64,000 nucleotides of DNA. It comes from Intrasporangium flavum. GTDB lineage: Bacteria; Actinomycetota; Actinomycetes; Actinomycetales; Dermatophilaceae. Made by a program: the position numbers and the translations under genes. Under the pieces are notes generated by a model, which ran no database searches, was not told the origin of the DNA, and saw only the letters and a list, made by a program, of their open reading frames with translations. The DNA is taken from assembly GCF_001956915.1 (NCBI RefSeq), contig NZ_MLJO01000013.1:1-64000 (forward strand), read 5' to 3'. Below, piece after piece: positions 1-64,000 of this stretch. Each line of letters starts with the position of its first letter. The stretch's first letter is position 1.

Positions 1-225
1 GTTGACGACCGACTCGGCGGCGTCGGAGAGCAGGCCGACCGAGCCGGTGAGCCGCCACGCGATGACCTTGAGGGTGATGGTGACGATCGCCGCCGCAATC
101 GACAGGTAGGCGAACCGGCTGAGGTCGCGGGTCTGCAGGCCGCGTCGGGCGTCGGCCGACGCGGTGGCCGCGGTGGGCACGGTGTCGGGGCTGGTCTGGC
201 TGCGGTCGGGGTCGGCGTCGCTCAC
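1..225 (-). CDS. Cation diffusion facilitator transporter, N-terminal part (runs off the window)
   Basis: Only the first 75 codons are present. The GTG start at 225 opens a hydrophilic, Ala/Asp/Thr-rich leader of about 40 residues. The first membrane segment ([14 protein letters not shown]) follows, and then [15 protein letters not shown], the typical CDF stretch in which Asp (D of SDAAES) helps bind the transported metal. CDF proteins export Zn, Fe, Mn or Co by proton antiport from the cytoplasmic membrane. The metal cannot be told from this fragment because the second metal-site helix and the C-terminal domain lie outside the window. The gene is divergent from the CsbD gene. Confidence 0.85.
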
Positions 226-358
226 GCCTCCAGTGTCGCAAAGCACACCGACGGCGTGGGTCGGCGCTCCCCATGCGGACGGCGTCGGTGCTGGTCGGTG
301 GTGCACGAGCGCGCGATCCGGGTAGGGCAGGAGTGACCGAACGGAGAAAGGAGCCCGC

Positions 359-535
359 ATGGGTACCGAGGACAAGGCACGCAACATGGGCGAGGACCTC
401 AAGGGCAAGGCCAAGGAGGCCGCCGGAAAGGTCACCGACAACGAGCGCCTCGAGGCCGAGGGCAAGGGCGACCAGGCGGCGGCTGACCTCAAGCAGCGGG
501 GTGAGCACCTCAAGGACGCCTTCAAGACCGACTGA
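359..535 (+). CDS. CsbD family stress protein
   Basis: A 58-residue, highly charged protein ([20 protein letters not shown]...) with the CsbD pattern of repeated GKAKEAAGK / [11 protein letters not shown] helices and no membrane segment. A good ribosome site (GGAGAAAGGAG, about 343-353) precedes ATG 359. CsbD-like proteins are small cytoplasmic proteins of unknown biochemical role that accumulate in general stress in many bacteria. A weak GGGTAG hexamer at 320-325 resembles a sigma-B type -10 box, but no convincing -35 was found, so stress-sigma control is inference only. Confidence 0.85.
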
Positions 536-556
536 CCACCTGCGTCACCGGTGAGG

Positions 557-584
557 TGGGCCGGCTCCTGCACGGGCCGGCCCA
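557..584. terminator. Bidirectional terminator between csbD-like and deoR-like genes
   Basis: A perfect 9-bp inverted repeat, TGGGCCGGC / GCCGGCCCA, with a 10-nt loop lies between two convergent genes. It has no long T-tract, as is usual for high-GC actinobacteria. Confidence 0.55.
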
Positions 585-651
585 TCGCCGTGTCCGGACG
601 CGTGCGGCTGCGCCCCGCGTCGACGCGTCCGCCGGGCGGGCCCCTCGGGCC

Positions 652-1449
652 TCAGGCGCCGCGCGGTGCGACGACGACCTCGACGCCGTTGCCGCGGAAG
701 CGGTCGAGCTCGGTGGCGTCGGCCGACGCGTCGGTGACGAGCGTCCAGCGCGCGGGCATGACGGCCCACGCGTGGAACGGCGACTGGCCGAGCTTGTCGG
801 CGTGCGCGAGGACGTAGGTGTGCTCGGCGCGGCTCATCATCAGCTCCTTGAGCCGCGTCTGCTCGAGGTCGGCCTCGCAGATGCCGCGGTCGGCGTGCAC
901 GGCGTCGGCGCCCATGAAGGCGCGGTCGAACGACAGCCGCTGCACGGCCGCCTCGGCCAGTGGCCCGACGAACGCCTGGCTCAGCGCTCGCAGGCGCCCG
1001 CCGAGGGCGATGACGTCGATGCCCGGCCGCTCGGCCAGGGTCGACATGGCGCTGATGCCTGCGGTGACGACGGTGAGCTCGGTGAGCGACGTGGTGCGGG
1101 CCATGGCGTCGGCGAGCGCCCCCGTGGTCGAGCCGGCGTCGAGCAGGACGGTCTCGCCCGGCTCGACCTGCGACGCGGCCCACCGGGCGATGTCGCGCTT
1201 GGCCTCGTGCGCCTCGCCGAGGCGCTGGCGCAGCGAGGCCTCGGGGTGGTGCGACAGGCTCATGACGCCGCCGTAGGTGCGGGCCAGCTTGCCCTGCGCC
1301 GTCAGCTTGGCGAGGTCGCGGCGGATCGTCGACGGCGTGACGCCGAGCTGGTCGGAGAGGTCCTCGACGCTCGCGAGGCCGCTCGTCGTGGCCAGGCGCA
1401 CGATCTCGCCACGGCGCGTCTGTGCGCTCTGCTTCGCCACGAGCGGCAC
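652..1449 (-). CDS. DeoR/GlpR family transcriptional regulator
   Basis: A 265-aa regulator. Residues about 10-55 form the DeoR winged-helix domain (SVEDLSDQLGVTPSTIRRDL recognition helix). Residues about 80-245 form the sugar-phosphate sensing domain with the DAGSTTGALADAM loop and an IALGG motif. The family binds a phosphorylated sugar intermediate and represses catabolic genes. The GTG start at 1449 lies one base from the pdxA2-like stop codon, so the gene is the last, translationally coupled member of the leftward operon and probably controls it and the divergent transporter operon. It is the only regulator in the island. A second GTG three codons downstream is an alternative start. Confidence 0.9.
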   Translation of the reverse strand: MPLVAKQSAQTRRGEIVRLATTSGLASVEDLSDQLGVTPSTIRRDLAKLTAQGKLARTYGGVMSLSHHPEASLRQRLGEAHEAKRDIARWAASQVEPGETVLLDAGSTTGALADAMARTTSLTELTVVTAGISAMSTLAERPGIDVIALGGRLRALSQAFVGPLAEAAVQRLSFDRAFMGADAVHADRGICEADLEQTRLKELMMSRAEHTYVLAHADKLGQSPFHAWAVMPARWTLVTDASADATELDRFRGNGVEVVVAPRGA

Positions 1450-1450
1450 C

Positions 1451-2458
1451 TTAGGCGTCGGCGGGCTGCGGCGCCATCTCCGCGCCGAGCCGCAACGCCT
1501 CGATCATGGAGCGGTGGTCGGCGATGCCCGTGCCGGCGATGTCGAAGGCCGTGCCGTGGTCGACCGACGTGCGGATCACCGGCAGGCCGACGGTGACGTT
1601 GACGCCGGCCTCGAGGCCGAGCACCTTGACCGGGCCGTGGCCCTGGTCGTGGTACATCGCGACGACGAGGTCGTAGTCGCCGCGGCCGGCCAGGAAGAAG
1701 AGGGTGTCGGCGGGCAGGGCGCCGTGCACGTCGATGCCGTCGGCGCGGCAGGCCTCGACACCGGGGTTGATCTTGGCCTCCTCCTCGCCGTGGCCGAAGA
1801 GGCCGTTCTCGCCGGCGTGCGGGTTGATGCCGCAGACGCCGATCTTCGGGTTCGGGGTGCCGGCGTCGACGAGGGCCTTGTGGCCGCGGCGGATGACCCG
1901 CTCGACGAGGCCGGGCTCGATGCGCTCGACGGCGTCGATGAGCCCGATGTGCGTCGTGACGTGGATGACCTTGACCTTCTCGGTCGAGAGCATCATCGAG
2001 ACCTCGGGGGTGCCGGTGAGGTCGGCGAGCAGCTCGGTGTGGCCCGGGTAGAGGTGGCCGCCCGCGTGCAGGGCCTCCTTGTTGAGGGGGGCCGTGCAGA
2101 TGGCCTGGACCTTGCCGGCCATCGCGAGCTCGGAGGCGACGCGGATGTAGTGGTAGGCGGCGTCGCCCGCCACGGCCGACAGCTCGCCGAAGGGCAGGTC
2201 GGCCGGCAGGAGCCCGAGGTCGATGACGTTGATGCGGCCCGGGGCCTCGACGGCCTCCTCGACGTCGGAGACGGTGACGATGTCGACGGCGGCACCGACG
2301 ATCTCGGCGGCCTGCTTGAGCCGCAGCGCGTCGCCGACGACGACGGTGCGCGCGAGGGTGGAGACCTCGGGCTCGGCGAGCGCCCGGACGATGATCTCCG
2401 GACCGATGCCGGCGCCGTCGCCCATGGTCACGGCGATACGGGGAAGGACGGTGCTCAT
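1451..2458 (-). CDS. PdxA2-type 4-phospho-threonate/erythronate 3-dehydrogenase family protein
   Basis: A 335-aa member of the PdxA family. Visible motifs are TMGDGAGIGPEI at the N-terminus, TAPLNKEALHAGG, GHTELLADL (first metal histidine), GINPHAGENGLFG (second) and MYHDQGHGPVK (third). PdxA enzymes use NAD and a divalent metal to oxidise a phosphorylated 3-hydroxy acid, followed by decarboxylation. True PdxA serves vitamin B6 synthesis. Here the gene overlaps (ATGA) the DUF1537 kinase, the arrangement known for D-threonate/D-erythronate catabolism (DtnK-PdxA2), where the product is dihydroxyacetone phosphate. The catabolic assignment rests on context. Which tetronate is used cannot be read from the sequence. 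Confidence 0.82.
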   Translation of the reverse strand: MSTVLPRIAVTMGDGAGIGPEIIVRALAEPEVSTLARTVVVGDALRLKQAAEIVGAAVDIVTVSDVEEAVEAPGRINVIDLGLLPADLPFGELSAVAGDAAYHYIRVASELAMAGKVQAICTAPLNKEALHAGGHLYPGHTELLADLTGTPEVSMMLSTEKVKVIHVTTHIGLIDAVERIEPGLVERVIRRGHKALVDAGTPNPKIGVCGINPHAGENGLFGHGEEEAKINPGVEACRADGIDVHGALPADTLFFLAGRGDYDLVVAMYHDQGHGPVKVLGLEAGVNVTVGLPVIRTSVDHGTAFDIAGTGIADHRSMIEALRLGAEMAPQPADA

Positions 2459-3858
2459 CGGTTCTCCTTGGTGAAGGCGCTCGTGCGCGACGGGGGTGTG
2501 GGTGAGTCGGGTGCGGGGGTGGCAGCGGGTGCGGCGGTGGGGAGGAGCTGTTCGGCGACGCGGCGCAGCGAGGCCGCGTCGCCGAAGCTGCCGGGGCGGG
2601 TCACCACGACGCGGGTGCGCGGGGCGACGCCGGTGGCCTCGGATCGGTCGGGGGAGGCCTCGGGGGTGGGGCGCAGGCTGGCGACGGTGCCGGGGCCGAG
2701 GGCGGACACGACCTCGAGCGATCGGGTGCCGAGCCGGTCCAGGACCGCGCGGGCGGTCTGGCCGCCGGCGAGGAAGAGGCCCTCGAAGCGGTCTGCGACG
2801 GCGGCGACGGCGTCGGCGAGGGCGGCGACGATGGCCTCGGACGCGGCGGGGTCGGCCGGGGCGGCGGGGTCGAGTGCGACGACGGCGAGACCGTCGGGAA
2901 CCTGGCCGTCGGGGGCGAGGGCCTCGAGGTCGGCCAGCACCGACCGGGGGTCGGTGAGCAGCGCGGCGGGGTCGACGTGCACGCTCGCCCGAGCCAGCGG
3001 GGCGACCTCGTCGAGCTGGGTCGCGACGACGCCCGCCCGGGTGCCGAGCACCATGAGCAGCGACCGCACTGCGGGCGGCCGGGCGACGGACGCCGGGCCC
3101 GCTCCCAAGGTTGCGGACGTATCGTGCCCGGTGTGCGCGGCGCGTTCGTGGGGTGGGAGGGCACGGATCGCGGCCGCCGCCAGGGCGCCGGACCCGACGA
3201 GCAGGCTCTCGCCGAACGCGGCCCGGGCCGCGGCCACGACCGTGTCGAGGTCGGCGTCGTCGGTGGCGTCGCACACGGGCGCGCTGCCGTCGGCGGCGGC
3301 CCGGCGGAACGCCTCGGCCAGCGCCCCGACGCCGGAGCGGACGGTGTCGAGTGGCACCGGCGTCGTGCGCACGGTGCGCAAGGCGTCCGCGACGCCTGCC
3401 GGTGGGGCTCCGGGCTCGACGGCCCACAGGGTGGTGTCGTGCAGCGGCGTGCCGCCCACGTGCAGGACGCCGTCGGTGACCGTGCGTCCGAGCGCCGGGT
3501 TGGCCACGGCCACGACCGGTGTGCGGGCCAGGCTCTCGGCGAGGGCGGCGACCTCGACGGCGACGTTGCCGCGCAGCAGCGAGTCGATCTTGTGCACGAC
3601 GACCGGGGCGCTCGCGACGAGCTGGCTTGCGGCGCAGACGCGCTCGCGGGCGGCTGGCCCGCTGAGGACGCGCGTGTCGGTGTCCACGACGACGACGCGT
3701 CCGGATGCGTCGGGCGCCTCGCGGGGCGCGCCGGCGTCGGCGGGGGAGAGGAGCTGGAGAGCAACACTGCGCGAAACGCGCAGCAGGCCGTGCGCGGCGC
3801 ACTCGGCGGCGCCGCTGAGGTCGTCGGCGACGACGGCCAGCTCCGGGGTGGTCTGCAC
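2455..3858 (-). CDS. Four-carbon acid sugar kinase family protein (DUF1537)
   Basis: A 467-aa kinase of the OtnK/DtnK/LerK type. The N-terminal domain begins with VVADDLSGAAE and contains VVDTDTR and KIDSLLRGN, which bind the acid-sugar substrate. The C-terminal domain carries the nucleotide-binding FLAGGQTARAVL segment and the TRPGSFGDAASL loop close to the end. The family phosphorylates tetronates such as D-threonate or D-erythronate at O4 with ATP. It starts with GTG at 3858 behind GAGAGGAGAG and overlaps pdxA2-like by ATGA, so kinase and dehydrogenase should be co-produced and act in sequence. A palindrome (3767-3783) lies inside codons 26-31. Confidence 0.85.
   Translation of the reverse strand: MQTTPELAVVADDLSGAAECAAHGLLRVSRSVALQLLSPADAGAPREAPDASGRVVVVDTDTRVLSGPAARERVCAASQLVASAPVVVHKIDSLLRGNVAVEVAALAESLARTPVVAVANPALGRTVTDGVLHVGGTPLHDTTLWAVEPGAPPAGVADALRTVRTTPVPLDTVRSGVGALAEAFRRAAADGSAPVCDATDDADLDTVVAAARAAFGESLLVGSGALAAAAIRALPPHERAAHTGHDTSATLGAGPASVARPPAVRSLLMVLGTRAGVVATQLDEVAPLARASVHVDPAALLTDPRSVLADLEALAPDGQVPDGLAVVALDPAAPADPAASEAIVAALADAVAAVADRFEGLFLAGGQTARAVLDRLGTRSLEVVSALGPGTVASLRPTPEASPDRSEATGVAPRTRVVVTRPGSFGDAASLRRVAEQLLPTAAPAATPAPDSPTPPSRTSAFTKENR
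3767..3783. promoter_or_regulatory. Palindromic putative operator, copy 1
   Basis: CTGCGCG-AAA-CGCGCAG is a perfect 17-bp palindrome with 7-bp arms, inside the 5' part of the DUF1537 kinase gene. It shares the core TGCGCGAAAYGCGCA with copy 2 near the divergent transporter operon. An internal operator for the DeoR-type regulator is inference. Confidence 0.4.
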
Positions 3859-4025
3859 TGCTCTCTCCTCTCCGCTGTGGTGCCAGTTAATCCTTTGTGG
3901 GACAAGGAGTTAGGCGACCTTGCCCACGCAGGAGCGGGACGTCCGGGTGGGGCGGCGCGGGGGCCGTCCGACCGGCTCCCGGCCGCAGGGCCGGGGATCC
4001 GCTCGTGAAAATGACGGTACAGGTC

Positions 4026-4042
4026 TTGCGCATTTCGCGCAA
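4026..4042. promoter_or_regulatory. Palindromic putative operator, copy 2
   Basis: TTGCGC-ATTTC-GCGCAA, whose reverse complement gives TTGCGCGAAATGCGCAA, matches copy 1 in 14 of 15 core positions. It sits about 77 bp upstream of the solute-binding-protein start, where an operator is expected. Confidence 0.5.
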
Positions 4043-4069
4043 TGGTGGGAGCGTTACCTCATTCCGAAC

Positions 4070-4084
4070 GGCGCACAACGCGCA
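4070..4084. promoter_or_regulatory. Degenerate palindromic putative operator, copy 3
   Basis: GGCGCACAACGCGCA keeps the GCGC-R-NNN-C-GCGCA pattern of copies 1 and 2, with one mismatch in the outer arm and a different central triplet. Its centre is 43 bp (about four helical turns) from copy 2, so two bound dimers could lie on the same DNA face. Confidence 0.35.
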
Positions 4085-4118
4085 GTTGCGGTCACGGCCA
4101 ACTCAACGAGGAGTCCAG

Positions 4119-5747
4119 ATGCCCCACACGCCAGCACTGCTGACCCAGCCCGACCAGCCGGCGCGCGAGGTCTCCCGCCGGTCGATCCTGAAGTTCGCGT
4201 CGCTGGCCGGCGCCGGAGCCCTCTTCGCTCCCGCGATCGCCGCCTGCGCCGGACCGAAGTCGGCGACGAACGCGAGCACCGCCGGTGCCGCGGCGTCGGG
4301 CGGCAAGCTGAGCATCGTGCTCAACCGCAACCTGGTCAGCCTCGACAACAAGCTGAACCAGTACGACGCGGCCGTCACCGTCCAGCGCGCCGTGCGCGAG
4401 GCGCTGACGAAGATCGGCGACGACCTCACCCCCGAGCTCGTCCTCGCCGAGTCGTTCGAGCAGACCAAGCCCACCGTCTGGACGGTCAAGCTGCGCAGCG
4501 ACATCCACTACTCCGACAAGTCGCCCGTCACGGTCGAGGACGTCGAGACGGCGCTCAAGCTCTACTTCCAGGTGCCCGCCGGCTACGTCGCGGCGCAGTT
4601 CCCCGAGCAGCCGACCTTCGCCAAGGTCGACGACAAGACCTTCACGCTCACCACCAAGGTGCCCGTCGTCACGCTCAACTCGCTGATGTCGAACATCCTG
4701 ATCACGCCGGCCAAGGACAACAAGGCCGAGGAGCTGTCGACCGGCCTCGGCACCGGGCCCTTCACCATCGCGAGCGCCGACACCGGCACCGGCACCTACC
4801 GCCTCGCCCGCAACGAGAACTACTGGGGCCAGAAGGCCGCGCTCGAGGAGGTCAACGTCTCCTACCAGGAGGAGGAGGGCGCGCGCGTCATCGCCATCAC
4901 CTCCGGCCAGGCCGACGTCATCGACACCATCACGCCCGAGTCGGCCGCCTCGCTCAAGACGAACGCCGACATCGACGTCATCGAGACGCCCGGCACGCGG
5001 CTGATCCACCTCTTCTACAACTTCCGCAAGCCGGCCGGCCACCCCCTCGCCGACCCGAAGGTGCGCGAGGCGCTGACGTACGCCATCGACCACGACTCGC
5101 TCATCAAGGCCCTCATGAACGGCCAGGTCACCTCCGCCGAGGGCGTCGTGCCCACGACCCTGGCCGGCTACGCCAAGACCGGCTCGTACGTCTACGACCA
5201 GGCCAAGGCCAAGCAGCTGCTCGCCGACGCGGGCGTCTCCGGCCTCAAGCTCACCTTCATCTGGGAGGACTCCGAGTTCGCCGGCGCCTCGCGCGTGCTC
5301 GAGGCGATCTCGCAGATGCTCGCGGCCGTCGGGGTCACCGCCACCCTGAAGATGATCCCCAAGGGCGGCGAGATCAACGCCTGGCGCCGCGGCGAGGCCG
5401 GGGACTGGGACGTCCTCGCCAACGGCTACGGCAACCAGACCGGCCTGGCGCTGACCAACCTCGTCGGCCAGTACGGCGGCACGCCGGCCAAGGAGAAGAC
5501 CAAGGACACCTACCAGGGGTACGTCTTCCCCGACGTCGTCGCACTCCTCGACCAGGCCGGGGCCGAGCCCGACGAGGCCAAGCGCAACGACCTGCTCAAG
5601 CAGGCCCAGGAGAAGGTCTGGGCCACGTGGCCGGCCCTGTGGGCCTGGACGCCGAACAACGTCCTCGCCAAGCGCAAGCGCGTCGCGACGCTCAAGCTGC
5701 GGGCCATCAACTCCTACGACCTCGGATCCGTGACGGTCTCGGCCTGA
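4119..5747 (+). CDS. Peptide/nickel-type ABC transporter substrate-binding lipoprotein (SBP family 5)
   Basis: A 542-aa extracytoplasmic binding protein. The N-terminus carries a twin-arginine-like SRRSILKF motif (residues 19-26), a hydrophobic stretch and the lipobox IAAC with the lipidated Cys at 43, so it is probably a Tat-exported lipoprotein. The mature part follows the SBP_bac_5 pattern (LTKIGDDLTPELVLAESFE, YWGQKAALEEV, VREALTYAIDHD). ATG 4119 follows CGAGGAG. Family members bind peptides, nickel, opines, oligosaccharides or sialic acid. Here the neighbours are acid-sugar enzymes and a sialidase-like gene, so a sugar or acid ligand is likelier than a peptide. Many Lys/Asp residues and few unusual codons suggest high expression. 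Confidence 0.9.
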   Translation: MPHTPALLTQPDQPAREVSRRSILKFASLAGAGALFAPAIAACAGPKSATNASTAGAAASGGKLSIVLNRNLVSLDNKLNQYDAAVTVQRAVREALTKIGDDLTPELVLAESFEQTKPTVWTVKLRSDIHYSDKSPVTVEDVETALKLYFQVPAGYVAAQFPEQPTFAKVDDKTFTLTTKVPVVTLNSLMSNILITPAKDNKAEELSTGLGTGPFTIASADTGTGTYRLARNENYWGQKAALEEVNVSYQEEEGARVIAITSGQADVIDTITPESAASLKTNADIDVIETPGTRLIHLFYNFRKPAGHPLADPKVREALTYAIDHDSLIKALMNGQVTSAEGVVPTTLAGYAKTGSYVYDQAKAKQLLADAGVSGLKLTFIWEDSEFAGASRVLEAISQMLAAVGVTATLKMIPKGGEINAWRRGEAGDWDVLANGYGNQTGLALTNLVGQYGGTPAKEKTKDTYQGYVFPDVVALLDQAGAEPDEAKRNDLLKQAQEKVWATWPALWAWTPNNVLAKRKRVATLKLRAINSYDLGSVTVSA

Positions 5748-5771
5748 TCGGTCCACCACCCAGGTGAAGCC

Positions 5772-6704
5772 ATGCTGAAGTACGTCCTCAAGCGCATCGG
5801 ACAGACCGTCCTCACCGCGTTCCTCGCGACCGCGACGGTGTTCGTCCTGCTGCGGATGGCCCCGGGCGACCCGGCCGCGAACTACGCGCCGCCGAACCCC
5901 ACCTCGGCCCAGCTCGAGGCCATCCGCGTGCAGTTCGGGCTCGACCAGTCGATCCCCGTGCAGTTCGTGACCTTCCTGCAGCACCTGTTCCAGGGCGACG
6001 TCGGCACGTCGTTCTTCTTCAAGCGCCCCGCGCTCGAGGTCGTCCTGGAACGGCTGCCGTACACGATCACCCTCGCGGTCGCGGCGATCGTCGTCACCTC
6101 CGTCGTCGCGATCCCGCTCGGGGTCTGGATGGCGCGACGGGCCAACACGGCCACCGAGCTCGGCGCCAACATCGGCACCATCGCCGGGCAGTCGATGCCC
6201 GACTTCTGGATCGGCTTCGTGCTGCTCATCCTCTTCGCCGTGCAGCTGCAGTGGTTCGAGCCCTCGGGCTTCAACTCGATGGCCTCCATCGTGCTGCCGA
6301 CCCTGACGGTCGCGATCCTGCAGATCGCCCTCATCTCCCGGCTCGTGCGCCGCGAGATGGTCGTCAACCTCGCCGCGCCCTACCTGACCGTGGCGCGCTC
6401 GCGCGGCATCTCCGAGCGGGCCCTGACGTGGCGCTACGCGTTCGGCAACTCGGCGCTGCCCGTCGTCACCGCGCTCGGCACGCGCTTCGCCGCGATGCTC
6501 AACGGCGTCGTCATCGTCGAGGTCGTCTTCAACTGGCCGGGCGTCGGTGAGCTCGTCGTCAACGCCCTCAAGCAGCGCGACTTCCCGCTCATCCAGGCCA
6601 CCGTCCTCGTCACCGTCGTGCTGGCGCTCGTCGTCCAGCTCCTCGTCGACCTGCTCTACCCGCTCATGGACCCGCGCGTCCGTCTCGGAGAGGCCAGCGC
6701 ATGA
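5772..6704 (+). CDS. ABC transporter permease, DppB/OppB type
   Basis: A 310-aa inner-membrane permease, first of the two channel subunits. It starts MLKYVLKRIGQTVLTAFLATATVF. The N-terminal TM1 is followed by the GxxD/DP-rich loop (APGDPAANYAPPNPTSAQ) and GLDQSIPVQFVTFLQHLFQGDVGTS, which is typical of DppB. The BPD_transp_1 core carries the EAA loop near LVRREMVVNLAAPYLTVARSRG. It begins 24 bp after the binding protein and overlaps the next permease by ATGA, so the subunits are translated from one mRNA. Confidence 0.93.
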   Translation: MLKYVLKRIGQTVLTAFLATATVFVLLRMAPGDPAANYAPPNPTSAQLEAIRVQFGLDQSIPVQFVTFLQHLFQGDVGTSFFFKRPALEVVLERLPYTITLAVAAIVVTSVVAIPLGVWMARRANTATELGANIGTIAGQSMPDFWIGFVLLILFAVQLQWFEPSGFNSMASIVLPTLTVAILQIALISRLVRREMVVNLAAPYLTVARSRGISERALTWRYAFGNSALPVVTALGTRFAAMLNGVVIVEVVFNWPGVGELVVNALKQRDFPLIQATVLVTVVLALVVQLLVDLLYPLMDPRVRLGEASA

Positions 6705-7657
6705 CCACCTCCACGCCGAACCTGCCCGGTCACCCGCAGGTCCCGAACCTCAGCGAGGTGCCCGGCTCGATCCTCGGCCGCGACTCTGCGGTGACGAAGG
6801 TGCTGCAGCGACGCTCGTCCGCCGCCCGGCGGGCCCGCTACAGCACCATCAAGATCTGGGTCGGCGCGATCTGCGCGGGAGTCGTCGTGATCCCCGTCGT
6901 GCTCGCTCGCGTCCTGCCGCTGCCCGACCCCATCGTCGGCGCCCTCGCCGAGTCCTCGCTGCCGCCGTTCAGCCCCGGGCACCTCTTCGGCACCGACCCC
7001 AACGGCCGTGACCTGCTCAGCCGCATCCTCAACGGCGGCCAGACCTCCCTCGTCATCGGGTTCCTCGCGATCTTCGTGTCGGGCCTGGTCGGCATCGTGG
7101 CGGGGGCGGCCGCGGGCTACTTCGGCGGCTGGGTCGACACCGTCGTCTCCCGCCTGCTCGAGGCGCAGATGTCGCTGCCGCTGCTGCTCATGCTGCTGCT
7201 CGTCGTGGCGCTCTTCGGCCCGTCGATCCCGGTGATCACGCTCGTCATCGCCTTCGCCCAGTGGCCCGAGCCCGCCCGCATCACCCGCGCGCTCGTCCTC
7301 GTCGAGCGCGAGAAGCCCTACATCGCCGCGGCCCGGGTGCTCGGCCTGCACCGGATGTCGATCATCACCCGCCACGTCGTGCCCAACATCCTGCAGCAGG
7401 TCCTCGTCGTCGTCCTGCTGCTCCTCGCCCAGGCCGTGCTGCTCGAGAGCGCGCTGTCGTTCCTCGGGGCCGGCGTCCAGCGTCCGTACCCCACGTGGGG
7501 CGGCATCATCTCCGACGGCCGCGAGCTGTTCGTCACCGGCAAGTGGTGGCTCGTCACGATCCCGGGCATCGTCATCGCCCTGCTCGTCGTCGGTGTCAAC
7601 CTCATGGGTGACGGCCTGCGCGACCGCGTCCGCCGCGCGAAGGGAGACCAGTCATGA
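6701..7657 (+). CDS. ABC transporter permease, DppC/OppC type
   Basis: A 318-aa permease. An N-terminal cytoplasmic tail of about 45 residues precedes TM1 (IKIWVGAICAGVVVIPVVL). The DppC hallmark GHLFGTDPNGRDLLSRILNGGQ then precedes the five-helix core, whose EAA loop includes EKPYIAAARVLGLHRMSIITRHVVPN. It pairs with the upstream DppB-type subunit. It overlaps the neighbouring genes at both ends by 4 bp. Confidence 0.93.
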   Translation: MTTSTPNLPGHPQVPNLSEVPGSILGRDSAVTKVLQRRSSAARRARYSTIKIWVGAICAGVVVIPVVLARVLPLPDPIVGALAESSLPPFSPGHLFGTDPNGRDLLSRILNGGQTSLVIGFLAIFVSGLVGIVAGAAAGYFGGWVDTVVSRLLEAQMSLPLLLMLLLVVALFGPSIPVITLVIAFAQWPEPARITRALVLVEREKPYIAAARVLGLHRMSIITRHVVPNILQQVLVVVLLLLAQAVLLESALSFLGAGVQRPYPTWGGIISDGRELFVTGKWWLVTIPGIVIALLVVGVNLMGDGLRDRVRRAKGDQS

Positions 7658-8589
7658 GCGTCCTCGAGGTCACCGACCTGCAGGTCGAGCTGATGGTCGG
7701 CGACGGCAACGTCGTCCGGGCCGTCGACGGCGTGAGCTTCCACATCGACCGCGGCGAGACCGTCACGATCATCGGCGAGTCCGGCTCGGGCAAGTCGACG
7801 ACGGCCATGGCGATCCTGCGCCTGCTGCCCGACGACCTCGCCGTCATCTCGGGCGAGGCCCGCATCAGCGGCCACGACGTCACCGGTGACCGCAAGGTCA
7901 TCAACGGGCTGCGCGGCCGCACGGTGGCCCTGATCCCGCAGGACCCGATGACGGCGCTCAACCCGATCCGCACCATCGGCAAGCAGATGTCCGAGGCCGT
8001 GCGCATCAAGTACCCGAAGCTCAGCAAGGCCGAGGCCAGGGCGCGCTCGCTCTCGCTCATGGAGCAGGTGCACATCCGCAACCCGGCCAAGCAGTACGAC
8101 GCCTACCCGCACCAGCTGTCCGGCGGCATGCTCCAGCGCGTCCTCATCGCGATGGCGGTCTCGACCGACGCCGACCTCATCGTCGCCGACGAGCCGACGA
8201 GCGCCCTCGACGTCACGGTGCAGGCCGGCATCCTCGACCTGCTCCTCGAGCTGCAGGAGCAGACCGGGATCGCGATGCTGCTCATCACGCACGACCTCGG
8301 CGTCGCGCGCCTCATGAGCGACCGCATCCACGTCATGAAGTCGGGCGTCTTCGTCGAGGGCGGCCCCGTCACCGACGTCGTCGACCACCCGCAGCACCCG
8401 TACACGCAGAAGCTGCTCGGCGCGATCCCCGAGCTCGGGCCCTGGCAGGACCCGGCGCTCACGGCGACGGACGCGTCCGGTACGCCCGACGCGTCCGGTA
8501 CGTCCGACGCGTCCGGCACGCCCGACGCGTCGGGCACGCCCGACGACCCGTCCGCCGCCACGCGCGTCAAGGAGGCCAGCCATGGCTGA
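7654..8589 (+). CDS. ABC transporter ATP-binding protein, DppD/OppD type, with repetitive C-terminal tail
   Basis: A 311-aa ATPase with Walker A GESGSGKST, signature LSGGMLQRV, Walker B LIVADEPTSALD and the switch His in LLITHDLG. The family C-terminal region (HPQHPYTQKLLGAIPEL) is present. After it, about 35 extra residues are built on the hexapeptide DASGTP, repeated four times and encoded by an 18-bp tandem repeat. This tail is not part of the conserved ATPase fold and is likely disordered. The gene overlaps the following DppF-type ATPase by 8 bp. Confidence 0.92.
   Translation: MSVLEVTDLQVELMVGDGNVVRAVDGVSFHIDRGETVTIIGESGSGKSTTAMAILRLLPDDLAVISGEARISGHDVTGDRKVINGLRGRTVALIPQDPMTALNPIRTIGKQMSEAVRIKYPKLSKAEARARSLSLMEQVHIRNPAKQYDAYPHQLSGGMLQRVLIAMAVSTDADLIVADEPTSALDVTVQAGILDLLLELQEQTGIAMLLITHDLGVARLMSDRIHVMKSGVFVEGGPVTDVVDHPQHPYTQKLLGAIPELGPWQDPALTATDASGTPDASGTSDASGTPDASGTPDDPSAATRVKEASHG
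8470..8541 (+). repeat. 18-bp tandem repeat, four copies, in the DppD-type gene tail
   Basis: Four consecutive 18-bp units begin with GACGCGTC at 8470, 8488, 8506 and 8524, differing at only a few positions. They keep the reading frame (6 codons each, DASGTP/DASGTS). Copy-number change would lengthen or shorten the tail without breaking the gene. Confidence 0.9.
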
Positions 8590-9430
8590 GGACCTGCTCA
8601 CCGTCCGCAACCTCGTCGTCGAGTACGGCACCGGCAAGAACGTCTTCCGCGCCGTCGACGACGTGTCGTTCAGCGTCCCGCGCGGCGGCACCCTCGCGAT
8701 CGTCGGCGAGTCCGGCTGCGGCAAGTCGACGATCGCCAAGGCGCTCGTGCGGCTGCTCAAGCCGACGTCGGGCTCGATCGACCTCGACGGCACCGACCTC
8801 GCTGAGCTCACCGAGAAGCAGCTGCGCCCGATGCGCCACCGCGTGCAGATGGTCTTCCAGGACCCCTACGGCTCGCTCGACCCGCACCTCACGGCCCAGG
8901 AGATCGTCGCCGAGCCGATCGCCGTCCGCGGCGAGAGGTCGCGGAAGGTCCAGCGCGACAAGGCCGCCGAGCTCATCGACCGCGTCGGGCTGCCGAAGAC
9001 GGCGCTCGACCGCAAGCCCCCGGAGTTCTCCGGCGGGCAGCGCCAGCGCATCGGGATCGCCCGCGCCCTGGCGTCGGGCCCCGAGCTGCTCGTCTGCGAC
9101 GAGGCCACGAGCGCCCTCGACGTGTCGGTGCAGGCGCAGGTGCTCGAGCTGCTCGCCGACCTGCAGGAGGAGACCGGCCTGACCTACCTGTTCATCTCGC
9201 ACAACCTCGGCGTCGTGCGGGCCATCTCCCAGGACACGATCGTCATGCGGGCCGGCCGCATCGTCGAGAGCGGCCGCACCGACGACCTCCTCTCGCGCCC
9301 GCAGGAGGACTACACCCAGCGCCTGCGTCGTTCGGCGCTCGAGCCCGCGCTCATGACGGGCATCAAGCCGCGCCACCTCATCCGCCACATCGCCGCCTCG
9401 CGGGCGGCCGAGACCGAGAAGGCCTCATGA
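8582..9430 (+). CDS. ABC transporter ATP-binding protein, DppF/OppF type
   Basis: A 282-aa ATPase completing the importer. Walker A GESGCGKST, Q-loop FQDPYGSLDPHLT, signature FSGGQRQRIGIARA, Walker B LLVCDEATSALD and switch FISHNLGVVR are all intact. The C-terminus is somewhat diverged (TDDLLSRPQEDYTQRLRRSALEPALMTG...). It overlaps the DppD-type gene by 8 bp and the aldo-keto reductase gene by ATGA, which ties the enzymes to the transporter in one operon. Confidence 0.92.
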   Translation: MAEDLLTVRNLVVEYGTGKNVFRAVDDVSFSVPRGGTLAIVGESGCGKSTIAKALVRLLKPTSGSIDLDGTDLAELTEKQLRPMRHRVQMVFQDPYGSLDPHLTAQEIVAEPIAVRGERSRKVQRDKAAELIDRVGLPKTALDRKPPEFSGGQRQRIGIARALASGPELLVCDEATSALDVSVQAQVLELLADLQEETGLTYLFISHNLGVVRAISQDTIVMRAGRIVESGRTDDLLSRPQEDYTQRLRRSALEPALMTGIKPRHLIRHIAASRAAETEKAS

Positions 9431-10410
9431 CCCTCCCCGCCACCGACCTCCCCGGCCTCGAGCAGCCGCTCTCGCAGCTCGTGCTCGGCACCATGACGTT
9501 CGGCGACACCGTCGACCTCGACACCGCGCGCACCATGGTCGACACCGCCCTCGACGCCGGCATCACCTCGCTCGACACCGCCAACGGCTACTCGGCCGGC
9601 CGCAGCGAGGAGATGCTCGGCGAGATCCTCGCCGGGCGCCGCGACAGCGTGACCGTCGCGACCAAGGCCGGCATCTACCCGGGCGACGCCGGTGGGCAGC
9701 CGCTGCTGTCGGCGCCCGCCCTGCGCTCGTCCCTCGAGGCGAGCCTGCGCCGGCTGCGCACCGAGTACGTCGACGTCTACTACCTGCACCAGCCCGACCG
9801 GTCGGTGCCGATCGACGAGACCGTCTCCGCGCTGGGCGACTTCGTCAAGGAGGGCAAGGTCCGCGCCATCGGCGTCTCCAACTTCTCCGCGTGGCAGATC
9901 GGCGACGTCAACGTCGCGTGCGACGCGTTCGGCACGCCGCGCCCGGTGCTCGCCCAGCAGCTCTACAACCTCGTGGCCCGCCGGATCGAGGCCGAGTACG
10001 CGGAGTTCGCGACGACCAAGGACCTCGCGACCATCGTCTACAACCCGCTCGGTGGCGGCCTGCTCACGGGTCGCCACTCGTTCACCGAGTCGCCCACCGA
10101 GGGGCGCTTCGGGTCGTCGGCGCTGTCGACGATGTACAAGGACCGCTACTGGAACGCCGAGACGTTCGCGGTCATCGACGCCCTGTCGTCCGTCGCGGCC
10201 GGCGCCGGCGTCTCCCTGCCCGAGCTCGCGCTGCGGTGGCTGCTGTCCAAGCCGGTCGTGTCCGCGGTGCTCCTGGGCGGGTCCAAACCACACCAGCTGG
10301 AGGCCAACATCACTGCTGCACAAACCGGTCCGCTCCCCGACGACGTCGTCGCCGCGTGCGACGAGGCAGGCGCGCCCCTCCTGGGCTCGATGCCGGGGTA
10401 CAACCGATGA
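9427..10410 (+). CDS. Aldo/keto reductase family oxidoreductase
   Basis: A 327-aa TIM-barrel oxidoreductase using NAD(P)H. The catalytic tetrad is visible: Asp and Tyr in LDTANGYSAGRSEEMLGEIL, Lys in VATKAG and His in YYLHQPD. The cofactor end shows VLLGGSKPHQLEANI. Such enzymes interconvert aldehydes or ketones and alcohols, including sugar lactols and sugar aldehydes. It is coupled by ATGA to both the transporter ATPase and the aldolase gene, so it probably acts on the imported compound or on the aldehyde released by the aldolase. The precise substrate is unknown. Confidence 0.88.
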   Translation: MTLPATDLPGLEQPLSQLVLGTMTFGDTVDLDTARTMVDTALDAGITSLDTANGYSAGRSEEMLGEILAGRRDSVTVATKAGIYPGDAGGQPLLSAPALRSSLEASLRRLRTEYVDVYYLHQPDRSVPIDETVSALGDFVKEGKVRAIGVSNFSAWQIGDVNVACDAFGTPRPVLAQQLYNLVARRIEAEYAEFATTKDLATIVYNPLGGGLLTGRHSFTESPTEGRFGSSALSTMYKDRYWNAETFAVIDALSSVAAGAGVSLPELALRWLLSKPVVSAVLLGGSKPHQLEANITAAQTGPLPDDVVAACDEAGAPLLGSMPGYNR

Positions 10411-11222
10411 GCCCCGCGGCCGACGGCGGCCAGACGGCGATGGAGCGCAGCCGCGCCCGCGTGCTCGACTTCGCCCGGCGCGTCCGGTCCCGCCAGCCGA
10501 TCCTCGGCTACTGGGTCATCATCGACTCGCCGGTCTCGACCGAGCGGCTGGCGCGCGTCGGCTACGACTACGTGTGCTTCGACGCCCAGCACGGCCTGCT
10601 CGACTACAAGGGCATCCTCTCGGGCATGCAGGCCATCGACGCCGGCGGCGAGTCCGTCGGCATGGTGCGCGTCGGGGCCAACGACCCGTTCCTCATCGGC
10701 CAGGCGCTCGACGCCGGTGCCGCCGGCATCATCGTGCCGCTCGTCAACACCGCCGAGGACGCCGCCCGCGCCGTGACGTACGCCAAGTACGGCCCGGAGG
10801 GCATCCGCTCCTACGGCCCGATGCGCTCGCAGCTGCGGATCGGCCCGAACCCCGCCGACTCCAACGAAGCCACCGTGGTGCTCGCGATGATCGAGACGCC
10901 CCAGGGCCTCGAGAACGTCGAGGAGATCGCGGCGATCCCCGGTATCGACGGGCTCTACATCGGCCCCTCCGACCTGCGGCTCGCCGTCGGCGGCGCGACA
11001 TCGACCGACCCGGCCGTCGACGACGTCTTCGAGGCGGCCGTGGAGCGCATCCTGCGGGCCGCCGACGCGGCCGGCATCGCCGCCGGGTTCCACACTCCCG
11101 GTGGGGAGGTCGCGGCCAAGCGGCTCGGCCAGGGCTTCACGCTGGCCACCGTGTCGTCCGACCTCGTCCACCTCGAGCAGGCGGCCGCCGCCCACCTGCG
11201 GGCGGCCCGGGGCGAGTCGTGA
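10407..11222 (+). CDS. HpcH/HpaI family class II aldolase
   Basis: A 271-aa metal-dependent aldolase. Family marks are YVCFDAQHGLLDY (catalytic His), GMVRVGANDP (substrate Arg), the MIETPQGLENVEEI metal Glu, and DGLYIGPSDLRLAVGG with the second metal Asp. The usual DLEHG is DAQHG here, so one acidic residue near the base is replaced. Members cleave 2-keto-3-deoxy or 4-hydroxy-2-keto acids (KDR, KDG, HKHD types) to pyruvate or a related 2-oxoacid plus an aldehyde. The ATG at 10407 overlaps the preceding stop. Together with the reductase and SDR it suggests an acid-sugar route ending in aldol cleavage. Confidence 0.87.
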   Translation: MSPAADGGQTAMERSRARVLDFARRVRSRQPILGYWVIIDSPVSTERLARVGYDYVCFDAQHGLLDYKGILSGMQAIDAGGESVGMVRVGANDPFLIGQALDAGAAGIIVPLVNTAEDAARAVTYAKYGPEGIRSYGPMRSQLRIGPNPADSNEATVVLAMIETPQGLENVEEIAAIPGIDGLYIGPSDLRLAVGGATSTDPAVDDVFEAAVERILRAADAAGIAAGFHTPGGEVAAKRLGQGFTLATVSSDLVHLEQAAAAHLRAARGES

Positions 11223-12511
11223 CCGTGGCGGCGGGGGCCGTCGCGGACGGCGTCGTGCGGGTCAGGGACGAGGCGTCCTTCCCGCACGCGTTCCCGACGG
11301 CCCTGCTGCCGACGCCGACCGTGCAGTGCCACGCGGCGAACCTCGCGTGGCTGCCCGGCGGCGACCTGGCCTGCGTGTGGTTCGGCGGCACCCAGGAGGG
11401 CGTCGCCGACATCTCGGCCCACCTGTCGGTGCTGCCGGCCGGGTCGGACACGTGGCGCGAGCCGGTGCGGCTCAGCGACGACGCCACGCGCTCGGAACAG
11501 AATCCCGTGCTCTTCACGGCCCCCGACGGCGCCGTGTGGCTGCTCTACACGGCCCAGCTGGCCGGCAACCAGGACACCTCCGAGGTGCGCCGACGCGTGT
11601 CGCGCGACGGCGGTGCGACGTGGGGCGAGCCGACGGTGCTGTTCCCGGCCAGCGACCGCGGCGGCGTCTTCGTGCGTCAACCCCCGGTCGTGCTGCCAAG
11701 CGGCCGCATCGTCGTGCCGGTCTTCAACTGCGTCAGCGTGCCCGGCGAGAAGTGGTCCGGGGACGCCGACACCTCGAGCGTTCGGGTCAGCGACGACGGC
11801 GGCGCCACGTGGACCGACGTCGAGGTGCCCGGATCGCTGGGCTGCGTGCACATGAACATCGTTCTGCGGCAGGATGGTTCGCTGTGGGCGTGCTTCCGCA
11901 GCCGGTGGGCCGACCACGTGTACGAGACGACGTCGGTCGACGACGGCTCGACGTGGGCCGAGCCGGTGCCCACCCCGCTGCCGAACAACAACTCCTCGAT
12001 CCAGGCCACCGCGCTCGGCGACGGGCGACTCGCCCTCGTGCTCAACCGCAGCAGCGCCGCCGACGCCACCGCGCGACGCGTGTCGCTCTACGACGAGATC
12101 GACGACGAGGGCATCCGCGAGGGCGTCGACGGGCCGGTGCTCGCCGACGCGGACGGGGCCGATGCGACGGGCACCCTTGTGGCGTCGGACGACTCGGGTG
12201 ACGGGAACCGGCCGCGGCGCGCGTTCTGGGGCGCCCCCAGGGCGCCGATGACCCTCGGCGTCAGCGTCGACGACGGCCGCACCTGGCCGGCGCTGCTCGA
12301 CGTCGAGACCGGCGACGGCTACTGCCTGTCGAACAACTCGCGCGACGGCCTCAACCGCGAGCTGTCCTACCCCTCGGTGCTGCCCGGCCGCGACGGCGAC
12401 CTCCACGTGGCCTACACGCGGCACCGCCGCGCGATCCGGTACGTGCACGTGCCGGCCGAGACCGTCGAGGCCCTGGTGCGCGACGCGATGAAGGCTTCCG
12501 GGCAGGCGTGA
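11219..12511 (+). CDS. Sialidase-like (BNR repeat) six-bladed propeller protein
   Basis: A 430-aa protein resembling the predicted neuraminidase group. Four Asp-box motifs (SxDxGxTW) are visible: SRDGGATW, SDDGGATW, SVDDGSTW and SVDDGRTW. It also has an N-terminal VWFGGTQEG strand typical of this group. No signal peptide or membrane segment is seen, so it is predicted to be cytoplasmic and would act on an imported substrate rather than on surface glycans. A true sialidase activity is uncertain: this group also includes hydrolases or lyases of other acidic sugars. The GTG start at 11219 overlaps the aldolase stop by GTGA. Confidence 0.78.
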   Translation: MTVAAGAVADGVVRVRDEASFPHAFPTALLPTPTVQCHAANLAWLPGGDLACVWFGGTQEGVADISAHLSVLPAGSDTWREPVRLSDDATRSEQNPVLFTAPDGAVWLLYTAQLAGNQDTSEVRRRVSRDGGATWGEPTVLFPASDRGGVFVRQPPVVLPSGRIVVPVFNCVSVPGEKWSGDADTSSVRVSDDGGATWTDVEVPGSLGCVHMNIVLRQDGSLWACFRSRWADHVYETTSVDDGSTWAEPVPTPLPNNNSSIQATALGDGRLALVLNRSSAADATARRVSLYDEIDDEGIREGVDGPVLADADGADATGTLVASDDSGDGNRPRRAFWGAPRAPMTLGVSVDDGRTWPALLDVETGDGYCLSNNSRDGLNRELSYPSVLPGRDGDLHVAYTRHRRAIRYVHVPAETVEALVRDAMKASGQA

Positions 12512-13260
12512 CCGGCGTGACCGGGCCGGCGACGAGTGGACCCCTGACCGGCGGGACGCGCCCACCCGCGCCCCGCACCGCCGTCGTCACGGGCGCCAGC
12601 TCCGGGATCGGGCTCGCCGTGGCCCTCGACCTCGTCGAGGCCGGGTGGCACGTCATCGGCCTGAGCCGGACGCGCGGGTCGCTGCCCGGCGGCACCACGT
12701 GGCTGACGTGCGACCTGGCCGACGTGACCTCGGTCGACGCGGCCGTCTCGGCCGTGCGCGAGTCCGCGGCCGGCGGCGTGGACGCGATCATCCACGCCGC
12801 CGGCCTCCAGCACTCCGGCCGGCTCGGCTCGCTCGACCACGCCGGCGGCGAGCGCATGTGGGCCGTGCACGTCCGCGCCGCCGAACGGTTCGTGGACGGG
12901 CTCGTCGACGACGTCGTCGACGGCGGACGCGTCGTGCTCGTGGGCAGCCGCACCATGACCGGTGTGCCCGGCAAGAGCCAGTACGCGGCCACGAAGGCGG
13001 CCCTCGCCGCCCTGGCCCGCTCGTGGGCGGCCGAGCTCGCCCCCCGACGCGTCACCGTCAACGTCGTGGCGCCCGGCCCCACCCGCACGGCGATGCTCGA
13101 GGACCCGAACCGCTCGATGACGCCTCCGGTCGTGCCGCCACTCGGGCGCCTCGTCGAGCCGTCCGAGGTGGCGGGCCTCGTGCGGTTCCTGCTCGAGCCC
13201 TCCGGGGCGATGGTCACGGGGCAGACGCTCGTCGTCTGCGGCGGCGCCTCGCTGCCCTGA
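12508..13260 (+). CDS. SDR family NAD(P)-dependent oxidoreductase
   Basis: A 250-aa classical short-chain dehydrogenase. Nucleotide motif TGASSGIG near residue 32, IHAAG in place of NNAG, catalytic Ser in VLVGSRTMTG, catalytic YxxxK in QYAATKAAL and the PG motif VVAPGPTRTAM are present. It is the last gene of the coupled chain (GTGA overlap with the sialidase-like gene). It probably oxidises a hydroxyl of the sugar-derived substrate. Substrate and cofactor choice cannot be read from the sequence. An N-terminal extension of about 20 residues rich in Gly/Thr/Pro is unusual, and a later start is possible. Confidence 0.9.
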   Translation: MTGVTGPATSGPLTGGTRPPAPRTAVVTGASSGIGLAVALDLVEAGWHVIGLSRTRGSLPGGTTWLTCDLADVTSVDAAVSAVRESAAGGVDAIIHAAGLQHSGRLGSLDHAGGERMWAVHVRAAERFVDGLVDDVVDGGRVVLVGSRTMTGVPGKSQYAATKAALAALARSWAAELAPRRVTVNVVAPGPTRTAMLEDPNRSMTPPVVPPLGRLVEPSEVAGLVRFLLEPSGAMVTGQTLVVCGGASLP

Positions 13261-13322
13261 CCCGACCCCACCCGAAGCGTCCGGAACCGCCCCCGCGATC
13301 ACCCACGCGGTAGGACGCTGGG

Positions 13323-14885
13323 GTGATGGACACCGTGGTCAGGACCCGCCACGGCGTGGTCCGCGGGCTCGTGGAGGACGGCGTGCACGTCTTCCGCGGC
13401 ATCCCGTACGCCGCGCCCCCGTTCGGCCCGAACCGGCTCCGGCCTCCGGCGCCCGTGGTGCCGTGGGACGGGACGCGGGACGCCACCAGGCTCGGACCCG
13501 AGCCGCCCCAGGTCGCGCCACCGTCGACGGGCGGGACGGCCGAGGGCGCGCAGGAGGAGTGGCGTGACGTCGACGCCGCGTTCGCCGCCGTGGAGCGGGC
13601 GAGGGCGACCGAGGACTGCCTCAACCTCAACCTCTGGACCCCGGACCCCGGAGCCGCCGCCCTGCCCGTCATGGTGTGGATCCAGGGCGGCATGTTCGAG
13701 CTCAGCTCGACCGCCGCCTACGACGGCAGCAGGTTCGCGCGCGACGGGGTCGTCTGCGTCGTCGTCAACTGGCGGCCGGGTGCCGAGGGCCTCCTGCACC
13801 TCGGCGACGGCGTCGCGAACGTGGGGCTGCTCGACCAGGTGGCGGCCCTGGAGTGGGTCCGCGACGACGTCGCGGCGTTCGGCGGCGACCCCGGCGACGT
13901 CACGGTCTTCGGTGAGTCCGCCGGGGCGATGAGCATCGGCTGCCTGCTCGCGATGCCACGCGCCGAGGGCCTCTTCCGGCGGGCGGTCCTGCAGAGCGGC
14001 GCCGCCCACCACGTGCTGTCCTCGGCCGACGCGCGTCGGGTCGCCGACCGGCTGGCCGCGGCGCTCGGCGTCGAGGCGACCCGGGAGGCCATCGCCGGGG
14101 CGGGCGTCGACCGGCTCCTCGGCGCGCAGGCGGCGCTCAAGCAGGAGCTGCTCGCCCGGCCCGACCCCGCGATCTGGGGGCAGGACGTCGTCGCGACCGT
14201 CATGCCGTGGCAGCCCGTCGTCGACGGCGTCGTGCTGCCGGCACTGCCGATCGAGGCGATCGCCGCCGGGTCGGCCCGCGGCGTCGACGTGCTCGTCGGC
14301 ACGAACACCGACGACTGGAGGCTCTGGCTCCTCGTCAGCGGCGCCATGGGCCAGGTCACCGACGCCATGCTCGCCGGCCCGGTGGAGCGGTTCGGCCACC
14401 TCAGCCTCGCGGCGTACGGCCTCGACGCCGGTGACGACCTGGCCGCCTACCGTGCGCACCACCCCGGCCTGGCGCCGGGGGAGCTGCTCGCGAAGGTGCA
14501 GACGGACTGGTGGATGCGGGTGCCCGCACTGCGCCTCGCCGACGCGCACCTCGCCTCGCGGAGGGACGCGTCGACGCGCACGTTCGTGTACGAGTTCGCC
14601 TGGGGCGCACCGGGTCTGGGTGCCGTGCACGCGCTCGAGGTGCCGTTCGTCTTCGACACGGCACACCCGGACGCGCCGCTCTTCGGGCCGCTGCTCGGCC
14701 CGGACCCGCCGCAGGACCTCGCGCGGGCCGTGCACGCGGCGTGGGTCGGCTTCGCGCGGGACGGCGACCCCGGGTGGCCCGAGCACGACCTCGCCCGGCG
14801 CGCGACGATGCGCTTCGACACTGCGAGCGGCGTCGTCGACGACCCGTACACGTGGGAACGCACCTTCTGGGAGGGGCGGAGGTGA
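13323..14885 (+). CDS. Type B carboxylesterase / para-nitrobenzyl esterase family
   Basis: A 520-aa alpha/beta hydrolase. The N-terminus (TRHGVVRGLVEDGVHVFRGI...) and EDCLNLNLWTP match the family. The nucleophile elbow is FGESAGAMS, the oxyanion stretch is VMVWIQGGMFE (GG with a Q in place of the common H), and the catalytic His lies in GAVHALEVPFVFDT. The expected acidic residue falls in VGTNTDDWRLW (Asp rather than Glu). No signal peptide is seen, so it is cytoplasmic. It starts 62 bp after the SDR gene, so it may belong to the same transcript, and it is coupled by GTGA to the acyltransferase gene that follows. Confidence 0.88.
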   Translation: MMDTVVRTRHGVVRGLVEDGVHVFRGIPYAAPPFGPNRLRPPAPVVPWDGTRDATRLGPEPPQVAPPSTGGTAEGAQEEWRDVDAAFAAVERARATEDCLNLNLWTPDPGAAALPVMVWIQGGMFELSSTAAYDGSRFARDGVVCVVVNWRPGAEGLLHLGDGVANVGLLDQVAALEWVRDDVAAFGGDPGDVTVFGESAGAMSIGCLLAMPRAEGLFRRAVLQSGAAHHVLSSADARRVADRLAAALGVEATREAIAGAGVDRLLGAQAALKQELLARPDPAIWGQDVVATVMPWQPVVDGVVLPALPIEAIAAGSARGVDVLVGTNTDDWRLWLLVSGAMGQVTDAMLAGPVERFGHLSLAAYGLDAGDDLAAYRAHHPGLAPGELLAKVQTDWWMRVPALRLADAHLASRRDASTRTFVYEFAWGAPGLGAVHALEVPFVFDTAHPDAPLFGPLLGPDPPQDLARAVHAAWVGFARDGDPGWPEHDLARRATMRFDTASGVVDDPYTWERTFWEGRR

Positions 14886-15685
14886 GCGGCGCCGGCGGCT
14901 ACACCGTCCGGGACATCCCGCCCGAACGGCGGCCCGTGCTCGACCGCCTCGCCGGGGCCGCGCGACGGTTCCAGGTGCACGCGCTCGTCGAGCTCGACGT
15001 CGCGGAGGCGCAGCGCCGGATCGACGCCGCGACGGAGCACGTGTCGTGGACCGGCTTCGTCACGGCATCGGTCGCCGCCGCGGTGGCGCTGCACCCGGAG
15101 GTCAACGCCCGCAAGGCGGGCCGTCGCATCCTGTCCTTCGACCGGGTCGACGTCGGGGCCACCGTCGAGCGCCTCGAGCAGGGCCGCGCAACGCTCGACA
15201 TCGTCGTGCTGACCGACGCGGACCGGCTCTCGTGCGCGGACGTGACGGCCGCGCTGCACCGGGCCAAGGTCGGCCCGCGCCAACCGCACCCGCAGGGCAG
15301 GCTGCTCGGCGCGGTGCTCCGCCTGCCGGGACCGGTGCGGCGGGCCGCGGTGCGGGCCGCCGCGACGAGCCCGGCGGTGTCGGCGTCGTTCGGTCCCGCC
15401 GTCGGGGTCACCTCGATCGGGATGTTCTCCTCGACGTGGGGCTGGGCCGTGCCGCTCGCCCCGCTCACGGTCATCGTCACCGTCGGCGGCGTAGCCGAGC
15501 GTCCGGTGGCGCGGGACGGGCAGGTCGTCGTGCGGCCGATGCTGCCGCTCACGATCAGCCTCGACCACGCCGTCGTCGACGGCGCCCCGGCGGCCCGGTT
15601 CGTCGAGACGCTGCGCCGGCTCGTCGAGACGGCCGCCGTGCTCGACGCCACGCGTCCGACGGGGGACGCCGCAGCCGCCCGCTAG
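14882..15685 (+). CDS. Stand-alone 2-oxoacid dehydrogenase E2-type acyltransferase domain protein
   Basis: A 267-aa protein with only the catalytic CAT-like fold of E2 acyltransferases. The C-terminal motif SLDHAVVDGAPAARFV contains the active-site H-x3-D-G pair, and GMFSSTWGWAVPLAPLT is the characteristic strand before it. There is no lipoyl domain, no peripheral-subunit-binding domain and no linker, so it cannot work as an ordinary E2. Small stand-alone members have been noted in bacterial genomes but are poorly defined; an acyl transfer from CoA is inferred. The overlap with the esterase suggests the two act on one ester or acyl intermediate. Its stop overlaps the opposite-strand SulP stop. 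Confidence 0.75.
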   Translation: MSGAGGYTVRDIPPERRPVLDRLAGAARRFQVHALVELDVAEAQRRIDAATEHVSWTGFVTASVAAAVALHPEVNARKAGRRILSFDRVDVGATVERLEQGRATLDIVVLTDADRLSCADVTAALHRAKVGPRQPHPQGRLLGAVLRLPGPVRRAAVRAAATSPAVSASFGPAVGVTSIGMFSSTWGWAVPLAPLTVIVTVGGVAERPVARDGQVVVRPMLPLTISLDHAVVDGAPAARFVETLRRLVETAAVLDATRPTGDAAAAR

Positions 15686-17394
15686 GCCGAAGGCGGGTCC
15701 GGGGGCGCCATCCTGCTGCCGAGCTGCGCCTCGACGGCGCGGTGGACGCTGCCGTGGATCCGGTCCGCCCCGATCCGCTCGAGGACGCCTTCCCGGTCGA
15801 GGATGTCGCGGGCAGCGGGCTTGAGCTTGGCCAGCCGGAGGGTGATCCCCGACTGTTCGGTGAGGTCGAGGATGTCGGCGATCTTGCCCGAGCCCTGGGA
15901 GTCCACGTAGGCGATCCCAGAGCAGTCCAGGACGATCCCGGTGAGCCCGTCGCTCGAGTTGATCACCTCCCTGATGCGGTCCTGGAGGGCGTCGGACGTC
16001 GCGAAGAACAGGCCCCCGTCGAGCCGGAGCGCGGCCACTCCCGGCACCTCTTCGTCCTCGGGGTGCTCGGAGAGCTCTCGGAAGACCTGCGTGCCGGCCT
16101 CGCGCGCCAGCGTCGGCATGGCCGGGTGGGTGGCCACCCACACGAGCCAGAGCAGCGACAGCGCGATCCCGATGACGACGCCGGCGAACACGCCGAAGAG
16201 CAGCGTGCCCACGATGGCGGCGGTCGCGATCCAGAAGTCGAAGCGTTGCACGCGGAAGAGCCGGCGCATCTCGGGCACGTCGATCATCCCGCTGACGACC
16301 GCCTCGATGATGAGCGCCGCGAGAACCGGCTTGGGCAGCTGGGAGAACAGGGGGGCCAGCACGACCAGGGTGAGTAGGACCGTCACGCCGGAGGTCAGCG
16401 ACGCCAGACCGGTCCGAGCCCCGGACCTGTCGTTGAGCGAGCTCGCGGACAGGCTGGTCGATACCGGCATCCCCTGCAGCAGACCGGCGCCGGTGTTGGC
16501 CACCCCCTGGGCGAACGACTCCTGGTCCATGTCGATGCGGTAGCGGTGCCGTGCTGCGAAGGCCCGGGCGTCCCCGGCGGTCTGGGAGAACCCGATGAGC
16601 ACCAGCGCCGTCGCCGCCACGGCCACGACACCGACGTGGTCGAGGGCTAGCCCGAGGTCGGGCACCTCCACCGAGGGCAGCCCCCGCGGCACCTCACCGA
16701 CCAGCGCCACCCCCCGGGCGCCGAGGTCGAGCAGCCACGACGCGACCAGACCACCGACGACCAGCACCAGGGCTCCCGGGACCGAGGGCGCCAGCCAGCG
16801 GAGGCCGAAGACGACCGCGAGGGCCGCGACCCCGACGAGCACGGTCCACGCGTCGGACTGCCCCAGCGTCCCGAACCAGGACCACAGCTCCTGCACGGGG
16901 TTGGACCCGGTCGTCTCGGTCCCGGTCAGCTTGGGCAGCTCACCGATGACGACGTCGAGCGCGGCTCCGAAGAGGAACCCGGTGACCACCGCCCGGGACA
17001 GGAACTGTGCGATCCAGCCGACGCGGAGCACGAACATCAGCAGGAACAGCACGCCCGAGGCCAGCGTGATCCCGGCGACGAAGCTCGCGATCTCGTGCTC
17101 GGCGGTGAGCCCGGCGGCCAGCGTCGCACCGGCGGCCACCGCCGCCAGCCCGGAGCTCGGCCCCACCGAGATCTGGCGGCTCGTGCCGAAGACCGCGTAC
17201 AGGATGGCGCCCGCGGCCGCCGCGTAGAGCCCGTTCTGCAGCGGGATGCCGGCGATGCCGGCGTAGCCGAGGTTCTTCGGCACGATGAGCGCCGCGACGG
17301 TGACGCCGGCGACGATGTCGGGACGCAGCCAGCTCCGGTCGTAGGAGCGGAGCCACCCGGCGATGGGCACGAGGCCCGGCCGCGTGGCGGTCAT
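15682..17394 (-). CDS. SulP family anion transporter with STAS domain
   Basis: A 570-aa inner-membrane transporter. The start (SYDRSWLRPDIVAGVTVAALIVPKNLGYA) is the SulP signature region. About 11-14 hydrophobic segments follow, then a cytoplasmic STAS domain from about residue 440 (GIVLDCSGIAYVDSQGSGKI). SulP members carry sulfate, bicarbonate, chloride or dicarboxylates; the ion is not deducible. The Usp gene stop overlaps its ATG (ATGA), so transport and stress protein are co-translated, a common pairing for SulP genes. Confidence 0.9.
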   Translation of the reverse strand: MTATRPGLVPIAGWLRSYDRSWLRPDIVAGVTVAALIVPKNLGYAGIAGIPLQNGLYAAAAGAILYAVFGTSRQISVGPSSGLAAVAAGATLAAGLTAEHEIASFVAGITLASGVLFLLMFVLRVGWIAQFLSRAVVTGFLFGAALDVVIGELPKLTGTETTGSNPVQELWSWFGTLGQSDAWTVLVGVAALAVVFGLRWLAPSVPGALVLVVGGLVASWLLDLGARGVALVGEVPRGLPSVEVPDLGLALDHVGVVAVAATALVLIGFSQTAGDARAFAARHRYRIDMDQESFAQGVANTGAGLLQGMPVSTSLSASSLNDRSGARTGLASLTSGVTVLLTLVVLAPLFSQLPKPVLAALIIEAVVSGMIDVPEMRRLFRVQRFDFWIATAAIVGTLLFGVFAGVVIGIALSLLWLVWVATHPAMPTLAREAGTQVFRELSEHPEDEEVPGVAALRLDGGLFFATSDALQDRIREVINSSDGLTGIVLDCSGIAYVDSQGSGKIADILDLTEQSGITLRLAKLKPAARDILDREGVLERIGADRIHGSVHRAVEAQLGSRMAPPDPPSA

Positions 17395-18395
17395 CGCGCC
17401 GTGGGCGTCAGCGTCCGTGCGCCCGTCACGCGGGTCGGCCCGCCGTGGCGCAGGTGGTGCAGCGGCCGGCCGGGGACCGGCGTCGGCACCGGCTCGACCG
17501 CGGCCGGCACGACCATCGCGTCGCAGGGCAGCGCGTCGAGGGCCCCGCGCAGGACCGAACCGCGGACCATCTCGACGAGCGCTCCCCGTCCGGGTCGGCG
17601 CACCTCGTCGTGGCCGCCGACGACGACGAGGTCATCGGGGTGGCAGCGCGTCGTCAGGGTGTCGACGCGGTGGTCGAGGACGACGACCTCAGCCCGGCAC
17701 CGCAGGGCGGCACTCTCCGCGACGGTGCTCTCCGCGACGGTGCGGACCGCGTCCCACGCCGCGACGAGGGCCGCCTGCCGCTCCGCCTCGCCCCCGAGCG
17801 CCCGGACCGTGCGGACGACCGAGAGGGGGTCGCCGCGCAGCCGCGCCTCCCGGACCGCGCACCGCAGCACCTCGCCGTCGTCGGCCCGGCCGGTCAGCGC
17901 CGCCCGCACGGCGGGGCCGCGGTCGGGGGAGCGGTCGAGGTCGGCGGGGTGCACGTGGGGGGCCCGACGCGTCACGTGCGGCAGCATGACCGGGCACCCG
18001 GCGCGTCGGATCACCTCGTCCGCGGTCCGGCCCAGGAAGAGCACCTGGTGCCCGCCGAGCCCACGGGCCGGCGCCACGAAGAGCGCCGCGCGCGCGGCCA
18101 ACAGGCCCATCGCCGCGTCGTCCTCCCGGGGGATCGAGGCGATCTCGACGGGCACCGTCGGGTCGGTGGCCTCGGCGACGATCGCGGCCCGGCGCGCTGC
18201 CGTGTGCATCGCCTCGGCGGACAGCCGCCGGTGGCCCGGCACGCTGATGCTCGTGCTCGACTCGTCGACGACGAGCAGCACGAGGTCGTGCCCCCGGCGC
18301 GCCGCCTCCGCCGTGGCGGTGGCGATGGCGGCCTGGTCCGCAGCCGACCGCCCACACCCCACGACGACTGCGTCACAACGCTTTCGATCGAGCAT
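17391..18395 (-). CDS. Universal stress protein with two Usp domains
   Basis: A 334-aa cytoplasmic protein. Domain 1 (about 1-145) begins CDAVVVGCGRSAADQAAIATA and ends FLGRTADEVIRRAGCPVMLP. Domain 2 (about 160-320) ends GSVLRGALDALPCDAMVVPA. The G-x2-G-x9-G-S/T ATP-binding pattern is partly kept in domain 2 (VVGGHDEVRRPGRGALVEMVRGSV) and eroded in domain 1. Usp proteins bind ATP/AMP and modulate stress or transporter activity. Co-translation with SulP suggests a regulatory partner for that transporter. The ATG at 18395 lies opposite the upstream region of the PLDc_N gene. Confidence 0.85.
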   Translation of the reverse strand: MLDRKRCDAVVVGCGRSAADQAAIATATAEAARRGHDLVLLVVDESSTSISVPGHRRLSAEAMHTAARRAAIVAEATDPTVPVEIASIPREDDAAMGLLAARAALFVAPARGLGGHQVLFLGRTADEVIRRAGCPVMLPHVTRRAPHVHPADLDRSPDRGPAVRAALTGRADDGEVLRCAVREARLRGDPLSVVRTVRALGGEAERQAALVAAWDAVRTVAESTVAESAALRCRAEVVVLDHRVDTLTTRCHPDDLVVVGGHDEVRRPGRGALVEMVRGSVLRGALDALPCDAMVVPAAVEPVPTPVPGRPLHHLRHGGPTRVTGARTLTPTAR

Positions 18396-18583
18396 GGCCC
18401 ACCGCCCATCCGCGCCACCCTGCCGCCTCGCGCAGGGCCGAGGTCCGACCTCGCCGCCGCCAGTGTTGCGCCGCCGCCACGCGGCGGGATCACTCCTGCG
18501 GGATGAGGCTGACCCCGCGCCCGTCGACCACGCTGGTCCTGACGACCACCGTGGCGTCGAGCTGGCTCTTCGAGAGGACTGGC

Positions 18584-18988
18584 ATGGACAACATCACGAC
18601 CAACTTCTGGGACGTCCTGCTGTGGAGCTTCTGGTTCTTCATCTGGTTCGCCGCGATCTTCGTGTGGGTCCGGTGCATCTTCGACGTCTTCCGGGACCGG
18701 GACCTCAGCGGCTGGGGCAAGGCCGGCTGGGCCATCCTGCTCATCCTCGTGCCGTGGCTCGGCGCGCTGATCTACCTCATCGTCCGCGGGCGCAGCATGT
18801 CCGACCGGCAGATGCGCGAGATGGCGCAGGTGCAGCAGCAGCAGGAGGAGTACATCAGGTCCGTGGCGTCCGGCTCGGGCGCTGCGCCGAACGCGGCGGA
18901 CCAGATCGCCAGCGCCAAGTCGCTGCTCGACTCCGGCACGATCACGCCAGAGGAGTTCGAGGCGCTGAAGACGAAGGCCCTCGCCTGA
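18584..18988 (+). CDS. Small membrane protein with PLDc_N-type helices and C-terminal SHOCT motif
   Basis: 134 aa. Two hydrophobic hairpins (FWDVLLWSFWFFIWFAAIF and WAILLILVPWLGALIYLIV) match the PLD-nuclease N-terminal membrane module without any nuclease. A Q-rich linker follows, and the last 30 residues (QIASAKSLLDSGTITPEEFE) are a SHOCT motif, a short helix pair thought to mediate oligomerisation. ATG 18584 with GAGAGGAC upstream is preferred over an earlier in-frame ATG at 18503 that lacks a good ribosome site. It is 35 bp ahead of the MFS gene and may be co-transcribed. Function unknown. Confidence 0.78.
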   Translation: MDNITTNFWDVLLWSFWFFIWFAAIFVWVRCIFDVFRDRDLSGWGKAGWAILLILVPWLGALIYLIVRGRSMSDRQMREMAQVQQQQEEYIRSVASGSGAAPNAADQIASAKSLLDSGTITPEEFEALKTKALA

Positions 18989-19023
18989 CCCTGCGGAGCG
19001 ACAGGGTCGGAAGGAGCACCCCG

Positions 19024-20709
19024 ATGGCGAAGAGCACCGCGCCCGCAGTCGCGGCGACGGCGGGCGCGGGCTCTGGCGCCATCCTCGTCACGCTGGCCTC
19101 CGGCCAGTTCCTCATGGCGCTCGACAGCTCGGTCATGAACGTGTCGATCGCGACGGTCGCCGCCGACCTCGACACCTCGGTCACCGGTATCCAGACGGCC
19201 ATCACCCTCTACACGCTGGTGATGGCCTCACTCATGATCACCGGCGGCAAGGTCGGCCAGATCCTGGGCCGCAAGCGGGCCTTCGCCCTCGGCTGCATCA
19301 TCTACGGCTGCGGGTCGCTGACGACCTCGCTGTCGCCGAACCTCACGGTCCTGCTCATCGGCTGGTCGATCCTCGAGGGTGTCGGCGCCTCGCTCATCAT
19401 GCCGGCCATCGTCGCCCTCATCGCCGCCAACTTCGGTCGGTCGGAGCGTCCGCGCGCGTACGGCATGGTGGCCGCGGCGGGGGCCATCGCGGTGGCGGCC
19501 GGCCCGCTCATCGGTGGGCTCTTCACGACGTACCTGTCGTGGCGGTGGGTGTTCGCCGGGGAGGTCCTCGTGGTGCTCGGCATCCTCGTGCTGACCCGCA
19601 GGATGGCCGACACGCCACCGGAGTCCGGCGTGAGGCTCGACCTCGTCGGCACCGCGCTGTCGGCCTCCGGCCTGGCGCTCGTCGTCTACGGCATCCTCCG
19701 CGCCGGGTCGTGGGGGCTCATCGACCCCAAGCCCGAAGCGCCGACGCTCTTCGGCCTGTCCGCGGTCATCTGGCTCATCCTGGCCGGTGGCTTCGTCCTC
19801 GTCGGGTTCCTCGCGTGGGAGCGTCGACGCGTCGAGCGCGGGGAGGCCGCACTCATCGACCCGGCGATGCTGCGCAACCCGCTCCTGCGCGGTGGGCTCA
19901 CCGGCTTCTTCTTCCAGTACCTGCTGCTCGCCGGCCTGTTCTTCGCCGTGCCGCTGTTCCTGTCGGTCTCGCTCGGCCTGTCGGCGATCGCCACCGGGGT
20001 GCGGATGCTGCCGCTGTCGGTGACGCTGCTCATCGCGGCCGTCGGCGTGCCGAAGTTCTTCCCCGACGCCAACCCCCGTCGCGTCGTGCGCCTCGGGTTC
20101 CTGTCCCTCCTGCTCGGCCTCGTCACCCTGCTGGGTGCGCTCCAGCTCGGCGCCGGCCCCGAGGTCGTCACGCTGCCGATGCTGCTCGCGGGGCTCGGGA
20201 TCGGCGCCCTGGCCTCCCAGCTCGGCAGCGTCACCGTGTCGTCGGTGCCCGACGAGGAGACGGACGAGGTGGGCGGCCTGCAGAACACCGTGACGTTCCT
20301 CGGGTCCTCCTTCGGCACGGCGCTCAGCGGCGCCGTGCTCATCGCGGCGCTCTCCTCGTCGTTCTTCACCGGCATCCAGGACAACCCGGCGATCCCTGCG
20401 AGCCTCTCGTCGCAGGCACAGGTCGAGCTGTCCGCCGGCGTGCCCTTCATCCCGGACTCGCAGCTGAGCGCCGCCCTCGACGCGGCCGGCGTCCACGGCG
20501 ACACCGCGGCCGCGGTGATGGACGAGAACACCGCCGCCCGACTCGCCGGCCTGCGGGCCTCGCTCGGGGTGCTCGCGCTGCTCGGGCTCGTGGCCATCTA
20601 CTCGGTGGGCGGCATCCCGACGCGCCAGCCGGGCGCCAAGCCCGAGACGACGGCCGCCGGGGACGAGGCGGGGGCCGCCCCCGACCCGGAGGCCGCCGGG
20701 TCGTCGTGA
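19024..20709 (+). CDS. MFS transporter, DHA2 (EmrB/QacA) family
   Basis: A 561-aa drug:proton antiporter-like protein with about 14 hydrophobic segments. Motif D (FLMALDSSVMNVSIATVAADL) and motif A (GGKVGQILGRKRAF) are clear, as is the motif C-like AAAGAIAVAAGPLIGGLF. A cytoplasmic C-terminal tail rich in Ala/Glu/Asp ends the protein. GGAAGGAG precedes ATG 19024. No regulator gene is adjacent, so the substrate is open (organic cations, antibiotics or a metabolite). Confidence 0.9.
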   Translation: MAKSTAPAVAATAGAGSGAILVTLASGQFLMALDSSVMNVSIATVAADLDTSVTGIQTAITLYTLVMASLMITGGKVGQILGRKRAFALGCIIYGCGSLTTSLSPNLTVLLIGWSILEGVGASLIMPAIVALIAANFGRSERPRAYGMVAAAGAIAVAAGPLIGGLFTTYLSWRWVFAGEVLVVLGILVLTRRMADTPPESGVRLDLVGTALSASGLALVVYGILRAGSWGLIDPKPEAPTLFGLSAVIWLILAGGFVLVGFLAWERRRVERGEAALIDPAMLRNPLLRGGLTGFFFQYLLLAGLFFAVPLFLSVSLGLSAIATGVRMLPLSVTLLIAAVGVPKFFPDANPRRVVRLGFLSLLLGLVTLLGALQLGAGPEVVTLPMLLAGLGIGALASQLGSVTVSSVPDEETDEVGGLQNTVTFLGSSFGTALSGAVLIAALSSSFFTGIQDNPAIPASLSSQAQVELSAGVPFIPDSQLSAALDAAGVHGDTAAAVMDENTAARLAGLRASLGVLALLGLVAIYSVGGIPTRQPGAKPETTAAGDEAGAAPDPEAAGSS

Positions 20710-20773
20710 CGCGTGGCGCCCTTGACGTGGTCCGGAGGGGGACGGACAGTGAGGCGTCGGGTCGGCGGCTCGG

Positions 20774-21250
20774 GTGAACAGGGGGCACGTGGTGCGTCGC
20801 GTGGTTGTGGCTTCTGCGGGCGTCGCCGTGGTGGCGTCGGTGGTCGTCGGGGTTCTGGCGTGGTTGGGTGCCGGGCCCTTCCGAGCACCACTCAAGGAGT
20901 ACTCGTTCTCGCCGACCGAGGTTCGTACGCTGGGCGAGGGCGGGGACCCGCTGGTGATCTCCGTCATGTTCCCGTGGGGCGAGGACGGGGTGTGTTCGGG
21001 CCAGTTCACGGTGACGGCGGTCGAGTCCGCGTCGTCGGTGGTCGTGAGCCAGGTCAAAGGCTCGGAGTGGCCAGCCGGAGAGCTGTGCGCGGACCTCGGA
21101 ACGCCGGATGGGGTCTCCAGTGCGGAACTCACACTGCGGAGTCCGCTGGGCGACCGGACGGTCACCAGGGCTCAGGATGGCGCGGTGCTGCCCGTGCTGG
21201 ATCCGTGTGAGCGGCAGGGTGTGCCGTCGATGTGCCCACGGCTTCAATAG
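20774..21250 (+). CDS. Orphan membrane-anchored hypothetical protein
   Basis: A 158-aa protein not recognised. One N-terminal hydrophobic segment (VVVASAGVAVVASVVVGVLAWLG, split by a few residues) anchors an extracytoplasmic domain of about 125 residues. Three to four Cys (C in DGVCSGQ, GELCADL, LDPCERQ, SMCPRL) could make two disulfides. The GTG start at 20774 is chosen because an anchor directly follows it. Codon choice is less biased to C/G at third positions than in neighbouring genes (many gtt, gct, gga), which hints at recent acquisition or weak expression. Confidence 0.6.
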   Translation: MNRGHVVRRVVVASAGVAVVASVVVGVLAWLGAGPFRAPLKEYSFSPTEVRTLGEGGDPLVISVMFPWGEDGVCSGQFTVTAVESASSVVVSQVKGSEWPAGELCADLGTPDGVSSAELTLRSPLGDRTVTRAQDGAVLPVLDPCERQGVPSMCPRLQ

Positions 21251-21370
21251 CGCTACTTCGCGCTCGAGCCACGTACAGAAACTCTTCACCGGGTCGAACG
21301 CCGGGCCGGAGTCCTCCTGCGGTGACGTGCTTGTCCGTCTGTGCAGCTGGGGGCTCGAGCCGTCAGCGAG

Positions 21371-21835
21371 TCAGCCCCCGACTGCGAACGCCACAACCTC
21401 GTGGTCACGACATGCGTCGGGTAGCAAGGAGCGCACGTCGGTGCCGTGTGGCCTCCCAACGCCTCCATCGAGCCGGTCGCCGGGTCGAAACGTCATGCCG
21501 TTGACGCGGACCTCGAAACTGTCTCCGCGAGAAACCAGTTCGGTGCCTGGGGGCCACGCGAGAACGGTGTCGTCGTCCAGGAAGCCGACGCACGTGCGTG
21601 CGACCAGGCCCAGCTGTCCACCTCCACCGACCATGTCCCCGCTGTCCCCCTGCCTACCGAGGGTCTCGCTTCGTGCATCGATCAAGAGGGTGACGCCGTC
21701 GGCGTGCTCGAGGTGTGCGGCAGAGCCTCGCGGGAGCACCGAGAAGGCAACAGCGGCGCCGACCAACACGACAGCGGCCGTGACAGCGCACAAGATCCAC
21801 AGTCGGGCAGGCCCGCTCGGATCGATCCCGCTCAT
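21371..21835 (-). CDS. Orphan membrane-anchored hypothetical protein
   Basis: A 154-aa protein not recognised. It has one membrane segment (LWILCAVTAAVVLVGAAVAF, residues about 10-30) and an outer domain with FLDDDTVLAWPPGTELV and VNGMTFRPGDRLDGG, suggestive of a small beta-rich fold. ATG 21835 places the anchor near the N-terminus; the frame is open upstream to 21973 but that extension is Arg/Ser-rich and has no better start. It converges on another orphan anchored protein, with about 120 bp of apparently empty sequence between. Confidence 0.55.
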   Translation of the reverse strand: MSGIDPSGPARLWILCAVTAAVVLVGAAVAFSVLPRGSAAHLEHADGVTLLIDARSETLGRQGDSGDMVGGGGQLGLVARTCVGFLDDDTVLAWPPGTELVSRGDSFEVRVNGMTFRPGDRLDGGVGRPHGTDVRSLLPDACRDHEVVAFAVGG

Positions 21836-22006
21836 GCGGCTGTCTGAACGTGCGCGACGCCGACATCCATGAGGCGATCCTGTCACCTGACCCGCGTCGA
21901 ACGCGCCGTCAGAGGCGAGCCCCGACGACCTGCTCTTCACTGCTCCCGAGGACGGCCTGCGTCGTCCGGACAACCGGCGTGGATGCGTGCTCGACCCGGA
22001 GACATG

Positions 22007-22082
22007 TGGTGGGCCCCGTCGGGCTCGAACCGACGACCAGCGGATTAAAAGTCCGACGCTCTACCAACTGAGCTAGAGGCCC
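22007..22082 (-). tRNA. tRNA-Lys (anticodon TTT)
   Basis: A 76-nt cloverleaf read on the minus strand, starting GGGCCTC and ending GGGGCCC-A-CCA. The acceptor stem is 7 bp with one T-G and the CCA is encoded. D-arm AGCTCAGTTGGTAGAGC, anticodon loop CTTTTAA (anticodon TTT) and T-arm GTCGGTTCGAGCCCGAC are all clear. It is a single tRNA, not part of a cluster. Confidence 0.97.
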
Positions 22083-22277
22083 GGGTGGGTGGGGACGTTA
22101 ACAGGGAGAACCGTAGGGACAACAACGGTGTGATTCGCCTGGATCCCAGCCCGCCGTCAGTATGCCGCACGGACCCTCCGCTGAGACCCGCACCCGGTGC
22201 CTCGGCCCGGAATCGAACAGCGCGCCCGACCGCGCCGGGACCGCGTGGCCTGGGCCGCGGGCAGCCTCGAGATGGCG

Positions 22278-22913
22278 CTATGTCCGGTCGAGGAGCCCGG
22301 CGCTGCGGGCGGCCGCGATCGCGGCCGTGCGGCTGTCCACACCGAGCTTGGTGTACGCGTGGTTCAGGTGCGTCTTGACCGTCGCCTCGCTGACGAACAG
22401 GCGCTTGGCCACCTGCCGGTTCGACAGCCCCTCAGCGACGAGCCGCATGACCTCGAGCTCGCGCGCGCTCAGCCCGGCCTTGCGGGTGCGCAGGGTCGCG
22501 ATCATGCGCTCGGTCATCGACGGGCTGAGGACGGTCTGCCCGGACGCCGCGGCCACGATGGCAGCGACCAGCTCGTCGGTGGCGACGTCCTTGAGGAGGT
22601 ATCCCGAGGCGCCCGCCTCGACGGCGCGCACGATGTCGGTGTCATGGTCGTACGTCGTCAGGATGAGTACCGCAGGCGCAGGGGGCGTGAAGGAGAGGAC
22701 CGCTCGGGTGATCGCGACCCCGTCCATGCCGTCACCGAGTCGCAGGTCGCACAGCACGACGTCCGGGCGCTGCTGCGCCGCAGCGGACAGCGCCGCCGGG
22801 CCGTCCCCGGCTTCGGCGACGACCTCGACCTCGGGCCGGGCTGCCAGCAGCATGCGCAGTCCAGCCCGCACCACCGGGTGGTCGTCGACGATGAGGACGC
22901 GGACGGGCGTCAT
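22278..22913 (-). CDS. NarL/LuxR family response regulator
   Basis: A 211-aa regulator. The receiver domain (1-120) has VDDHP acidic pocket, phospho-acceptor Asp in VVLCDLRLG, and Lys in YLLKDVATDE. The C-terminal LuxR helix-turn-helix is LSARELEVMRLVAEGLSNRQ and SEATVKTHLNHAYTKLG. It overlaps its kinase gene by ATGA and is the last gene of the efflux unit, so it probably controls the pump genes upstream in response to envelope or drug stress (inference). Confidence 0.93.
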   Translation of the reverse strand: MTPVRVLIVDDHPVVRAGLRMLLAARPEVEVVAEAGDGPAALSAAAQQRPDVVLCDLRLGDGMDGVAITRAVLSFTPPAPAVLILTTYDHDTDIVRAVEAGASGYLLKDVATDELVAAIVAAASGQTVLSPSMTERMIATLRTRKAGLSARELEVMRLVAEGLSNRQVAKRLFVSEATVKTHLNHAYTKLGVDSRTAAIAAARSAGLLDRT

Positions 22914-24190
22914 CCAGCGACTCCCGCGCGCAACGGCACGTGCGCGGTCAACGCGGTGCCCTCACCCGGCGCGGACTCCACGTCGAGACCGCCGCCGAGC
23001 TCGCGCAGCCGTGCCCGCGTGGACGACAGCCCGTAGCCGCCGGCCTCGGGCGCGTGCGGTCTCGAGTCGACCGCTCTGGGGTCGAAGCCGATTCCGTCGT
23101 CGACGACGTCGAGGCGTACGGAGTCCGTTGTCTCCGACAAGGACACGACGACACGGGTGGCGTGGGCGTGCCTGCGCACATTGGCCAACGCCCCCTGCAA
23201 CGTGCGGACCAGGGCGACCTCCAGGGCCGTCGGCAGGGCATCAAGCTGCCCGTCCAGACGCAGGTCGGTGGGGATGCCGGTCTGGTCGGTGAACGAGTCC
23301 AGCAGGCGCCGGAGGCTGGTCGGCAGGGTCGCCCCATCGAGCTGCCGTGGCGCCAGCGACGCGACGACCCGTCGTGCCTCATGCAGGTTCTCGGACGCCG
23401 TGGACTGGATGTGACGCAGGAGCTCACGTTGGCGCGTCCGGTCGGTCACCTCCTCGGCTGAGCGCGCCAGCAGCACGATCGAGGAGAAACCCTGCGCCAG
23501 GGTGTCGTGGATGTCGCGGGACAGGCGGGCCCTCTCGCCGAGCGCGCCGGCCTCACGTTGGGTGGCGGCCAGTTGTGCATGCAGCGACTCGGCCTCGGCC
23601 TGCGCTTCGACGAGGGAAGCGATGAGGCGTTCGCGTTCCACGCCGTACCGGACGAGCTGGACCTGGCCCCAGGAGACGATGAGGGCGAACAACGCGCCGA
23701 TCGCCGGCCCGATGACCCCCGCGACCGTGAGCACGCCCAGCGCGTGCCACGGCGCGACCACGACCACGGCCAGCACGGCGAGCGCGTACGGCACGGACCA
23801 GCGCCACGGGAGAAAATGCCCGGCAAGCAACCAGAGGCTGAACGCGACCCAGACGAACTCCGCGGAGAGGGCGACCAGGACGAGCCACAGGGCCGTCAGC
23901 CCGAGCAGCCATACGAGTACGGCTGATCCGGCGCCCGATGTGGCACCGGGGACTCTGCCGGTGCGCTCGGTCTCCCGCGAGGCGGGTGCGCCAGGGCCCG
24001 CTCCGCCATGCACCCGTCGGCGCCGGGAGAAGACGACGCCGAGGACGTACCAGCCCAGGAACGCGACGGTGAGCGCCACGGCGGAGGCCGGCGATGCCCC
24101 GAGCGTGACGGCCCTGACCAGTCCGATGCTCGTCAGGGCCACCAGGAGCAGGTGCTGGAAGCCGGTCAGGAACCGCAGGGCCGAGTCCAC
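22910..24190 (-). CDS. NarL-family sensor histidine kinase
   Basis: A 426-aa membrane kinase. About five or six N-terminal membrane segments (to residue 180) with only short loops suggest sensing within the membrane. A short coiled-coil precedes the HisKA_3 domain, with the phospho-His in RLSRDIHDTLAQGFSS. The HATPase domain shows VVDDGIGFDP and GGYGLSSTRARLRELGG. This architecture is shared with kinases sensing membrane or antibiotic stress. The gap to the upstream MMPL gene is only 9 bp, so sensor and pump are on one mRNA. Confidence 0.9.
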   Translation of the reverse strand: MDSALRFLTGFQHLLLVALTSIGLVRAVTLGASPASAVALTVAFLGWYVLGVVFSRRRRVHGGAGPGAPASRETERTGRVPGATSGAGSAVLVWLLGLTALWLVLVALSAEFVWVAFSLWLLAGHFLPWRWSVPYALAVLAVVVVAPWHALGVLTVAGVIGPAIGALFALIVSWGQVQLVRYGVERERLIASLVEAQAEAESLHAQLAATQREAGALGERARLSRDIHDTLAQGFSSIVLLARSAEEVTDRTRQRELLRHIQSTASENLHEARRVVASLAPRQLDGATLPTSLRRLLDSFTDQTGIPTDLRLDGQLDALPTALEVALVRTLQGALANVRRHAHATRVVVSLSETTDSVRLDVVDDGIGFDPRAVDSRPHAPEAGGYGLSSTRARLRELGGGLDVESAPGEGTALTAHVPLRAGVAG

Positions 24191-24199
24191 ATCCCGAAC

Positions 24200-26356
24200 C
24201 TACGGCACAGCCCGATTCGCGGGGACGGCCTCGGCGTCAGCGGGTTCTTCGCCGGTACCTGTGGCGGCACGACGCGAGCGGGTCGGGCGGGTCGAGCGGG
24301 TCGGGCGGGTCGGGCGCGCCGGCCACCACAGGCGGTCCTGCACGAGCCCGGCCAGCGCCGGCACGAGCACCGTGCGCACGACGAGCGTGTCGAGCAGGAC
24401 CCCGAGCCCGACGATCAGCCCGAGCTGGCCCAGGGTCACCAGGGGCAGCACGCCCAGGGCGGCGAACACGGCGGCCAGGACGACTCCGGCGCTGGTGATG
24501 ACGGTCCCGGTCGCCCCGACCGCGCGCACCATGCCGTCCTTCGTGCCATGCGCGACGGCCTCGTCACGGGCGCGGTGAGCCAGGAAGATGGTGTAGTCGA
24601 CACCGAGGGCCACCAGGAACAGGAACGCGATGAGTGGAACCTGCAGGTCGAGGGCCGGCCAGCCGAGCAGGTGCGTGCCCACCCAGGAGCCGGCGCCGAT
24701 GGCACCCAAGGCGCTCAGGGCGTTGACCGGCAGCAGGAGCAGCGGCGCGACGAACGAGCGCAGCAGCACCAGCAGGACCAGCCCGGTGATGGCGAAGACG
24801 AGCGGCACGATGAGCCTCAGGTCGGCCTCGTTCCCGGCGCGGGCGTCGACGTCGGTCGCCTCGGGACCGCCGACGAGCACGGCCGCCCCTGGGACCTGGT
24901 GGACGGCTGCACGGATGGCTTCGACGCTCTGCCGCGCTTCGGCAGTGCCGGGCGAGGCGTCGCTGATGACGGTGACCACGACGGGTCCGGTGCCGGTGGC
25001 TGCGGCAGTGTCTCCCGCGGTGCCCGCAGCTGATGGTGCACCGAGGACGTGCACGCCCGGCACGGTGGCGGCGGCGCGGGCCACCCCTTCGGCATGGTGC
25101 GCGTCGGTGATCACGACGGTGGGCTGTGCGGCCCCGGCCGGGTAGTGCTGGGCGAGCACCTGCAGCCCGGTGGCGGACTCTGCCGAGCCGCGGAAACGCT
25201 CGGTCTGGCTCAGGCCGAGGTTGGTGCCGAACAGTCCGGTGCCGAGGACCGCGAGGAGGGCCACGGCGGCCGAGGCCATGACCGCGGGCCGGCGCACGAC
25301 GCGAGTGGCGACGCGTCCGAAGGCGCCGGCACGGACGTCACGGCTCGTGCCCGCGTCAGGTACGAACGGCCAGAAGACGCGACGGCCGGTGATGGCCAGG
25401 GCCGCGGGCAGCAGCACGAGCACGCAGACGAGGGTGATGAGCAGACCGGCGGCTGCAGCCACCCCGAGGCCGCGGATGCCCGGTGTCGAGGCGAAGGCGA
25501 GACTGCCCAGGGCCAGCACGACCGTGACGTTGCTCGCGAGCACAGCCGGGGTGGTGCGTCGCCGAGCGGCAGCCAACGCGGTGAGGTGGTCGGGGTGGGT
25601 GTGCAGCTCCTCGCGGTAGCGGGAGATCAGCAGCAGCGCGTAGTTGGTGCCTGCACCGAAGACCAGGACGCTGACGATTCCGGTGTCGAACTGCAGGTCG
25701 AGCGCCGCACCGAGCCGGGCCGTGACGGTGGCTGCCGCCTGGTCGGCGAGGGCGACGACCGCGAGCGGGATGAGCCACAGGATGGGGGAGCGGTAGGTGA
25801 GCAGCAGCAGCAGGGCGACGATGCCGACGGTGATCAGCAGCAGGGTCACGTTCGCGCCGTCGAAGGCGGAGGCGATGTCGGCGCCGAACGCCGGCCCGCC
25901 GGTGACGAGCACCTGCACCCCTTCCGGGCGCGCGTCGGCGATGCGTTCGCGCAGCGTGGCGATGGTGGCGGCGTTGTCGGTGTTGGACGCTGCGGTGGCG
26001 ACCGGGAGCTGGATCGTCGCGGCGAGCCGGTCGGCGGAGCGGGTCGCGCTCGAGGCGGGATGACCTGCCGGTGTCGGCAGGTGCCGTCCGAGCTCGTCGA
26101 GGGCTTCCAGGTCGGTGCTGGTGACGGGGTGGCCGTCCTGGCGGGTGGCGACCAGCAGGACGGGCTGGACCTCCTGCCCGGGCAGGGTCCCCAGGACCCG
26201 GGCTGCGCGCGCTGACTCACTGCTCGTGGGCGCTGGTTCAGAGCGCGAGGCGGCGTCGGTGGTCTTCAGGCCGCCGATGGCGGCCAGGACGGTGACCAGG
26301 CCGAGCACGAGCGTGATCCACGCTCGACGACGGCTGGTTGTTCGGTCAGTGGACAC
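24200..26356 (-). CDS. MMPL family (RND superfamily) transporter
   Basis: A 718-aa proton-driven exporter of lipids, lipopeptides or hydrophobic drugs. It has the RND layout of TM1, a first periplasmic domain, TM2-6, a second periplasmic domain and TM7-12. GTNYALLLISRYREEL and GVDYTIFLAHRARDEA are the two GxxY/DY motifs of MMPL TM4 and TM10. The C-terminus has a basic tail made of RPTR/STRPTR repeats, coded by an imperfect GC-rich tandem repeat near 24275-24320. It lies between the MFS pump and the two-component genes. Confidence 0.9.
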   Translation of the reverse strand: MSTDRTTSRRRAWITLVLGLVTVLAAIGGLKTTDAASRSEPAPTSSESARAARVLGTLPGQEVQPVLLVATRQDGHPVTSTDLEALDELGRHLPTPAGHPASSATRSADRLAATIQLPVATAASNTDNAATIATLRERIADARPEGVQVLVTGGPAFGADIASAFDGANVTLLLITVGIVALLLLLTYRSPILWLIPLAVVALADQAAATVTARLGAALDLQFDTGIVSVLVFGAGTNYALLLISRYREELHTHPDHLTALAAARRRTTPAVLASNVTVVLALGSLAFASTPGIRGLGVAAAAGLLITLVCVLVLLPAALAITGRRVFWPFVPDAGTSRDVRAGAFGRVATRVVRRPAVMASAAVALLAVLGTGLFGTNLGLSQTERFRGSAESATGLQVLAQHYPAGAAQPTVVITDAHHAEGVARAAATVPGVHVLGAPSAAGTAGDTAAATGTGPVVVTVISDASPGTAEARQSVEAIRAAVHQVPGAAVLVGGPEATDVDARAGNEADLRLIVPLVFAITGLVLLVLLRSFVAPLLLLPVNALSALGAIGAGSWVGTHLLGWPALDLQVPLIAFLFLVALGVDYTIFLAHRARDEAVAHGTKDGMVRAVGATGTVITSAGVVLAAVFAALGVLPLVTLGQLGLIVGLGVLLDTLVVRTVLVPALAGLVQDRLWWPARPTRPTRSTRPTRSRRAATGTGEEPADAEAVPANRAVP

Positions 26357-26511
26357 GGTTCTCCTTCAACCAAGGCGGAGCACGGCGCTGCCGCGGGGAT
26401 GAGTCGCGGTGGCCGCGCGACGGTGACGGGGGCCTGGCGGCGGTGCCTGGCGGCGCGAGTGGGTCGAGCGGCGGGGCGGCCCCTCCCCGGCGCCGACCGT
26501 GGCACGCAGGG

Positions 26512-28278
26512 TCAGCCGGCCGCGGAGGTCACGGGCTGGGCCGGCTCGCTGGTCTCTGCGGCGTGGGTGGGGCTGTGCACGCCGGGATCGTCGGCCGGCG
26601 CGTGGAGCGCTGACGCGCCGGCAGCGTCCGTTCGTTGGGCGGGCACGCCGAGCGGGCTCGCCGGTGCCAGGCGTGCCACTCGGATGGCGCCGAGGACGCC
26701 GAGGCCCACGAGGACCGCGGCGCTGATGAGGGCGAGGCGGGTGGCGTCGGCGAACCCGGCCGACAGCGCGTCCGTCACCAGCGGCCCGATGCCGCCGAGC
26801 GGACCGTGGGTGCCGTCGGCCCTCAGCAGCGGGATGACCCCTCCGGCGCTGTCGGCGCTGGAGGCTGCCAGCTGCTGGGCGAGCTCGTTCGGCAGCTGGG
26901 GGATGCGTGCGAGCCGGTCGGGCAGGCCCGCCGACAGGCCGGCCGCGAGAGTGGAACCGGCGATGGCGGTGCCCAGGGCCGAACCGAGCTGGCGTGCCGT
27001 GCTCTGTGCCGCGGACGCCGACCCTGACTGCTCGGTCGGCACGTCGCCCAGCACGGTGCTGGTGAGCTGCGCCGAGGCCAGGCCGAGCCCGACGCCGTAG
27101 ACGACGAGGGTGGCGGCCAGCGCCCACGGTGAGGTGTCCGGCCCGACCATGAACGCGGTGACCAGGACGCCGGCCAGCTCGAGCGCCAGGCCGAGCACCA
27201 CGATGACGGGTGGGCGAAGGCGCGTGGCCAGGCGGCGTGCCTGCGCCCCCGACGCGAACGCCCCCAGCGCCATCGCGGCCACGACGACGCCGGTGGACAG
27301 GACGGTCAACCCGAGCACGTTGACCAGGTAGAGCGGCAGCACGAAGACGAGGGCGAACTCGCCGGCTGCGACGGCGAACGCGGTGAGGTTGCCCCAGGAG
27401 AACGTGGGCACCGCGAACAGGCGCAGGTCGAGCAGCGCGTCACGGCCCGCGCTGGAGCGGCGCCGCTCCCACACGGCGAACAGGACGAGCAGCCCGACCC
27501 CGGTTGCGATCGCCGGCACCACGACGCTGACGGGGGCGGTCACCGGCCACGTCAGGCCGGCAAGGGTGAACGTGGCGGTCGGCCTCCACCACCCCAGGGG
27601 GGTGCCCTCGATGAGGCCGAAGACGACCAGGGCCAGACCTGGCCCGCTGGTGAGGAGACCGCCGACGTCGAGACCCCGGTGGGAGCGGGCGCCCTGGGTC
27701 TGCGGAACGGTCAGGGCCGTACCGATGAGGATCAGCACCCCAAGGGGCACGTTGACGTAGAAGATCCAGCGCCAGTCGAAGCTCGTCACGAGCCAGCCGC
27801 CCAGCAGCGGGCCGACCGCAGCCATCCCGGCCATCACGGCTCCCCAGATGCCGAACGCCCGGGCGCGGTCCTGGCCCCGGAACGTCGCGTTGACCGTCGA
27901 CAGGGTCGCGGGCAGGATCATGGCGCCGCCGATGCCCTGCAGGGCCCGCGAGGCGATGAGGGCTGAACCGGAACCGGCCTGCCCCGCGATGATGCTGGCG
28001 ACGACGAACACGGCGACACCTACCGCGAACACGGTGCGGCGGCCGAGCCGATCGGCCAGCCTGCCGAACACCAGCAGGAGCGCTGCGAACACCATCGCGT
28101 AGAGGCTCGAAACCCACTGTGCGTCAGTCAGGTCCAGATGCAGGTCGCCGATGATGCGCGGCAGGGCCACGCCGACGATGGTGCCGTCGAGAACGATCAT
28201 CGACAGGCCGGCGGCCAGAACCCCCAACGCGAGCCACTTCCTCGGCTGCTCGCTCACAGTCGGTGACAGAGCCTGCAT
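26512..28278 (-). CDS. MFS transporter, DHA2 family
   Basis: A 588-aa drug-efflux type MFS protein with about 14 membrane segments. Motif D1 (LSMIVLDGTIVGVALPRIIG), motif A (GRLADRLGRRTVFAVG) and motif C-like GAVMAGMAAVGPLLGG are present. The long cytoplasmic tail is Pro/Ala-rich. The ATG at 28278 lies three bases after the DUF2871 stop codon. The downstream MMPL start is 155 bp away, which leaves room for a second promoter, although none was identified. Confidence 0.9.
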   Translation of the reverse strand: MQALSPTVSEQPRKWLALGVLAAGLSMIVLDGTIVGVALPRIIGDLHLDLTDAQWVSSLYAMVFAALLLVFGRLADRLGRRTVFAVGVAVFVVASIIAGQAGSGSALIASRALQGIGGAMILPATLSTVNATFRGQDRARAFGIWGAVMAGMAAVGPLLGGWLVTSFDWRWIFYVNVPLGVLILIGTALTVPQTQGARSHRGLDVGGLLTSGPGLALVVFGLIEGTPLGWWRPTATFTLAGLTWPVTAPVSVVVPAIATGVGLLVLFAVWERRRSSAGRDALLDLRLFAVPTFSWGNLTAFAVAAGEFALVFVLPLYLVNVLGLTVLSTGVVVAAMALGAFASGAQARRLATRLRPPVIVVLGLALELAGVLVTAFMVGPDTSPWALAATLVVYGVGLGLASAQLTSTVLGDVPTEQSGSASAAQSTARQLGSALGTAIAGSTLAAGLSAGLPDRLARIPQLPNELAQQLAASSADSAGGVIPLLRADGTHGPLGGIGPLVTDALSAGFADATRLALISAAVLVGLGVLGAIRVARLAPASPLGVPAQRTDAAGASALHAPADDPGVHSPTHAAETSEPAQPVTSAAG

Positions 28279-28281
28279 CGC

Positions 28282-28752
28282 TCAGGCCTCTGCGCGCGCC
28301 GTCGCGGCCCCCATGAGCACGTGCTGACGCTCGGCCTCGACCTGGCGCACCACGCGCCCGATCCCGACGAAGAGCAGTACGAACGCGCCGGTCAGCACCA
28401 TGTGGCCGAGGCCAGAGACCCCTGCCAGCGCCGCACTGTCGGCGGCGTCGTTGCCCAGGACCTGCAGGACGCCCTTGACGAGCATGCCCCCGGTCGTCAG
28501 GACCAGGCCTGCCTGCCACACCCAGAAGCCCGCCCTGAACGGGCGAGTCGTCGCCAGCCGGCTCCAGATCCCAACCAGTGCCAGCAGCACGAGCGAGACG
28601 ACGGTGCCGAGCACGAGCGTGTGCGTGTGCACCAGAGCCAGCTGGGTGCCGCCGGCGACATCGTTGAGCTTGGTGAACTCGCGGTAGAAGAGCCCACCGG
28701 TGAGGCCGACAGCGGTCCAGGCGGCGGCCGAACGGTAAAGCAGGGGAAGCAT
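28282..28752 (-). CDS. DUF2871 family membrane protein
   Basis: 156 aa with four hydrophobic segments. The N-terminus (AWTAVGLTGGLFYREFTKLN) and the conserved VHTHTLVLGTVVSLVLLALVG, with a His pair inside the membrane, fit DUF2871. The His residues could bind a metal or heme, but no activity is known. It is the first gene of the leftward efflux unit, so its upstream region should hold the main promoter. The C-terminus ends in a short cytoplasmic helix. Confidence 0.75.
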   Translation of the reverse strand: MLPLLYRSAAAWTAVGLTGGLFYREFTKLNDVAGGTQLALVHTHTLVLGTVVSLVLLALVGIWSRLATTRPFRAGFWVWQAGLVLTTGGMLVKGVLQVLGNDAADSAALAGVSGLGHMVLTGAFVLLFVGIGRVVRQVEAERQHVLMGAATARAEA

Positions 28753-28995
28753 TTTCGAGACCTCTCATCGACGTGTCATCAACGTCTTCGACGCTACGGA
28801 GCGCCGGCGCCGCCGCCCACCGGCCGGCATCAACCTTTCGGTGGAGCCGGTCAGCGGAGCCCCCGGTCGACCGGCCGAGGCGCGTCCGTGTTTCGGCCGC
28901 GGCCGCGGCGACGAACGCTCCCGGCTCGTGCTGAATCACCCGCCGCCGACGATCCATCCGGATCACCCCTCGCAGGCGATCTCGGACCGCGGACC

Positions 28996-29973
28996 TCAGC
29001 AGGCGGACGGCAGGGCGTCGGCCGACCCCGGGCTGCGGTAGTCGAGCCGGATCCCGTCGCCGCGCGGTACGGCGACGGCGCTGCCGTCACTGCGCGTCCA
29101 GCCGACGGGCAGGAAGACGTACTGGCCGTCGGTGTTGAGCAGCAACACCAGGCCCGAGTACCGGAACGCGTACGCGTTCTGGCCGCCGCCCGCACAGCGC
29201 AGGACCTGCACCCCGTGCTCGGCGGGGATGCCGAGCGACTTCTCGCTGTAGACCACGACCCGGGCACTGCCCTGCAGGCCCGCTGCGAGCTGGGCGGCCC
29301 GCTCACGTCCCACGGCGGAGGAGTAGTCACCGGCCGCCCAGAACAGCGCCATGGCGACGACGACGGTGAGCCCGGTGACCTCGGCGATGCCGGAGGTGCG
29401 CGAGTACGAGGGGCGTCGTGGACGGACGGCGTGGGCTGCGTAGCTGAGCAGCGTCACCCCGGCGACGAGGCACCCGGGCCCGACGCCGACCCGGTCCGGC
29501 AGCAGGCGCACGCCGAGGACCGCGAGCAGCCCGGTCGCCGCGAGAAGCAGACCGACGACGGCGACCGCCGGTGCGACCCGGCGACGGACGTCCGGGCCGA
29601 ACCGGCCGCTGCGCCGGACGGCGGGCGCCAGCCAGAGCACCGCGAGCGCGACCATCGCGATGACGACGCCGGGCACGAAGAGGCCGTCCTGGCTCACCAG
29701 CAGGTAGTCGGCGTTGCTGAACCCGAGAGATGTCGGGTCGATCCCGAACCACCCGAACAGCGCCGTGGTGCGCGACCAGCCGAAGTAGACGAGCAGGGCC
29801 GTGACCAGGGTGACCGGCGCGACGACCGCGCCGATGACCTTCGTGACCCCGGGCAGCTCGCGCAGCATGCTCGCCGGGCTGTCCAGGACCTCGGCCGTGA
29901 GCTCCTCGGACCGTGGCGTCGTCCCGCCCGCACCGTCCGGCCGAGGCGCGTCGCCAGGACGGGGCTCGGTCAC
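28996..29973 (-). CDS. Polytopic membrane protein of unknown function
   Basis: 325 aa, not recognised. Four to six hydrophobic segments between about residues 45 and 230 (IGAVVAPVTLVTALLVYFGW, GVVIAMVALAVLWLAP, AVVGLLLAATGLLAVLG, LTVVVAMALFWAAG) are followed by a soluble C-terminal domain of about 95 residues (RVVVYSEKSLGIPAEHGV, YAFRYSGLVLLLNTDGQYVF). The segment around WSRTTALFGWFGIDPTSLGF is a distinctive loop. GTG 29973 overlaps the stop of the lipoprotein gene (GTGA), so the two products are likely made together and may work at the same membrane site. Confidence 0.7.
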   Translation of the reverse strand: MTEPRPGDAPRPDGAGGTTPRSEELTAEVLDSPASMLRELPGVTKVIGAVVAPVTLVTALLVYFGWSRTTALFGWFGIDPTSLGFSNADYLLVSQDGLFVPGVVIAMVALAVLWLAPAVRRSGRFGPDVRRRVAPAVAVVGLLLAATGLLAVLGVRLLPDRVGVGPGCLVAGVTLLSYAAHAVRPRRPSYSRTSGIAEVTGLTVVVAMALFWAAGDYSSAVGRERAAQLAAGLQGSARVVVYSEKSLGIPAEHGVQVLRCAGGGQNAYAFRYSGLVLLLNTDGQYVFLPVGWTRSDGSAVAVPRGDGIRLDYRSPGSADALPSAC

Positions 29974-30656
29974 GACCCGGCGCCCTGCCCGGTGGCCGGC
30001 ACGCTCGTCGACCCGTCCGTCGACCCACCGGACGACCCGCCCGACGAGTCGCCCGTCGACGAGCTGTCGGAGGGCTCCTGCGTCGGCTCGACCGTCGGTT
30101 CGTCCGTCGGTTCCGGGGGCCCGTTGTTCGCGGCGTCGCACTCCTCCTGCGACTCGGTCAGGACCGTGACGGTCGACCCGCGGGCCGCCGTGGTGCTGGG
30201 CGAGTAGCCGAGGAGGCAGGCGCCGTCGCCGTACTCCAGCTGCACGCAGAGGGTGTCTCCGCCGCAGGCCGTGACGAAGGCGCCCTCGATGGCCGACCGC
30301 AGCCCGTCCATCGAGGTGTGCGGGTCGGGGATCGTCGGCACGTCGATCGGCGACCCCACCGCGCCGCCACCGCCGTTCCCGCCGTTGCCATTTCCGCTGC
30401 CGCTGCCACCACCGCCGGTGCCGCCGCCTCCACCACCGCCGCCCGCGCCCGTCGGCTCCACGGCCGAGCCGGTCGACGGCGCAGGCGTCGACGCCGTGAC
30501 CGTGGTCGGCTCGGACGCGCCCGCCTGGGTCGTCGCGGAGGAGGCGACCGGGGTGTCCGGCGGGCCCGAGGGCGCGGCCGAGCGTTCGCACGCCGTCAAC
30601 GCCGCGACGGCAACGAGCAGTGCGACCATCCCCCGCAGAGCTTCTCGTCCAGGCAT
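29970..30656 (-). CDS. Secreted lipoprotein with low-complexity linkers
   Basis: 228 aa. The signal peptide has lipobox LTAC with Cys at 23. A Ser/Thr/Pro stretch and a run of Gly/Asn (about 70-100) form a long flexible linker. A small core of about 75 residues follows with four Cys (TACGGDTLCVQLEYGDGACLL, EECDAANNG). A second Ser/Gly/Thr/Pro-rich tail ends the protein. The linker-core-linker layout suits a cell-surface display protein. No family recognised. Coupled to the membrane protein gene that follows. Confidence 0.72.
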   Translation of the reverse strand: MPGREALRGMVALLVAVAALTACERSAAPSGPPDTPVASSATTQAGASEPTTVTASTPAPSTGSAVEPTGAGGGGGGGGTGGGGSGSGNGNGGNGGGGAVGSPIDVPTIPDPHTSMDGLRSAIEGAFVTACGGDTLCVQLEYGDGACLLGYSPSTTAARGSTVTVLTESQEECDAANNGPPEPTDEPTVEPTQEPSDSSSTGDSSGGSSGGSTDGSTSVPATGQGAGS

Positions 30657-30809
30657 GGTGAGTTCCTCACGACCAGTATTCCCCCGTGATCAGAGCCGCA
30701 CACCGGATCGCCTGATACGAGAGGCGACCGGGCGTGGGACCGTGCGAGAGGGACGCGCGACCGTCACGTTCGCCCTCGCCCGACGCGCGTGTGGGGTTGA
30801 CTGGCGCCC

Positions 30810-31712
30810 ATGTCGCTGCCGCCGGTCGAGATCACCGACCTCCTGTGGTCGTTCGACGCCTCCGGCGGGCGCCGCGCGACCGGCCGCACCGCGGTGGTCG
30901 AGCGGCTCCGGGCCTCCGGCCAGGAGCGGGCGGCGCGGCTCGTGTCGCGGCTGCCCGTGACCGACGGCGACGTCCTCGACCCTCGGCACGTCGACGCCCT
31001 CGGGATCCGGGCGCACGCCGAGCTGCAGCGCCTCGCCGAGGAGCTGCTCCTGTGGCGGCGCGTCCGGGCGACCCTGGCGCCGCTGCTCGCCGACGTCCGC
31101 CTCCGCGCGGCCGCAGCGGCAGGTCCGGGTGCTCCGGTGACGACCCCGCCGGTGCGCGTCGTCGACGTCGGGCGCGGGCTCGGGTACGTCGTGCGAGCCC
31201 TGGCCGCCCGGGGCGGCCTCGGGGCCGGCGTCGACCTCGTCGGCGTGGACCTGAACCCGGTCCTCGTCGGCGAGGCGCGTCGCCTCGCCGAGGTCGAGGG
31301 CCTGGCCGCGCGGTTCGTCGTGGGCGACGCCCTCGACCCGGGGGTCGCCGTCGACGACGGCGCGACGACGATCGTCATCTCCACGGGCCTGCTGCACCAC
31401 CTCCCCGCCGAGGCCCTGCCGGGCTTCTTCGCCGCGCACGCCCGGCTCGGCGTCGCGGCCTTCGCGCACTGGGACCTCGTGCCCGGACGCGTCGCGCGCC
31501 TCGGCTCGTGGGTCTTCCACCGCGCCCGGATGCGCGAGCCGCTCTCGCGGCACGACGGCAACCTCTCGGTCCGGCGGGCGCACGAGCCCGCGCTCCTGCG
31601 CGCAGCCGTGGCCGACGGCGCGCCGGGCTACCGCCTCCCCGACACGTCGGGCGGGCTGCTCCAGGTGCCGGCCCTCGAGGTGCTCCGTCCCACGGTCGGG
31701 GTCCGGGTGTGA
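30810..31712 (+). CDS. Class I SAM-dependent methyltransferase
   Basis: 300 aa. An N-terminal helical region of about 90 residues precedes the methyltransferase fold: motif I VVDVGRGLGYVVRALA (glycine-rich SAM loop), acidic end of strand 2 VDLVGVDLNP, and a post-I region ARFVVGDALDP. The TGLLHHLP segment corresponds to the motif IV region. The usual second Gly of the SAM loop (DxGxGxG) is present as GRGLG. Substrate unknown. The downstream membrane gene overlaps by GTGA, so methyl transfer may concern a lipid or membrane partner (inference). Confidence 0.82.
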   Translation: MSLPPVEITDLLWSFDASGGRRATGRTAVVERLRASGQERAARLVSRLPVTDGDVLDPRHVDALGIRAHAELQRLAEELLLWRRVRATLAPLLADVRLRAAAAAGPGAPVTTPPVRVVDVGRGLGYVVRALAARGGLGAGVDLVGVDLNPVLVGEARRLAEVEGLAARFVVGDALDPGVAVDDGATTIVISTGLLHHLPAEALPGFFAAHARLGVAAFAHWDLVPGRVARLGSWVFHRARMREPLSRHDGNLSVRRAHEPALLRAAVADGAPGYRLPDTSGGLLQVPALEVLRPTVGVRV

Positions 31713-32262
31713 GCCCGCCCGCCGTCGTGACCGGCGTGCTCCCGCCGGGCCTGCCCACCGTGGCAGCGCTGTCGACGCTCCTCGTGCTGGCCGCTCTCGA
31801 CGCCGCCTTCTCCGGGTTCGGGCCTCGGCCGGACGCGACGGGGTGGTGCGCCACCGTCGCCGCGACCTGGTGGCGTCGGCGCGCGGACTGGCCGCCCTGG
31901 CTCTGTCCTCGTTCCCGCTGCTCCCGCTCCTGGTGCTGAACCTCAACCACGGAGCCACGCTCGAGCGCTGGGGGAGCGCCGCGAACGCGATGCTCGTCGT
32001 CTACGTGCCGTACGCGCTCGTCGTGCTCACGGCGCTCGCGGCCCACGCGGTGCTGCCGTGGGAGGTCGGCTACCTGGCCACCGCCGTGCTGCTCGGGCCG
32101 CTGACGCTCGTCCGACCCCTCGTCGCGGTCGGCGGGGCCGCGTTCGCGTGGTTCGCCGTCGACGCGCTCCTGGTGAGGCTCGGCGTCGTCGTCGCGCTCG
32201 TCGTGATCCTCAGCGTCGAACGTGACGTGTCGCTGCGGTGGTACCGGCCCGCCCGGGCCTGA
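31709..32262 (+). pseudogene. Membrane protein gene with a -1 frameshift near 31818
   Basis: From GTG 31709 (overlapping the methyltransferase stop) the frame reads a hydrophobic N-terminus and LDAAFSGF, then turns into implausible sequence and stops at 31939. A second frame, open from before 31843 to 32262, continues with LAALALSSFPLLPLLVLNLN and further membrane segments ending RWYRPARA. Inserting one C in the TTCGGGCC stretch at about 31818-31825 joins them as SGFRASAGRDGVVRH, a natural-looking continuation. The product would be about 184 aa with four or five membrane segments. Either a real inactivating deletion or a sequencing error at a GC-rich run. Confidence 0.75.
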
Positions 32263-32315
32263 CCCCAGCCCGGGCGTGACCCCTGCCCGGGCACCCGCCC
32301 GCGGGGCGAGCGGCG

Positions 32316-33407
32316 TCAGGGTGCGTAGCGCTCGGCGAGCGCGGCCGCCACGGCCTCGGGCCCGGGCATCGCGGCGATCTCCTCACGCACCTGCGTCACC
32401 CGGCCGCGCAGCGACTCGTCGGTGAGCAGCGCGTCGACCGCGGTGCCCACGTCGGACGTGTCGGCGTCGTTGTGCACCGCGTGGCCGAGCCCCAGCTCGG
32501 CGAGGCGCGAGGCGTTGAGGAACTGGTCGGCGCCCTGTGGCGTGATCACTTGGGGGACACCGGCGGCGAGGCAGCCGAGCACCGTGCCCGTACCGTCGTG
32601 GTGGACCGCGATGTCGACCCGGTCGAGGACGGCCGGCTGGTCGACGTAGCGCTCGACGCGGACGTGGTCGGGCAGCGCGCCGAGGGCCTCGACGTCGGCC
32701 TCCGGCCCGGCGGCGACGAGCACCCGGTCGCACCGCTCCGCCGTCTCGAGCACGGAGCGCCGCAGGATGTCCACGGCGCCGAAGGCCACGGTGCCGAGGG
32801 TCAGGTAGGCCGTGGGTCCCCCTGCAGCGTCGAGCCATTCGGGTCCGGCGCCGCGCGGGTCCGACCAGCCGGTCGAGCGCACCGGGACGCGCTCGAAGGG
32901 CAGCTCCTCGCTCCCACGCCACGAGTCGGGCCGCGGGTCGAGCATGACGTCGAGGGGAAAGTCGATGACCGAGCGCAGGGCGTCGAGGAAGAACATCGGG
33001 GGCGTCAGCGACACGTGGAACGACACGGCCGGCACGCCGGCGGTCCGCGCCGCGACGGCCGCACCGACGTTGCTGCCCTCGTGGACGACGAGGTCGGGCC
33101 GGCCGTGCCGGTCCCAGTGCGCGAGGAGGCGCGGCGTGACGTGCCGGGGCATGACGACGCCGAACATCGCGGTGGGCCAGCCCATCGGGTCGCTCGGGTC
33201 GCGCACCTCGGCGCGGGCCTCCTCCTCCGCGTCGTGCAGGGTCATCCCCTCGGGCACGATCGGCACGACGGGGACGGGGACGTGCCCGGCGAACGTGACC
33301 CCGGCGCCGAGCTCGACGTCGTGGCCCGCCGCCGCGACCGCGGCCGCGAGCGGCAGCAGCGGCAGCACGTGCCCGTGGGCCGGGATCGACGCGAACATGA
33401 CGCGCAT
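32316..33407 (-). CDS. Glycosyltransferase, GT1 / macrolide-type (MGT-like)
   Basis: A 363-aa GT-B fold enzyme. The N-terminal half starts MRVMFASIPAHGHVLPLLPL, the acceptor side with the catalytic His in PAHGH. The C-terminal half has VERYVDQPAVLDRVDIAVHH and GTVLGCLAAGVPQVITPQGADQ, the nucleotide-sugar binding motif of the family (HHGG is HHDG here). Related enzymes glycosylate macrolides, flavonoids or lipids, often for detoxification. ATG 33407 fits the conserved N-terminus. It lies next to an unrelated P-loop kinase gene in the same direction with a 55-bp gap. Confidence 0.87.
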   Translation of the reverse strand: MRVMFASIPAHGHVLPLLPLAAAVAAAGHDVELGAGVTFAGHVPVPVVPIVPEGMTLHDAEEEARAEVRDPSDPMGWPTAMFGVVMPRHVTPRLLAHWDRHGRPDLVVHEGSNVGAAVAARTAGVPAVSFHVSLTPPMFFLDALRSVIDFPLDVMLDPRPDSWRGSEELPFERVPVRSTGWSDPRGAGPEWLDAAGGPTAYLTLGTVAFGAVDILRRSVLETAERCDRVLVAAGPEADVEALGALPDHVRVERYVDQPAVLDRVDIAVHHDGTGTVLGCLAAGVPQVITPQGADQFLNASRLAELGLGHAVHNDADTSDVGTAVDALLTDESLRGRVTQVREEIAAMPGPEAVAAALAERYAP

Positions 33408-33462
33408 GGACCGAGTGTCGGGCCGTGTCAGGCGGTGGCGCAACGGCTTTGCGCCGCGCCGG

Positions 33463-33999
33463 TCACAGGGCGGCGAGGATGCGGTCGGCCACCTCGGCGG
33501 GCCGGATGCGGGTCGTGTCGATGACGATCGCGTCGGGCGGGGCCGGTAGCTCGGGGATCGGCAGCAGCGTCCGGAGCACATCGGGGTCCATGAGCTTGGC
33601 GCGCTGCGTCCGCTCGGGCCCGACGACGCGCGCGGCCAGCTCGTCGGCGTCGGCGGTGAGCCAGACGGGCACGAAGCGGGCGCCGCGGCGCCGAGCCAGG
33701 TCGCGCAGCCGCTGGACGAGCGCCGCGTTCTCCGGCTCGTCCGGCAGCCAGTTGGTGAAGACGTGGCTGAAGGAGGACGGCGCCAGCTCGGCGGCCTCGT
33801 GGACGACGGACAGCACGCGTCGGCGCAGCTCGTCCGTTGCCCTGATGCCCTCGCCGCGGTGCACGCCCATCGGCACGAACACGGGGTCGTTGACGAGGTG
33901 GTTGTCGACGACGATGGCCCCGGTGCGCCTCTCCAGCTCGCGGGCGACGGTCAGCTTCCCGACGGCGGGCGGCCCGACGAGGTAGAAGAGGTGCGACAT
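33463..33999 (-). CDS. P-loop ATPase/kinase of unknown substrate
   Basis: 178 aa. The N-terminus FYLVGPPAVGKLTVARELE is a Walker A (GxxxxGKxT) placed at the very start, as in small-molecule kinases of the shikimate/gluconate kinase type. VWLTADADELAARV resembles the LID/substrate side, and the C-terminus IVIDTTRIRPAEVADRIL is the usual final strand of such kinases (DT..). The substrate is not identifiable. No coupling with neighbours besides direction. Confidence 0.8.
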   Translation of the reverse strand: MSHLFYLVGPPAVGKLTVARELERRTGAIVVDNHLVNDPVFVPMGVHRGEGIRATDELRRRVLSVVHEAAELAPSSFSHVFTNWLPDEPENAALVQRLRDLARRRGARFVPVWLTADADELAARVVGPERTQRAKLMDPDVLRTLLPIPELPAPPDAIVIDTTRIRPAEVADRILAAL

Positions 34000-34216
34000 G
34001 GGTCGTCAGTGTGCCGGACCAGCGTGCCGGACCCGGCACGACGCCGCGGGAGCCGGACCTGCCGCGCCTGCATCTTCGTGCAACCGGCCGTGCCGCGGCC
34101 CTCGGCGGGCACCCCGGCCACGTACCGTGCTCGCACACCGGGCCGGGCCGCACGCCGACCGGGCCCGGGTGACCGACTCCCGCCAGCGCGGGGGCGAGCC
34201 ACGACAGGGGACCCAC

Positions 34217-34474
34217 ATGACACAGACCCACCGAGCGGCGGTGGCCCGGCCCTCGCCGCGGGGCGCCGGACCGATCCTCGACCGGACCGACTGGCGCCGC
34301 GGCTTCGACCTCGCCGCCACCGGCCTCGACTGCCGCGAGTGCGGCGCTCGCGTCGGCGTGCGCCCGGAGCTCGCCGACCGGCACCGCCGGTGGCACGCCG
34401 AGCTCGCCGGCCTCCTCGCAGCGCCTCTCGAGGACGCGCCGGGCGGACCCGACCGGGGCCCTGCGGGGTCGTGA
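34217..34474 (+). CDS. Small putative zinc-binding protein (C2H2-like)
   Basis: 85 aa. The core DCRECGARV...DRHRRWH gives C-x2-C-x13-H-x3-H, close to a classical C2H2 zinc finger, with basic residues around it. ATG 34217 follows ACAGGGGACCCAC. The C-terminal tail is Pro/Gly-rich and unlikely to fold. The spacing suggests a structural Zn site for DNA, RNA or protein contact, but there is no direct evidence. It is a stand-alone gene, ending just before the direct-repeat promoter of the secreted-protein gene. Confidence 0.62.
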   Translation: MTQTHRAAVARPSPRGAGPILDRTDWRRGFDLAATGLDCRECGARVGVRPELADRHRRWHAELAGLLAAPLEDAPGGPDRGPAGS

Positions 34475-34488
34475 CGCCCCGGGGGCTG

Positions 34489-34532
34489 CTTGTGGACCGC
34501 TTGCGGCGCCCTTGCGGAAATCTTGCGAAACC
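34489..34532 (+). promoter_or_regulatory. Four 11-bp direct repeats (CTTGYGR), putative response-regulator site
   Basis: CTTGTGG at 34489, CTTGCGG at 34500 and 34511, and CTTGCGA at 34522 begin exactly 11 bp apart, one helical turn. Such head-to-tail 11-bp arrays are the usual binding sites of OmpR/PhoB-type winged-helix regulators. They end 67 bp before the start codon of the secreted protein gene (34599). Confidence 0.55.
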
Positions 34533-34598
34533 GGCACGAAACGGGCAGAGGTTTCCGACACTGGGTGGGATTCCACCCTTCGTCGTCCGGAGCTCCGC

Positions 34599-35585
34599 AT
34601 GTTCTTCACGTCCCGCCGCCACCCTTCCCGACGGTCCAGCGCCGGTCGGGTCGCCCCGGTCATCGCGCTCGCTCTGGGTGCCCGGGGCGCGCTGGGCGCC
34701 GGCGGCGCCCGGCTCGCCGTGACGACGCTCGCGATCCTCGCCGCGGCGGCAGGAGCCCTGGCCACCGCGCCGGGGGCCGCCGCCGCGACGACGACGCCGG
34801 GCGCCGACAGCCGAGCCATGTGGGTCTGGGACACGAGCACGCCCGCCGCCACGGTCGACCTCGCGGTCAGCACCGGCATCGACCAGCTCTTCGTGGCCGT
34901 GCCGCCCAACGTCACGACGTCGAGCCGGCTGCCCGAGATCAAGGACCTCGTCGGCCGCGCCCGCGCCGCAGGCATCCGCGTCGACGCCCTCGGGGGCGAC
35001 CCCGGCTGGGTGGACAACCCGTCGTGGGTCGTCACGTACTGGCTCAAGCCCGCGAAGAACACGGGCCTGTTCACCGGCATCCACGTCGACGTCGAGCCGT
35101 ACTCGACATCAGCCTGGACCACCGACCAGCCCACCGTCGTCGCGAAGTACCTGACGCTCCTCGACAAGCTCAAGGCCAACGCCGGCACCTACCCGGTCGA
35201 GGCCGACATCCCCTTCTGGTTCGGCGAGATCCCGGCGACCGCGAGCAGCGGCGCGGCCTCGAGCCTCGACCGCGAGATCATGAAGCGCACGGCGGGTGTC
35301 ACCGTCATGTCCTACCGCAACACCGCGACCGGCCCCGACGGCACGCTCGACGTCGCCGCCGCGGCGCTCGCGGCCGGCGCGTCCCTCGGCAAGCCGGTCC
35401 GTCTCGGGCAGGAGACGAACTACCTCGGCAGCACGGCCGTCGACGCGAAGCAGACGTTCTTCGGCTGGACCCGCACCGACATGGAGGTGCAGCTCGCGCA
35501 GGTCGTGGCCGGCGCGTCCGGCTCGGCGACGTTTGCCGGCCTGGCGATCCACGACGCCTCCGGCTACGCCGCCATGGCGCCCTGA
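34599..35585 (+). CDS. Secreted protein, putative TIM-barrel glycoside hydrolase-like
   Basis: 328 aa. A long N-terminal region with an Arg-rich n-region and a hydrophobic core (VTTLAILAAAAGALATAPGAAAA) is a signal peptide or anchor. The exported domain begins SRAMWVWDTSTPAATVDLAV and shows alternating strands: IDQLFVAVP, IRVDALGGDPGW, GIHVDVEPY and VTVMSYRNT. HVDVEPY at the end of a strand recalls the acidic catalytic strand of GH18-like barrels. No exact family assigned. ATG 34599 is preferred to an in-frame ATG at 34512 because that one lies inside the direct repeats. Confidence 0.6.
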   Translation: MFFTSRRHPSRRSSAGRVAPVIALALGARGALGAGGARLAVTTLAILAAAAGALATAPGAAAATTTPGADSRAMWVWDTSTPAATVDLAVSTGIDQLFVAVPPNVTTSSRLPEIKDLVGRARAAGIRVDALGGDPGWVDNPSWVVTYWLKPAKNTGLFTGIHVDVEPYSTSAWTTDQPTVVAKYLTLLDKLKANAGTYPVEADIPFWFGEIPATASSGAASSLDREIMKRTAGVTVMSYRNTATGPDGTLDVAAAALAAGASLGKPVRLGQETNYLGSTAVDAKQTFFGWTRTDMEVQLAQVVAGASGSATFAGLAIHDASGYAAMAP

Positions 35586-35629
35586 CCGAGCCGCCGCCGG
35601 CCCCCCGGGACCGACCTGCCCGACGCGGC

Positions 35630-36151
35630 TCAGTCGTCGAGCGACGACACGTACTGCTCGAGGGCGGCGCGGTCGGTGCCCAGCTGCTTGACGTCGTGGC
35701 CGAGCGCCTGAGAGGCCGCTGCCGCGGTGAGGGTGAACGTCGTCCCGTTGGCCTCCACCGTCACGCGTTCGAGGTTGCCGACCGTGCCGAGCAGGAGCGT
35801 TGCCTGCGAGGTGACGTCGACGGGTCCGCCCGACTTGACCGGGTCGGGGAAGCGGACGGTCACGCCGTAGGGCGAACGGTCGGTCTGCAGCGAGATCGTC
35901 CGCCGGCCCAGGGCGTCGAGCCCGGTGTCGCCGACGAGGGCGATGACCTTGCTGTTGTCCCCGACGTGCGCCGTGCGGTCGGCCCACAGCTGCGCGACGA
36001 GCCTGCCCGACGCGTCGGTCGGGGCCTCGCTCGGGGTGGCGTCGCGGCCCGACGTCGCGGAGCAGCCGGTGAGGAGCGCGACGGCGGTGAGGGCGGCCAT
36101 CGCGCCCGCTCGGGACACGGGGGAGTGCGGCGACGGGGTCTGGTGGGGCAT
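35630..36151 (-). CDS. Lipoprotein, probable DUF4825 family
   Basis: 173 aa with signal peptide and lipobox LTGC (Cys 30). The mature domain, AHVGDNSKVIALVGDTGLD followed by ISLQTDRSPYGVTVRF, resembles DUF4825, a small extracytoplasmic domain also attached to some BlaR1-like sensors. ATG 36151 has AGGAGATCC upstream. It converges on the secreted hydrolase-like gene with 44 bp between stops. Function unknown; a sensory or cell-wall role would be a guess from the domain's relatives. Confidence 0.62.
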   Translation of the reverse strand: MPHQTPSPHSPVSRAGAMAALTAVALLTGCSATSGRDATPSEAPTDASGRLVAQLWADRTAHVGDNSKVIALVGDTGLDALGRRTISLQTDRSPYGVTVRFPDPVKSGGPVDVTSQATLLLGTVGNLERVTVEANGTTFTLTAAAASQALGHDVKQLGTDRAALEQYVSSLDD

Positions 36152-36280
36152 GGGATCTCCTGTGCTCAGGCCGGGCTCGCCGGGTGCGGCGCTCCGGGTG
36201 GACGCTGGCAGGCGCCGATCGGATCCCTCCTTTCCCGGACGTGTCCCCGTGCACCGCGGCCCACCTGAGAGGCTGGACGC

Positions 36281-36898
36281 GTGTACGTCAAGGTGTGCGG
36301 TCTCAGGGACGCCGCGATGGCGCGGGTGGCCGTCGAGGCAGGCGCCGACGCGGTCGGCGTCGTCATGAGCGAGGGCAGCCCGCGGCACGTGACGCCCGAG
36401 GCTGCGGCCCGCGTGGTCGAGGCGGTCGATGGCCGGGCCGACACGGTGCTCGTCGTGCGCGAGATGCCGGTGGAGCAGGCGGTCGAGACCGCGAGGCGGA
36501 TCGGGGCCGACGTGCTCCAGCTGCACGGTGGCTACTCGGCGGCCGAGTTCTCCACGGCGCGAGCGGGTTTCGCGCGAGTCTGGCGCGCGACGGCGCTCGG
36601 TGCGACCACCGACCTCACCGTCGGAGCGTGGGGCGAGGAGCTGCTCCTGCTCGATGCGCCCGTCGCCGGCTCGGGGCACACCTGGGACCTCGGGGTGCTC
36701 GAGCACCGAAGGCCCGAGGGGCGCTGGCTGCTCGCGGGCGGTCTCGACCCCGCCAACGTCGCGGCCGCCGTCGAGGCCGCCCGCCCGTGGGGCGTCGACG
36801 TGTCGAGCGGTGTCGAGTCGAGCCGCGGGGTCAAGGACCCCGACCTCGTGCGGGCCTTCGTCGCCGCGGCCCGTGCTGCGGACGCCGCGGGTCGCTGA
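36281..36898 (+). CDS. trpF: Phosphoribosylanthranilate isomerase
   Basis: A 205-aa (beta/alpha)8 enzyme of tryptophan synthesis that converts N-(5'-phosphoribosyl)anthranilate to the CdRP enol form. Catalytic Cys in VKVCGLRD, the DAVGVVMSEGSPRHV loop, LQLHGGYS, the catalytic Asp in LLLDAPVAGSG, and the phosphate loops LLAGGLDPANV and GVDVSSGVESSRGVKD are all present. The start is GTG 36281. The gene stands alone, away from any other trp gene in the window. Confidence 0.92.
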   Translation: MYVKVCGLRDAAMARVAVEAGADAVGVVMSEGSPRHVTPEAAARVVEAVDGRADTVLVVREMPVEQAVETARRIGADVLQLHGGYSAAEFSTARAGFARVWRATALGATTDLTVGAWGEELLLLDAPVAGSGHTWDLGVLEHRRPEGRWLLAGGLDPANVAAAVEAARPWGVDVSSGVESSRGVKDPDLVRAFVAAARAADAAGR

Positions 36899-36930
36899 TC
36901 CCGCAGGGCAGGCTGCCTCGGGCGCGGACG

Positions 36931-38292
36931 CTAGCGGCTCGGCAGCGGCGTGCCGGTGACCGGCGTCGTCGTGCCGGCACCTGACGCGGTCGTCGCGGCG
37001 AGGCTCGACGAGGTCGCCTGGACGGGAGCGCTCGACGTCCCCGGGCCCGGCGTGCCGGACGTGCCCGGCGAGGTCGCCTGGGTCGTCGGGCTGGTGGGTG
37101 TGGCCGTGATCGTCGAGGTCGCCGTGACGGTCGCCGTGACGGTCGCCGTGACGGTCGCCGTGACGGTCGCGGTCGTCGTGCTGCGCGCGGTCACCGTGGA
37201 GGTCACCGTGACCGTGGTGCGGGGAGGCGTCGCCCGGGGGAGCGGCGTCGACGCCGAGGGAGGCGGCGCGGGTGCCGGAGGGCCGCCCGTGCCCAGGGCC
37301 CCGACGTCGCCGGCACCGGATGGCACCGCGGCCCGCGCCATGAGGCGGAGCACGGTGGCGAGGTAGGCCCGCGAGTGGTTGTACGACAGCACCGCGCCGC
37401 GCAGGTCGGCCGGGCGGGCGAGGTCGCGGCCGGACGCGCAGAGGTAGGCGGCGGCGGAGGCTGCCGCGTCCTCGACGTCCTGGGGGTCGCGGGCGCCGTC
37501 GGCGTCACCGTCCCGGCCCCACCGGCGCCACGTGCCGGGCAGGAACTGCATCGGTCCCACCGCGCGGTCCCACACCCGGTCCCCGTCGAGCGCGCCGCCG
37601 TCGCTGTCGTGGACCGCCGCGGTCCGCGTCCCGTCCAGCCGGGGGCCGAGCACCGCCGGCACGACGACGTGGTCGGCCGTCAGGCGCCGACCCCGCAGCG
37701 ACCCCGACTCGACCTCGCCGATCGCGGCGAGCAGCGACACGGGCAGGTGGCACGAGGCGCGGGTCGAGCGGGCCGCCCGTGCGTACGCCGCCCCGAGCAC
37801 CGCCGGGACTGTCCACGGGGCCGCGTGGCCGAGCGTCCCCCCGGCCGTGCTGCCGGCGTCGGCGTGACGCGTCGATGCCGTACCGACGACTCCCGTGGAG
37901 GTTGGGGGCAGGGCCGTCACCGAGGCGGGGACGGGGTCGACCGGCGAGGAGCCGATCCCCGTGCCGAGGAGCGCGACGGCCGGTACCGCCGACCGGCCGA
38001 AGCGGGCCACGACGACGGCGGCGTCGGCGGCAGCCGCTTCGGCCGGAGGGACGATCGCGAGCTCGACGCCCGGCCGGCCGTCGGCAGCGAGCTGCGACCC
38101 GGTGGGCAGCGTCCGCGCCGACGGGTCGCCACCCAGCCCGCCGAGCACCATCAGGCCCGCGCAGAGCAAGAGCGCCACGCGTGGACGCGACCTCAGCCCG
38201 GCCGACCACGCCGAGGCGGTCAGGACGGGCCCGGACACGACGCGTGCCGGCCACCGATCCCGTCGCGCCTCGTCCACGGTGCACCCCCGCAC
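36931..38292 (-). CDS. Lytic murein transglycosylase with Thr/Val-repeat tail
   Basis: 453 aa. An N-terminal membrane segment (RVALLLCAGLMVLGGLGG) exports it. After about 110 residues of Ala/Thr-rich linker comes the SLT domain (about 150-300) with catalytic Glu in AAIGEVESGSLRG, VGPMQFLPGTWRRWG and DAAASAAAYLC. The last 130 residues are low-complexity, with TVTATVTATVTATVTAT built on a 12-bp DNA tandem repeat, then Ser/Thr/Pro. This tail is probably cell-wall-spanning. The enzyme cleaves the MurNAc-GlcNAc bond, forming the 1,6-anhydro end. Confidence 0.85.
   Translation of the reverse strand: MRGCTVDEARRDRWPARVVSGPVLTASAWSAGLRSRPRVALLLCAGLMVLGGLGGDPSARTLPTGSQLAADGRPGVELAIVPPAEAAAADAAVVVARFGRSAVPAVALLGTGIGSSPVDPVPASVTALPPTSTGVVGTASTRHADAGSTAGGTLGHAAPWTVPAVLGAAYARAARSTRASCHLPVSLLAAIGEVESGSLRGRRLTADHVVVPAVLGPRLDGTRTAAVHDSDGGALDGDRVWDRAVGPMQFLPGTWRRWGRDGDADGARDPQDVEDAAASAAAYLCASGRDLARPADLRGAVLSYNHSRAYLATVLRLMARAAVPSGAGDVGALGTGGPPAPAPPPSASTPLPRATPPRTTVTVTSTVTARSTTTATVTATVTATVTATVTATSTITATPTSPTTQATSPGTSGTPGPGTSSAPVQATSSSLAATTASGAGTTTPVTGTPLPSR
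37118..37165 (-). repeat. 12-bp tandem repeat, four copies, in the transglycosylase tail
   Basis: Four exact copies of GTCGCCGTGACG (plus strand) lie end to end within a longer, less regular Val/Thr-coding region. Each unit encodes TVTA on the minus strand, so length changes stay in frame. Confidence 0.9.
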
Positions 38293-38594
38293 GCCTCGGG
38301 GCAGGCCCGATGACCCGCCGCACCGACCGTCGCACCACCGCGGGACGCCCGCTCCCGGACGGGCCGGGTGCTCACGCGTCGGTCATGTGCGGCCGAGGTC
38401 CGCATCACGACCCGGTCAGGTCGCGCAAACACCTCTGTCATGTTCCTGTCAGGATCCCGCACCCTTTCGTCCGGGACCGTCCGCATTCGGGCCGCCCGAC
38501 GGGAGCGACATATCGGACATCGCCTCATCAGGAAGCTCACAGGTGCTGAACTGATCTGACTTGTCAGTACGGGGGACGTCAAGGGGGACCGAGG
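38293..38594 (+). promoter_or_regulatory. Promoter region of the response-regulator gene with PHO-box-like repeat and palindrome
   Basis: This 302-bp gene-free stretch contains two 11-bp-spaced hexamers, CTGTCA at 38435 and 38446 (units CTGTCATGTTC and CTGTCAGGATC), resembling the enterobacterial PHO box. CTGAC-TT-GTCAG lies at 38556-38567, just upstream of the start. The direct repeat is about 150 bp before ATG 38595. No good -35/-10 pair was seen. Autoregulation by the OmpR-type regulator is an inference. Confidence 0.4.
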
Positions 38595-39263
38595 ATGGCC
38601 ACAGTCATGGTCGTCGACGACGAAGAACGCATTCGGGGACTGCTGGCGAGATCGCTCTCGTCGGAAGGGCACTCGGTCGTGACGGCGGCCACCGCCAACG
38701 CCGCGCTCGACCGCCTCCAGGGCGGGGGCGTCGACCTCGTGCTGCTCGACCTGGTCATGCCCGGACCGAGCGGCCTGTCGATGCTCAAGGTGATGAAGCA
38801 GCGCACCGACATGCCACCGGTCATCGTGCTGTCGGGGGTCACCGACGTCGGGGCGCGCGTCCAGGCGCTCGACAACGGGGCGGTCGACGTCGTGGCCAAG
38901 CCGTTCAGCCTCACCGAGCTGCTCGCCCGGGTGCGCCGCAACGTCGGCCAGGCACGCCCGGCCCGCGACGACCAGGTGCTCGAGGCCGGCGGGGTCCGCC
39001 TCGACCTCGGCCGCCGACGGGCCGGCTTCCACGACGTCGGGGTGACGCTGACCGAGCGCGAGTTCAGCCTCCTCGCCCACCTCATGCGTCGACGCGGCCA
39101 GGTGTGCCGCCGGGAGGAGCTGCTCCACGACGTGTGGGGGCTCGAGTTCGACCCGGGGAGCAACGTCGTCGAGGTGTGCGTCGGCCGGCTGCGGAGCAAG
39201 CTCGGCCAGGACCTGCCGCTGGAGACGGTGCGCGGCGTCGGCTACTGCTTCTACGAGGACTGA
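38595..39263 (+). CDS. OmpR/PhoB-family response regulator
   Basis: 222 aa. The receiver domain (1-115) has VVDDEERIRGL, phospho-acceptor Asp in LVLLDLVMPGPSG and the Lys in DVVAKPFSLTEL. The winged-helix domain (about 125-220) has LTEREFSLLAHLMRRRGQVC and EVCVGRLRSKLG with YCFYED as the last strand. GACCGAGG precedes ATG 38595. Nine bases separate it from the kinase gene, so they form one operon. The regulated process is not known; the PHO-box-like repeat hints at, but does not show, a link to envelope or phosphate control. Confidence 0.92.
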   Translation: MATVMVVDDEERIRGLLARSLSSEGHSVVTAATANAALDRLQGGGVDLVLLDLVMPGPSGLSMLKVMKQRTDMPPVIVLSGVTDVGARVQALDNGAVDVVAKPFSLTELLARVRRNVGQARPARDDQVLEAGGVRLDLGRRRAGFHDVGVTLTEREFSLLAHLMRRRGQVCRREELLHDVWGLEFDPGSNVVEVCVGRLRSKLGQDLPLETVRGVGYCFYED

Positions 39264-39272
39264 GGAGAGGCC

Positions 39273-40376
39273 GTGGTGGCGCGTCGGTCGTTCTGGGTCT
39301 GGGTCGTCGTCGGCATCGTCTGCTCGGCGATCATGTGGGCCGTCCCCGGCAGCGAGACCGTGCCGTACCACATCGCGTGGGCCACCTTCGCCCTCTGCTT
39401 CGGGCTCGAGGTGTGGAGCGCCGCGGCCACGTGGACCAGCCTCGCGATCTTCACGGTGGTGACCGGCTCGATCCTCGTCCTGCGGGTCGCGGAGGGCGTG
39501 CTCGACTGGCAGGAGGCCGCCGAGATCCCGCTCATGCTCCTGCTCATGGCGCTCATGGTCGTGCACGTGCGGCGCCGGCAGGGAGCGATCGCCGCACTCA
39601 CCGCGCTGCACGAGCGCGAGAGCCGCGAGGCCCACTCGCGCGAGCTGCTGACACGTCGCACGTCGCACGAGATGCGCTCGCCGCTGACCATCACGCGCGG
39701 CTACATCGAGGTGCTCGAGGACCGGCACGTCGGCACCGAGTCGGCCATCGAGCTGGCCATCGTCAGCGACGAGCTCAAGCGGCTCACCCGGGTCTGCGAG
39801 CGGCTCGTGCGCAGCCTGCTCGCGCAGCAGGACCTCGAGCTCGAGGCCGTCGACCTCGACGACCTGCTCCTGCGCACGCGCAACGCGTGGGCCGCCGTCG
39901 CCGAGCGCGAGTGGCTCGTCACGGCGAGCGCCGGCACGTCGAGCTGCTCGCCCGAACGGCTGCGCGCCTGCCTCGACACGCTCGTCGAGAACGCGATCCG
40001 CTACACGCGCCCCGGCGACACGATCGAGCTCTTCGGCAGCCGCGGGCTCGACGGCTGGATCTCCGTCGGGGTGTCGGACTCCGGCCCGGGCTTCTCCGCG
40101 GGCACCCGCCGCGCGGTGCTGGCGGGTGCGCACACGCAGGCCGTCGGGGCCGTCGGGGCCGGCGGTGACGTGAACGGCTTCGCGGCTGAGGGGCCGGATT
40201 CACCTGTGGCACAGCTGGGCTCGCCGGACGCGTTCGGGGACGAGCTGTCGCAGACCGGGCTCGGTCTCGGCATGGTCGAGGAGGCGGCGTCCCGACGCGG
40301 GGGCCGGCTCGAGATCGGTGTCTCGCAGTGGGGCGGTGCGCGGGTCGGGTTCTCCTGGCCGGCGCGGACCGCCTGA
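39273..40376 (+). CDS. Sensor histidine kinase (HisKA type)
   Basis: 367 aa. Four or five N-terminal membrane segments with very short loops (to about residue 105), then the HisKA domain with HEMRSPLTITRGYIEVLED (phospho-His), N-box LDTLVENAIRYT, G1 VSDSGPGF and G2 GLGLGMVEEAASRRGG. A 30-residue Ala/Gly-rich insert lies between G1 and G2, longer than usual. The lack of a large extracytoplasmic sensor domain suggests intramembrane sensing. GTG 39273 follows GAGGAGAGG. Partner of the upstream regulator. Confidence 0.9.
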   Translation: MVARRSFWVWVVVGIVCSAIMWAVPGSETVPYHIAWATFALCFGLEVWSAAATWTSLAIFTVVTGSILVLRVAEGVLDWQEAAEIPLMLLLMALMVVHVRRRQGAIAALTALHERESREAHSRELLTRRTSHEMRSPLTITRGYIEVLEDRHVGTESAIELAIVSDELKRLTRVCERLVRSLLAQQDLELEAVDLDDLLLRTRNAWAAVAEREWLVTASAGTSSCSPERLRACLDTLVENAIRYTRPGDTIELFGSRGLDGWISVGVSDSGPGFSAGTRRAVLAGAHTQAVGAVGAGGDVNGFAAEGPDSPVAQLGSPDAFGDELSQTGLGLGMVEEAASRRGGRLEIGVSQWGGARVGFSWPARTA

Positions 40377-40415
40377 CGCCGCGCCCGTCGGCTCGGCCCG
40401 TCGGCTCGGCCCGTC

Positions 40416-40432
40416 GGCGCGTACGACGCGCC
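40416..40432 (+). terminator. Possible terminator after the kinase gene
   Basis: GGCGCGT-ACG-ACGCGCC, a perfect 7-bp hairpin, starts 40 bp after the kinase stop. It follows 2.8 copies of a 13-bp tandem repeat (CCCGTCGGCTCGG, 40384-40421). No T-tract. Confidence 0.3.
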
Positions 40433-40518
40433 TCCGGGCGTGCGTAGTGCTTGCATGGGGGCACGCGCCGGGCACCCATCGTGCCGGCGGTCGTCGAACA
40501 GGGGCACGGAGGTCGGTC

Positions 40519-40841
40519 GTGGACGCAGCGTCGCAGGTCGGGAACGAGCAGTCGCCCGGCGCCGGGGGACCGGCGCCGCAGCCGGGGCAGGGGACCGCCC
40601 CCACGCCACCGGGGGTGACGATCACTCTCGGTGCGGGCGACGGCATCGGCTGGGCCGTCGCCGCCGGGCTCGCGCTCGCTGCCCTCTTCGTGCCGGGCGT
40701 CCTCCGGGCGCGCTCTTCGTCGTGGCGGGCCTGGTGGCGACGGCCACGGGGAGCCCGCGCTGGCTCGGCATCCTCCTCGTGACGGCGGGCGTGCCGATCC
40801 TGCTGCTCGTCCTCGTGACGCGTTCGTACTGGTTCGGCTGA
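40519..40841 (+). pseudogene. Small three-helix membrane protein gene with a 1-base deletion near 40709
   Basis: GTG 40519, behind GGAGGTCGG, opens a Pro/Gly-rich leader and one clear membrane segment (IGWAVAAGLALAALFVPGVL). The frame then degenerates to an Arg/Ser-rich run. The +0 frame immediately after holds ALFVVAGLVATATG and WLGILLVTAGVPILLLVLV, ending RSYWFG at 40841. Adding one G to CGGGCGCGCTC (about 40707-40717) gives LRAALFVVAGL and a continuous product of about 107 aa with three membrane segments. It is the second such break in the window; real loss or sequencing error cannot be decided here. Confidence 0.68.
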
Positions 40842-40862
40842 CGCCGCGCGCACCCTCGTCCC

Positions 40863-40923
40863 TGACCGATCGGTCGGTGGCTGACCGATCGGTTTGACGC
40901 TGACCGATCGGTCAGTGCACCAT
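40863..40923 (+). promoter_or_regulatory. TetR operator array and promoter
   Basis: TGACCGATCGGT occurs at 40863, 40882 and 40901, exactly 19 bp apart; the last is the perfect palindrome TGACCGATCGGTCA. A promoter can be drawn as TTGACG (40894-40899), 18 bp, CACCAT (40918-40923), six bases before GTG 40930, giving a leaderless transcript. The third palindrome fills the spacer, so a bound TetR dimer would block RNA polymerase. Confidence 0.65.
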
Positions 40924-40929
40924 CGGACC

Positions 40930-41502
40930 GTGAGCAGGCCACCCCGTGACGCCCTCCGGCGCGAGATCGTCGACGTCGCCCAGCGGATGTTCGCCGGCAT
41001 CGGCTTCCGCGGCACGTCGCTGCGGATGATCGCCGACGAGGCGGGCTGCTCGAAGGCCGCGCTGCTCTACCACTTCAAGACGAAGACGGCGATCCTCGAG
41101 GAGCTGCTCGACCCCCTCGTCGTCGACGTCGAGCACATCCGCGCGAGCGCGCCGGAGTCCCCGCCCACCGACGCCGTGGCCTTCGCCCTCGAGCACGCGG
41201 CCGCCCTCGTCGTGAAGCACCGCAGCGCCATCGCCATGCTCCGCGGCCTCGAGGACATGGCCGACGAGATCACCGTCGTCGGCCGTGGGCAGGAGTGGGT
41301 CGACGAGCTGACCGAGGTCGTCGTCGCCGACGAGGACACCCTCGACCGACGCGTCGCCGCCCACGCCTTCGTCGCCGGCCTGCTCGCCGCGTGCCTCTCC
41401 CTGCCCGACGTCGACGACGAGGCCCTGTCCGGGGCCCTGCTGCGGCTCGGGGCGCGGATGTTCGACCGCGACCCGGCGAGCCTCACCACCGTCCGTCTCT
41501 GA
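40930..41502 (+). CDS. TetR/AcrR family transcriptional regulator
   Basis: 190 aa. The N-terminal HTH (about 8-55) reads LRREIVDVAQRMFAGIGFRG and RMIADEAGCSKAALLYHFK, the standard TetR recognition region. The C-terminal ligand domain is Ala/Leu-rich and diverged. The GTG start at 40930 is preferred to 40894 because the longer version would translate through the operator. It lies 29 bp before the MMPL exporter gene in the same direction, and three palindromes in front of it indicate autorepression of a regulator-exporter operon. Confidence 0.92.
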   Translation: MSRPPRDALRREIVDVAQRMFAGIGFRGTSLRMIADEAGCSKAALLYHFKTKTAILEELLDPLVVDVEHIRASAPESPPTDAVAFALEHAAALVVKHRSAIAMLRGLEDMADEITVVGRGQEWVDELTEVVVADEDTLDRRVAAHAFVAGLLAACLSLPDVDDEALSGALLRLGARMFDRDPASLTTVRL

Positions 41503-41531
41503 CCCGACCGACCCACCCACTGGAGACCCGC

Positions 41532-43703
41532 ATGGCCACCCTGCTCTACCGACTCGGGCGCCTCAGCTTCCGCCGACGCGGCATCGTCGCGACGCTGTTC
41601 GCCCTCGTGCTCGCCGCCGTCGTCGGCGGGTTCGTCGCCGCCGGAACGCCGCCCACCTCGAACATCACGATCCCGGGCACCGAGTCGCAGCGCGCGCTCG
41701 AGGCGCTGAGCACCGAGTTCCCGCAGGCGAGCGGCGCGGCCGGCACCGTCGTCGTCCGGGCGCCCGAGGGCCAGACGGTCATGACCCCCGCCGGCCAGGC
41801 CGCCGTCAACGCGGTCGTCGCCAAGGCCAACCAGCTGCCCGGCGTCCTCGGCGCGATGAGCCCGTTCGACACCAAGGCGATCAGTCCCGACGGCCGGTAC
41901 GCCCTGGTCACCGTCCAGTACAAGCAGAGCGCCGACAAGCTGACCCCCGACCAGCGCACCGCCTACGAGCACCTCGGCCAGGGCGCCCCGGCCGGGTGGA
42001 CCGTCGCCTCCGGCGGTGAGCCGCTGCTCGCCGAGCCGGAGGTGGGCTCGACCGAGGGGCTCGGCGTCGTCGTCGCGCTCGTCGTCCTGCTCATCACCTT
42101 CGGCTCGCTCGTCGCGGCCGGCATGACGATGCTCAACGCGCTCGTCGGCGTCGGCCTCGGCGTCGCCGGCCTCATGCTGCTCGGGCACGTCGTCGACCTC
42201 ACGAGCACGACGCCGATCCTCGCGCTCATGCTGGGCCTCGCCGTCGGCATCGACTACTCGCTGTTCATCACCTCGCGCTACCGGGACGACATCGCGGTCG
42301 GCATGGACCGCGAGGAGGCCGCGGGCCACGCGGTGGGCACGGCCGGGTCGGCCGTCGTCTTCGCGGGCCTCACCGTCGTCATCGCCCTCGCCGGCCTTTC
42401 GGTCGTCGGCATCCCGTTCCTCACGGCGATGGGCCTGGCCGCGGCCGGGACCGTCGCGATCGCCGTCGTCGTCGCGGTGACGCTGCTGCCGGCCATCCTC
42501 GGCTTCGCCGGCGACCGCGTCCTGTCGCGGAGCCAGCGCAAGGCGCGCCGCGGCGGCGCGCCCGCCGCCGACCTCGAGGACGCCGCGACCAACCGTGGGT
42601 TCGCCTGGGGCCGAAGGGTGGTCAAGGCCCGTGGCCCGGTGCTGCTCATCGGCGTCGTGCTGCTCGGCGCCCTGGCGATCCCCGCCGCGAGCATGCGTCT
42701 GGCCCTGCCCGACGACGGCACCGCCCCGAGCGGCTCGAGCAAGCGCGTCGCCTACGACATGGTGTCCGAGGGCTTCGGCCCCGGCTTCAACGGCCGCCTC
42801 GTCATGGTCGTCCACGGCGACGACGCCGCCGGGGTCAAGGCCGCCGTGCACCAGGCCGCCGGCATCGCCCAGAAGACGCCCGACGTCCTCGCGGTCGCGC
42901 CCGGCCAGACCAGCGCCGACGGCCGCACCACGATCCTCGCCGTGATCCCGAAGTCCGGCCCGAGCGACGAGGCCACCTTCGACCTCGTCCGCGACCTGCG
43001 CTCCGGCGTGGCGCCCGTCGCCACGTCGACCGGGGCGGAGATCTCGCTGACCGGCGTCACGGCCATCGGCGTCGACGTGTCGGACAAGCTCTCGGCAGCC
43101 CTGCCCGTCTACCTGCTCGTCGTCGTCGGGCTCAGCTTCGTGCTGCTCGCCCTCGTGTTCCGCTCGGTCCTCGTGCCGCTCAAGGCGACCGTCGGCTTCC
43201 TCCTGTCGGTCGGGGCGACGTTCGGCGCCACGGTGGCCGTGTTCCAGTGGGGCTGGCTCAAGGACGCCATCGGCCTCGACACCCCCGGGCCCCTCGTCAG
43301 CTTCCTGCCGATCCTGCTCATCGGCATCCTCTTCGGCCTGGCCATGGACTACGAGGTGTTCCTCGTGTCGCGGATGCGCGAGGACTTCGTGCACGGCGAG
43401 TCGGCCCCCGAGGCGATCGTCTCCGGGGTCGGCCACGGTGCGCGAGTCGTCGTGGCGGCGGCGCTCATCATGATCAGCGTCTTCGCCGGCTTCGTCTTCG
43501 TCGACGACGCGATCATCAAGTCGATGGGCTTCGCGCTCGCGTTCGGCGTGCTCGTCGACGCGTTCGTCGTCCGCCTCGCGCTCGTGCCGGCCGTCATGTC
43601 GTTCTTCGGCGACCGGGCGTGGTGGCTGCCGCGCTGGCTCGACCGGCTCCTGCCGAACGTCGACATCGAGGGCGAGAGCCTGCGCCGGCGCACCGCCGCC
43701 TGA
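41532..43703 (+). CDS. MMPL family (RND superfamily) exporter
   Basis: 723 aa with 12 predicted membrane segments in the RND arrangement and two large outer domains. GIDYSLFITSRYRDDI (TM4) and LFGLAMDYEVFLVSRMREDF (TM10) carry the Asp-Tyr pairs of proton relay. A cytoplasmic loop near LSRSQRKARRG is basic. Family members export lipids, glycolipids or antibiotics. It is controlled by the adjacent TetR and shows only family-level similarity to the MMPL gene at 24.2 kb, so the two probably serve different substrates. Confidence 0.92.
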   Translation: MATLLYRLGRLSFRRRGIVATLFALVLAAVVGGFVAAGTPPTSNITIPGTESQRALEALSTEFPQASGAAGTVVVRAPEGQTVMTPAGQAAVNAVVAKANQLPGVLGAMSPFDTKAISPDGRYALVTVQYKQSADKLTPDQRTAYEHLGQGAPAGWTVASGGEPLLAEPEVGSTEGLGVVVALVVLLITFGSLVAAGMTMLNALVGVGLGVAGLMLLGHVVDLTSTTPILALMLGLAVGIDYSLFITSRYRDDIAVGMDREEAAGHAVGTAGSAVVFAGLTVVIALAGLSVVGIPFLTAMGLAAAGTVAIAVVVAVTLLPAILGFAGDRVLSRSQRKARRGGAPAADLEDAATNRGFAWGRRVVKARGPVLLIGVVLLGALAIPAASMRLALPDDGTAPSGSSKRVAYDMVSEGFGPGFNGRLVMVVHGDDAAGVKAAVHQAAGIAQKTPDVLAVAPGQTSADGRTTILAVIPKSGPSDEATFDLVRDLRSGVAPVATSTGAEISLTGVTAIGVDVSDKLSAALPVYLLVVVGLSFVLLALVFRSVLVPLKATVGFLLSVGATFGATVAVFQWGWLKDAIGLDTPGPLVSFLPILLIGILFGLAMDYEVFLVSRMREDFVHGESAPEAIVSGVGHGARVVVAAALIMISVFAGFVFVDDAIIKSMGFALAFGVLVDAFVVRLALVPAVMSFFGDRAWWLPRWLDRLLPNVDIEGESLRRRTAA

Positions 43704-43765
43704 GGTCCCTGAGATCCCTGAGGAGCCACGGACGCCCGCGGGGGCAGCGGGCCGCGCGGACGCCG

Positions 43766-44089
43766 TCAGGCCGGGCGGTGCAGCACCGCGCCGGAGGGGG
43801 CCACGGTCAGCGTGCCCTCGCCGGTGCCGACGACCTCGCCGTCGACGATGAGCGAGCGGCCGGCGGGGTCGCGTGCCGGGAAGACGAGCGTCACGGCCGG
43901 CCGGTCGGCGACGATCCCGGTCGCCGTGCTCCCGACCCGGTCGACGACGAGCCCGCCGTCCTGCTCCGACCCGGGTCTGACGCGCACCGCGAGCACGTGC
44001 GGGCGCTCCGCGCCCTGCGCCACGAGGAACGCGTAGTCGTGGTCCTCGAGGGCTCGCGGCAGGTCCGCGAGCTCCACCCTGATGCTCAT
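43766..44089 (-). CDS. Small PPOX-like (split-barrel) protein, tentative
   Basis: 107 aa. Strands RPHVLAVRVRPGS, GGLVVDRVGSTATGIVADRP and AVTLVFPAR resemble the split beta-barrel of pyridoxamine-phosphate-oxidase-like flavin or F420 proteins, but only a short version is present. ATG 44089 follows a clear GGAGGTGG ribosome site; the frame upstream to 44188 is Arg/Asp-rich and lacks one. No neighbours in the same direction. The family call is tentative. Confidence 0.55.
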   Translation of the reverse strand: MSIRVELADLPRALEDHDYAFLVAQGAERPHVLAVRVRPGSEQDGGLVVDRVGSTATGIVADRPAVTLVFPARDPAGRSLIVDGEVVGTGEGTLTVAPSGAVLHRPA

Positions 44090-44318
44090 GGCCACCTCCG
44101 GGTCCGGCCGCACGCCGCGCGCGTCGTCCCTCGGATCCTCCCGCGTCGGGGCCCGGGTGACCAGAGCGAGGCCCACATGGGTAGGCACAGTGCAGGGCCT
44201 TCGGCGATGCCGGCTCGACCTATCGGCCCAGGCCCGGGTGGTTCTGACCGTGAGCCGCCCGGGCCGTCCCCGCTGGATCGTGCACCTCGCCGTCGGCCGG
44301 GAGGGCTAGCCTGCCGGG

Positions 44319-44933
44319 ATGAGCGATGGCGAGCACCGCAGCAACCCCCGCCGTCCGGCGTTCTTCAGCCCGGCGGCGCTCGAGGCGCACGGCCCCGCCT
44401 ACGACCCGACCGAGGAGATCCTCGTCGCGCACGAGACGGCCCGGGCCCTCGTCCGCGCGGGGCGCGCGGCCGCCGACCCCGATGTCACGGCCAAGCTCGT
44501 CGCGCTCGTCGACGAGATCGGGCTGTCCACCCTCGCCGAGCTGTGGTCGCAGCGCCCGGCCCGCAGCCTGCCCGGTGCCCTGTGGCGCCTCTACGTGCTC
44601 CGCGAGTGGGTCCGGCGGACCCCCGACGACGCCAGCCGCGAGTACGGCGCGGGCATCCGGTTCACCGGTCCGAACCACGCCGTCGCCGGCGCCGCCGAGC
44701 CACCGGGCCCGCAGGAGATGAGCCGGCTCGTCGACGAGGTGCTCCGGGGCGTCTTCGAGGGCGACCTTGCCGTGGCCCTGGAGCGGGCCGCCGCCTTCTG
44801 CCGCGTCGTCGCCGCCGGACGGGCCGACCTCGGCTCGGGCGACGAGAGCGCCGAGCAGGCGGCCAACGTCCTGTCGATGGGCGAGGACCTCGCCGCGTGC
44901 GCCCGCCTCTGGCGTGCCGACACCCTCGACTGA
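44319..44933 (+). CDS. Conserved-looking hypothetical soluble protein
   Basis: 204 aa, helical, no signal peptide. After a Pro/Arg-rich start (PRRPAFFSPAALEAHGPAYD) most of the protein looks like packed helices: ARALVRAGRAAADPDVTAKL, GALWRLYVLREWVRRTP and QEMSRLVDEVLRGVFEGDL. TAGCCT at 44307 ends six bases before ATG 44319, and no ribosome site is visible, so the mRNA is probably leaderless. No family recognised; the acidic, Ala-rich composition fits the genome's own genes. Confidence 0.65.
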   Translation: MSDGEHRSNPRRPAFFSPAALEAHGPAYDPTEEILVAHETARALVRAGRAAADPDVTAKLVALVDEIGLSTLAELWSQRPARSLPGALWRLYVLREWVRRTPDDASREYGAGIRFTGPNHAVAGAAEPPGPQEMSRLVDEVLRGVFEGDLAVALERAAAFCRVVAAGRADLGSGDESAEQAANVLSMGEDLAACARLWRADTLD

Positions 44934-45312
44934 GCCTCCGGTCCCGCACGCGCCCCGCACGGGCTCCCGCAGCGGGCCCGCACGGGCCACGCCGCCCGGG
45001 TCCACGTTTCGACGCGGTTTCTTTGGACTTCGCCGCGGACGCGCCTATCCTTGAACCCGCGTCGGGCCGCGGTAGCCCCGGGTCCCAAAATCCGCCGCTA
45101 CGAGCGGCCCAGTGCCGAGAGGCGCTCCCGGCCCGACGTCACCATCCACCGGAGTCCGGCCTGCTGTCGCCACGGTCCAGCCGCCACCCGCCCCGATTTC
45201 CGCGGCCCGTGGGTGGGGGGTGATGATGCTCCGTGTGGCTCCACCCGCATCCCTGTCATCTCGTCGTCCCCTTCCACGCCCGGCACCTGCCCGGCGGATC
45301 TACTCTGGGCGC
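44934..45312. other. Gene-free leader region with a promoter and hairpins
   Basis: This 379-bp interval has no convincing gene of its own. It holds a sigma-70-type promoter (45023-45051) about 260 bp before the next ATG, so a long 5' leader is expected. The leader has a perfect hairpin GCCGCT-ACG-AGCGGC at 45094-45108. Further pairing is likely but was not folded. No riboswitch class was recognised. An in-frame ATG at 45226 behind a G-run could extend the following protein by 29 residues. Confidence 0.45.
45023..45051 (+). promoter_or_regulatory. Sigma-70-type promoter
   Basis: TTGGAC (45023-45028), 17-bp spacer, TATCCT (45046-45051), close to TTGACA-N17-TATAAT. It is one of the few recognisable housekeeping promoters in the window. 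Confidence 0.55.
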
Positions 45313-45585
45313 ATGACGCCCGAGGAGGAGCGGTCCTCAGACCTGCTCGATGTCGCCCTCCGGGACGAGATCGAGCTCGTCTCGGACCTCGTCGTGGCCG
45401 CCTCCGGCAGCCCGCGCCACTTCACCCCGGCCGAGGTCGACGAGCTTCTCGGGGTCGGTGAGGACGCCTGCCCCGATGCCTCGCCGGCGCCGGATCCCGC
45501 TGCGGCAGCAGGGGCTTCGCTCCCCGTCGTCCCCGACGCCCCGGGTGCCGTCGTCGGCGACGTCGCTGCCCACCGCGCCGACTGA
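45313..45585 (+). CDS. Small acidic hypothetical protein
   Basis: 90 aa, strongly acidic. Residues 1-50 (DLLDVALRDEIELVSDLVVA) are predicted helical, with FTPAEVDELLGV like a short helix pair; the rest is Ala/Pro/Asp-rich and likely disordered. No signal peptide or membrane segment. ATG 45313 is chosen because the upstream extension from 45226 is Arg/Pro-rich. Not recognised; it resembles small actinobacterial proteins of unknown role often found as single genes. Confidence 0.5.
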   Translation: MTPEEERSSDLLDVALRDEIELVSDLVVAASGSPRHFTPAEVDELLGVGEDACPDASPAPDPAAAAGASLPVVPDAPGAVVGDVAAHRAD

Positions 45586-45672
45586 CGCGCCGACCGACGC
45601 CGACCGGCGCCGACCGCGGCTCCGCTGCGGCGCCGCTGCGGCTCCGCCCGTCCCGCGGGGTGGTCCCACGAC

Positions 45673-45690
45673 CCCTACCCGCCGGTAGGG
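45673..45690 (+). terminator. Hairpin after the small acidic protein gene
   Basis: CCCTACC-CGCC-GGTAGGG, a 7-bp perfect stem with a 4-nt loop, 88 bp after the stop and before the DUF47 promoter. Confidence 0.4.
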
Positions 45691-45702
45691 CCCGCTCCGC
45701 CG

Positions 45703-45768
45703 CCCGAACGGGAGGTGAACCCCGGGTGGAGCCTCGATTGCGTCGCATGTCGTCCTTGCCCGTAGCAT
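45703..45768 (+). promoter_or_regulatory. Possible PHO-like repeat and promoter upstream of DUF47-pit
   Basis: On the minus strand GTTCACC (45720-45714) is followed 11 bp on by the weaker GTTCGGG (45709-45703), similar to the actinobacterial PhoP box. Downstream on the plus strand lie TTGCGT (45738-45743), a 19-bp spacer and TAGCAT (45763-45768), 39 bp before GTG 45808. Both calls are tentative. Confidence 0.35.
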
Positions 45769-45807
45769 CGTCCCCGGACCAGACCCCGACTCGACCGGAG
45801 CACGCCC

Positions 45808-46428
45808 GTGGGTTTTCGCCTCACACCCCAGGACACGAGCTTTTTCTCCCTCTTCACCTCCTCCGCACAACTCCTCGTCGAGGCGACCCGGGAGCTGACC
45901 CGCTTCCTCGAGGTCGAACCGGCGAAGCGCCAGGAGGTGGCCGACCGGCTCAAGGAGCTCGAGCACGCCGCGGACGACGCGACGCACGAGCTCATCAACA
46001 AGGTGAACAGCTCGTTCATCACGCCGTTCGACCGCGAGGACATCCACAACCTCGCCGCGTCGCTCGACGACTGCATGGACCTCATCGAGGAGACCGCCGA
46101 CCTCATCGTGCTCTACCGCGTCGGTGAGATCCCCGAGGGTCTCGTCGACCAGTTCGAGATCCTCGCCCGGATGGCCGAGGTCACCGCCGAGGCGATGCCG
46201 CGCCTGCGCTCGCTGCAGGACCTCAAGAGCTACTGGATCGAGATCAACCGTCTCGAGAACCAGGCCGACTCGCTGCACCGCACCATGGTCGCGAACCTCT
46301 TCAACAACTCCGTCGACCCCGTCACGGTCATCAAGGTCAAGGCCATCGTCGACGGCTTCGAGAACGCGGCCGACGCGTTCGAGAAGGTCGCGCACGTGGT
46401 CGAAGGCATCGCGGTCAAGGAGTCCTGA
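45808..46428 (+). CDS. DUF47 family PhoU-like phosphate transport accessory protein
   Basis: 206 aa, all-helical. FFSLFTSSAQLLVEATREL, LKELEHAADDATHELINKVN and TPFDREDIHNLAASLDDCMD are the conserved DUF47 helices, with acidic E/D-x3-D motifs expected to bind a metal cluster as in PhoU. Members sit beside Pit permeases and are believed to gate or modulate phosphate uptake. The pit gene starts 7 bp after its stop. GTG 45808 opens with GFRLTPQDTSFFSLF, matching the family N-terminus. Confidence 0.92.
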   Translation: MGFRLTPQDTSFFSLFTSSAQLLVEATRELTRFLEVEPAKRQEVADRLKELEHAADDATHELINKVNSSFITPFDREDIHNLAASLDDCMDLIEETADLIVLYRVGEIPEGLVDQFEILARMAEVTAEAMPRLRSLQDLKSYWIEINRLENQADSLHRTMVANLFNNSVDPVTVIKVKAIVDGFENAADAFEKVAHVVEGIAVKES

Positions 46429-46435
46429 CCCTCCG

Positions 46436-47440
46436 ATGGACACCACCGTCCCCCTGTTCGGCGTGGTCGCGGTCATCGCGCTCGCCATGGGCTTCAACTA
46501 CACCAACGGCTTCCACGACGCGGCCAACGCCATCGCGACGTCGGTCTCGACGCGCGCGCTGACCCCGCGCGTCGCGCTCGTCATGGCCGCCGTCGCCAAC
46601 CTCTTCGGTGCGTTCTTCGGCCAGAAGGTCGCCGCGACGATCGGCAGCGGCATCATCGCCCAGCCCACCGGCGTCGACGGGCTGTGGCTCGTGGCCGCCG
46701 CGCTCGTCGGCGCCACCGGCTGGAACCTGCTGACGTGGTGGTTCGGCCTGCCGTCGAGCTCCTCGCACGCCCTCATCGGCGGCCTGGGCGGCGCGGCGCT
46801 CGTCGCGGGCGTCGCCGTCCAGTGGTCGGTCATCTGGACCAAGGTCGTCATCCCGATGGTCCTGTCGCCGGTCATCGGCCTCGTCGTGGGCTACCTCGTC
46901 ATGGCGGCGATCCTCTGGCTCTTCCGCCGGTCCAACCCCGGACGCGTCACCCGCGGGTTCCGCCTCGCGCAGACCGCCTCGGCCGCCGCGATGGCCTTCG
47001 GCCACGGCCTGCAGGACGCCGCCAAGACCGCCGGCGTCGTCGTGCTCGCCCTGACGATCGCGGGCTACCACACCGGACCCACGGTGCCCCTGTGGGTGCT
47101 CGTGCTGTCGGCGGTCGTCATCTCCCTCGGCACCTACGCCGGTGGCTGGCGCATCATGCGCACCCTCGGCCGTCGCATCATCGACCTCGGGCCCCCGCAG
47201 GGCTTCGCGGCCGAGACGACCGCCGCGTCCATCCTCTACGTGGCCGGCCTCGCCTTCGGCGCCCCGATCTCGACGACGCACACGATCACCTCGGCGATCA
47301 TGGGCGTCGGGGCGACCAAGAGCGTGCGCGCCGTGCGCTGGAACGTCGCCGGCAACATCGTCGGCGCGTGGTTCCTCACCTTCCCGGGTGCCGCGCTCGT
47401 GGCCATCCTCTGCTGGTACGCCACTGCGATCTTCCGCTGA
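46436..47440 (+). CDS. pit: Low-affinity inorganic phosphate transporter, PiT family
   Basis: A 334-aa inner-membrane Pi:cation symporter. The two inverted PHO4 signature repeats are visible: GFNYTNGFHDAANAIATSVSTRAL near the N-terminus (Asn and Asp of GFHDAAN) and FGHGLQDAAKTAGV in the second half, plus PISTTHTITSAIMG and GLPSSSSHALIGGLGG. About 10 membrane segments. It is the second gene of the DUF47-pit operon and converges on the high-affinity pst operon across a shared terminator. Confidence 0.95.
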   Translation: MDTTVPLFGVVAVIALAMGFNYTNGFHDAANAIATSVSTRALTPRVALVMAAVANLFGAFFGQKVAATIGSGIIAQPTGVDGLWLVAAALVGATGWNLLTWWFGLPSSSSHALIGGLGGAALVAGVAVQWSVIWTKVVIPMVLSPVIGLVVGYLVMAAILWLFRRSNPGRVTRGFRLAQTASAAAMAFGHGLQDAAKTAGVVVLALTIAGYHTGPTVPLWVLVLSAVVISLGTYAGGWRIMRTLGRRIIDLGPPQGFAAETTAASILYVAGLAFGAPISTTHTITSAIMGVGATKSVRAVRWNVAGNIVGAWFLTFPGAALVAILCWYATAIFR

Positions 47441-47484
47441 CGCGCGGTCGCGCAGGCCGGTGAGACCCGGCCCCGCGCACGAGA

Positions 47485-47520
47485 AAGCGCCCACCCGACC
47501 TGACGGTCGGGTGGGCGCTT
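47485..47520. terminator. Bidirectional terminator between pit and pstB
   Basis: A perfect 16-bp inverted repeat, AAGCGCCCACCCGACC / GGTCGGGTGGGCGCTT, with a 4-nt TGAC loop. A's lead and T's trail the stem, so it works in both directions. It is 45 bp after the pit stop and 43 bp after the pstB stop. Confidence 0.9.
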
Positions 47521-47562
47521 CGTCGTCCGGGCCGGTGCGGCCCCGGGCCCCGGGCCTCCGGC

Positions 47563-48339
47563 TCAGCCGAAGCGGCCGGAGATGTAGTCCTCGGTGGCCT
47601 GCTCGGTCGGGTTGTTGAAGATGCGGGTCGTGTCGTCGAGCTCGATGAGCCGGCCCGGCTCGCCCGTCGCCTTGAGGTTGAAGAACGCGGTGCGGTCCGA
47701 GACGCGGGCCGCCTGCTGCATGTTGTGCGTGACGATGACGATCGTGTACTCGCTCTTGAGGTCGTTGATGAGGTCCTCGATGGCGAGCGTGGAGATCGGG
47801 TCGAGCGCCGAGCACGGCTCGTCCATGAGCAGCACCTGGGGCTGCACGGCGATGGCCCGGGCGATGCAGAGGCGCTGCTGCTGGCCGCCGGACAGGCCCG
47901 CGCCGGGCTTGCCGAGGCGGTCCTTGACCTCGTTCCAGAGGTTGGCGCCCTTGAGCGAGCTCTCGACGATGCCGTCGAGCGTCTTCCTGTTCTTGACGCC
48001 GTTGAGGCGCAGGCCGGCCGCGACGTTGTCGTAGATCGACATCGTCGGGAACGGGTTGGGCCGCTGGAAGACCATGCCGACGGTGCGGCGCACCGCCACC
48101 GGGTCCATCGACGGGGCGTAGAGGTCCTGGTCGTCGAGCATGACCTTGCCCTCGACGCGTCCGCCGGGGATCACCTCGTGCATCCGGTTGAGGGTGCGCA
48201 GGAAGGTCGACTTGCCACAGCCCGAGGGGCCGATGAACGCCGTGACGGACCGGGGCTCGACCGTCATCGTGACGCCCTCGACGGCCTTGAAGCCGCCGTA
48301 GTAGACGTTGAGGTCGCTGACGTCGATTCGCTTTGCCAT
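47563..48339 (-). CDS. pstB: Phosphate ABC transporter ATP-binding protein
   Basis: A 258-aa ATPase powering high-affinity phosphate uptake. Walker [11 protein letters not shown]-loop [16 protein letters not shown] (the PstB-specific Pro-rich stretch), signature [14 protein letters not shown], Walker [13 protein letters not shown] and switch His in [11 protein letters not shown]. Last gene of the pstSCAB order. It begins 20 bp after pstA. No phoU is attached here; a DUF47 protein lies on the convergent side. Confidence 0.96.
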
Positions 48340-48359
48340 GTCAGGGGATTCGCTTTCTC

Positions 48360-49328
48360 TTACTTCTTGACCGAGCCGAAGTGCGCGATGAGCCGGCCGA
48401 TGACGTTGAGCATCAGGACGAGGATGATCAGCGTCAGGGCCGTGCCCCACATCCGCTCGGCGGCGGCCGCGAGGGCGATGTCGCCACGGTCCTGGTTGAT
48501 CATCATGGGCAGCGTCGGGAAGTTGCCGTTGAACAGGTCGCGCTGGAAGTTCTTGGTGTACGGGGCGAGGATCAGCAGCGGGGCCGTCTCGCCCATGACG
48601 CGGGCGACGCCGAGCAGCACGCCGGTGACGATGCCCGAGAAGGCGGTGCGGAGCACCACCCGCACGACGGTGACCCACTTGGGCACGCCGAGGGCGTACG
48701 ACGCCTCGCGGAGCTCGTTCGGGACGAGCTTGAGCATCTCCTCGGTGGAGCGCACGACCACGGGGATCATGAGCAGCACGAGCGCGAGCGAGGCCGCGAC
48801 GCCCGAGCGGTCGATCCCGAAGGTCGTGACCCACACGGCGTAGATGAACAGGGCCGCCACGATCGAGGGGATGCCCGAGAGGATGTCGACGGTGAAACTG
48901 ATCGTGCGGGCGAACCAGCCACGGCCGTACTCGACGAGGTAGACGGCGGTGAGGATGCCGATCGGCACGGCGATGAGCGCCGTGAAGCCGACCATCTCGA
49001 GGGTGCCCTCGATGGCGTGGCGCGCGCCGCCGCCGACGTCGTCGGAGTTGATGTTGCGCTGGTTGCCGGTCCACCACACCGAGGTGGTGAGCATGTGCGC
49101 ACCCTTGAGCACGACGGTGCCGAGGATCCACACGAGCGGCACCATGGCGAGCAGGAAGGCGCCCCACATGACGACGCGGGCCACCACGTCCTTGACGGCG
49201 CGGGCCCGGTGCGGGTTGCTCATCTCGCGCAGGGCCTCGCGGCCGCGCTTGCCCCCGGGCGGGGTGGCGTCGGTGGTGGTGCCGTCGGTGCTGTCGAGGG
49301 GGCCGCGGTTCTCGGTCACCGTGCTCAT
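48360..49328 (-). CDS. pstA: Phosphate ABC transporter permease
   Basis: A 322-aa inner-membrane permease with a charged N-terminal tail of about 55 residues and six membrane segments. [36 protein letters not shown] and [20 protein letters not shown] (the EAA/PstA motif with Glu next to the Thr) are characteristic. It overlaps pstC by ATGA. The ATG at 49328 is confirmed by that overlap. Confidence 0.95.
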
Positions 49329-50332
49329 TCGCTGAAGGCCTTCCTGCGCTCGATGACGACGCGGGCGATGCTGTTGACGACGAAGGTCAGCACGAACAGC
49401 ACGAGCCCGGCCGCGATGTAGGCGCCGGTCTTGCTCGGGTTGCTGAACTCGGCGGCGTTGTTGGCGATCTTCGAGGCGAACGTCTCGCCGCCGTTGAACA
49501 GCGAGAAGGTCCAGTCGGTGCCGTCGGCGAGCGCCGACACGAGGAAGGTCACCGCGATGGTCTCGCCGAGCGCGCGGCCCAGGGCCAGCATCGCGGCGGA
49601 GATGACGCCGGGGCGACCGAAGGGCAGCACCGCGGTGCGGATCATCTCCCACTGGGTCGCGCCGAGGGCGAGCGCGCCCTCCTTGTGCGTGACCGGCGTC
49701 TGGTCGAAGACCTCGCGCGAGAGCGCTGTGACGATGGGCAGGACCATGATCGACAGGACGATGCCGATGAAGAAGATCGTGCCGCCGGAGATGCCGGTCG
49801 GCGCGAGGAGGGGGAACCAGCCGAGGGTGGACTCGACCCACGTCTGCACGGGCTTCCACACCGGGAAGAACACGATGAGGCCCCAGAGGCCGTAGACGAT
49901 CGAGGGCACCGCGGCCAGCAGGTCGACGAGCGTCGCCGCCGGCCGGCGCAGCCAGGCCGGGGAGTACTGGGTGAGGAACAGGGCCACGGCCACGCCGACG
50001 GGCACCGCGATGCACATCGCGATCGTCGAGGCGGCGACCGTGGTCCAGAGGAACTCGAGGATGCCGAAGGCGGGCTTGTCGCCGCCCGGCGCCCAGACGC
50101 GGCTCGTCAGGAAGCTCGCGTTGTTGTCGACGAGGGCCGGGACGGCCTCGACGACGAGGAACACCGCGATGAGGGTCACGATGGCGATGACGAGGAAACC
50201 GGACAGCGTCGCGGCGCCGCCGAAGAGGCGGTCGCCGATGCGTCCGGTGGAGGCGCGGTCGGCCTCGAGGGGGGCTCGTCCGTCGGGGCCTGGCATCTCG
50301 TCAGTGGCGGATGCACCCGTCACGCTCGACAT
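49325..50332 (-). CDS. pstC: Phosphate ABC transporter permease
   Basis: A 335-aa permease paired with PstA. The N-terminal tail is acidic, then TM1 ([25 protein letters not shown], interrupted). The core shows [35 protein letters not shown] and [20 protein letters not shown]. The ATG lies 100 bp after pstS, and the interval contains a strong hairpin, so it is transcribed at a reduced level relative to pstS. Confidence 0.95.
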
Positions 50333-50384
50333 GTGGGGCCTTCCTGCTCGGGGTCAATCGGGTGGTGCCTGGGTCCGGTACCGC

Positions 50385-50421
50385 CTCAGGGGCGGACGCC
50401 GGTTCGGCGTCCGCCCCTGAG
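50385..50421 (-). terminator. Strong hairpin between pstS and pstC (attenuator or processing site)
   Basis: A 17-bp perfect stem, CTCAGGGGCGGACGCCG with its complement, and a 3-nt loop, begins 11 bp after the pstS stop and ends about 50 bp before the pstC start. Such a stem stabilises the pstS message or ends most transcripts, giving excess binding protein over permease. Confidence 0.75.
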
Positions 50422-50432
50422 CGGTCGGTCGG

Positions 50433-51557
50433 TCAGGAGATGGCGTCGACGGCCGTCTTGACCTTGGTCGCGACGTCGGTCGGCAGGGGCGCGTAGCCCT
50501 TGGTCTCGAGGTCCTTCTGGACCTCGTCGGAGGCGAACGTCTTGAGGAAGGCCTTGACCTTCTTGCCCGTCTCGGCGTCGGCGTACTTCGAGCAGACGAC
50601 CTCGTAGGTGACGAGGACGATCGGGTAGGCCCCGGCCTCCTTCGTCGCGTAGTCGATCTTGAGCGCGAGGTTGTTGCCGGTGCCGGTCTGCTTCGCCGTG
50701 GCGATCGTCTTGCCGGCAGACTCGGCGGTCAGCTCGACGGGGCCGGAGCCGGTGTCGATCTGCGCCATCGGCAGCTGGTTCTGCTGGGCGTAGGACAGCT
50801 CGACGTAGGTGATGCCGCCGTCCTGGCCCTTCGTCGCGGTGGCGACACCGGCCGACTTCTCCTTGCCCTCGCCCTTGCCGGTCCACTTCTTGCCCGGGTC
50901 GTAGCTCCAGGCCTCGGGTGCGGCGGCCTTGAGGTACTTGGTGAAGTTCTCGGTCGTGCCCGACTCGTCGGAGCGGAAGTAGACCTTGATCGGCGTCGAC
51001 GGGAGCGTGACGCCCTTGTTGAGCGCGGCGATGGCCGGGTCGTTCCACGCCGTGATCTTGCCGTCGAAGATCTTCGCGGCGACGTCGGCGTTGAGAACGA
51101 GCTTGTCGACGCCCTTGACGTTGTAGGCGATCGCGATGGGGCCGGTGACCATGGGCAGGTTCCAGGCCTCGGAGCCGCAGGCCTGCTTGGCCGCGTCGGA
51201 CTCGATGACGCCGTCCTTCGGCTCGGTCTTGAGCGCCGAGTCGGAGCCGGCGAAGTCGACCTGCTTGGCGATGAACTGCTTGATGCCGGCACCCGAGCCC
51301 GTGGGCTGGTAGTCGATGTTGGCGTCGGCGCAGGCGCTCTGGTAGGCCTTGATCGCCTCGTCGATGGCGTTCTTCTGGGCCGAGGAGCCCTCTGCCTTGA
51401 GGTCGCCGCTGAAGCAGTCGCCGGCGGCGGTCGAGCCGCCCGCAGCGGTGGAGCCGGCGCCGGGAGCGGCACCGTTGTTCTCGGACGCGCAGGCCGAGAG
51501 CGCAAGGGCCCCGGACAGGGCGATGGCGCCGAGGGCGCTGGTACGCGAAACAGACAC
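50433..51557 (-). CDS. pstS: Phosphate-binding lipoprotein
   Basis: A 374-aa outer-face lipoprotein. From GTG 51557 the signal peptide ends in lipobox LSAC (Cys 23), then a Gly/Ala/Ser linker. The mature fold shows AEGSSAQKNAIDEAIKAYQ, YQPTGSGAGIKQF (phosphate-binding Ser/Gly loop), FAGSDSALKTEP and VYFRSDESGTTENFTKYL, the four phosphate-contact regions of PstS. The longer open frame to 51632 would put a 25-residue tail before the signal peptide and is rejected. First gene of pstSCAB, under a PHO box. Confidence 0.95.
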   Translation of the reverse strand: MSVSRTSALGAIALSGALALSACASENNGAAPGAGSTAAGGSTAAGDCFSGDLKAEGSSAQKNAIDEAIKAYQSACADANIDYQPTGSGAGIKQFIAKQVDFAGSDSALKTEPKDGVIESDAAKQACGSEAWNLPMVTGPIAIAYNVKGVDKLVLNADVAAKIFDGKITAWNDPAIAALNKGVTLPSTPIKVYFRSDESGTTENFTKYLKAAAPEAWSYDPGKKWTGKGEGKEKSAGVATATKGQDGGITYVELSYAQQNQLPMAQIDTGSGPVELTAESAGKTIATAKQTGTGNNLALKIDYATKEAGAYPIVLVTYEVVCSKYADAETGKKVKAFLKTFASDEVQKDLETKGYAPLPTDVATKVKTAVDAIS

Positions 51558-51640
51558 GAGTGTGTTCCCTCTCGATGGGACGGTCCTGGTGGCCGGGCGG
51601 GCGCTGCCGTCCGACGGTGAATGACGTTTCATCCACCGCG

Positions 51641-51694
51641 AAGGTAGGGCTGCAGGGTGTCCGTTCCCCCACGTCCGGTTAACTCCGGGTGAAC
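51641..51694 (-). promoter_or_regulatory. PHO box and promoter of pstS
   Basis: On the minus strand GTTCACC (51694-51688) and GTTAACC (51683-51677) start 11 bp apart, matching the actinobacterial PhoP direct-repeat consensus GTTCACC. A -10-like TACCTT lies at 51646-51641. Induction at low phosphate follows from knowledge of this box; the TSS was not determined. Confidence 0.7.
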
Positions 51695-51840
51695 GAGGAG
51701 CGACGTCTTGGGGTCGGCGCTCGGCTCGGGATGCGCGGGGGTGCGCACGCGCCGACGATGGAGGGTTCGGGCGGGCGCGCAGGCGCGAGCACGGGGGATG
51801 CGGCGCGGTCCGCAGGGGCGGCGGGTGCAGCCGGTCGGCC

Positions 51841-52791
51841 TCAGGTGTCGATGCGCTCGACGTCCACGACGCGCGCGTCCGCGCCGGCGCCGGCGACGTG
51901 GCACACGAGCACCTCGCCCTTGTGCATCGCCTTGGCGCCGGCCTCGGCGAGGTGCTCGCGCATGAGGTCGGCGTCGGGGCTCGTCGCGTCGACGGCCTCG
52001 GTGAGCCGCGCGATGAGGGTCGGCAGCACGGGGCCGTGGCTGCACAGCGCGGCCGGCCGGGCCTTGCGCAGCAGCTTGTCCAGCTGGCGGCAGGCCCCGG
52101 ACGGGTCGGCCTCGAAGCCTTCCTCGGAGAGCGAGTCGCGGGTGCGCAGCCTGACGCCGGCCCGCGTCGCGTACGGCTCGACGGTCTCGACGCAGCGGGT
52201 GCTCGACGAGCTGACGACGCGGCGCACCCCGAAGGCTCCCAGCACCGCGGCGACGTCGACGGCCTGGGCGCGGCCGACGGCGTCGAGCGGGCGCTCGCGG
52301 TCGTCGGCGCTCCACCGGCTTCGGGGCCGGGCCTTGGTGTGGCGCACGAGAGCCAGCGGCCACGTCGCGAGCTGCTCGGCCCGGTCGAGGCGCACGAGGG
52401 CGAGCAGCTGGTCGCGGTCGCGGGCGTAGTCGAGCCGGCCGTGCGCCGTGCGCACGTCGACCCAGGCCACCTCGTCGATCTCGTGGAGCAGGCTCCCGTC
52501 GCCGCCGATCACCTCGGCTGCCCAGTAGTGCACCTGCTTGGTCGCGGGCCCGCCGGTGGCGTCGAGCACCGCGTACTCGGCCGGCGGCAGCGAGGGTCCG
52601 AGCCGCACCACGAGCCCGGTCTCCTCGAACGTCTCGCGCACGGCGGCCACGCACGGGTGCTCGCCCGGGTCGAGCTTGCCCTTGGCCCAGCTCCAGTCGT
52701 CGTACTTGGGCCGGTGCACGAGCGCGACCTCGACCCCCTCGTCGGTGCGGCGCCACGGCAGGGTGCCGGCGGCGGGGATCACGGAGGCCAC
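51841..52791 (-). CDS. mutT1: Nudix hydrolase fused to a histidine phosphatase (MutT1-like)
   Basis: 316 aa in two parts. Residues 1-135 are a Nudix domain with an intact Nudix box (G-x5-E-x7-REUxEExGL, seen as GKLDPGEHPCVAAVRETFEE). Residues 145-310 are a histidine-phosphatase domain with catalytic ALVRHTKAR and a second His in LCSHGPVLP. In mycobacterial MutT1 this pairing hydrolyses 8-oxo-(d)GTP stepwise and also diadenosine polyphosphates. It precedes the pst promoter region and follows ppk1, as in other actinobacteria. Confidence 0.9.
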   Translation of the reverse strand: MASVIPAAGTLPWRRTDEGVEVALVHRPKYDDWSWAKGKLDPGEHPCVAAVRETFEETGLVVRLGPSLPPAEYAVLDATGGPATKQVHYWAAEVIGGDGSLLHEIDEVAWVDVRTAHGRLDYARDRDQLLALVRLDRAEQLATWPLALVRHTKARPRSRWSADDRERPLDAVGRAQAVDVAAVLGAFGVRRVVSSSSTRCVETVEPYATRAGVRLRTRDSLSEEGFEADPSGACRQLDKLLRKARPAALCSHGPVLPTLIARLTEAVDATSPDADLMREHLAEAGAKAMHKGEVLVCHVAGAGADARVVDVERIDT

Positions 52792-52855
52792 CCGCGTCAG
52801 CCTGCCAGACGCGTCGGGCCCACGGGGGCAGGCACGGGAGACTCCCGCGGTGGCG

Positions 52856-55213
52856 TCAGCGTCGCCGGGCCTTGCGGCGACGCTTGTCGTGCCGCTCGAT
52901 GAGCGTGGCCTGGAGGTCGTCGAGGGGCTCGCCGTCCTCGTTCTGGTGGTAGCGCACCCACCGGCCGTCGGAGCCGAGGTCCCAGCGCGAGGTCGAGTCG
53001 GCGAACGCGAGGTCGATGAGGTCGGCGAGCTCGAGCACGTGGCCCGGGTCGGTGATGCGCACGAGGGCCTCGACGCGTCGGTCGAGGTTGCGGTGCATCA
53101 TGTCGGCGCTGCCGATGTACACCTGCGGGTCGCCGCCGTGGTCGAACCAGAAGACCCGCGAGTGCTCGAGGAAGCGGCCGAGGATGGAGCGCACCCGGAT
53201 CGTCTCCGAGAGCCCCTCGACGCCGGGGCGCAGGGCACAGATGCCGCGGACCCACACGTCGACGCGGACCCCGGCCATGCTGGCCCGGTAGAGGGCGTCG
53301 ATGACGGCCTCGTCGACCATGGCGTTCGCCTTGATGACGATGCGCCCCCGGCCGTCCCCGCCGCGAGAGCGGTGGATCTCGATCTCCTGCTCGATGAGGT
53401 CGACGAGCCCGGAGCGCGCCGTGCGGGGCGCGACGAGGAGGCGCTTGAACTTGCTGCGCGGGGCGAACCCGGAGAGGAGGTTGAAGAGGCGCGAGAGGTC
53501 CTCGCCGACCTGCGGGTCGGTGGTGAAGAGGCCGAAGTCCTCGTAGACGCGGGCCGTCTTCGGGTTGTAGTTGCCGGTGCCGATGTGGCAGTAGCGCACG
53601 AGGCCGTCGGACTCCTGACGCACGACGAGGCACAGCTTGGCGTGGGTCTTGAGGCCGACGACGCCGTAGACGACGTGGACGCCCGCCTCCTCCAGCTTGC
53701 GGGCCCAGCTGATGTTGTTGACCTCGTCGAAGCGGGCCTTGATCTCGACGACGGCGAGCACCTGCTTGCCGGCCTCGGCGGCGTCGATGAGGGCGTCGAT
53801 GATGGGGGAGTCGCCGGAGGTGCGGTAGAGCGTCTGCTTGATCGCGAGGACCTTCGGGTCGTTCGCGGCCTGCTCGATGAAGGCCTGCACCGACGTCGAG
53901 AACGAGTGGTACGGGTGCTGGACGAGCACGTCCTTCTGGCGCACGGCCGCGAGCAGGTCGATGGCCTTGGCGCTCTCGGTCGGGGCGAAGTCGGGGTGCG
54001 TGCGCGGGAAGAACTTCGGGAACTCGAGGTCGCTGCGGTCGACGTCGGCGATGGTGAACAGGCCGCGCAGGTCGAGCGGGGTGGGCAGCCGGTAGATCTC
54101 GCGGTCGCTGATCTGCAGCTCGCGGCTGAGCATGTCGAGGACCTTGGGGTCGATCTCGTCCTCGACCTCGAGGCGGATCGGCGGGCCGAACCGGCGGCGC
54201 GTCAGCTCCTTCTCGAGCGCGGTGAGGAGGTTCTCGGCGTCGTCCTCCTCGACCTCGAGGTCCTCGTTGCGGGTGACGCGGAAGGAGAAGTGCTCCTGCA
54301 CGAGCATCCCGGGGAAGAGCTGGTCGAGGTGGCTGGCGATGACGTCCTCGAGCGGCACGAACCGCTTGCGCTCGACCTCGGAGTCGATGTCCTCCTCGAC
54401 GAGGATGAAGCGCGGCAGGCTCGGCGGCACCTTGACGCGGGCGAAGTGCTCGGAGCCGGTCTTCGGGTTCTGCAGCAGCACCGCGAGGTTGAGCGACAGC
54501 CCCGAGATGTAGGGAAACGGGTGCGCGGGGTCGACGGCGAGCGGCGTCAGCACCGGGAAGACGCGGTCGGCGAAGAAGAAGTGCAGCGGCTCGCGCTCCT
54601 CGTCGTCGAGCTCGTCCCAGCGAACGATGGTGATGCCCTGCTCCTCGAGCTCGGGGCGCACCTCGTGCTGGAAGACGGCCGCGTGCTGGAGCATCAGCTC
54701 GTGGGCCAGGCGCGCGATGCGCTCGATGAGCTCGCGCGGCTCGATGCCGGCGGCGGTGCGCACGGCGAGGCCGGTGGCGATGCGGCGCTTGAGCCCGGCG
54801 ACGCGCACCATGAAGTACTCGTCGAGGTTGTTGGCGAAGATCGCCAGGAAGCGGGTGCGCTCGAGCAGCGGCACGGCCGGGTCCATCGCCAGCTGGAGCA
54901 CGCGCTCGTTGAACTGCAGCCACGACAGCTCGCGCTCGAGGTACCGGTCGGCGGGCAGCTCGTCCTGGGCCTCGTCGGGCGCGGCGCCGCCGACGAAGCG
55001 GCCGTTGGCGGCGCGCGTCGGGATGCGTCGGGCGTGGACGGTGCTCGTGAAGGAGCTGACCTCGGCGCCCTCGACGAGGGCCTCCTGCCCCTCGCGGCCG
55101 GCCTCCGGGGCCCGGTCACGGCCCTGCTCACGGTCCTGCTCACGGTCCTGGTCGTGGCCGTGCTCGCGGTCCTGCTCGGCGACGTCGGTCGGGGTGAGGC
55201 TGCCGGTGCTCAT
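52856..55213 (-). CDS. ppk1: Polyphosphate kinase 1
   Basis: 785 aa, makes polyphosphate from ATP reversibly. After a charged N-terminal tail (about 35 residues, DREQ/DREH repeats) and a variable region come the four PPK1 domains: [15 protein letters not shown] (N), [18 protein letters not shown] (head), [18 protein letters not shown] with the phospho-His, and [10 protein letters not shown] with the second catalytic His. A GTTCACC half-site is found on the minus strand at 55252-55246, 33 bp upstream of the start, which may tie it to PhoP. The start at 55213 is chosen over an earlier ATG at 55240. Confidence 0.95.
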
Positions 55214-55327
55214 GCGCTCATCGTGGCACCGTTCGGCCACGCCGGGGTGAACTCGTCCCAGCCGCCGGGCACCTCACACGTGCCGGCCGCGCGAACCCCA
55301 CCCGCCCCGCGGAGGCGACCGGACGCG

Positions 55328-56269
55328 TCAGGGCCGCGCGAACTGGCGGTGCACCTCGACGTCCTCGAAGCCGAGGCCCCGGTAGGTGCGCACCGCCGCC
55401 GTGTTCTCCTCGTCGACGTAGAGCACGACGCGTGCCAGGCCGAGCGAGCGCAGGTGGTCCAGCCCCAGCACGGTGACGGCCCGGCCCAGGCCCTCTCCCT
55501 GGTGCTCGGGGGACACCGCGACGACGTACACCTCGCCGACGTCGCCCTCCGGCGGGTCGACCTTCGTCCAGTGCGAGGCGACGAGCCGGGCGGGGTCATC
55601 GGCCCGGACCACGAGCAGCAGGCCGTCCGGGTCCCACCACGGCTCGGCCGTGCGCTGGTCGAGGTCGGCGCGCGTCAGCGACCCCTGCTCCGGGTGGTGG
55701 GCGAAGGCCGAGGCGTTGAGGGCCAGCCAGGCGTCCTCGTCGCGCCCGGGCTCGAAGCGTCGCACGGCGTACCGCTCGGGGACGACCGCCGCGGGCCACC
55801 CCGGGCCGTCGACGAGCGAGCGACCCATGACGTGCAGGGAGCGGACCGGGCGCAGGCCGTTCGCGGCCGCGAACGCAGCAGCGCCCTCGCCGGCGGGGCC
55901 CGACGCGTGGCTCCACACCCGCGCGTCCGGCGGGAGAGCCTCGAGCAGCCAGGTGCCGACGCCGGTGCGCCGCGCCGACGGGGCGACGACGAGCTCGGCC
56001 GACGGCGGCTCGCCCGGCGCGCCGTCGCGCACCTGTGCGTAGCCGACGACGCGTCCGCCGGAGCGGGCCACGACGTGCCGCGCGCCCTCGCTCGAGGCCG
56101 CGCGCAGCGCGAGCTGGAACTGCTCGGACAGCGGCGACGAGCCGTCCGCGTCGGCGGCCTCGGAGGCCACCGCGAGCGACTCGGCGACGTCCACGGCCGA
56201 CAGGGGGCTCGACGCGTCGTGGACCGTCACGTCGAGGTCGGTCGGGTCCGGGGCGGTCGGGTCCGTCAT
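55328..56269 (-). CDS. mshD: Mycothiol synthase
   Basis: 313 aa with two GNAT acetyltransferase halves. The N-half shows VVAPSARRTGVGTWLLEAL, an acetyl-CoA loop variant. The C-half has VYVVAVSPEHQGEGLGRAVTV (active acetyl-CoA site) and LYVDEENTAAVRTYRGLGFE. It acetylates Cys-GlcN-Ins in the last step of mycothiol synthesis, a thiol made only by actinobacteria, which supports the host assignment. ATG 56269 fits a good N-terminus; the longer open frame upstream overlaps the divergent nucleotidase gene. Confidence 0.93.
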   Translation of the reverse strand: MTDPTAPDPTDLDVTVHDASSPLSAVDVAESLAVASEAADADGSSPLSEQFQLALRAASSEGARHVVARSGGRVVGYAQVRDGAPGEPPSAELVVAPSARRTGVGTWLLEALPPDARVWSHASGPAGEGAAAFAAANGLRPVRSLHVMGRSLVDGPGWPAAVVPERYAVRRFEPGRDEDAWLALNASAFAHHPEQGSLTRADLDQRTAEPWWDPDGLLLVVRADDPARLVASHWTKVDPPEGDVGEVYVVAVSPEHQGEGLGRAVTVLGLDHLRSLGLARVVLYVDEENTAAVRTYRGLGFEDVEVHRQFARP

Positions 56270-56432
56270 GGCGCCGATTCCACCACACACCGGACCCCCC
56301 GACCGCGGGGCCGGGGACGAAAGCCGCAGTTGACAAAGCGATGCGCGCCAAGCGCCCCGACGGTCGCTGCCGCGCACTACAGTCCGTCGCGTGCCCCCGG
56401 CACGCAACGTCACTGCCAGACAAGGGGAGATC

Positions 56433-58226
56433 ATGTCCCGTTCCACCCGCCGTATCGCCGGCGTGGGCATCGCAGGCATCTGCGCGGCCGCGCTCGCGGC
56501 ACCGGCCCTCGCGGCCCCGTCCGCCGCGGCGCCCGACGCTCCGGGCAAGACCCAGTTCAAGATCCAGATCCTGTCGTTCAACGACTTCCACGGCAACCTG
56601 GAGCCGCCGAGCGGTTCCAGCGGCCGTATCCAGACCGGTCCCGCGTCGACGCAGACCACCGACGTCGGGGGCGTCGAGTACCTCGCGGCGCACCTCAAGG
56701 CGGCCCGTGTCGGTCACGACAAGACCGTCACCGTGGCGGCCGGCGACATGGTCGGGGCCTCCCCGCTGCTGTCCGCGGCCTTCCACGACGAGCCCACCGT
56801 CGAGGCGCTCAACAGCCTCGGCCTCGAGGCCACGTCCGTCGGCAACCACGAGTTCGACGAGGGCTACAAGGAGCTGCAGCGCCTGCAGAACGGCGGCTGC
56901 ATCGACGACGGCGACGGCGCCAACAACCAGAACTCCTGCCCCGCCGGCACGTTCACCGGTGCGAAGTTCCAGTACCTCGCGGCCAACGTCGTCGAGAAGG
57001 CCACCGGCAAGACGATCCTGCCGCCCTACTGGGTCAAGAACTTCAACGGCGCCAAGATCGGCTTCATCGGCATGACCCTCAAGGACACGCCGACCATCGT
57101 CACCGCCTCGGGTGTCGCGGGCCTGCAGTTCAACGACGAGGTCGAGACCGCCAACGCGCTCGTGCCCGTGCTCAAGGCCCAGGGCGTCAACGCCATCGTC
57201 GTGCTCGTCCACCAGGGCGGCACCCCGCCGGCCAACACGCCCTACGACTACACGTGCAAGGGCGGCGGCACGCTGTCGGCCGACTCGCCGATCATCCCGA
57301 TCGTCAAGAACCTCGACCCGGCGATCGACATGGTCATCTCGGGCCACACGCACCAGCCGTACGTGTGCGCGATCCCGGACTCCAACGGCGTCCCGCGCCT
57401 CGTCACCTCGGCCTCTTCGTTCGGCCGTCTGTACAACGACACCGAGGTCACCTACGACCGTCGCACGTCCGACATCGTCCGTCCGACCGAGGCCGACTCC
57501 GTCAACAACCTCGTGACGCGCACCATCGCCCCGGACACCGCCCAGACGGCGCTCATCGCCAAGTACAAGGACCTCGTCAAGGCGATCGCGAGCAAGATCA
57601 TCGGCACGATCTCGACCGACATCGTGCGCACGCAGAGCGCCGCCGGTGAGTCCCCGCTCGGTGACCTCATCGCCGACGCCCAGCTGGCCGACACCTCGGT
57701 CGTCCCGAGCGGCCAGACGGCGCCGGTCGTCGCCTTCATGAACCCGGGCGGCATCCGCACCGACCTCACCTACGCCAGCTCGAAGTATGGCGAGGCCCCC
57801 GGGGCCATCACCTACGAGGAGGCGTTCAACGTCCAGCCGTTCAACAACTACCTCGTGTCGATGAACCTCACCGGCCAGCAGATCTATGACGTCCTCAACC
57901 AGCAGCGCACCGGCAAGAACGCCGGCAGCGCCGCGAAGATGCTGCAGGTCAACAAGGGCTTCACCTACACGTGGAGCACCGCGACCCAGCAGGTCGTCGA
58001 CGGCACGGTGGCGATCAACGGCACGCCGGTCAGCAAGACGGCGTCCTACCGCATCGTCACGAACAACTTCCTGTCCGACGGCGGCGACAACTTCCCCGCC
58101 TTCCAGGGCGGTACGGCCAAGTACTTCGGTGGGCTCGACATCGACGCCTTCGCGAACTACCTGTCCAAGCCGGAGAACGCCAACTACGCGCCCGCCCCGG
58201 CGACGCGCATCAGCGTGGTTCCCTGA
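56433..58226 (+). CDS. Secreted bifunctional metallophosphatase / 5'-nucleotidase
   Basis: 597 aa. A Sec signal peptide (cleavage near PALAA-PS) leads to the metallophosphatase domain: SFNDFHGNLEPP, AAGDMVGASPLLSA, VGNHEFDEG and ISGHTHQPY bind two metals. The C-terminal 5'-nucleotidase domain (from about 375) has GDLIADAQLAD, FMNPGGIRTDL and TYEEAFNVQPFNNYLV. It should release phosphate from external nucleotides, feeding the nearby phosphate transporters. No sorting signal or lipobox, so it is probably released. ATG 56433 follows AAGGGGAGA. Confidence 0.93.
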   Translation: MSRSTRRIAGVGIAGICAAALAAPALAAPSAAAPDAPGKTQFKIQILSFNDFHGNLEPPSGSSGRIQTGPASTQTTDVGGVEYLAAHLKAARVGHDKTVTVAAGDMVGASPLLSAAFHDEPTVEALNSLGLEATSVGNHEFDEGYKELQRLQNGGCIDDGDGANNQNSCPAGTFTGAKFQYLAANVVEKATGKTILPPYWVKNFNGAKIGFIGMTLKDTPTIVTASGVAGLQFNDEVETANALVPVLKAQGVNAIVVLVHQGGTPPANTPYDYTCKGGGTLSADSPIIPIVKNLDPAIDMVISGHTHQPYVCAIPDSNGVPRLVTSASSFGRLYNDTEVTYDRRTSDIVRPTEADSVNNLVTRTIAPDTAQTALIAKYKDLVKAIASKIIGTISTDIVRTQSAAGESPLGDLIADAQLADTSVVPSGQTAPVVAFMNPGGIRTDLTYASSKYGEAPGAITYEEAFNVQPFNNYLVSMNLTGQQIYDVLNQQRTGKNAGSAAKMLQVNKGFTYTWSTATQQVVDGTVAINGTPVSKTASYRIVTNNFLSDGGDNFPAFQGGTAKYFGGLDIDAFANYLSKPENANYAPAPATRISVVP

Positions 58227-58252
58227 CGGCGGCGACGCCTGCGACGCACGAC

Positions 58253-58290
58253 GCGTGGCCCGGACTCCCCAGCGGGGGTCCGGGCCACGC
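58253..58290. terminator. Terminator between the nucleotidase gene and glnR
   Basis: GCGTGGCCCGGAC pairs with GTCCGGGCCACGC around a G/C-rich inner stem and AGC loop. It lies between convergent genes, 27 bp after the nucleotidase stop. Confidence 0.8.
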
Positions 58291-58305
58291 CCGTTCCCGG
58301 ACGCC

Positions 58306-58992
58306 TCACGCGGTGGCGTCGGCGCGGTCGGGCACGAGGCGGTAGCCCACGTTGCGCACCGTGCCGATGAGGGCCTCGTGGTCGGGGCCGAGCTTGGCGC
58401 GCAGCCGGCGCACGTGCACGTCGACGGTGCGGGTGCCGCCGTAGTAGTCGTAGCCCCAGACCTCCTGGAGCAGCTGGGCGCGGGTGAAGACGCGTCCGGG
58501 GTGCTGCGCGAGGTACTTGAGCAGCTCGAACTCCTTGTACGTGAGGTCGAGCGGCTGGCCGCGGAACCGGGCCGAGTAGCTCGCCTCGTCGATGACGAGC
58601 TCGCCCGAGGTGATCGGCAGGTCGAGGTCGGCGTCGTCCTCCTGGCCCTTGGTCATCGCGAGGCGCAGGCGCGCGTCGACCTCGGCGGGGCCGGCGGAGT
58701 CGAGGATCACGTCGTCGAGGCCCCACTCGGCCGTGAGACCAGCAAGGCCGCCCTCGGTGAGGACGGCCAGGAGCGGGGTGCCGATGCCGGTGGTACGGAG
58801 CACCCGGCACAGCGACCGGGCACTGGCCAGCTCCCGTCGCGCATCGACGAGCACGACGTCGCAGTCCGGCGCGTCGACGAGGGCCGTGGCCTCGGCGGGC
58901 AGGATGCGGACCGTGTGGCTGAGCAGCCCGAGCGCGGGCAGCACCTCGGCGCTCGGAGCGAGCGCGTTGGTGAGCAGCAGCAGGCGGGCCAT
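58306..58992 (-). CDS. glnR: GlnR-type orphan OmpR-family regulator
   Basis: 228 aa. The N-terminal receiver ([33 protein letters not shown]) lacks the normal acidic pocket of a phosphorylated receiver, as in GlnR, which works as a dimer independent of a kinase. The winged helix is almost identical to the GlnR consensus: [40 protein letters not shown] and [11 protein letters not shown]. GlnR controls nitrogen genes in actinomycetes and cross-talks with PhoP, which fits its place next to the phosphate region. No kinase gene is adjacent. Confidence 0.9.
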
Positions 58993-59058
58993 CTCATGCA
59001 GGATAGGCGAGACTGGTCGGGCCCGGACCGAACGGCATGAACGATGAGACGGAGTCCG

Positions 59059-59385
59059 ATGACCTCGAGCCAGACCTCCCCGGCAGCCACCGACGCCCCC
59101 GTGGCCGCAGGCACCGTCGGCGCTCCCGCGCCCGCGGCGGCCCCGGCGTCCGGCGTCACGGTGCGCTACTGGGCGGCGGCGCGCGCTGCGGCCGGCACCG
59201 ACTCCGACGTCCAGCCCGGCGACACCGTGGGATCGGTCGTCGACGCCGCGGTGGCGGCGCACCCCGGGCTCGAGCGCGTCGCCCGCGTCGCCACGTTCCT
59301 GCTCGACGGGCGCAAGGTCGGCCGCGAGACGTCGGTCCCGGCCGGCGCGACGGTCGAGGTCCTGCCGCCGTTCGCCGGCGGGTGA
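59059..59385 (+). CDS. MoaD/ThiS family sulfur carrier protein
   Basis: 108 aa. A ubiquitin-like fold ends in the required Gly-Gly ([10 protein letters not shown]), which is thiocarboxylated by a MoeB/ThiF-type enzyme. It carries sulfur for molybdopterin or another pathway. An Ala/Pro-rich stretch of about 35 residues precedes the core ([12 protein letters not shown]), longer than usual. ATG 59059 is taken because GACGGAG precedes it. It is divergent from glnR and ends 6 bp before the next gene. Confidence 0.88.
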
Positions 59386-59391
59386 TGCACA

Positions 59392-60237
59392 ATGGCCCCC
59401 GTGCCCGACGACCCCACGGCGGCCCAGCCGGCCGACGGACCCGCCCCCGCTGACCCCGGCGGCCGGCCCGAGGGCACGCTCCACGTGCCGATCTCGCCGG
59501 TCGGGGCCGACCGCGTCCGGTGGGTCGCCATCGGGGTGACGCTCGTCGGGGCGCTCGCGCTGCTCCCCGCGTTCGCCTCGGGCTACGGGGCGACCCTCGC
59601 CCTCACGCTCGTACTCGCCCTCGTCACCGCCTGGGGCTGGCCGGTGCTCTCGGGCTCGGCGACCCCCGACGCCACCTCGGTCGTCCTCGCCCTCTCGGCC
59701 GTCGCCGTGGTGCTGAGCGCCGTGCGCGACGACCTGCGCTGGGTCGCCGCCGCCGTCGCGTTCGGCATCCTCCTGTCGTTCTCGGCCCAGCTGCTGCGGC
59801 GCACGGGCCGCGAGGGTCTCGTGCTGACCCTCCTGTCCTCGTTCGGCGGCCTGGCCGTCATCGCCTCCGGCACCACGGCCGTCGTCGCGGCCGACACCGG
59901 TCGGGGTCGCGCCGTCGCCGTGGTGGCGATGGCCGCGGTGGCCGCGGCCCTGCTCGCCGACGCCGTCGCCGCCGTGCGGGTGGCCGCCCCGGCCCTCGGG
60001 CTCGTGGCGCTCGTGGCCGCCTCGGTCGTCGCGATGCTCGTGTCGACGCGCGTCGACGAGGTCGGGCTCGCCGGCGCGTTCGGCATCGGCGCGGCCGTCG
60101 GCACGGTGTCGTGGTCCTTCCGCCGCGTGCTCGCGCTCGAGCCGGCGATGATGACGCTGCGCGGCCAGGTGGGTGCCGGCGCCGGGTCGGTCCTGGCCGT
60201 CGGCGCGGTCGTGCACCTCTTCGCCGTCTTCTCCTGA
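59392..60237 (+). CDS. Polytopic membrane protein of unknown function
   Basis: 281 aa with six to eight hydrophobic segments ([56 protein letters not shown]) and short loops after a Pro/Asp-rich cytoplasmic N-terminus. No catalytic motif. It follows the MoaD gene closely and probably shares its transcript. A second possible start is GTG 59401. No family recognised. Confidence 0.7.
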
Positions 60238-60248
60238 CCCGCCCTACA

Positions 60249-60302
60249 CCGTCGAGAGGTCACGTTCGGTCGGCTCCCGACCGTCGAGAGGCCACGATCG
60301 GT
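60249..60302. repeat. Two 22-bp intergenic direct repeats
   Basis: Copies at 60249-60270 and 60281-60302 match at 20 of 22 positions, 32 bp apart, between convergent genes. They may be a dispersed repeat family or protein-binding site. Confidence 0.6.
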
Positions 60303-60315
60303 TCCTGCGACGTGG

Positions 60316-60687
60316 TCAGTAGACGAGGGCCTGCGCGCCCGGGGCCATGACCTCCTCGACGAACGCCGCGGCCCCGCGGATGACCGCACCCTCGACGAGC
60401 CGGTCCTCCGTGAGGTCGCGCCGGGCGGCGCACTGGGTGCACACCGTGAGCCGGCCCCCGGCCAGGACGGCCTCGCGCAGGTCGACGATCGAGGCGGCGT
60501 GCGGCAGCTCGAACGCCTCGGCCCGCCCGGGCACCGCCATCCACGACGCCTCGCCCGTCAGCCACAGCGACACCTCGACGCCGCTCGCCACCGCCGTGGC
60601 CGCGACGGTGAACGCCTGCGACAGCCGTTCGGGCGCCTCGACGCCGGAGGTGACCTTGACGACGAGCGAGCGGGCGGGGGAGTCCAT
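60316..60687 (-). CDS. DsrE family protein
   Basis: 123 aa with the DsrE-type alpha/beta fold: LVVKVTSGVEAPERLSQAF, VEVSLWLTGEASW and LTVCTQCAARR, with a Cys pair in CTQC that could carry persulfide sulfur. DsrE-like proteins serve in sulfur transfer or as redox sensors. ATG 60687. It is divergent from the FABP-type gene, with 23 bp between start codons; the intervening bases hold a -10-like TACGAT for the other gene. Confidence 0.82.
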   Translation of the reverse strand: MDSPARSLVVKVTSGVEAPERLSQAFTVAATAVASGVEVSLWLTGEASWMAVPGRAEAFELPHAASIVDLREAVLAGGRLTVCTQCAARRDLTEDRLVEGAVIRGAAAFVEEVMAPGAQALVY

Positions 60688-60710
60688 GGGCTCAGGCTAC
60701 GATTCCGGGC

Positions 60711-61208
60711 ATGTTCAACCTCGACCAGGACATCCCGGAGCCGCTGCGACCCCTCGCCTGGCTCATCGGACGCTGGGAGGGCGCCGGGGTCGTCGGCTAC
60801 CCGACGATCGAGTCGGCGCACTTCGGCCAGGAGATCGAGGTGAGCCACGACGGCCGCGGCTTCCTCAAGTGGGAGAGCAAGGCGTGGATCCTCGACTCCG
60901 AGAACGGCGCCAAGGTGCGCCCGGCCGCCGTCGAGTCCGGCTTCTGGCGTCCCCTGGACAACGGCGAGGTCGAGCTGCTCCTCGCCCACCCGACCGGCAT
61001 CCTCGAGCTCTACTACGGGAAGATGGAGCCGGCCAAGATCGAGCTGCGCACCGACGGCGTCCTGCGCTCGCCGGGCGCCAAGGAGTACAACGCGGCCACC
61101 CGCCTGTACGGCCTGGTCGAGTCCCAGCTGATGTGGGTCATGGACATGGCGGCCGTCGGCCAGGACATGCAGAGTCACCTCTCGGCCCAGCTCAAGCGCG
61201 TCGAGTGA
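60711..61208 (+). CDS. FABP-like nitrobindin family heme-binding protein
   Basis: 165 aa. PLAWLIGRWEGAG holds the GxWxGxG signature of nitrobindin-type ten-stranded barrels, followed by SHDGRGFLKWESKAWILD and GVLRSPGAKEYNAATRLYGL. Family members bind heme and react with NO or peroxynitrite. A -10-like TACGAT (60698-60703) ends seven bases before ATG, so the mRNA may be leaderless. No signal peptide; cytoplasmic. Confidence 0.88.
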   Translation: MFNLDQDIPEPLRPLAWLIGRWEGAGVVGYPTIESAHFGQEIEVSHDGRGFLKWESKAWILDSENGAKVRPAAVESGFWRPLDNGEVELLLAHPTGILELYYGKMEPAKIELRTDGVLRSPGAKEYNAATRLYGLVESQLMWVMDMAAVGQDMQSHLSAQLKRVE

Positions 61209-61251
61209 CGGCCCCGCGGAATGCAGCCCCCGCGCCGCTCGTTCCACCGAC

Positions 61252-62304
61252 ATGAGTGACGTCGACGTGCCCGCAGCACCCGCCCGCGCGAGCCACCGCA
61301 GCCCGCTCCTCGACGCGCCCCGCGCGGTCGCGGGGGAGGGGCTCGAGGCCGGGGTGGCCGTGCACTACGGCGACCCGATGCGTGAGCAGCGCCTCCTCGA
61401 GGAGGGCCTGGCGGTCGTCGACCTGTCGCACCGCGACGTCATCACCGTCACCGGCCCGGACCGGCTCAGCTGGCTGCACTCGCTGACCACCCAGCACCTG
61501 CTCGGCCTGGAGCCGCGGCAGTCGCGCGAGGCCCTCGTGCTGACGCCGAAGGGCCACGTCGAGCACTCGCTGCACCTCGTCGACGACGGCACGACGACGT
61601 GGGTCACCACCGAGCCCGGCGCGGGCCCGGCCCTGGCCGGGTGGCTCGACAGGATGCGCTTCATGCTCCGCGTCGAGGTCGCTCTCGTCACCGACGACTG
61701 GGCCGTCCTGGGCGAGCCCCACGCGTCGGAGTCGGTCGAGGGCGAGCCGCTGGCCTGGCGCGACCCGTGGCCTGACCTCGTCGGCGACACCACGGCCTAC
61801 GGCCCCACCGAGGGCCATCCCGGAACCGAGCGGTCCTGGCGCGAGGTCATCGTGCCGCGCGCGGATCTCGTTGCAGCCGTGGGTGATCGGCCGCTCGCAG
61901 GGCTGTGGGCCGCGGAGGCGCTGCGCGTCGCCGCCTGGCGCCCGCGGCTCGGCCTCGAGACCGACCACCGCACGATCGTGCACGAGGTCGACTGGCTGCG
62001 CACCGCCGTGCACCTGCACAAGGGCTGCTACCGCGGGCAGGAGACCGTCGCGCGCGTGCACAACCTCGGCCGGCCGCCGCGTCGGCTCGTCTTCCTGCAC
62101 CTCGACGGCTCGGGCCACACCCTGCCGGCGCGGGGCAGCGAGGTGCTCGCGGGCGACCGCGTCGTCGGCCACCTCACGTCGGTCGGCCGCCACCACGTCG
62201 ACGGGCCCATCGCCCTCGCGATCGTCAAGCGCAACACCGACCCCGGCCTCGAGCTGCTCGTCGACGGGCTGTCGGCCGCGCAGACCGTCATCGTCGCCCC
62301 CTGA
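61252..62304 (+). CDS. ygfZ: Folate-binding YgfZ/GcvT-like protein
   Basis: 350 aa, related to the T-protein of glycine cleavage but acting in iron-sulfur protein repair. The signature K-G-C-Y-x-G-Q-E appears as HKGCYRGQETVARVHNLG, plus MREQRLLEEGLAVVDLSHRD and VTGPDRLSWLHSLTTQHLLG. It starts 43 bp after the FABP gene and may share its transcript. Tetrahydrofolate binding is known for the family. Confidence 0.9.
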   Translation: MSDVDVPAAPARASHRSPLLDAPRAVAGEGLEAGVAVHYGDPMREQRLLEEGLAVVDLSHRDVITVTGPDRLSWLHSLTTQHLLGLEPRQSREALVLTPKGHVEHSLHLVDDGTTTWVTTEPGAGPALAGWLDRMRFMLRVEVALVTDDWAVLGEPHASESVEGEPLAWRDPWPDLVGDTTAYGPTEGHPGTERSWREVIVPRADLVAAVGDRPLAGLWAAEALRVAAWRPRLGLETDHRTIVHEVDWLRTAVHLHKGCYRGQETVARVHNLGRPPRRLVFLHLDGSGHTLPARGSEVLAGDRVVGHLTSVGRHHVDGPIALAIVKRNTDPGLELLVDGLSAAQTVIVAP

Positions 62305-62380
62305 CGCCGCCGCCCGGGTGCCCTGACGCGTCGGGCCGTTCGGGCCAGTCGGGAGCGGCCCGCGCTGGCAGGATGACGCC

Positions 62381-63235
62381 ATGAGTCCTGCACGCAGCGC
62401 CGCGAGCACCCTGATCACCGTCGCGCCCACCGGCGCCGAGACCGCGAAGGCGGACGTCCCGGCCCTGCCGACGACGCCGGAGGAGCTCGTCGAGACGGCC
62501 GTCGCGTGCGAGCGGGCCGGCGCCGGGCTCATCCACATCCACGTGCGCGACCGCGACCACCAGCCGACGCTCGACCGGGTGCTGCTCAAGGAGGCCGTCG
62601 ACGCCGTGCGCGAGGCCACCGACCTCGTCGTGCAGCTCTCGACCGGCGGTGCCGTCACCGACCCGCTCGAGCAGCGGCTGACCGTTCTCGACGCCGACCC
62701 CGACTCGTGCTCGCTGACGTGCGGCACGACGAACTTCGGCGACGGCGTCTTCCTCAACCCGTGGGGGTTCATGGTCGACCTCTACCGGCAGGCGCAGGAG
62801 AGGGAGGTCGTGCCGGAGTTCGAGCTGTTCGAGCTCGGTCACGTGCACGCGCTGCGCCGGCTCATCGACGAGTGCGGGCTGCCCTACGGCGGCAAGGTGC
62901 ACGTCGACTTCGTCACCGGCGTCCCCGGGTCGATGCCCGGGACGCCGCAGGCGCTGCTCGCCGGCGTCGCGATGCTGCCCGAGGAGGTGACGAGCTGGTC
63001 GGCCACCGGCATCGGCCGGGCGCACCTGCCGATCGTCGCCGCCGCGCTGTCGGCCGGGGGTCACCTGCGGGTCGGTATGGAGGACAACCTGATGTTCGCC
63101 AAGGGCCAGCCGGTTGCCCACAACAGCGAGCTCGTCTCTCGCGCAGCCGAGCTCGCGACGCTGATGCAGCGGCCGCCGATGTCGACCGTCGAGGCGCGCG
63201 CCGTCCTCGGCATCAGGGACCGCCGCACCCGCTGA
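62381..63235 (+). CDS. BKACE family protein (3-keto-5-aminohexanoate cleavage enzyme-like)
   Basis: 284 aa, Zn-dependent TIM-barrel. GLIHIHVRDRDHQ gives two Zn His, SLTCGTTNFGDGVFLNPW is the family loop, and GHLRVGMEDNL near the end holds an acidic ligand. BKACE enzymes cleave a beta-keto acid with acetyl-CoA to acetoacetate plus an acyl-CoA; the substrate varies widely and is unknown here. ATG 62381. Stands alone, with no dehydrogenase or CoA-transferase partner next to it. Confidence 0.86.
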   Translation: MSPARSAASTLITVAPTGAETAKADVPALPTTPEELVETAVACERAGAGLIHIHVRDRDHQPTLDRVLLKEAVDAVREATDLVVQLSTGGAVTDPLEQRLTVLDADPDSCSLTCGTTNFGDGVFLNPWGFMVDLYRQAQEREVVPEFELFELGHVHALRRLIDECGLPYGGKVHVDFVTGVPGSMPGTPQALLAGVAMLPEEVTSWSATGIGRAHLPIVAAALSAGGHLRVGMEDNLMFAKGQPVAHNSELVSRAAELATLMQRPPMSTVEARAVLGIRDRRTR

Positions 63236-63309
63236 CCTCCCGCTGGCCTCCCACCGGCCTTTCACGTGGCCGGCCCGCCGAGTGTGGGACGGCTCACGCT
63301 GCCTGGGGT

Positions 63310-63339
63310 TTGCATTCTGCTTGCTCCAGTTAGCACAAT
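63310..63339 (+). promoter_or_regulatory. Promoter of the XRE regulator gene (leaderless type)
   Basis: TTGCAT (63310-63315), 18-bp spacer, CACAAT (63334-63339), six bases before GTG 63346. The same spacing is proposed for the tetR promoter in this window. Confidence 0.5.
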
Positions 63340-63345
63340 GGAGGG

Positions 63346-63732
63346 GTGAGCAAGCTTCCGCTACCCGACCTCGGGGCGTACCTGCGCGAACAGCGCGAGA
63401 ACGCCCAGCTGTCGCTGCGCCAGCTCGCCGAGATGGCCGGGGTCTCCAACCCGTACCTGTCCCAGATCGAGCGAGGCCTCAAGCGCCCGAGCGCCGAGAT
63501 CCTCCAGCAGATCGCCAAGGGCCTGCAGGTCTCGGCCGAGTCGCTCTACATCCGGGCGGGGATCCTCGACGAGCGGGTCGGCGACGACCCGGTCACCGCC
63601 CCCGACGTGCTCACCGCGATCGCCGCCGACCCGGTCCTCACCGACCGCCAGCGAGGCGTCCTCGTCGAGATCTACCTGTCGTTCGTCGGCACCGCCGCCG
63701 CGACCCCTGACGTCACCCAGAAGGAGAAGTGA
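63346..63732 (+). CDS. XRE family helix-turn-helix regulator
   Basis: 128 aa. The HTH (about 7-60) reads LGAYLREQRENAQLSLRQLA and GVSNPYLSQIERGLKRPSAE, an XRE fold whose recognition helix is SNPYLSQIERG. The C-terminal half is short and Asp/Ala-rich with TDRQRGVLVEIYLSFVG. The gene is directly upstream of the HBHA-like gene, the arrangement seen at the mycobacterial Rv0474-hbhA locus, so it may control it. It begins at GTG 63346 with a leaderless-type promoter. Confidence 0.9.
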   Translation: MSKLPLPDLGAYLREQRENAQLSLRQLAEMAGVSNPYLSQIERGLKRPSAEILQQIAKGLQVSAESLYIRAGILDERVGDDPVTAPDVLTAIAADPVLTDRQRGVLVEIYLSFVGTAAATPDVTQKEK

Positions 63733-63733
63733 G

Positions 63734-64000
63734 ATGGCACTGACCAAGAAGATCACCAAGGCCGTCAAGGACGCCCAGAAGCAGGCCGAGGCCGCCGTGG
63801 CCGACGTCCGCGGGCAGATCGACGGACGCATCCCCGAGGTCACCGTCGACCCGACCCCGTTCTACGCCGTCGTCGGCGCCGCCAACCTCGCGATCGCCAC
63901 GGTCCGCACCGCCGGCGAGCAGCTCGACGCGGGGCGCAAGCAGGCCAAGAACGTCGACCTGCGCAAGGGCGCCCGCAAGGAGGCCGACCAGCTGCAGAAG
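63734..64000 (+). CDS. HBHA-like (heparin-binding hemagglutinin) protein, 5' part
   Basis: The first 89 codons only. ATG 63734 overlaps the ribosome site AAGGAGAAG of the preceding gene end. The sequence (ITKAVKDAQKQAEAAVADVR, DPTPFYAVVGAANLAIATVR) matches the N-terminal coiled-coil of mycobacterial HBHA, with a hydrophobic segment in the middle. The Lys/Ala/Pro-rich heparin-binding tail would lie past the window edge, so adhesion function cannot be confirmed. Confidence 0.8.
   Translation, partial: MALTKKITKAVKDAQKQAEAAVADVRGQIDGRIPEVTVDPTPFYAVVGAANLAIATVRTAGEQLDAGRKQAKNVDLRKGARKEADQLQK

Follow-up and report, generated by a model that had tools for sequence, protein, structure and literature searches.

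Four 11-bp direct repeats in front of a secreted-protein gene of Intrasporangium flavum are best read, from sequence comparisons, as a conserved operator of the OmpR/PhoB type that has its own core word and serves a small regulon, and for which we infer the reader. The repeats lie in a 64-kb stretch of genomic DNA that was analysed as a whole and is referred to here as the window. The array would offer four half-sites, arranged head to tail, to an OmpR/PhoB-type response regulator, and the reader is probably a 284-aa protein encoded on another contig of the same genome (G000:C13:46546-47397, G000 denoting the own genome), in which Pfam recognises a receiver domain and an OmpR-type winged helix (Trans_reg_C). 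This assignment to the C13 regulator, as it is called below, is based on the conservation of the array, the co-occurrence of exact repeat pairs with the regulator, the sites in the promoters of an adjoining HPt-like gene, the A/T-rich spacers, the 11-bp spacing and the domains of the protein. The original prediction of an OmpR-type operator belonging to a regulon gains support from conservation, matching sites and the distribution of the regulator.

The four units, all on the + strand, are CTTGTGGACCG (34489-34499), CTTGCGGCGCC (34500-34510), CTTGCGGAAAT (34511-34521) and CTTGCGAAACC (34522-34532). All of them match CTTGYGR, and their starts at 34489, 34500, 34511 and 34522 follow each other at steps of exactly 11 bp, which confirms the unslipped spacing that had been described. 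The unit is composed of 7 + 4 bp with the consensus CTTGCGG-AAAY, and the spacers differ among the units. A degenerate fifth unit, GGCACGAAACG (34533-34543, + strand), is doubtful, its phase being kept for CGAAAC only. When the + strand of the 64 kb was scanned for any 6-mer with four occurrences at 11-bp steps and at most one mismatch per copy, 34489-34532 was the sole place of its kind. The 4-copy score of the array is 23/24, whereas the highest value among 400 dinucleotide shuffles of the 260 bp surrounding the start of the secreted-protein gene was 17. Tandem direct repeats with an 11-bp period, as in OmpR/PhoB-family operators, are therefore present in the window array. Two short runs with other periods were also noted in the window, one of 12 bp at 37116-37132, inside the Thr/Val-rich part of a transglycosylase-like ORF (36931-38292), and one of 9 bp at 24275-24286.

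The array occupies an intergenic region of 124 bp (34475-34598), the putative promoter of the downstream gene as judged from the ORF ends and the conservation of the array. It begins 14 bp after the end of a small putative ORF (34217-34474, + strand, 85 aa from an inner ATG). The product of the presumed target gene (34599-35585, + strand) begins, as far as the eye can judge, like a protein with a secretion signal, and the array stands before a probable secreted-protein gene, as originally proposed. Searches of Pfam and NCBIfam with the secreted protein gave no match at the thresholds used. The protein is a weak relative of PDB 10yv, a solved structure described as "putative GH97 from Cellulomonas fimi" (E=4.9e-15), and because of this match it is probably a glycoside-hydrolase-like enzyme. 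A second homolog in the own genome (G000:C1:17845-18732, L070; 56% identical) has a single CGCAAG upstream and no pair.

Conservation was followed in a family set of 149 genomes, which includes a sister genus with eight genomes (g53). Homologs of the secreted protein are encoded in 22 of the 149 genomes. The close orthologs are the own gene and seven from g53 (74-79% identical), while the homolog of the eighth g53 genome, G135, is only 58% identical. Scoring of 260-bp stretches at the predicted starts revealed that the array is kept upstream of 7/8 close orthologs (the own gene and 6/7 in g53), a typical g53 array being CTTGCGGCAAT CTTGCGAAACG CCTGCGCGAGT CTTGAGCAATC. The best 4-copy score was higher than in all 400 dinucleotide shuffles in six close orthologs, and in G147 it was reached by 1/400. 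The array at the G066 ortholog was not significant (P=0.07, shuffles) although the C13 regulator is present in that genome, and distant homologs (g30, g32, g42, g52 and second copies; 56-63% identical) had no CTTGCG pair within the 170 bp displayed. Both observations weaken the assignment of the array to the C13 regulator.

Other sites were sought as the pair CTTGCG-N5-CTTGCG, with the reversed word as control. The own genome contains five exact pairs and none of the control. Two of them belong to the window, another two separate eno from a divergent gene, and the fifth lies upstream of an alpha/beta-hydrolase gene. The genome-wide search suggested with the original prediction has thus turned up further copies in the own genome. 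When up to one mismatch was allowed, the own genome had fewer pairs than the control (25 vs 37), so that only exact pairs stand out, and this lack of one-mismatch enrichment is counted against the C13 regulator as the reader. The same applies to the G+C-rich spacers of the eno-side array, which consists of four to five CTTGCG copies (L003, about 1490-1550, G000:C34), flanked on one side by eno and on the other by a divergent gene for a bacterial sugar transferase (Pfam), with its CTTGCG strand directed at the latter. Across the family, 4/149 genomes have the 3-copy pattern when no more than one mismatch is allowed, against 0/149 for the reversed control.

In ten genomes (own, the eight of g53 and G021), 34 exact pairs were found vs 4 of the control, and the neighbours of 19 loci among these pairs were read. 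Sites precede the genes of a peptidase M43 protein, a metalloprotease (Pfam, L085), and of a kumamolisin/sedolisin-like protease (L088; PDB 1sio, E=1.6e-27), as well as a whiB gene (Pfam, L086) and the HPt-like gene. Other sites, in a DinB/LacI region, in an ACT-domain region and at a patatin gene, have no clear theme, these labels coming from reading. In Intrasporangium flavum and the sister genus, the regulon seems to comprise a limited number of secreted enzymes. Nine array loci searched against Rfam gave no match at the gathering thresholds.

The C13 regulator is found at E<=1e-50 in 11/149 family genomes: full-length copies are in the own genome and in 8/8 of g53, a partial one in G028 and a more distant one in G049. 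The nine full-length bearers contain 32 exact pairs vs 3 of the control, compared with 38 vs 97 in the other 140 (Fisher p=5.6e-12, a test made, as was the following one, after the hypothesis and on sites many of which are orthologous copies). Counting G028 and G049 as bearers gives 33 vs 7 and 37 vs 93 (p=1.7e-9). Since the nine bearers belong to two related genera, the co-occurrence of sites and regulator amounts to about one event. A pair with at most one mismatch lies upstream of the HPt-like gene beside the C13 regulator in 9/9 genomes. Upstream of the regulator gene itself, a search of 300 bp found a pair in the own genome and in 0/8 of g53, the latter result speaking against this reader; in the own genome, two one-mismatch CTTGCG sites lie beside this gene. 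The matching distribution and the autoregulatory sites of a cognate OmpR-type regulator are thus seen in one clade only. No sensor-kinase gene was recognised within 16 kb around the C13 regulator, which for this reason looks like an orphan.

Beyond the nine bearers, G049 has CTTGCAG-N4-CTTGCAG at its HPt-like gene, and in G028 a CTTGCG pair stands close to the gene of an FMN-binding protein, a gene that resembles the one of the C13 locus. With the exception of G049, the regulator loci inspected in other genomes (20/21) have no CTTGY pair, which counts against the C13 regulator as the reader. A search of the order with the G049 protein gave regulator homologs in 15/396 genomes at E<=1e-62, the own genome lying below this threshold. 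In a scan of genome contigs with the C13 regulator, whose listed matches were largely due to generic receiver motifs, at least two of the 80 loci among the matches listed, both in distant phyla (L151, L195), had a one-mismatch CTTGCG pair. With the looser word CYTGM, an 11-bp pair is present in the HPt-like promoters of 9/20 loci, and no other spacing occurs in more than four; outside the family, this pair was found in 2/10 HPt-like promoters, not above other spacings, and the link between regulator and site is weak there.

In PhoB structures, an A/T-rich spacer lies between the half-sites. The last four bases of the CTTGCG unit, which were unconstrained in the search, are 59% A/T at 24 distinct sites of the bearer genomes vs 31% at 23 sites elsewhere, with L103 and two G021 loci left out of the comparison. 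The sites of the bearer genomes thus tend to have A/T-rich spacers. In the window array, only units 3 and 4 show this, the feature being weak in units 1 and 2. On sequence, a 7-bp word with an A/T-rich 4-bp spacer has the look of a PhoB-type box. Among the pair distances that are not multiples of three, 9/14 are 11 bp, a count that covers those bearer genomes for which the list of pairs was complete (G000, G147, G141), among 13 genomes. At 14/27 loci, orthologous copies included, an extra CTTGC follows the second copy at a distance of 33-34 bp downstream, and between 12 and 69 it was seen at just two other offsets; the window array has no such extra box downstream.

The HPt-like gene adjoins the C13 regulator gene in convergent orientation, and this gene pair is conserved in 20 loci (L125-L133, L135, L140, L141, L217-L221, L223, L227, L229). 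Its product is predicted to be a helical bundle (mean pLDDT 94), as is common to HPt proteins such as HptB of Pseudomonas aeruginosa, the best structural match of the prediction (7c1i, TM 0.82, Foldseek E=4.9e-3, probability 1.00); Foldseek gave no match below 1e-3. A profile match has E=8.5e-8, and Pfam Hpt reaches 17.7 bits, under the 24.6-bit cut-off. Unlike HptB, which has a phospho-accepting histidine, the HPt-like protein has Leu at this position in 19/20 homologs and Met in 1/20, so that the predicted HPt fold goes along with the histidine in 0/20. A tentative proposal, which we consider rather unlikely, is that this histidine-less (dead) HPt is a constant partner that attaches to the receiver and modulates the regulator through this contact instead of through transfer of phosphate, within a feedback loop, and that in several families of actinobacteria the cassette controls exoenzymes as well as genes of the cell surface. 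The feedback loop is included because the HPt-like promoter bears the operator too.

If the C13 regulator reads the array, its receiver would be switched in the manner of a phosphate switch, and dimers of the regulator would occupy adjacent repeats along the same helix face, with the wing placed in the A/T-rich 4-bp spacer. The bound dimers would then act on RNA polymerase at the secreted-protein promoter, where activation is a guess. The same regulator may also control the adjoining HPt-like gene and, in the sister genus, the secreted proteases and the whiB gene.

The original prediction gives GTAAC as the repeat word of MtrA. In PMC9019756, the PHO boxes of S. coelicolor are given as 11-bp repeats with GTTCACC, and those of M. 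tuberculosis PhoP as 7-bp repeats with a 4-bp spacer; the PhoB target is likewise described as direct repeats in PMC10294691. Direct repeats at 11-bp steps are common to the window array and the PHO boxes, both those of PhoP in actinobacteria and those of PhoB in E. coli, and the sites found here have an A/T-rich spacer. The core differs, being CTTGCG in the window and GTTCACC or TCACAGC in the PHO boxes, and the claim that the word is unlike that of PhoP holds against the consensus in PMC9019756. The targets are of the exoenzyme type, and the candidate regulator has an HPt-like gene as its neighbour, whereas a kinase gene was not recognised in the vicinity, which also sets the present case apart from the PHO systems.

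SARP operators have a similar architecture. According to PMC3367932, PimR, SanG and PolR use CGGCAAG heptamers with 4-bp spacers, and PMC10936776 places the 3' repeat of SARP targets 8 bp from the -10. The window array has the same geometry of directly repeated heptamers and 4-bp spacers, and its reversed unit, CCGCAAG, is one base from CGGCAAG (6/7 bases as in PimR). A SARP/AfsR-type activator, with an OmpR-like winged helix and a BTAD domain, could for this reason be the reader instead of a response regulator. Three BTAD genes are present in the own genome, one of them separated by about 3 kb from a C45 site, and G021, which lacks the C13 regulator at E<=1e-50 and yet has a 3-copy CTTGCGG array beside a gene whose product combines Trans_reg_C, BTAD and NB-ARC domains, speaks for such an activator and counts against the C13 regulator. 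However, BTAD genes occur in 104/149 family genomes, most of them without pair enrichment, so that BTAD genes, counted all together, seem not to follow the sites, and no array was seen upstream of the three own BTAD genes in the DNA examined. G121 and G147 have sites and one BTAD gene each, and the best E values of these genes (3.7e-35 and 4.9e-19) are so different that they are hardly orthologs. Moreover, the HPt-like promoter beside a response regulator carries the site in 9/9 genomes, and we hold a SARP-type reader of the window array, although it is the main rival of the C13 regulator, to be improbable. The G021 array itself (G021:C29:36743-36771, L030/L037), which is divergent to the AfsR-like gene, is likely a SARP operator of nearly identical word.

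Another winged-helix regulator, for example a different OmpR-type response regulator, might read the array and have the C13 locus as only one of its targets. OmpR-type regulators are numerous (57-80 first-look candidates for the C13 query in each of the nine bearers, an unspecific count), and where a site adjoins a regulator gene, it may serve a regulator that stands higher in the hierarchy. Of the two regulators traced, the C13 regulator and one at 38.6 kb of the window, only the former occurs exactly in the nine site-rich genomes, and there is in our view little chance that such a third protein is the reader.

The regulator at 38.6 kb (38595-39263 of the window), which had been put forward as the reader, is of the OmpR type, with receiver and winged-helix domains and a kinase gene behind it, and lies 4 kb from the array. 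At E<=1e-50, it is found in 16/149 genomes (own, 5/8 of g53 and 10 others), but it is missing from G066, G129 and G135, three of the eight g53 genomes and all with sites, and the ten others are outside the nine. The 301 bp upstream of its gene contain no CTTGCG pair but a different 11-bp repeat, CTGTCA-N5-CTGTCA (38435-38456, CTGTCATGTTC CTGTCAGGATC), which is probably another OmpR-type operator and was not seen in three orthologous loci examined. With this mismatched distribution and a repeat of its own, the 38.6-kb regulator was rejected as a very improbable reader, and the C13 regulator fits better. A functionless array, arisen by chance or slippage, is barely credible, for although exact pairs in genomes without the regulator mostly score like coding sequence (coding score >=0.22 at 15/26 sites vs 2/27 in regulator-bearing genomes, the score being crude and the threshold chosen afterwards), the spacers vary between units, the score of the array lies beyond all shuffles and arrays stand at seven of the eight orthologs.

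In the open-licence PMC literature, no title or abstract opening among the matches listed names the CTTGCG repeat or the pair of regulator and HPt. With the assignment to the C13 regulator, the secreted hydrolases of an actinobacterial group would have an operator of the OmpR type and a definite candidate for the protein that controls them, and a guess on a single promoter turns into a testable regulon. The tie between this regulator and a conserved histidine-less HPt-like protein points to a possible control of response regulators without phosphate transfer. The case is also a caution that an 11-bp array may come very close to the SARP heptamer without being a site for a SARP.

Two further observations concern sites outside the window. 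In G028 (L103, G028:C126:415), a CTTGCG pair lies between an FMN-binding protein gene and the gene of a small secreted protein that resembles TasA/camelysin, a label from reading. The arrays at L007 (about 1370-1400) and L031 are preceded in two genera by a common conserved stretch, about GGTTCACGTACCAC..CGGGCCAACCGCCGAAGTC, which had no Rfam match at the gathering thresholds and is possibly an undescribed RNA or control element.
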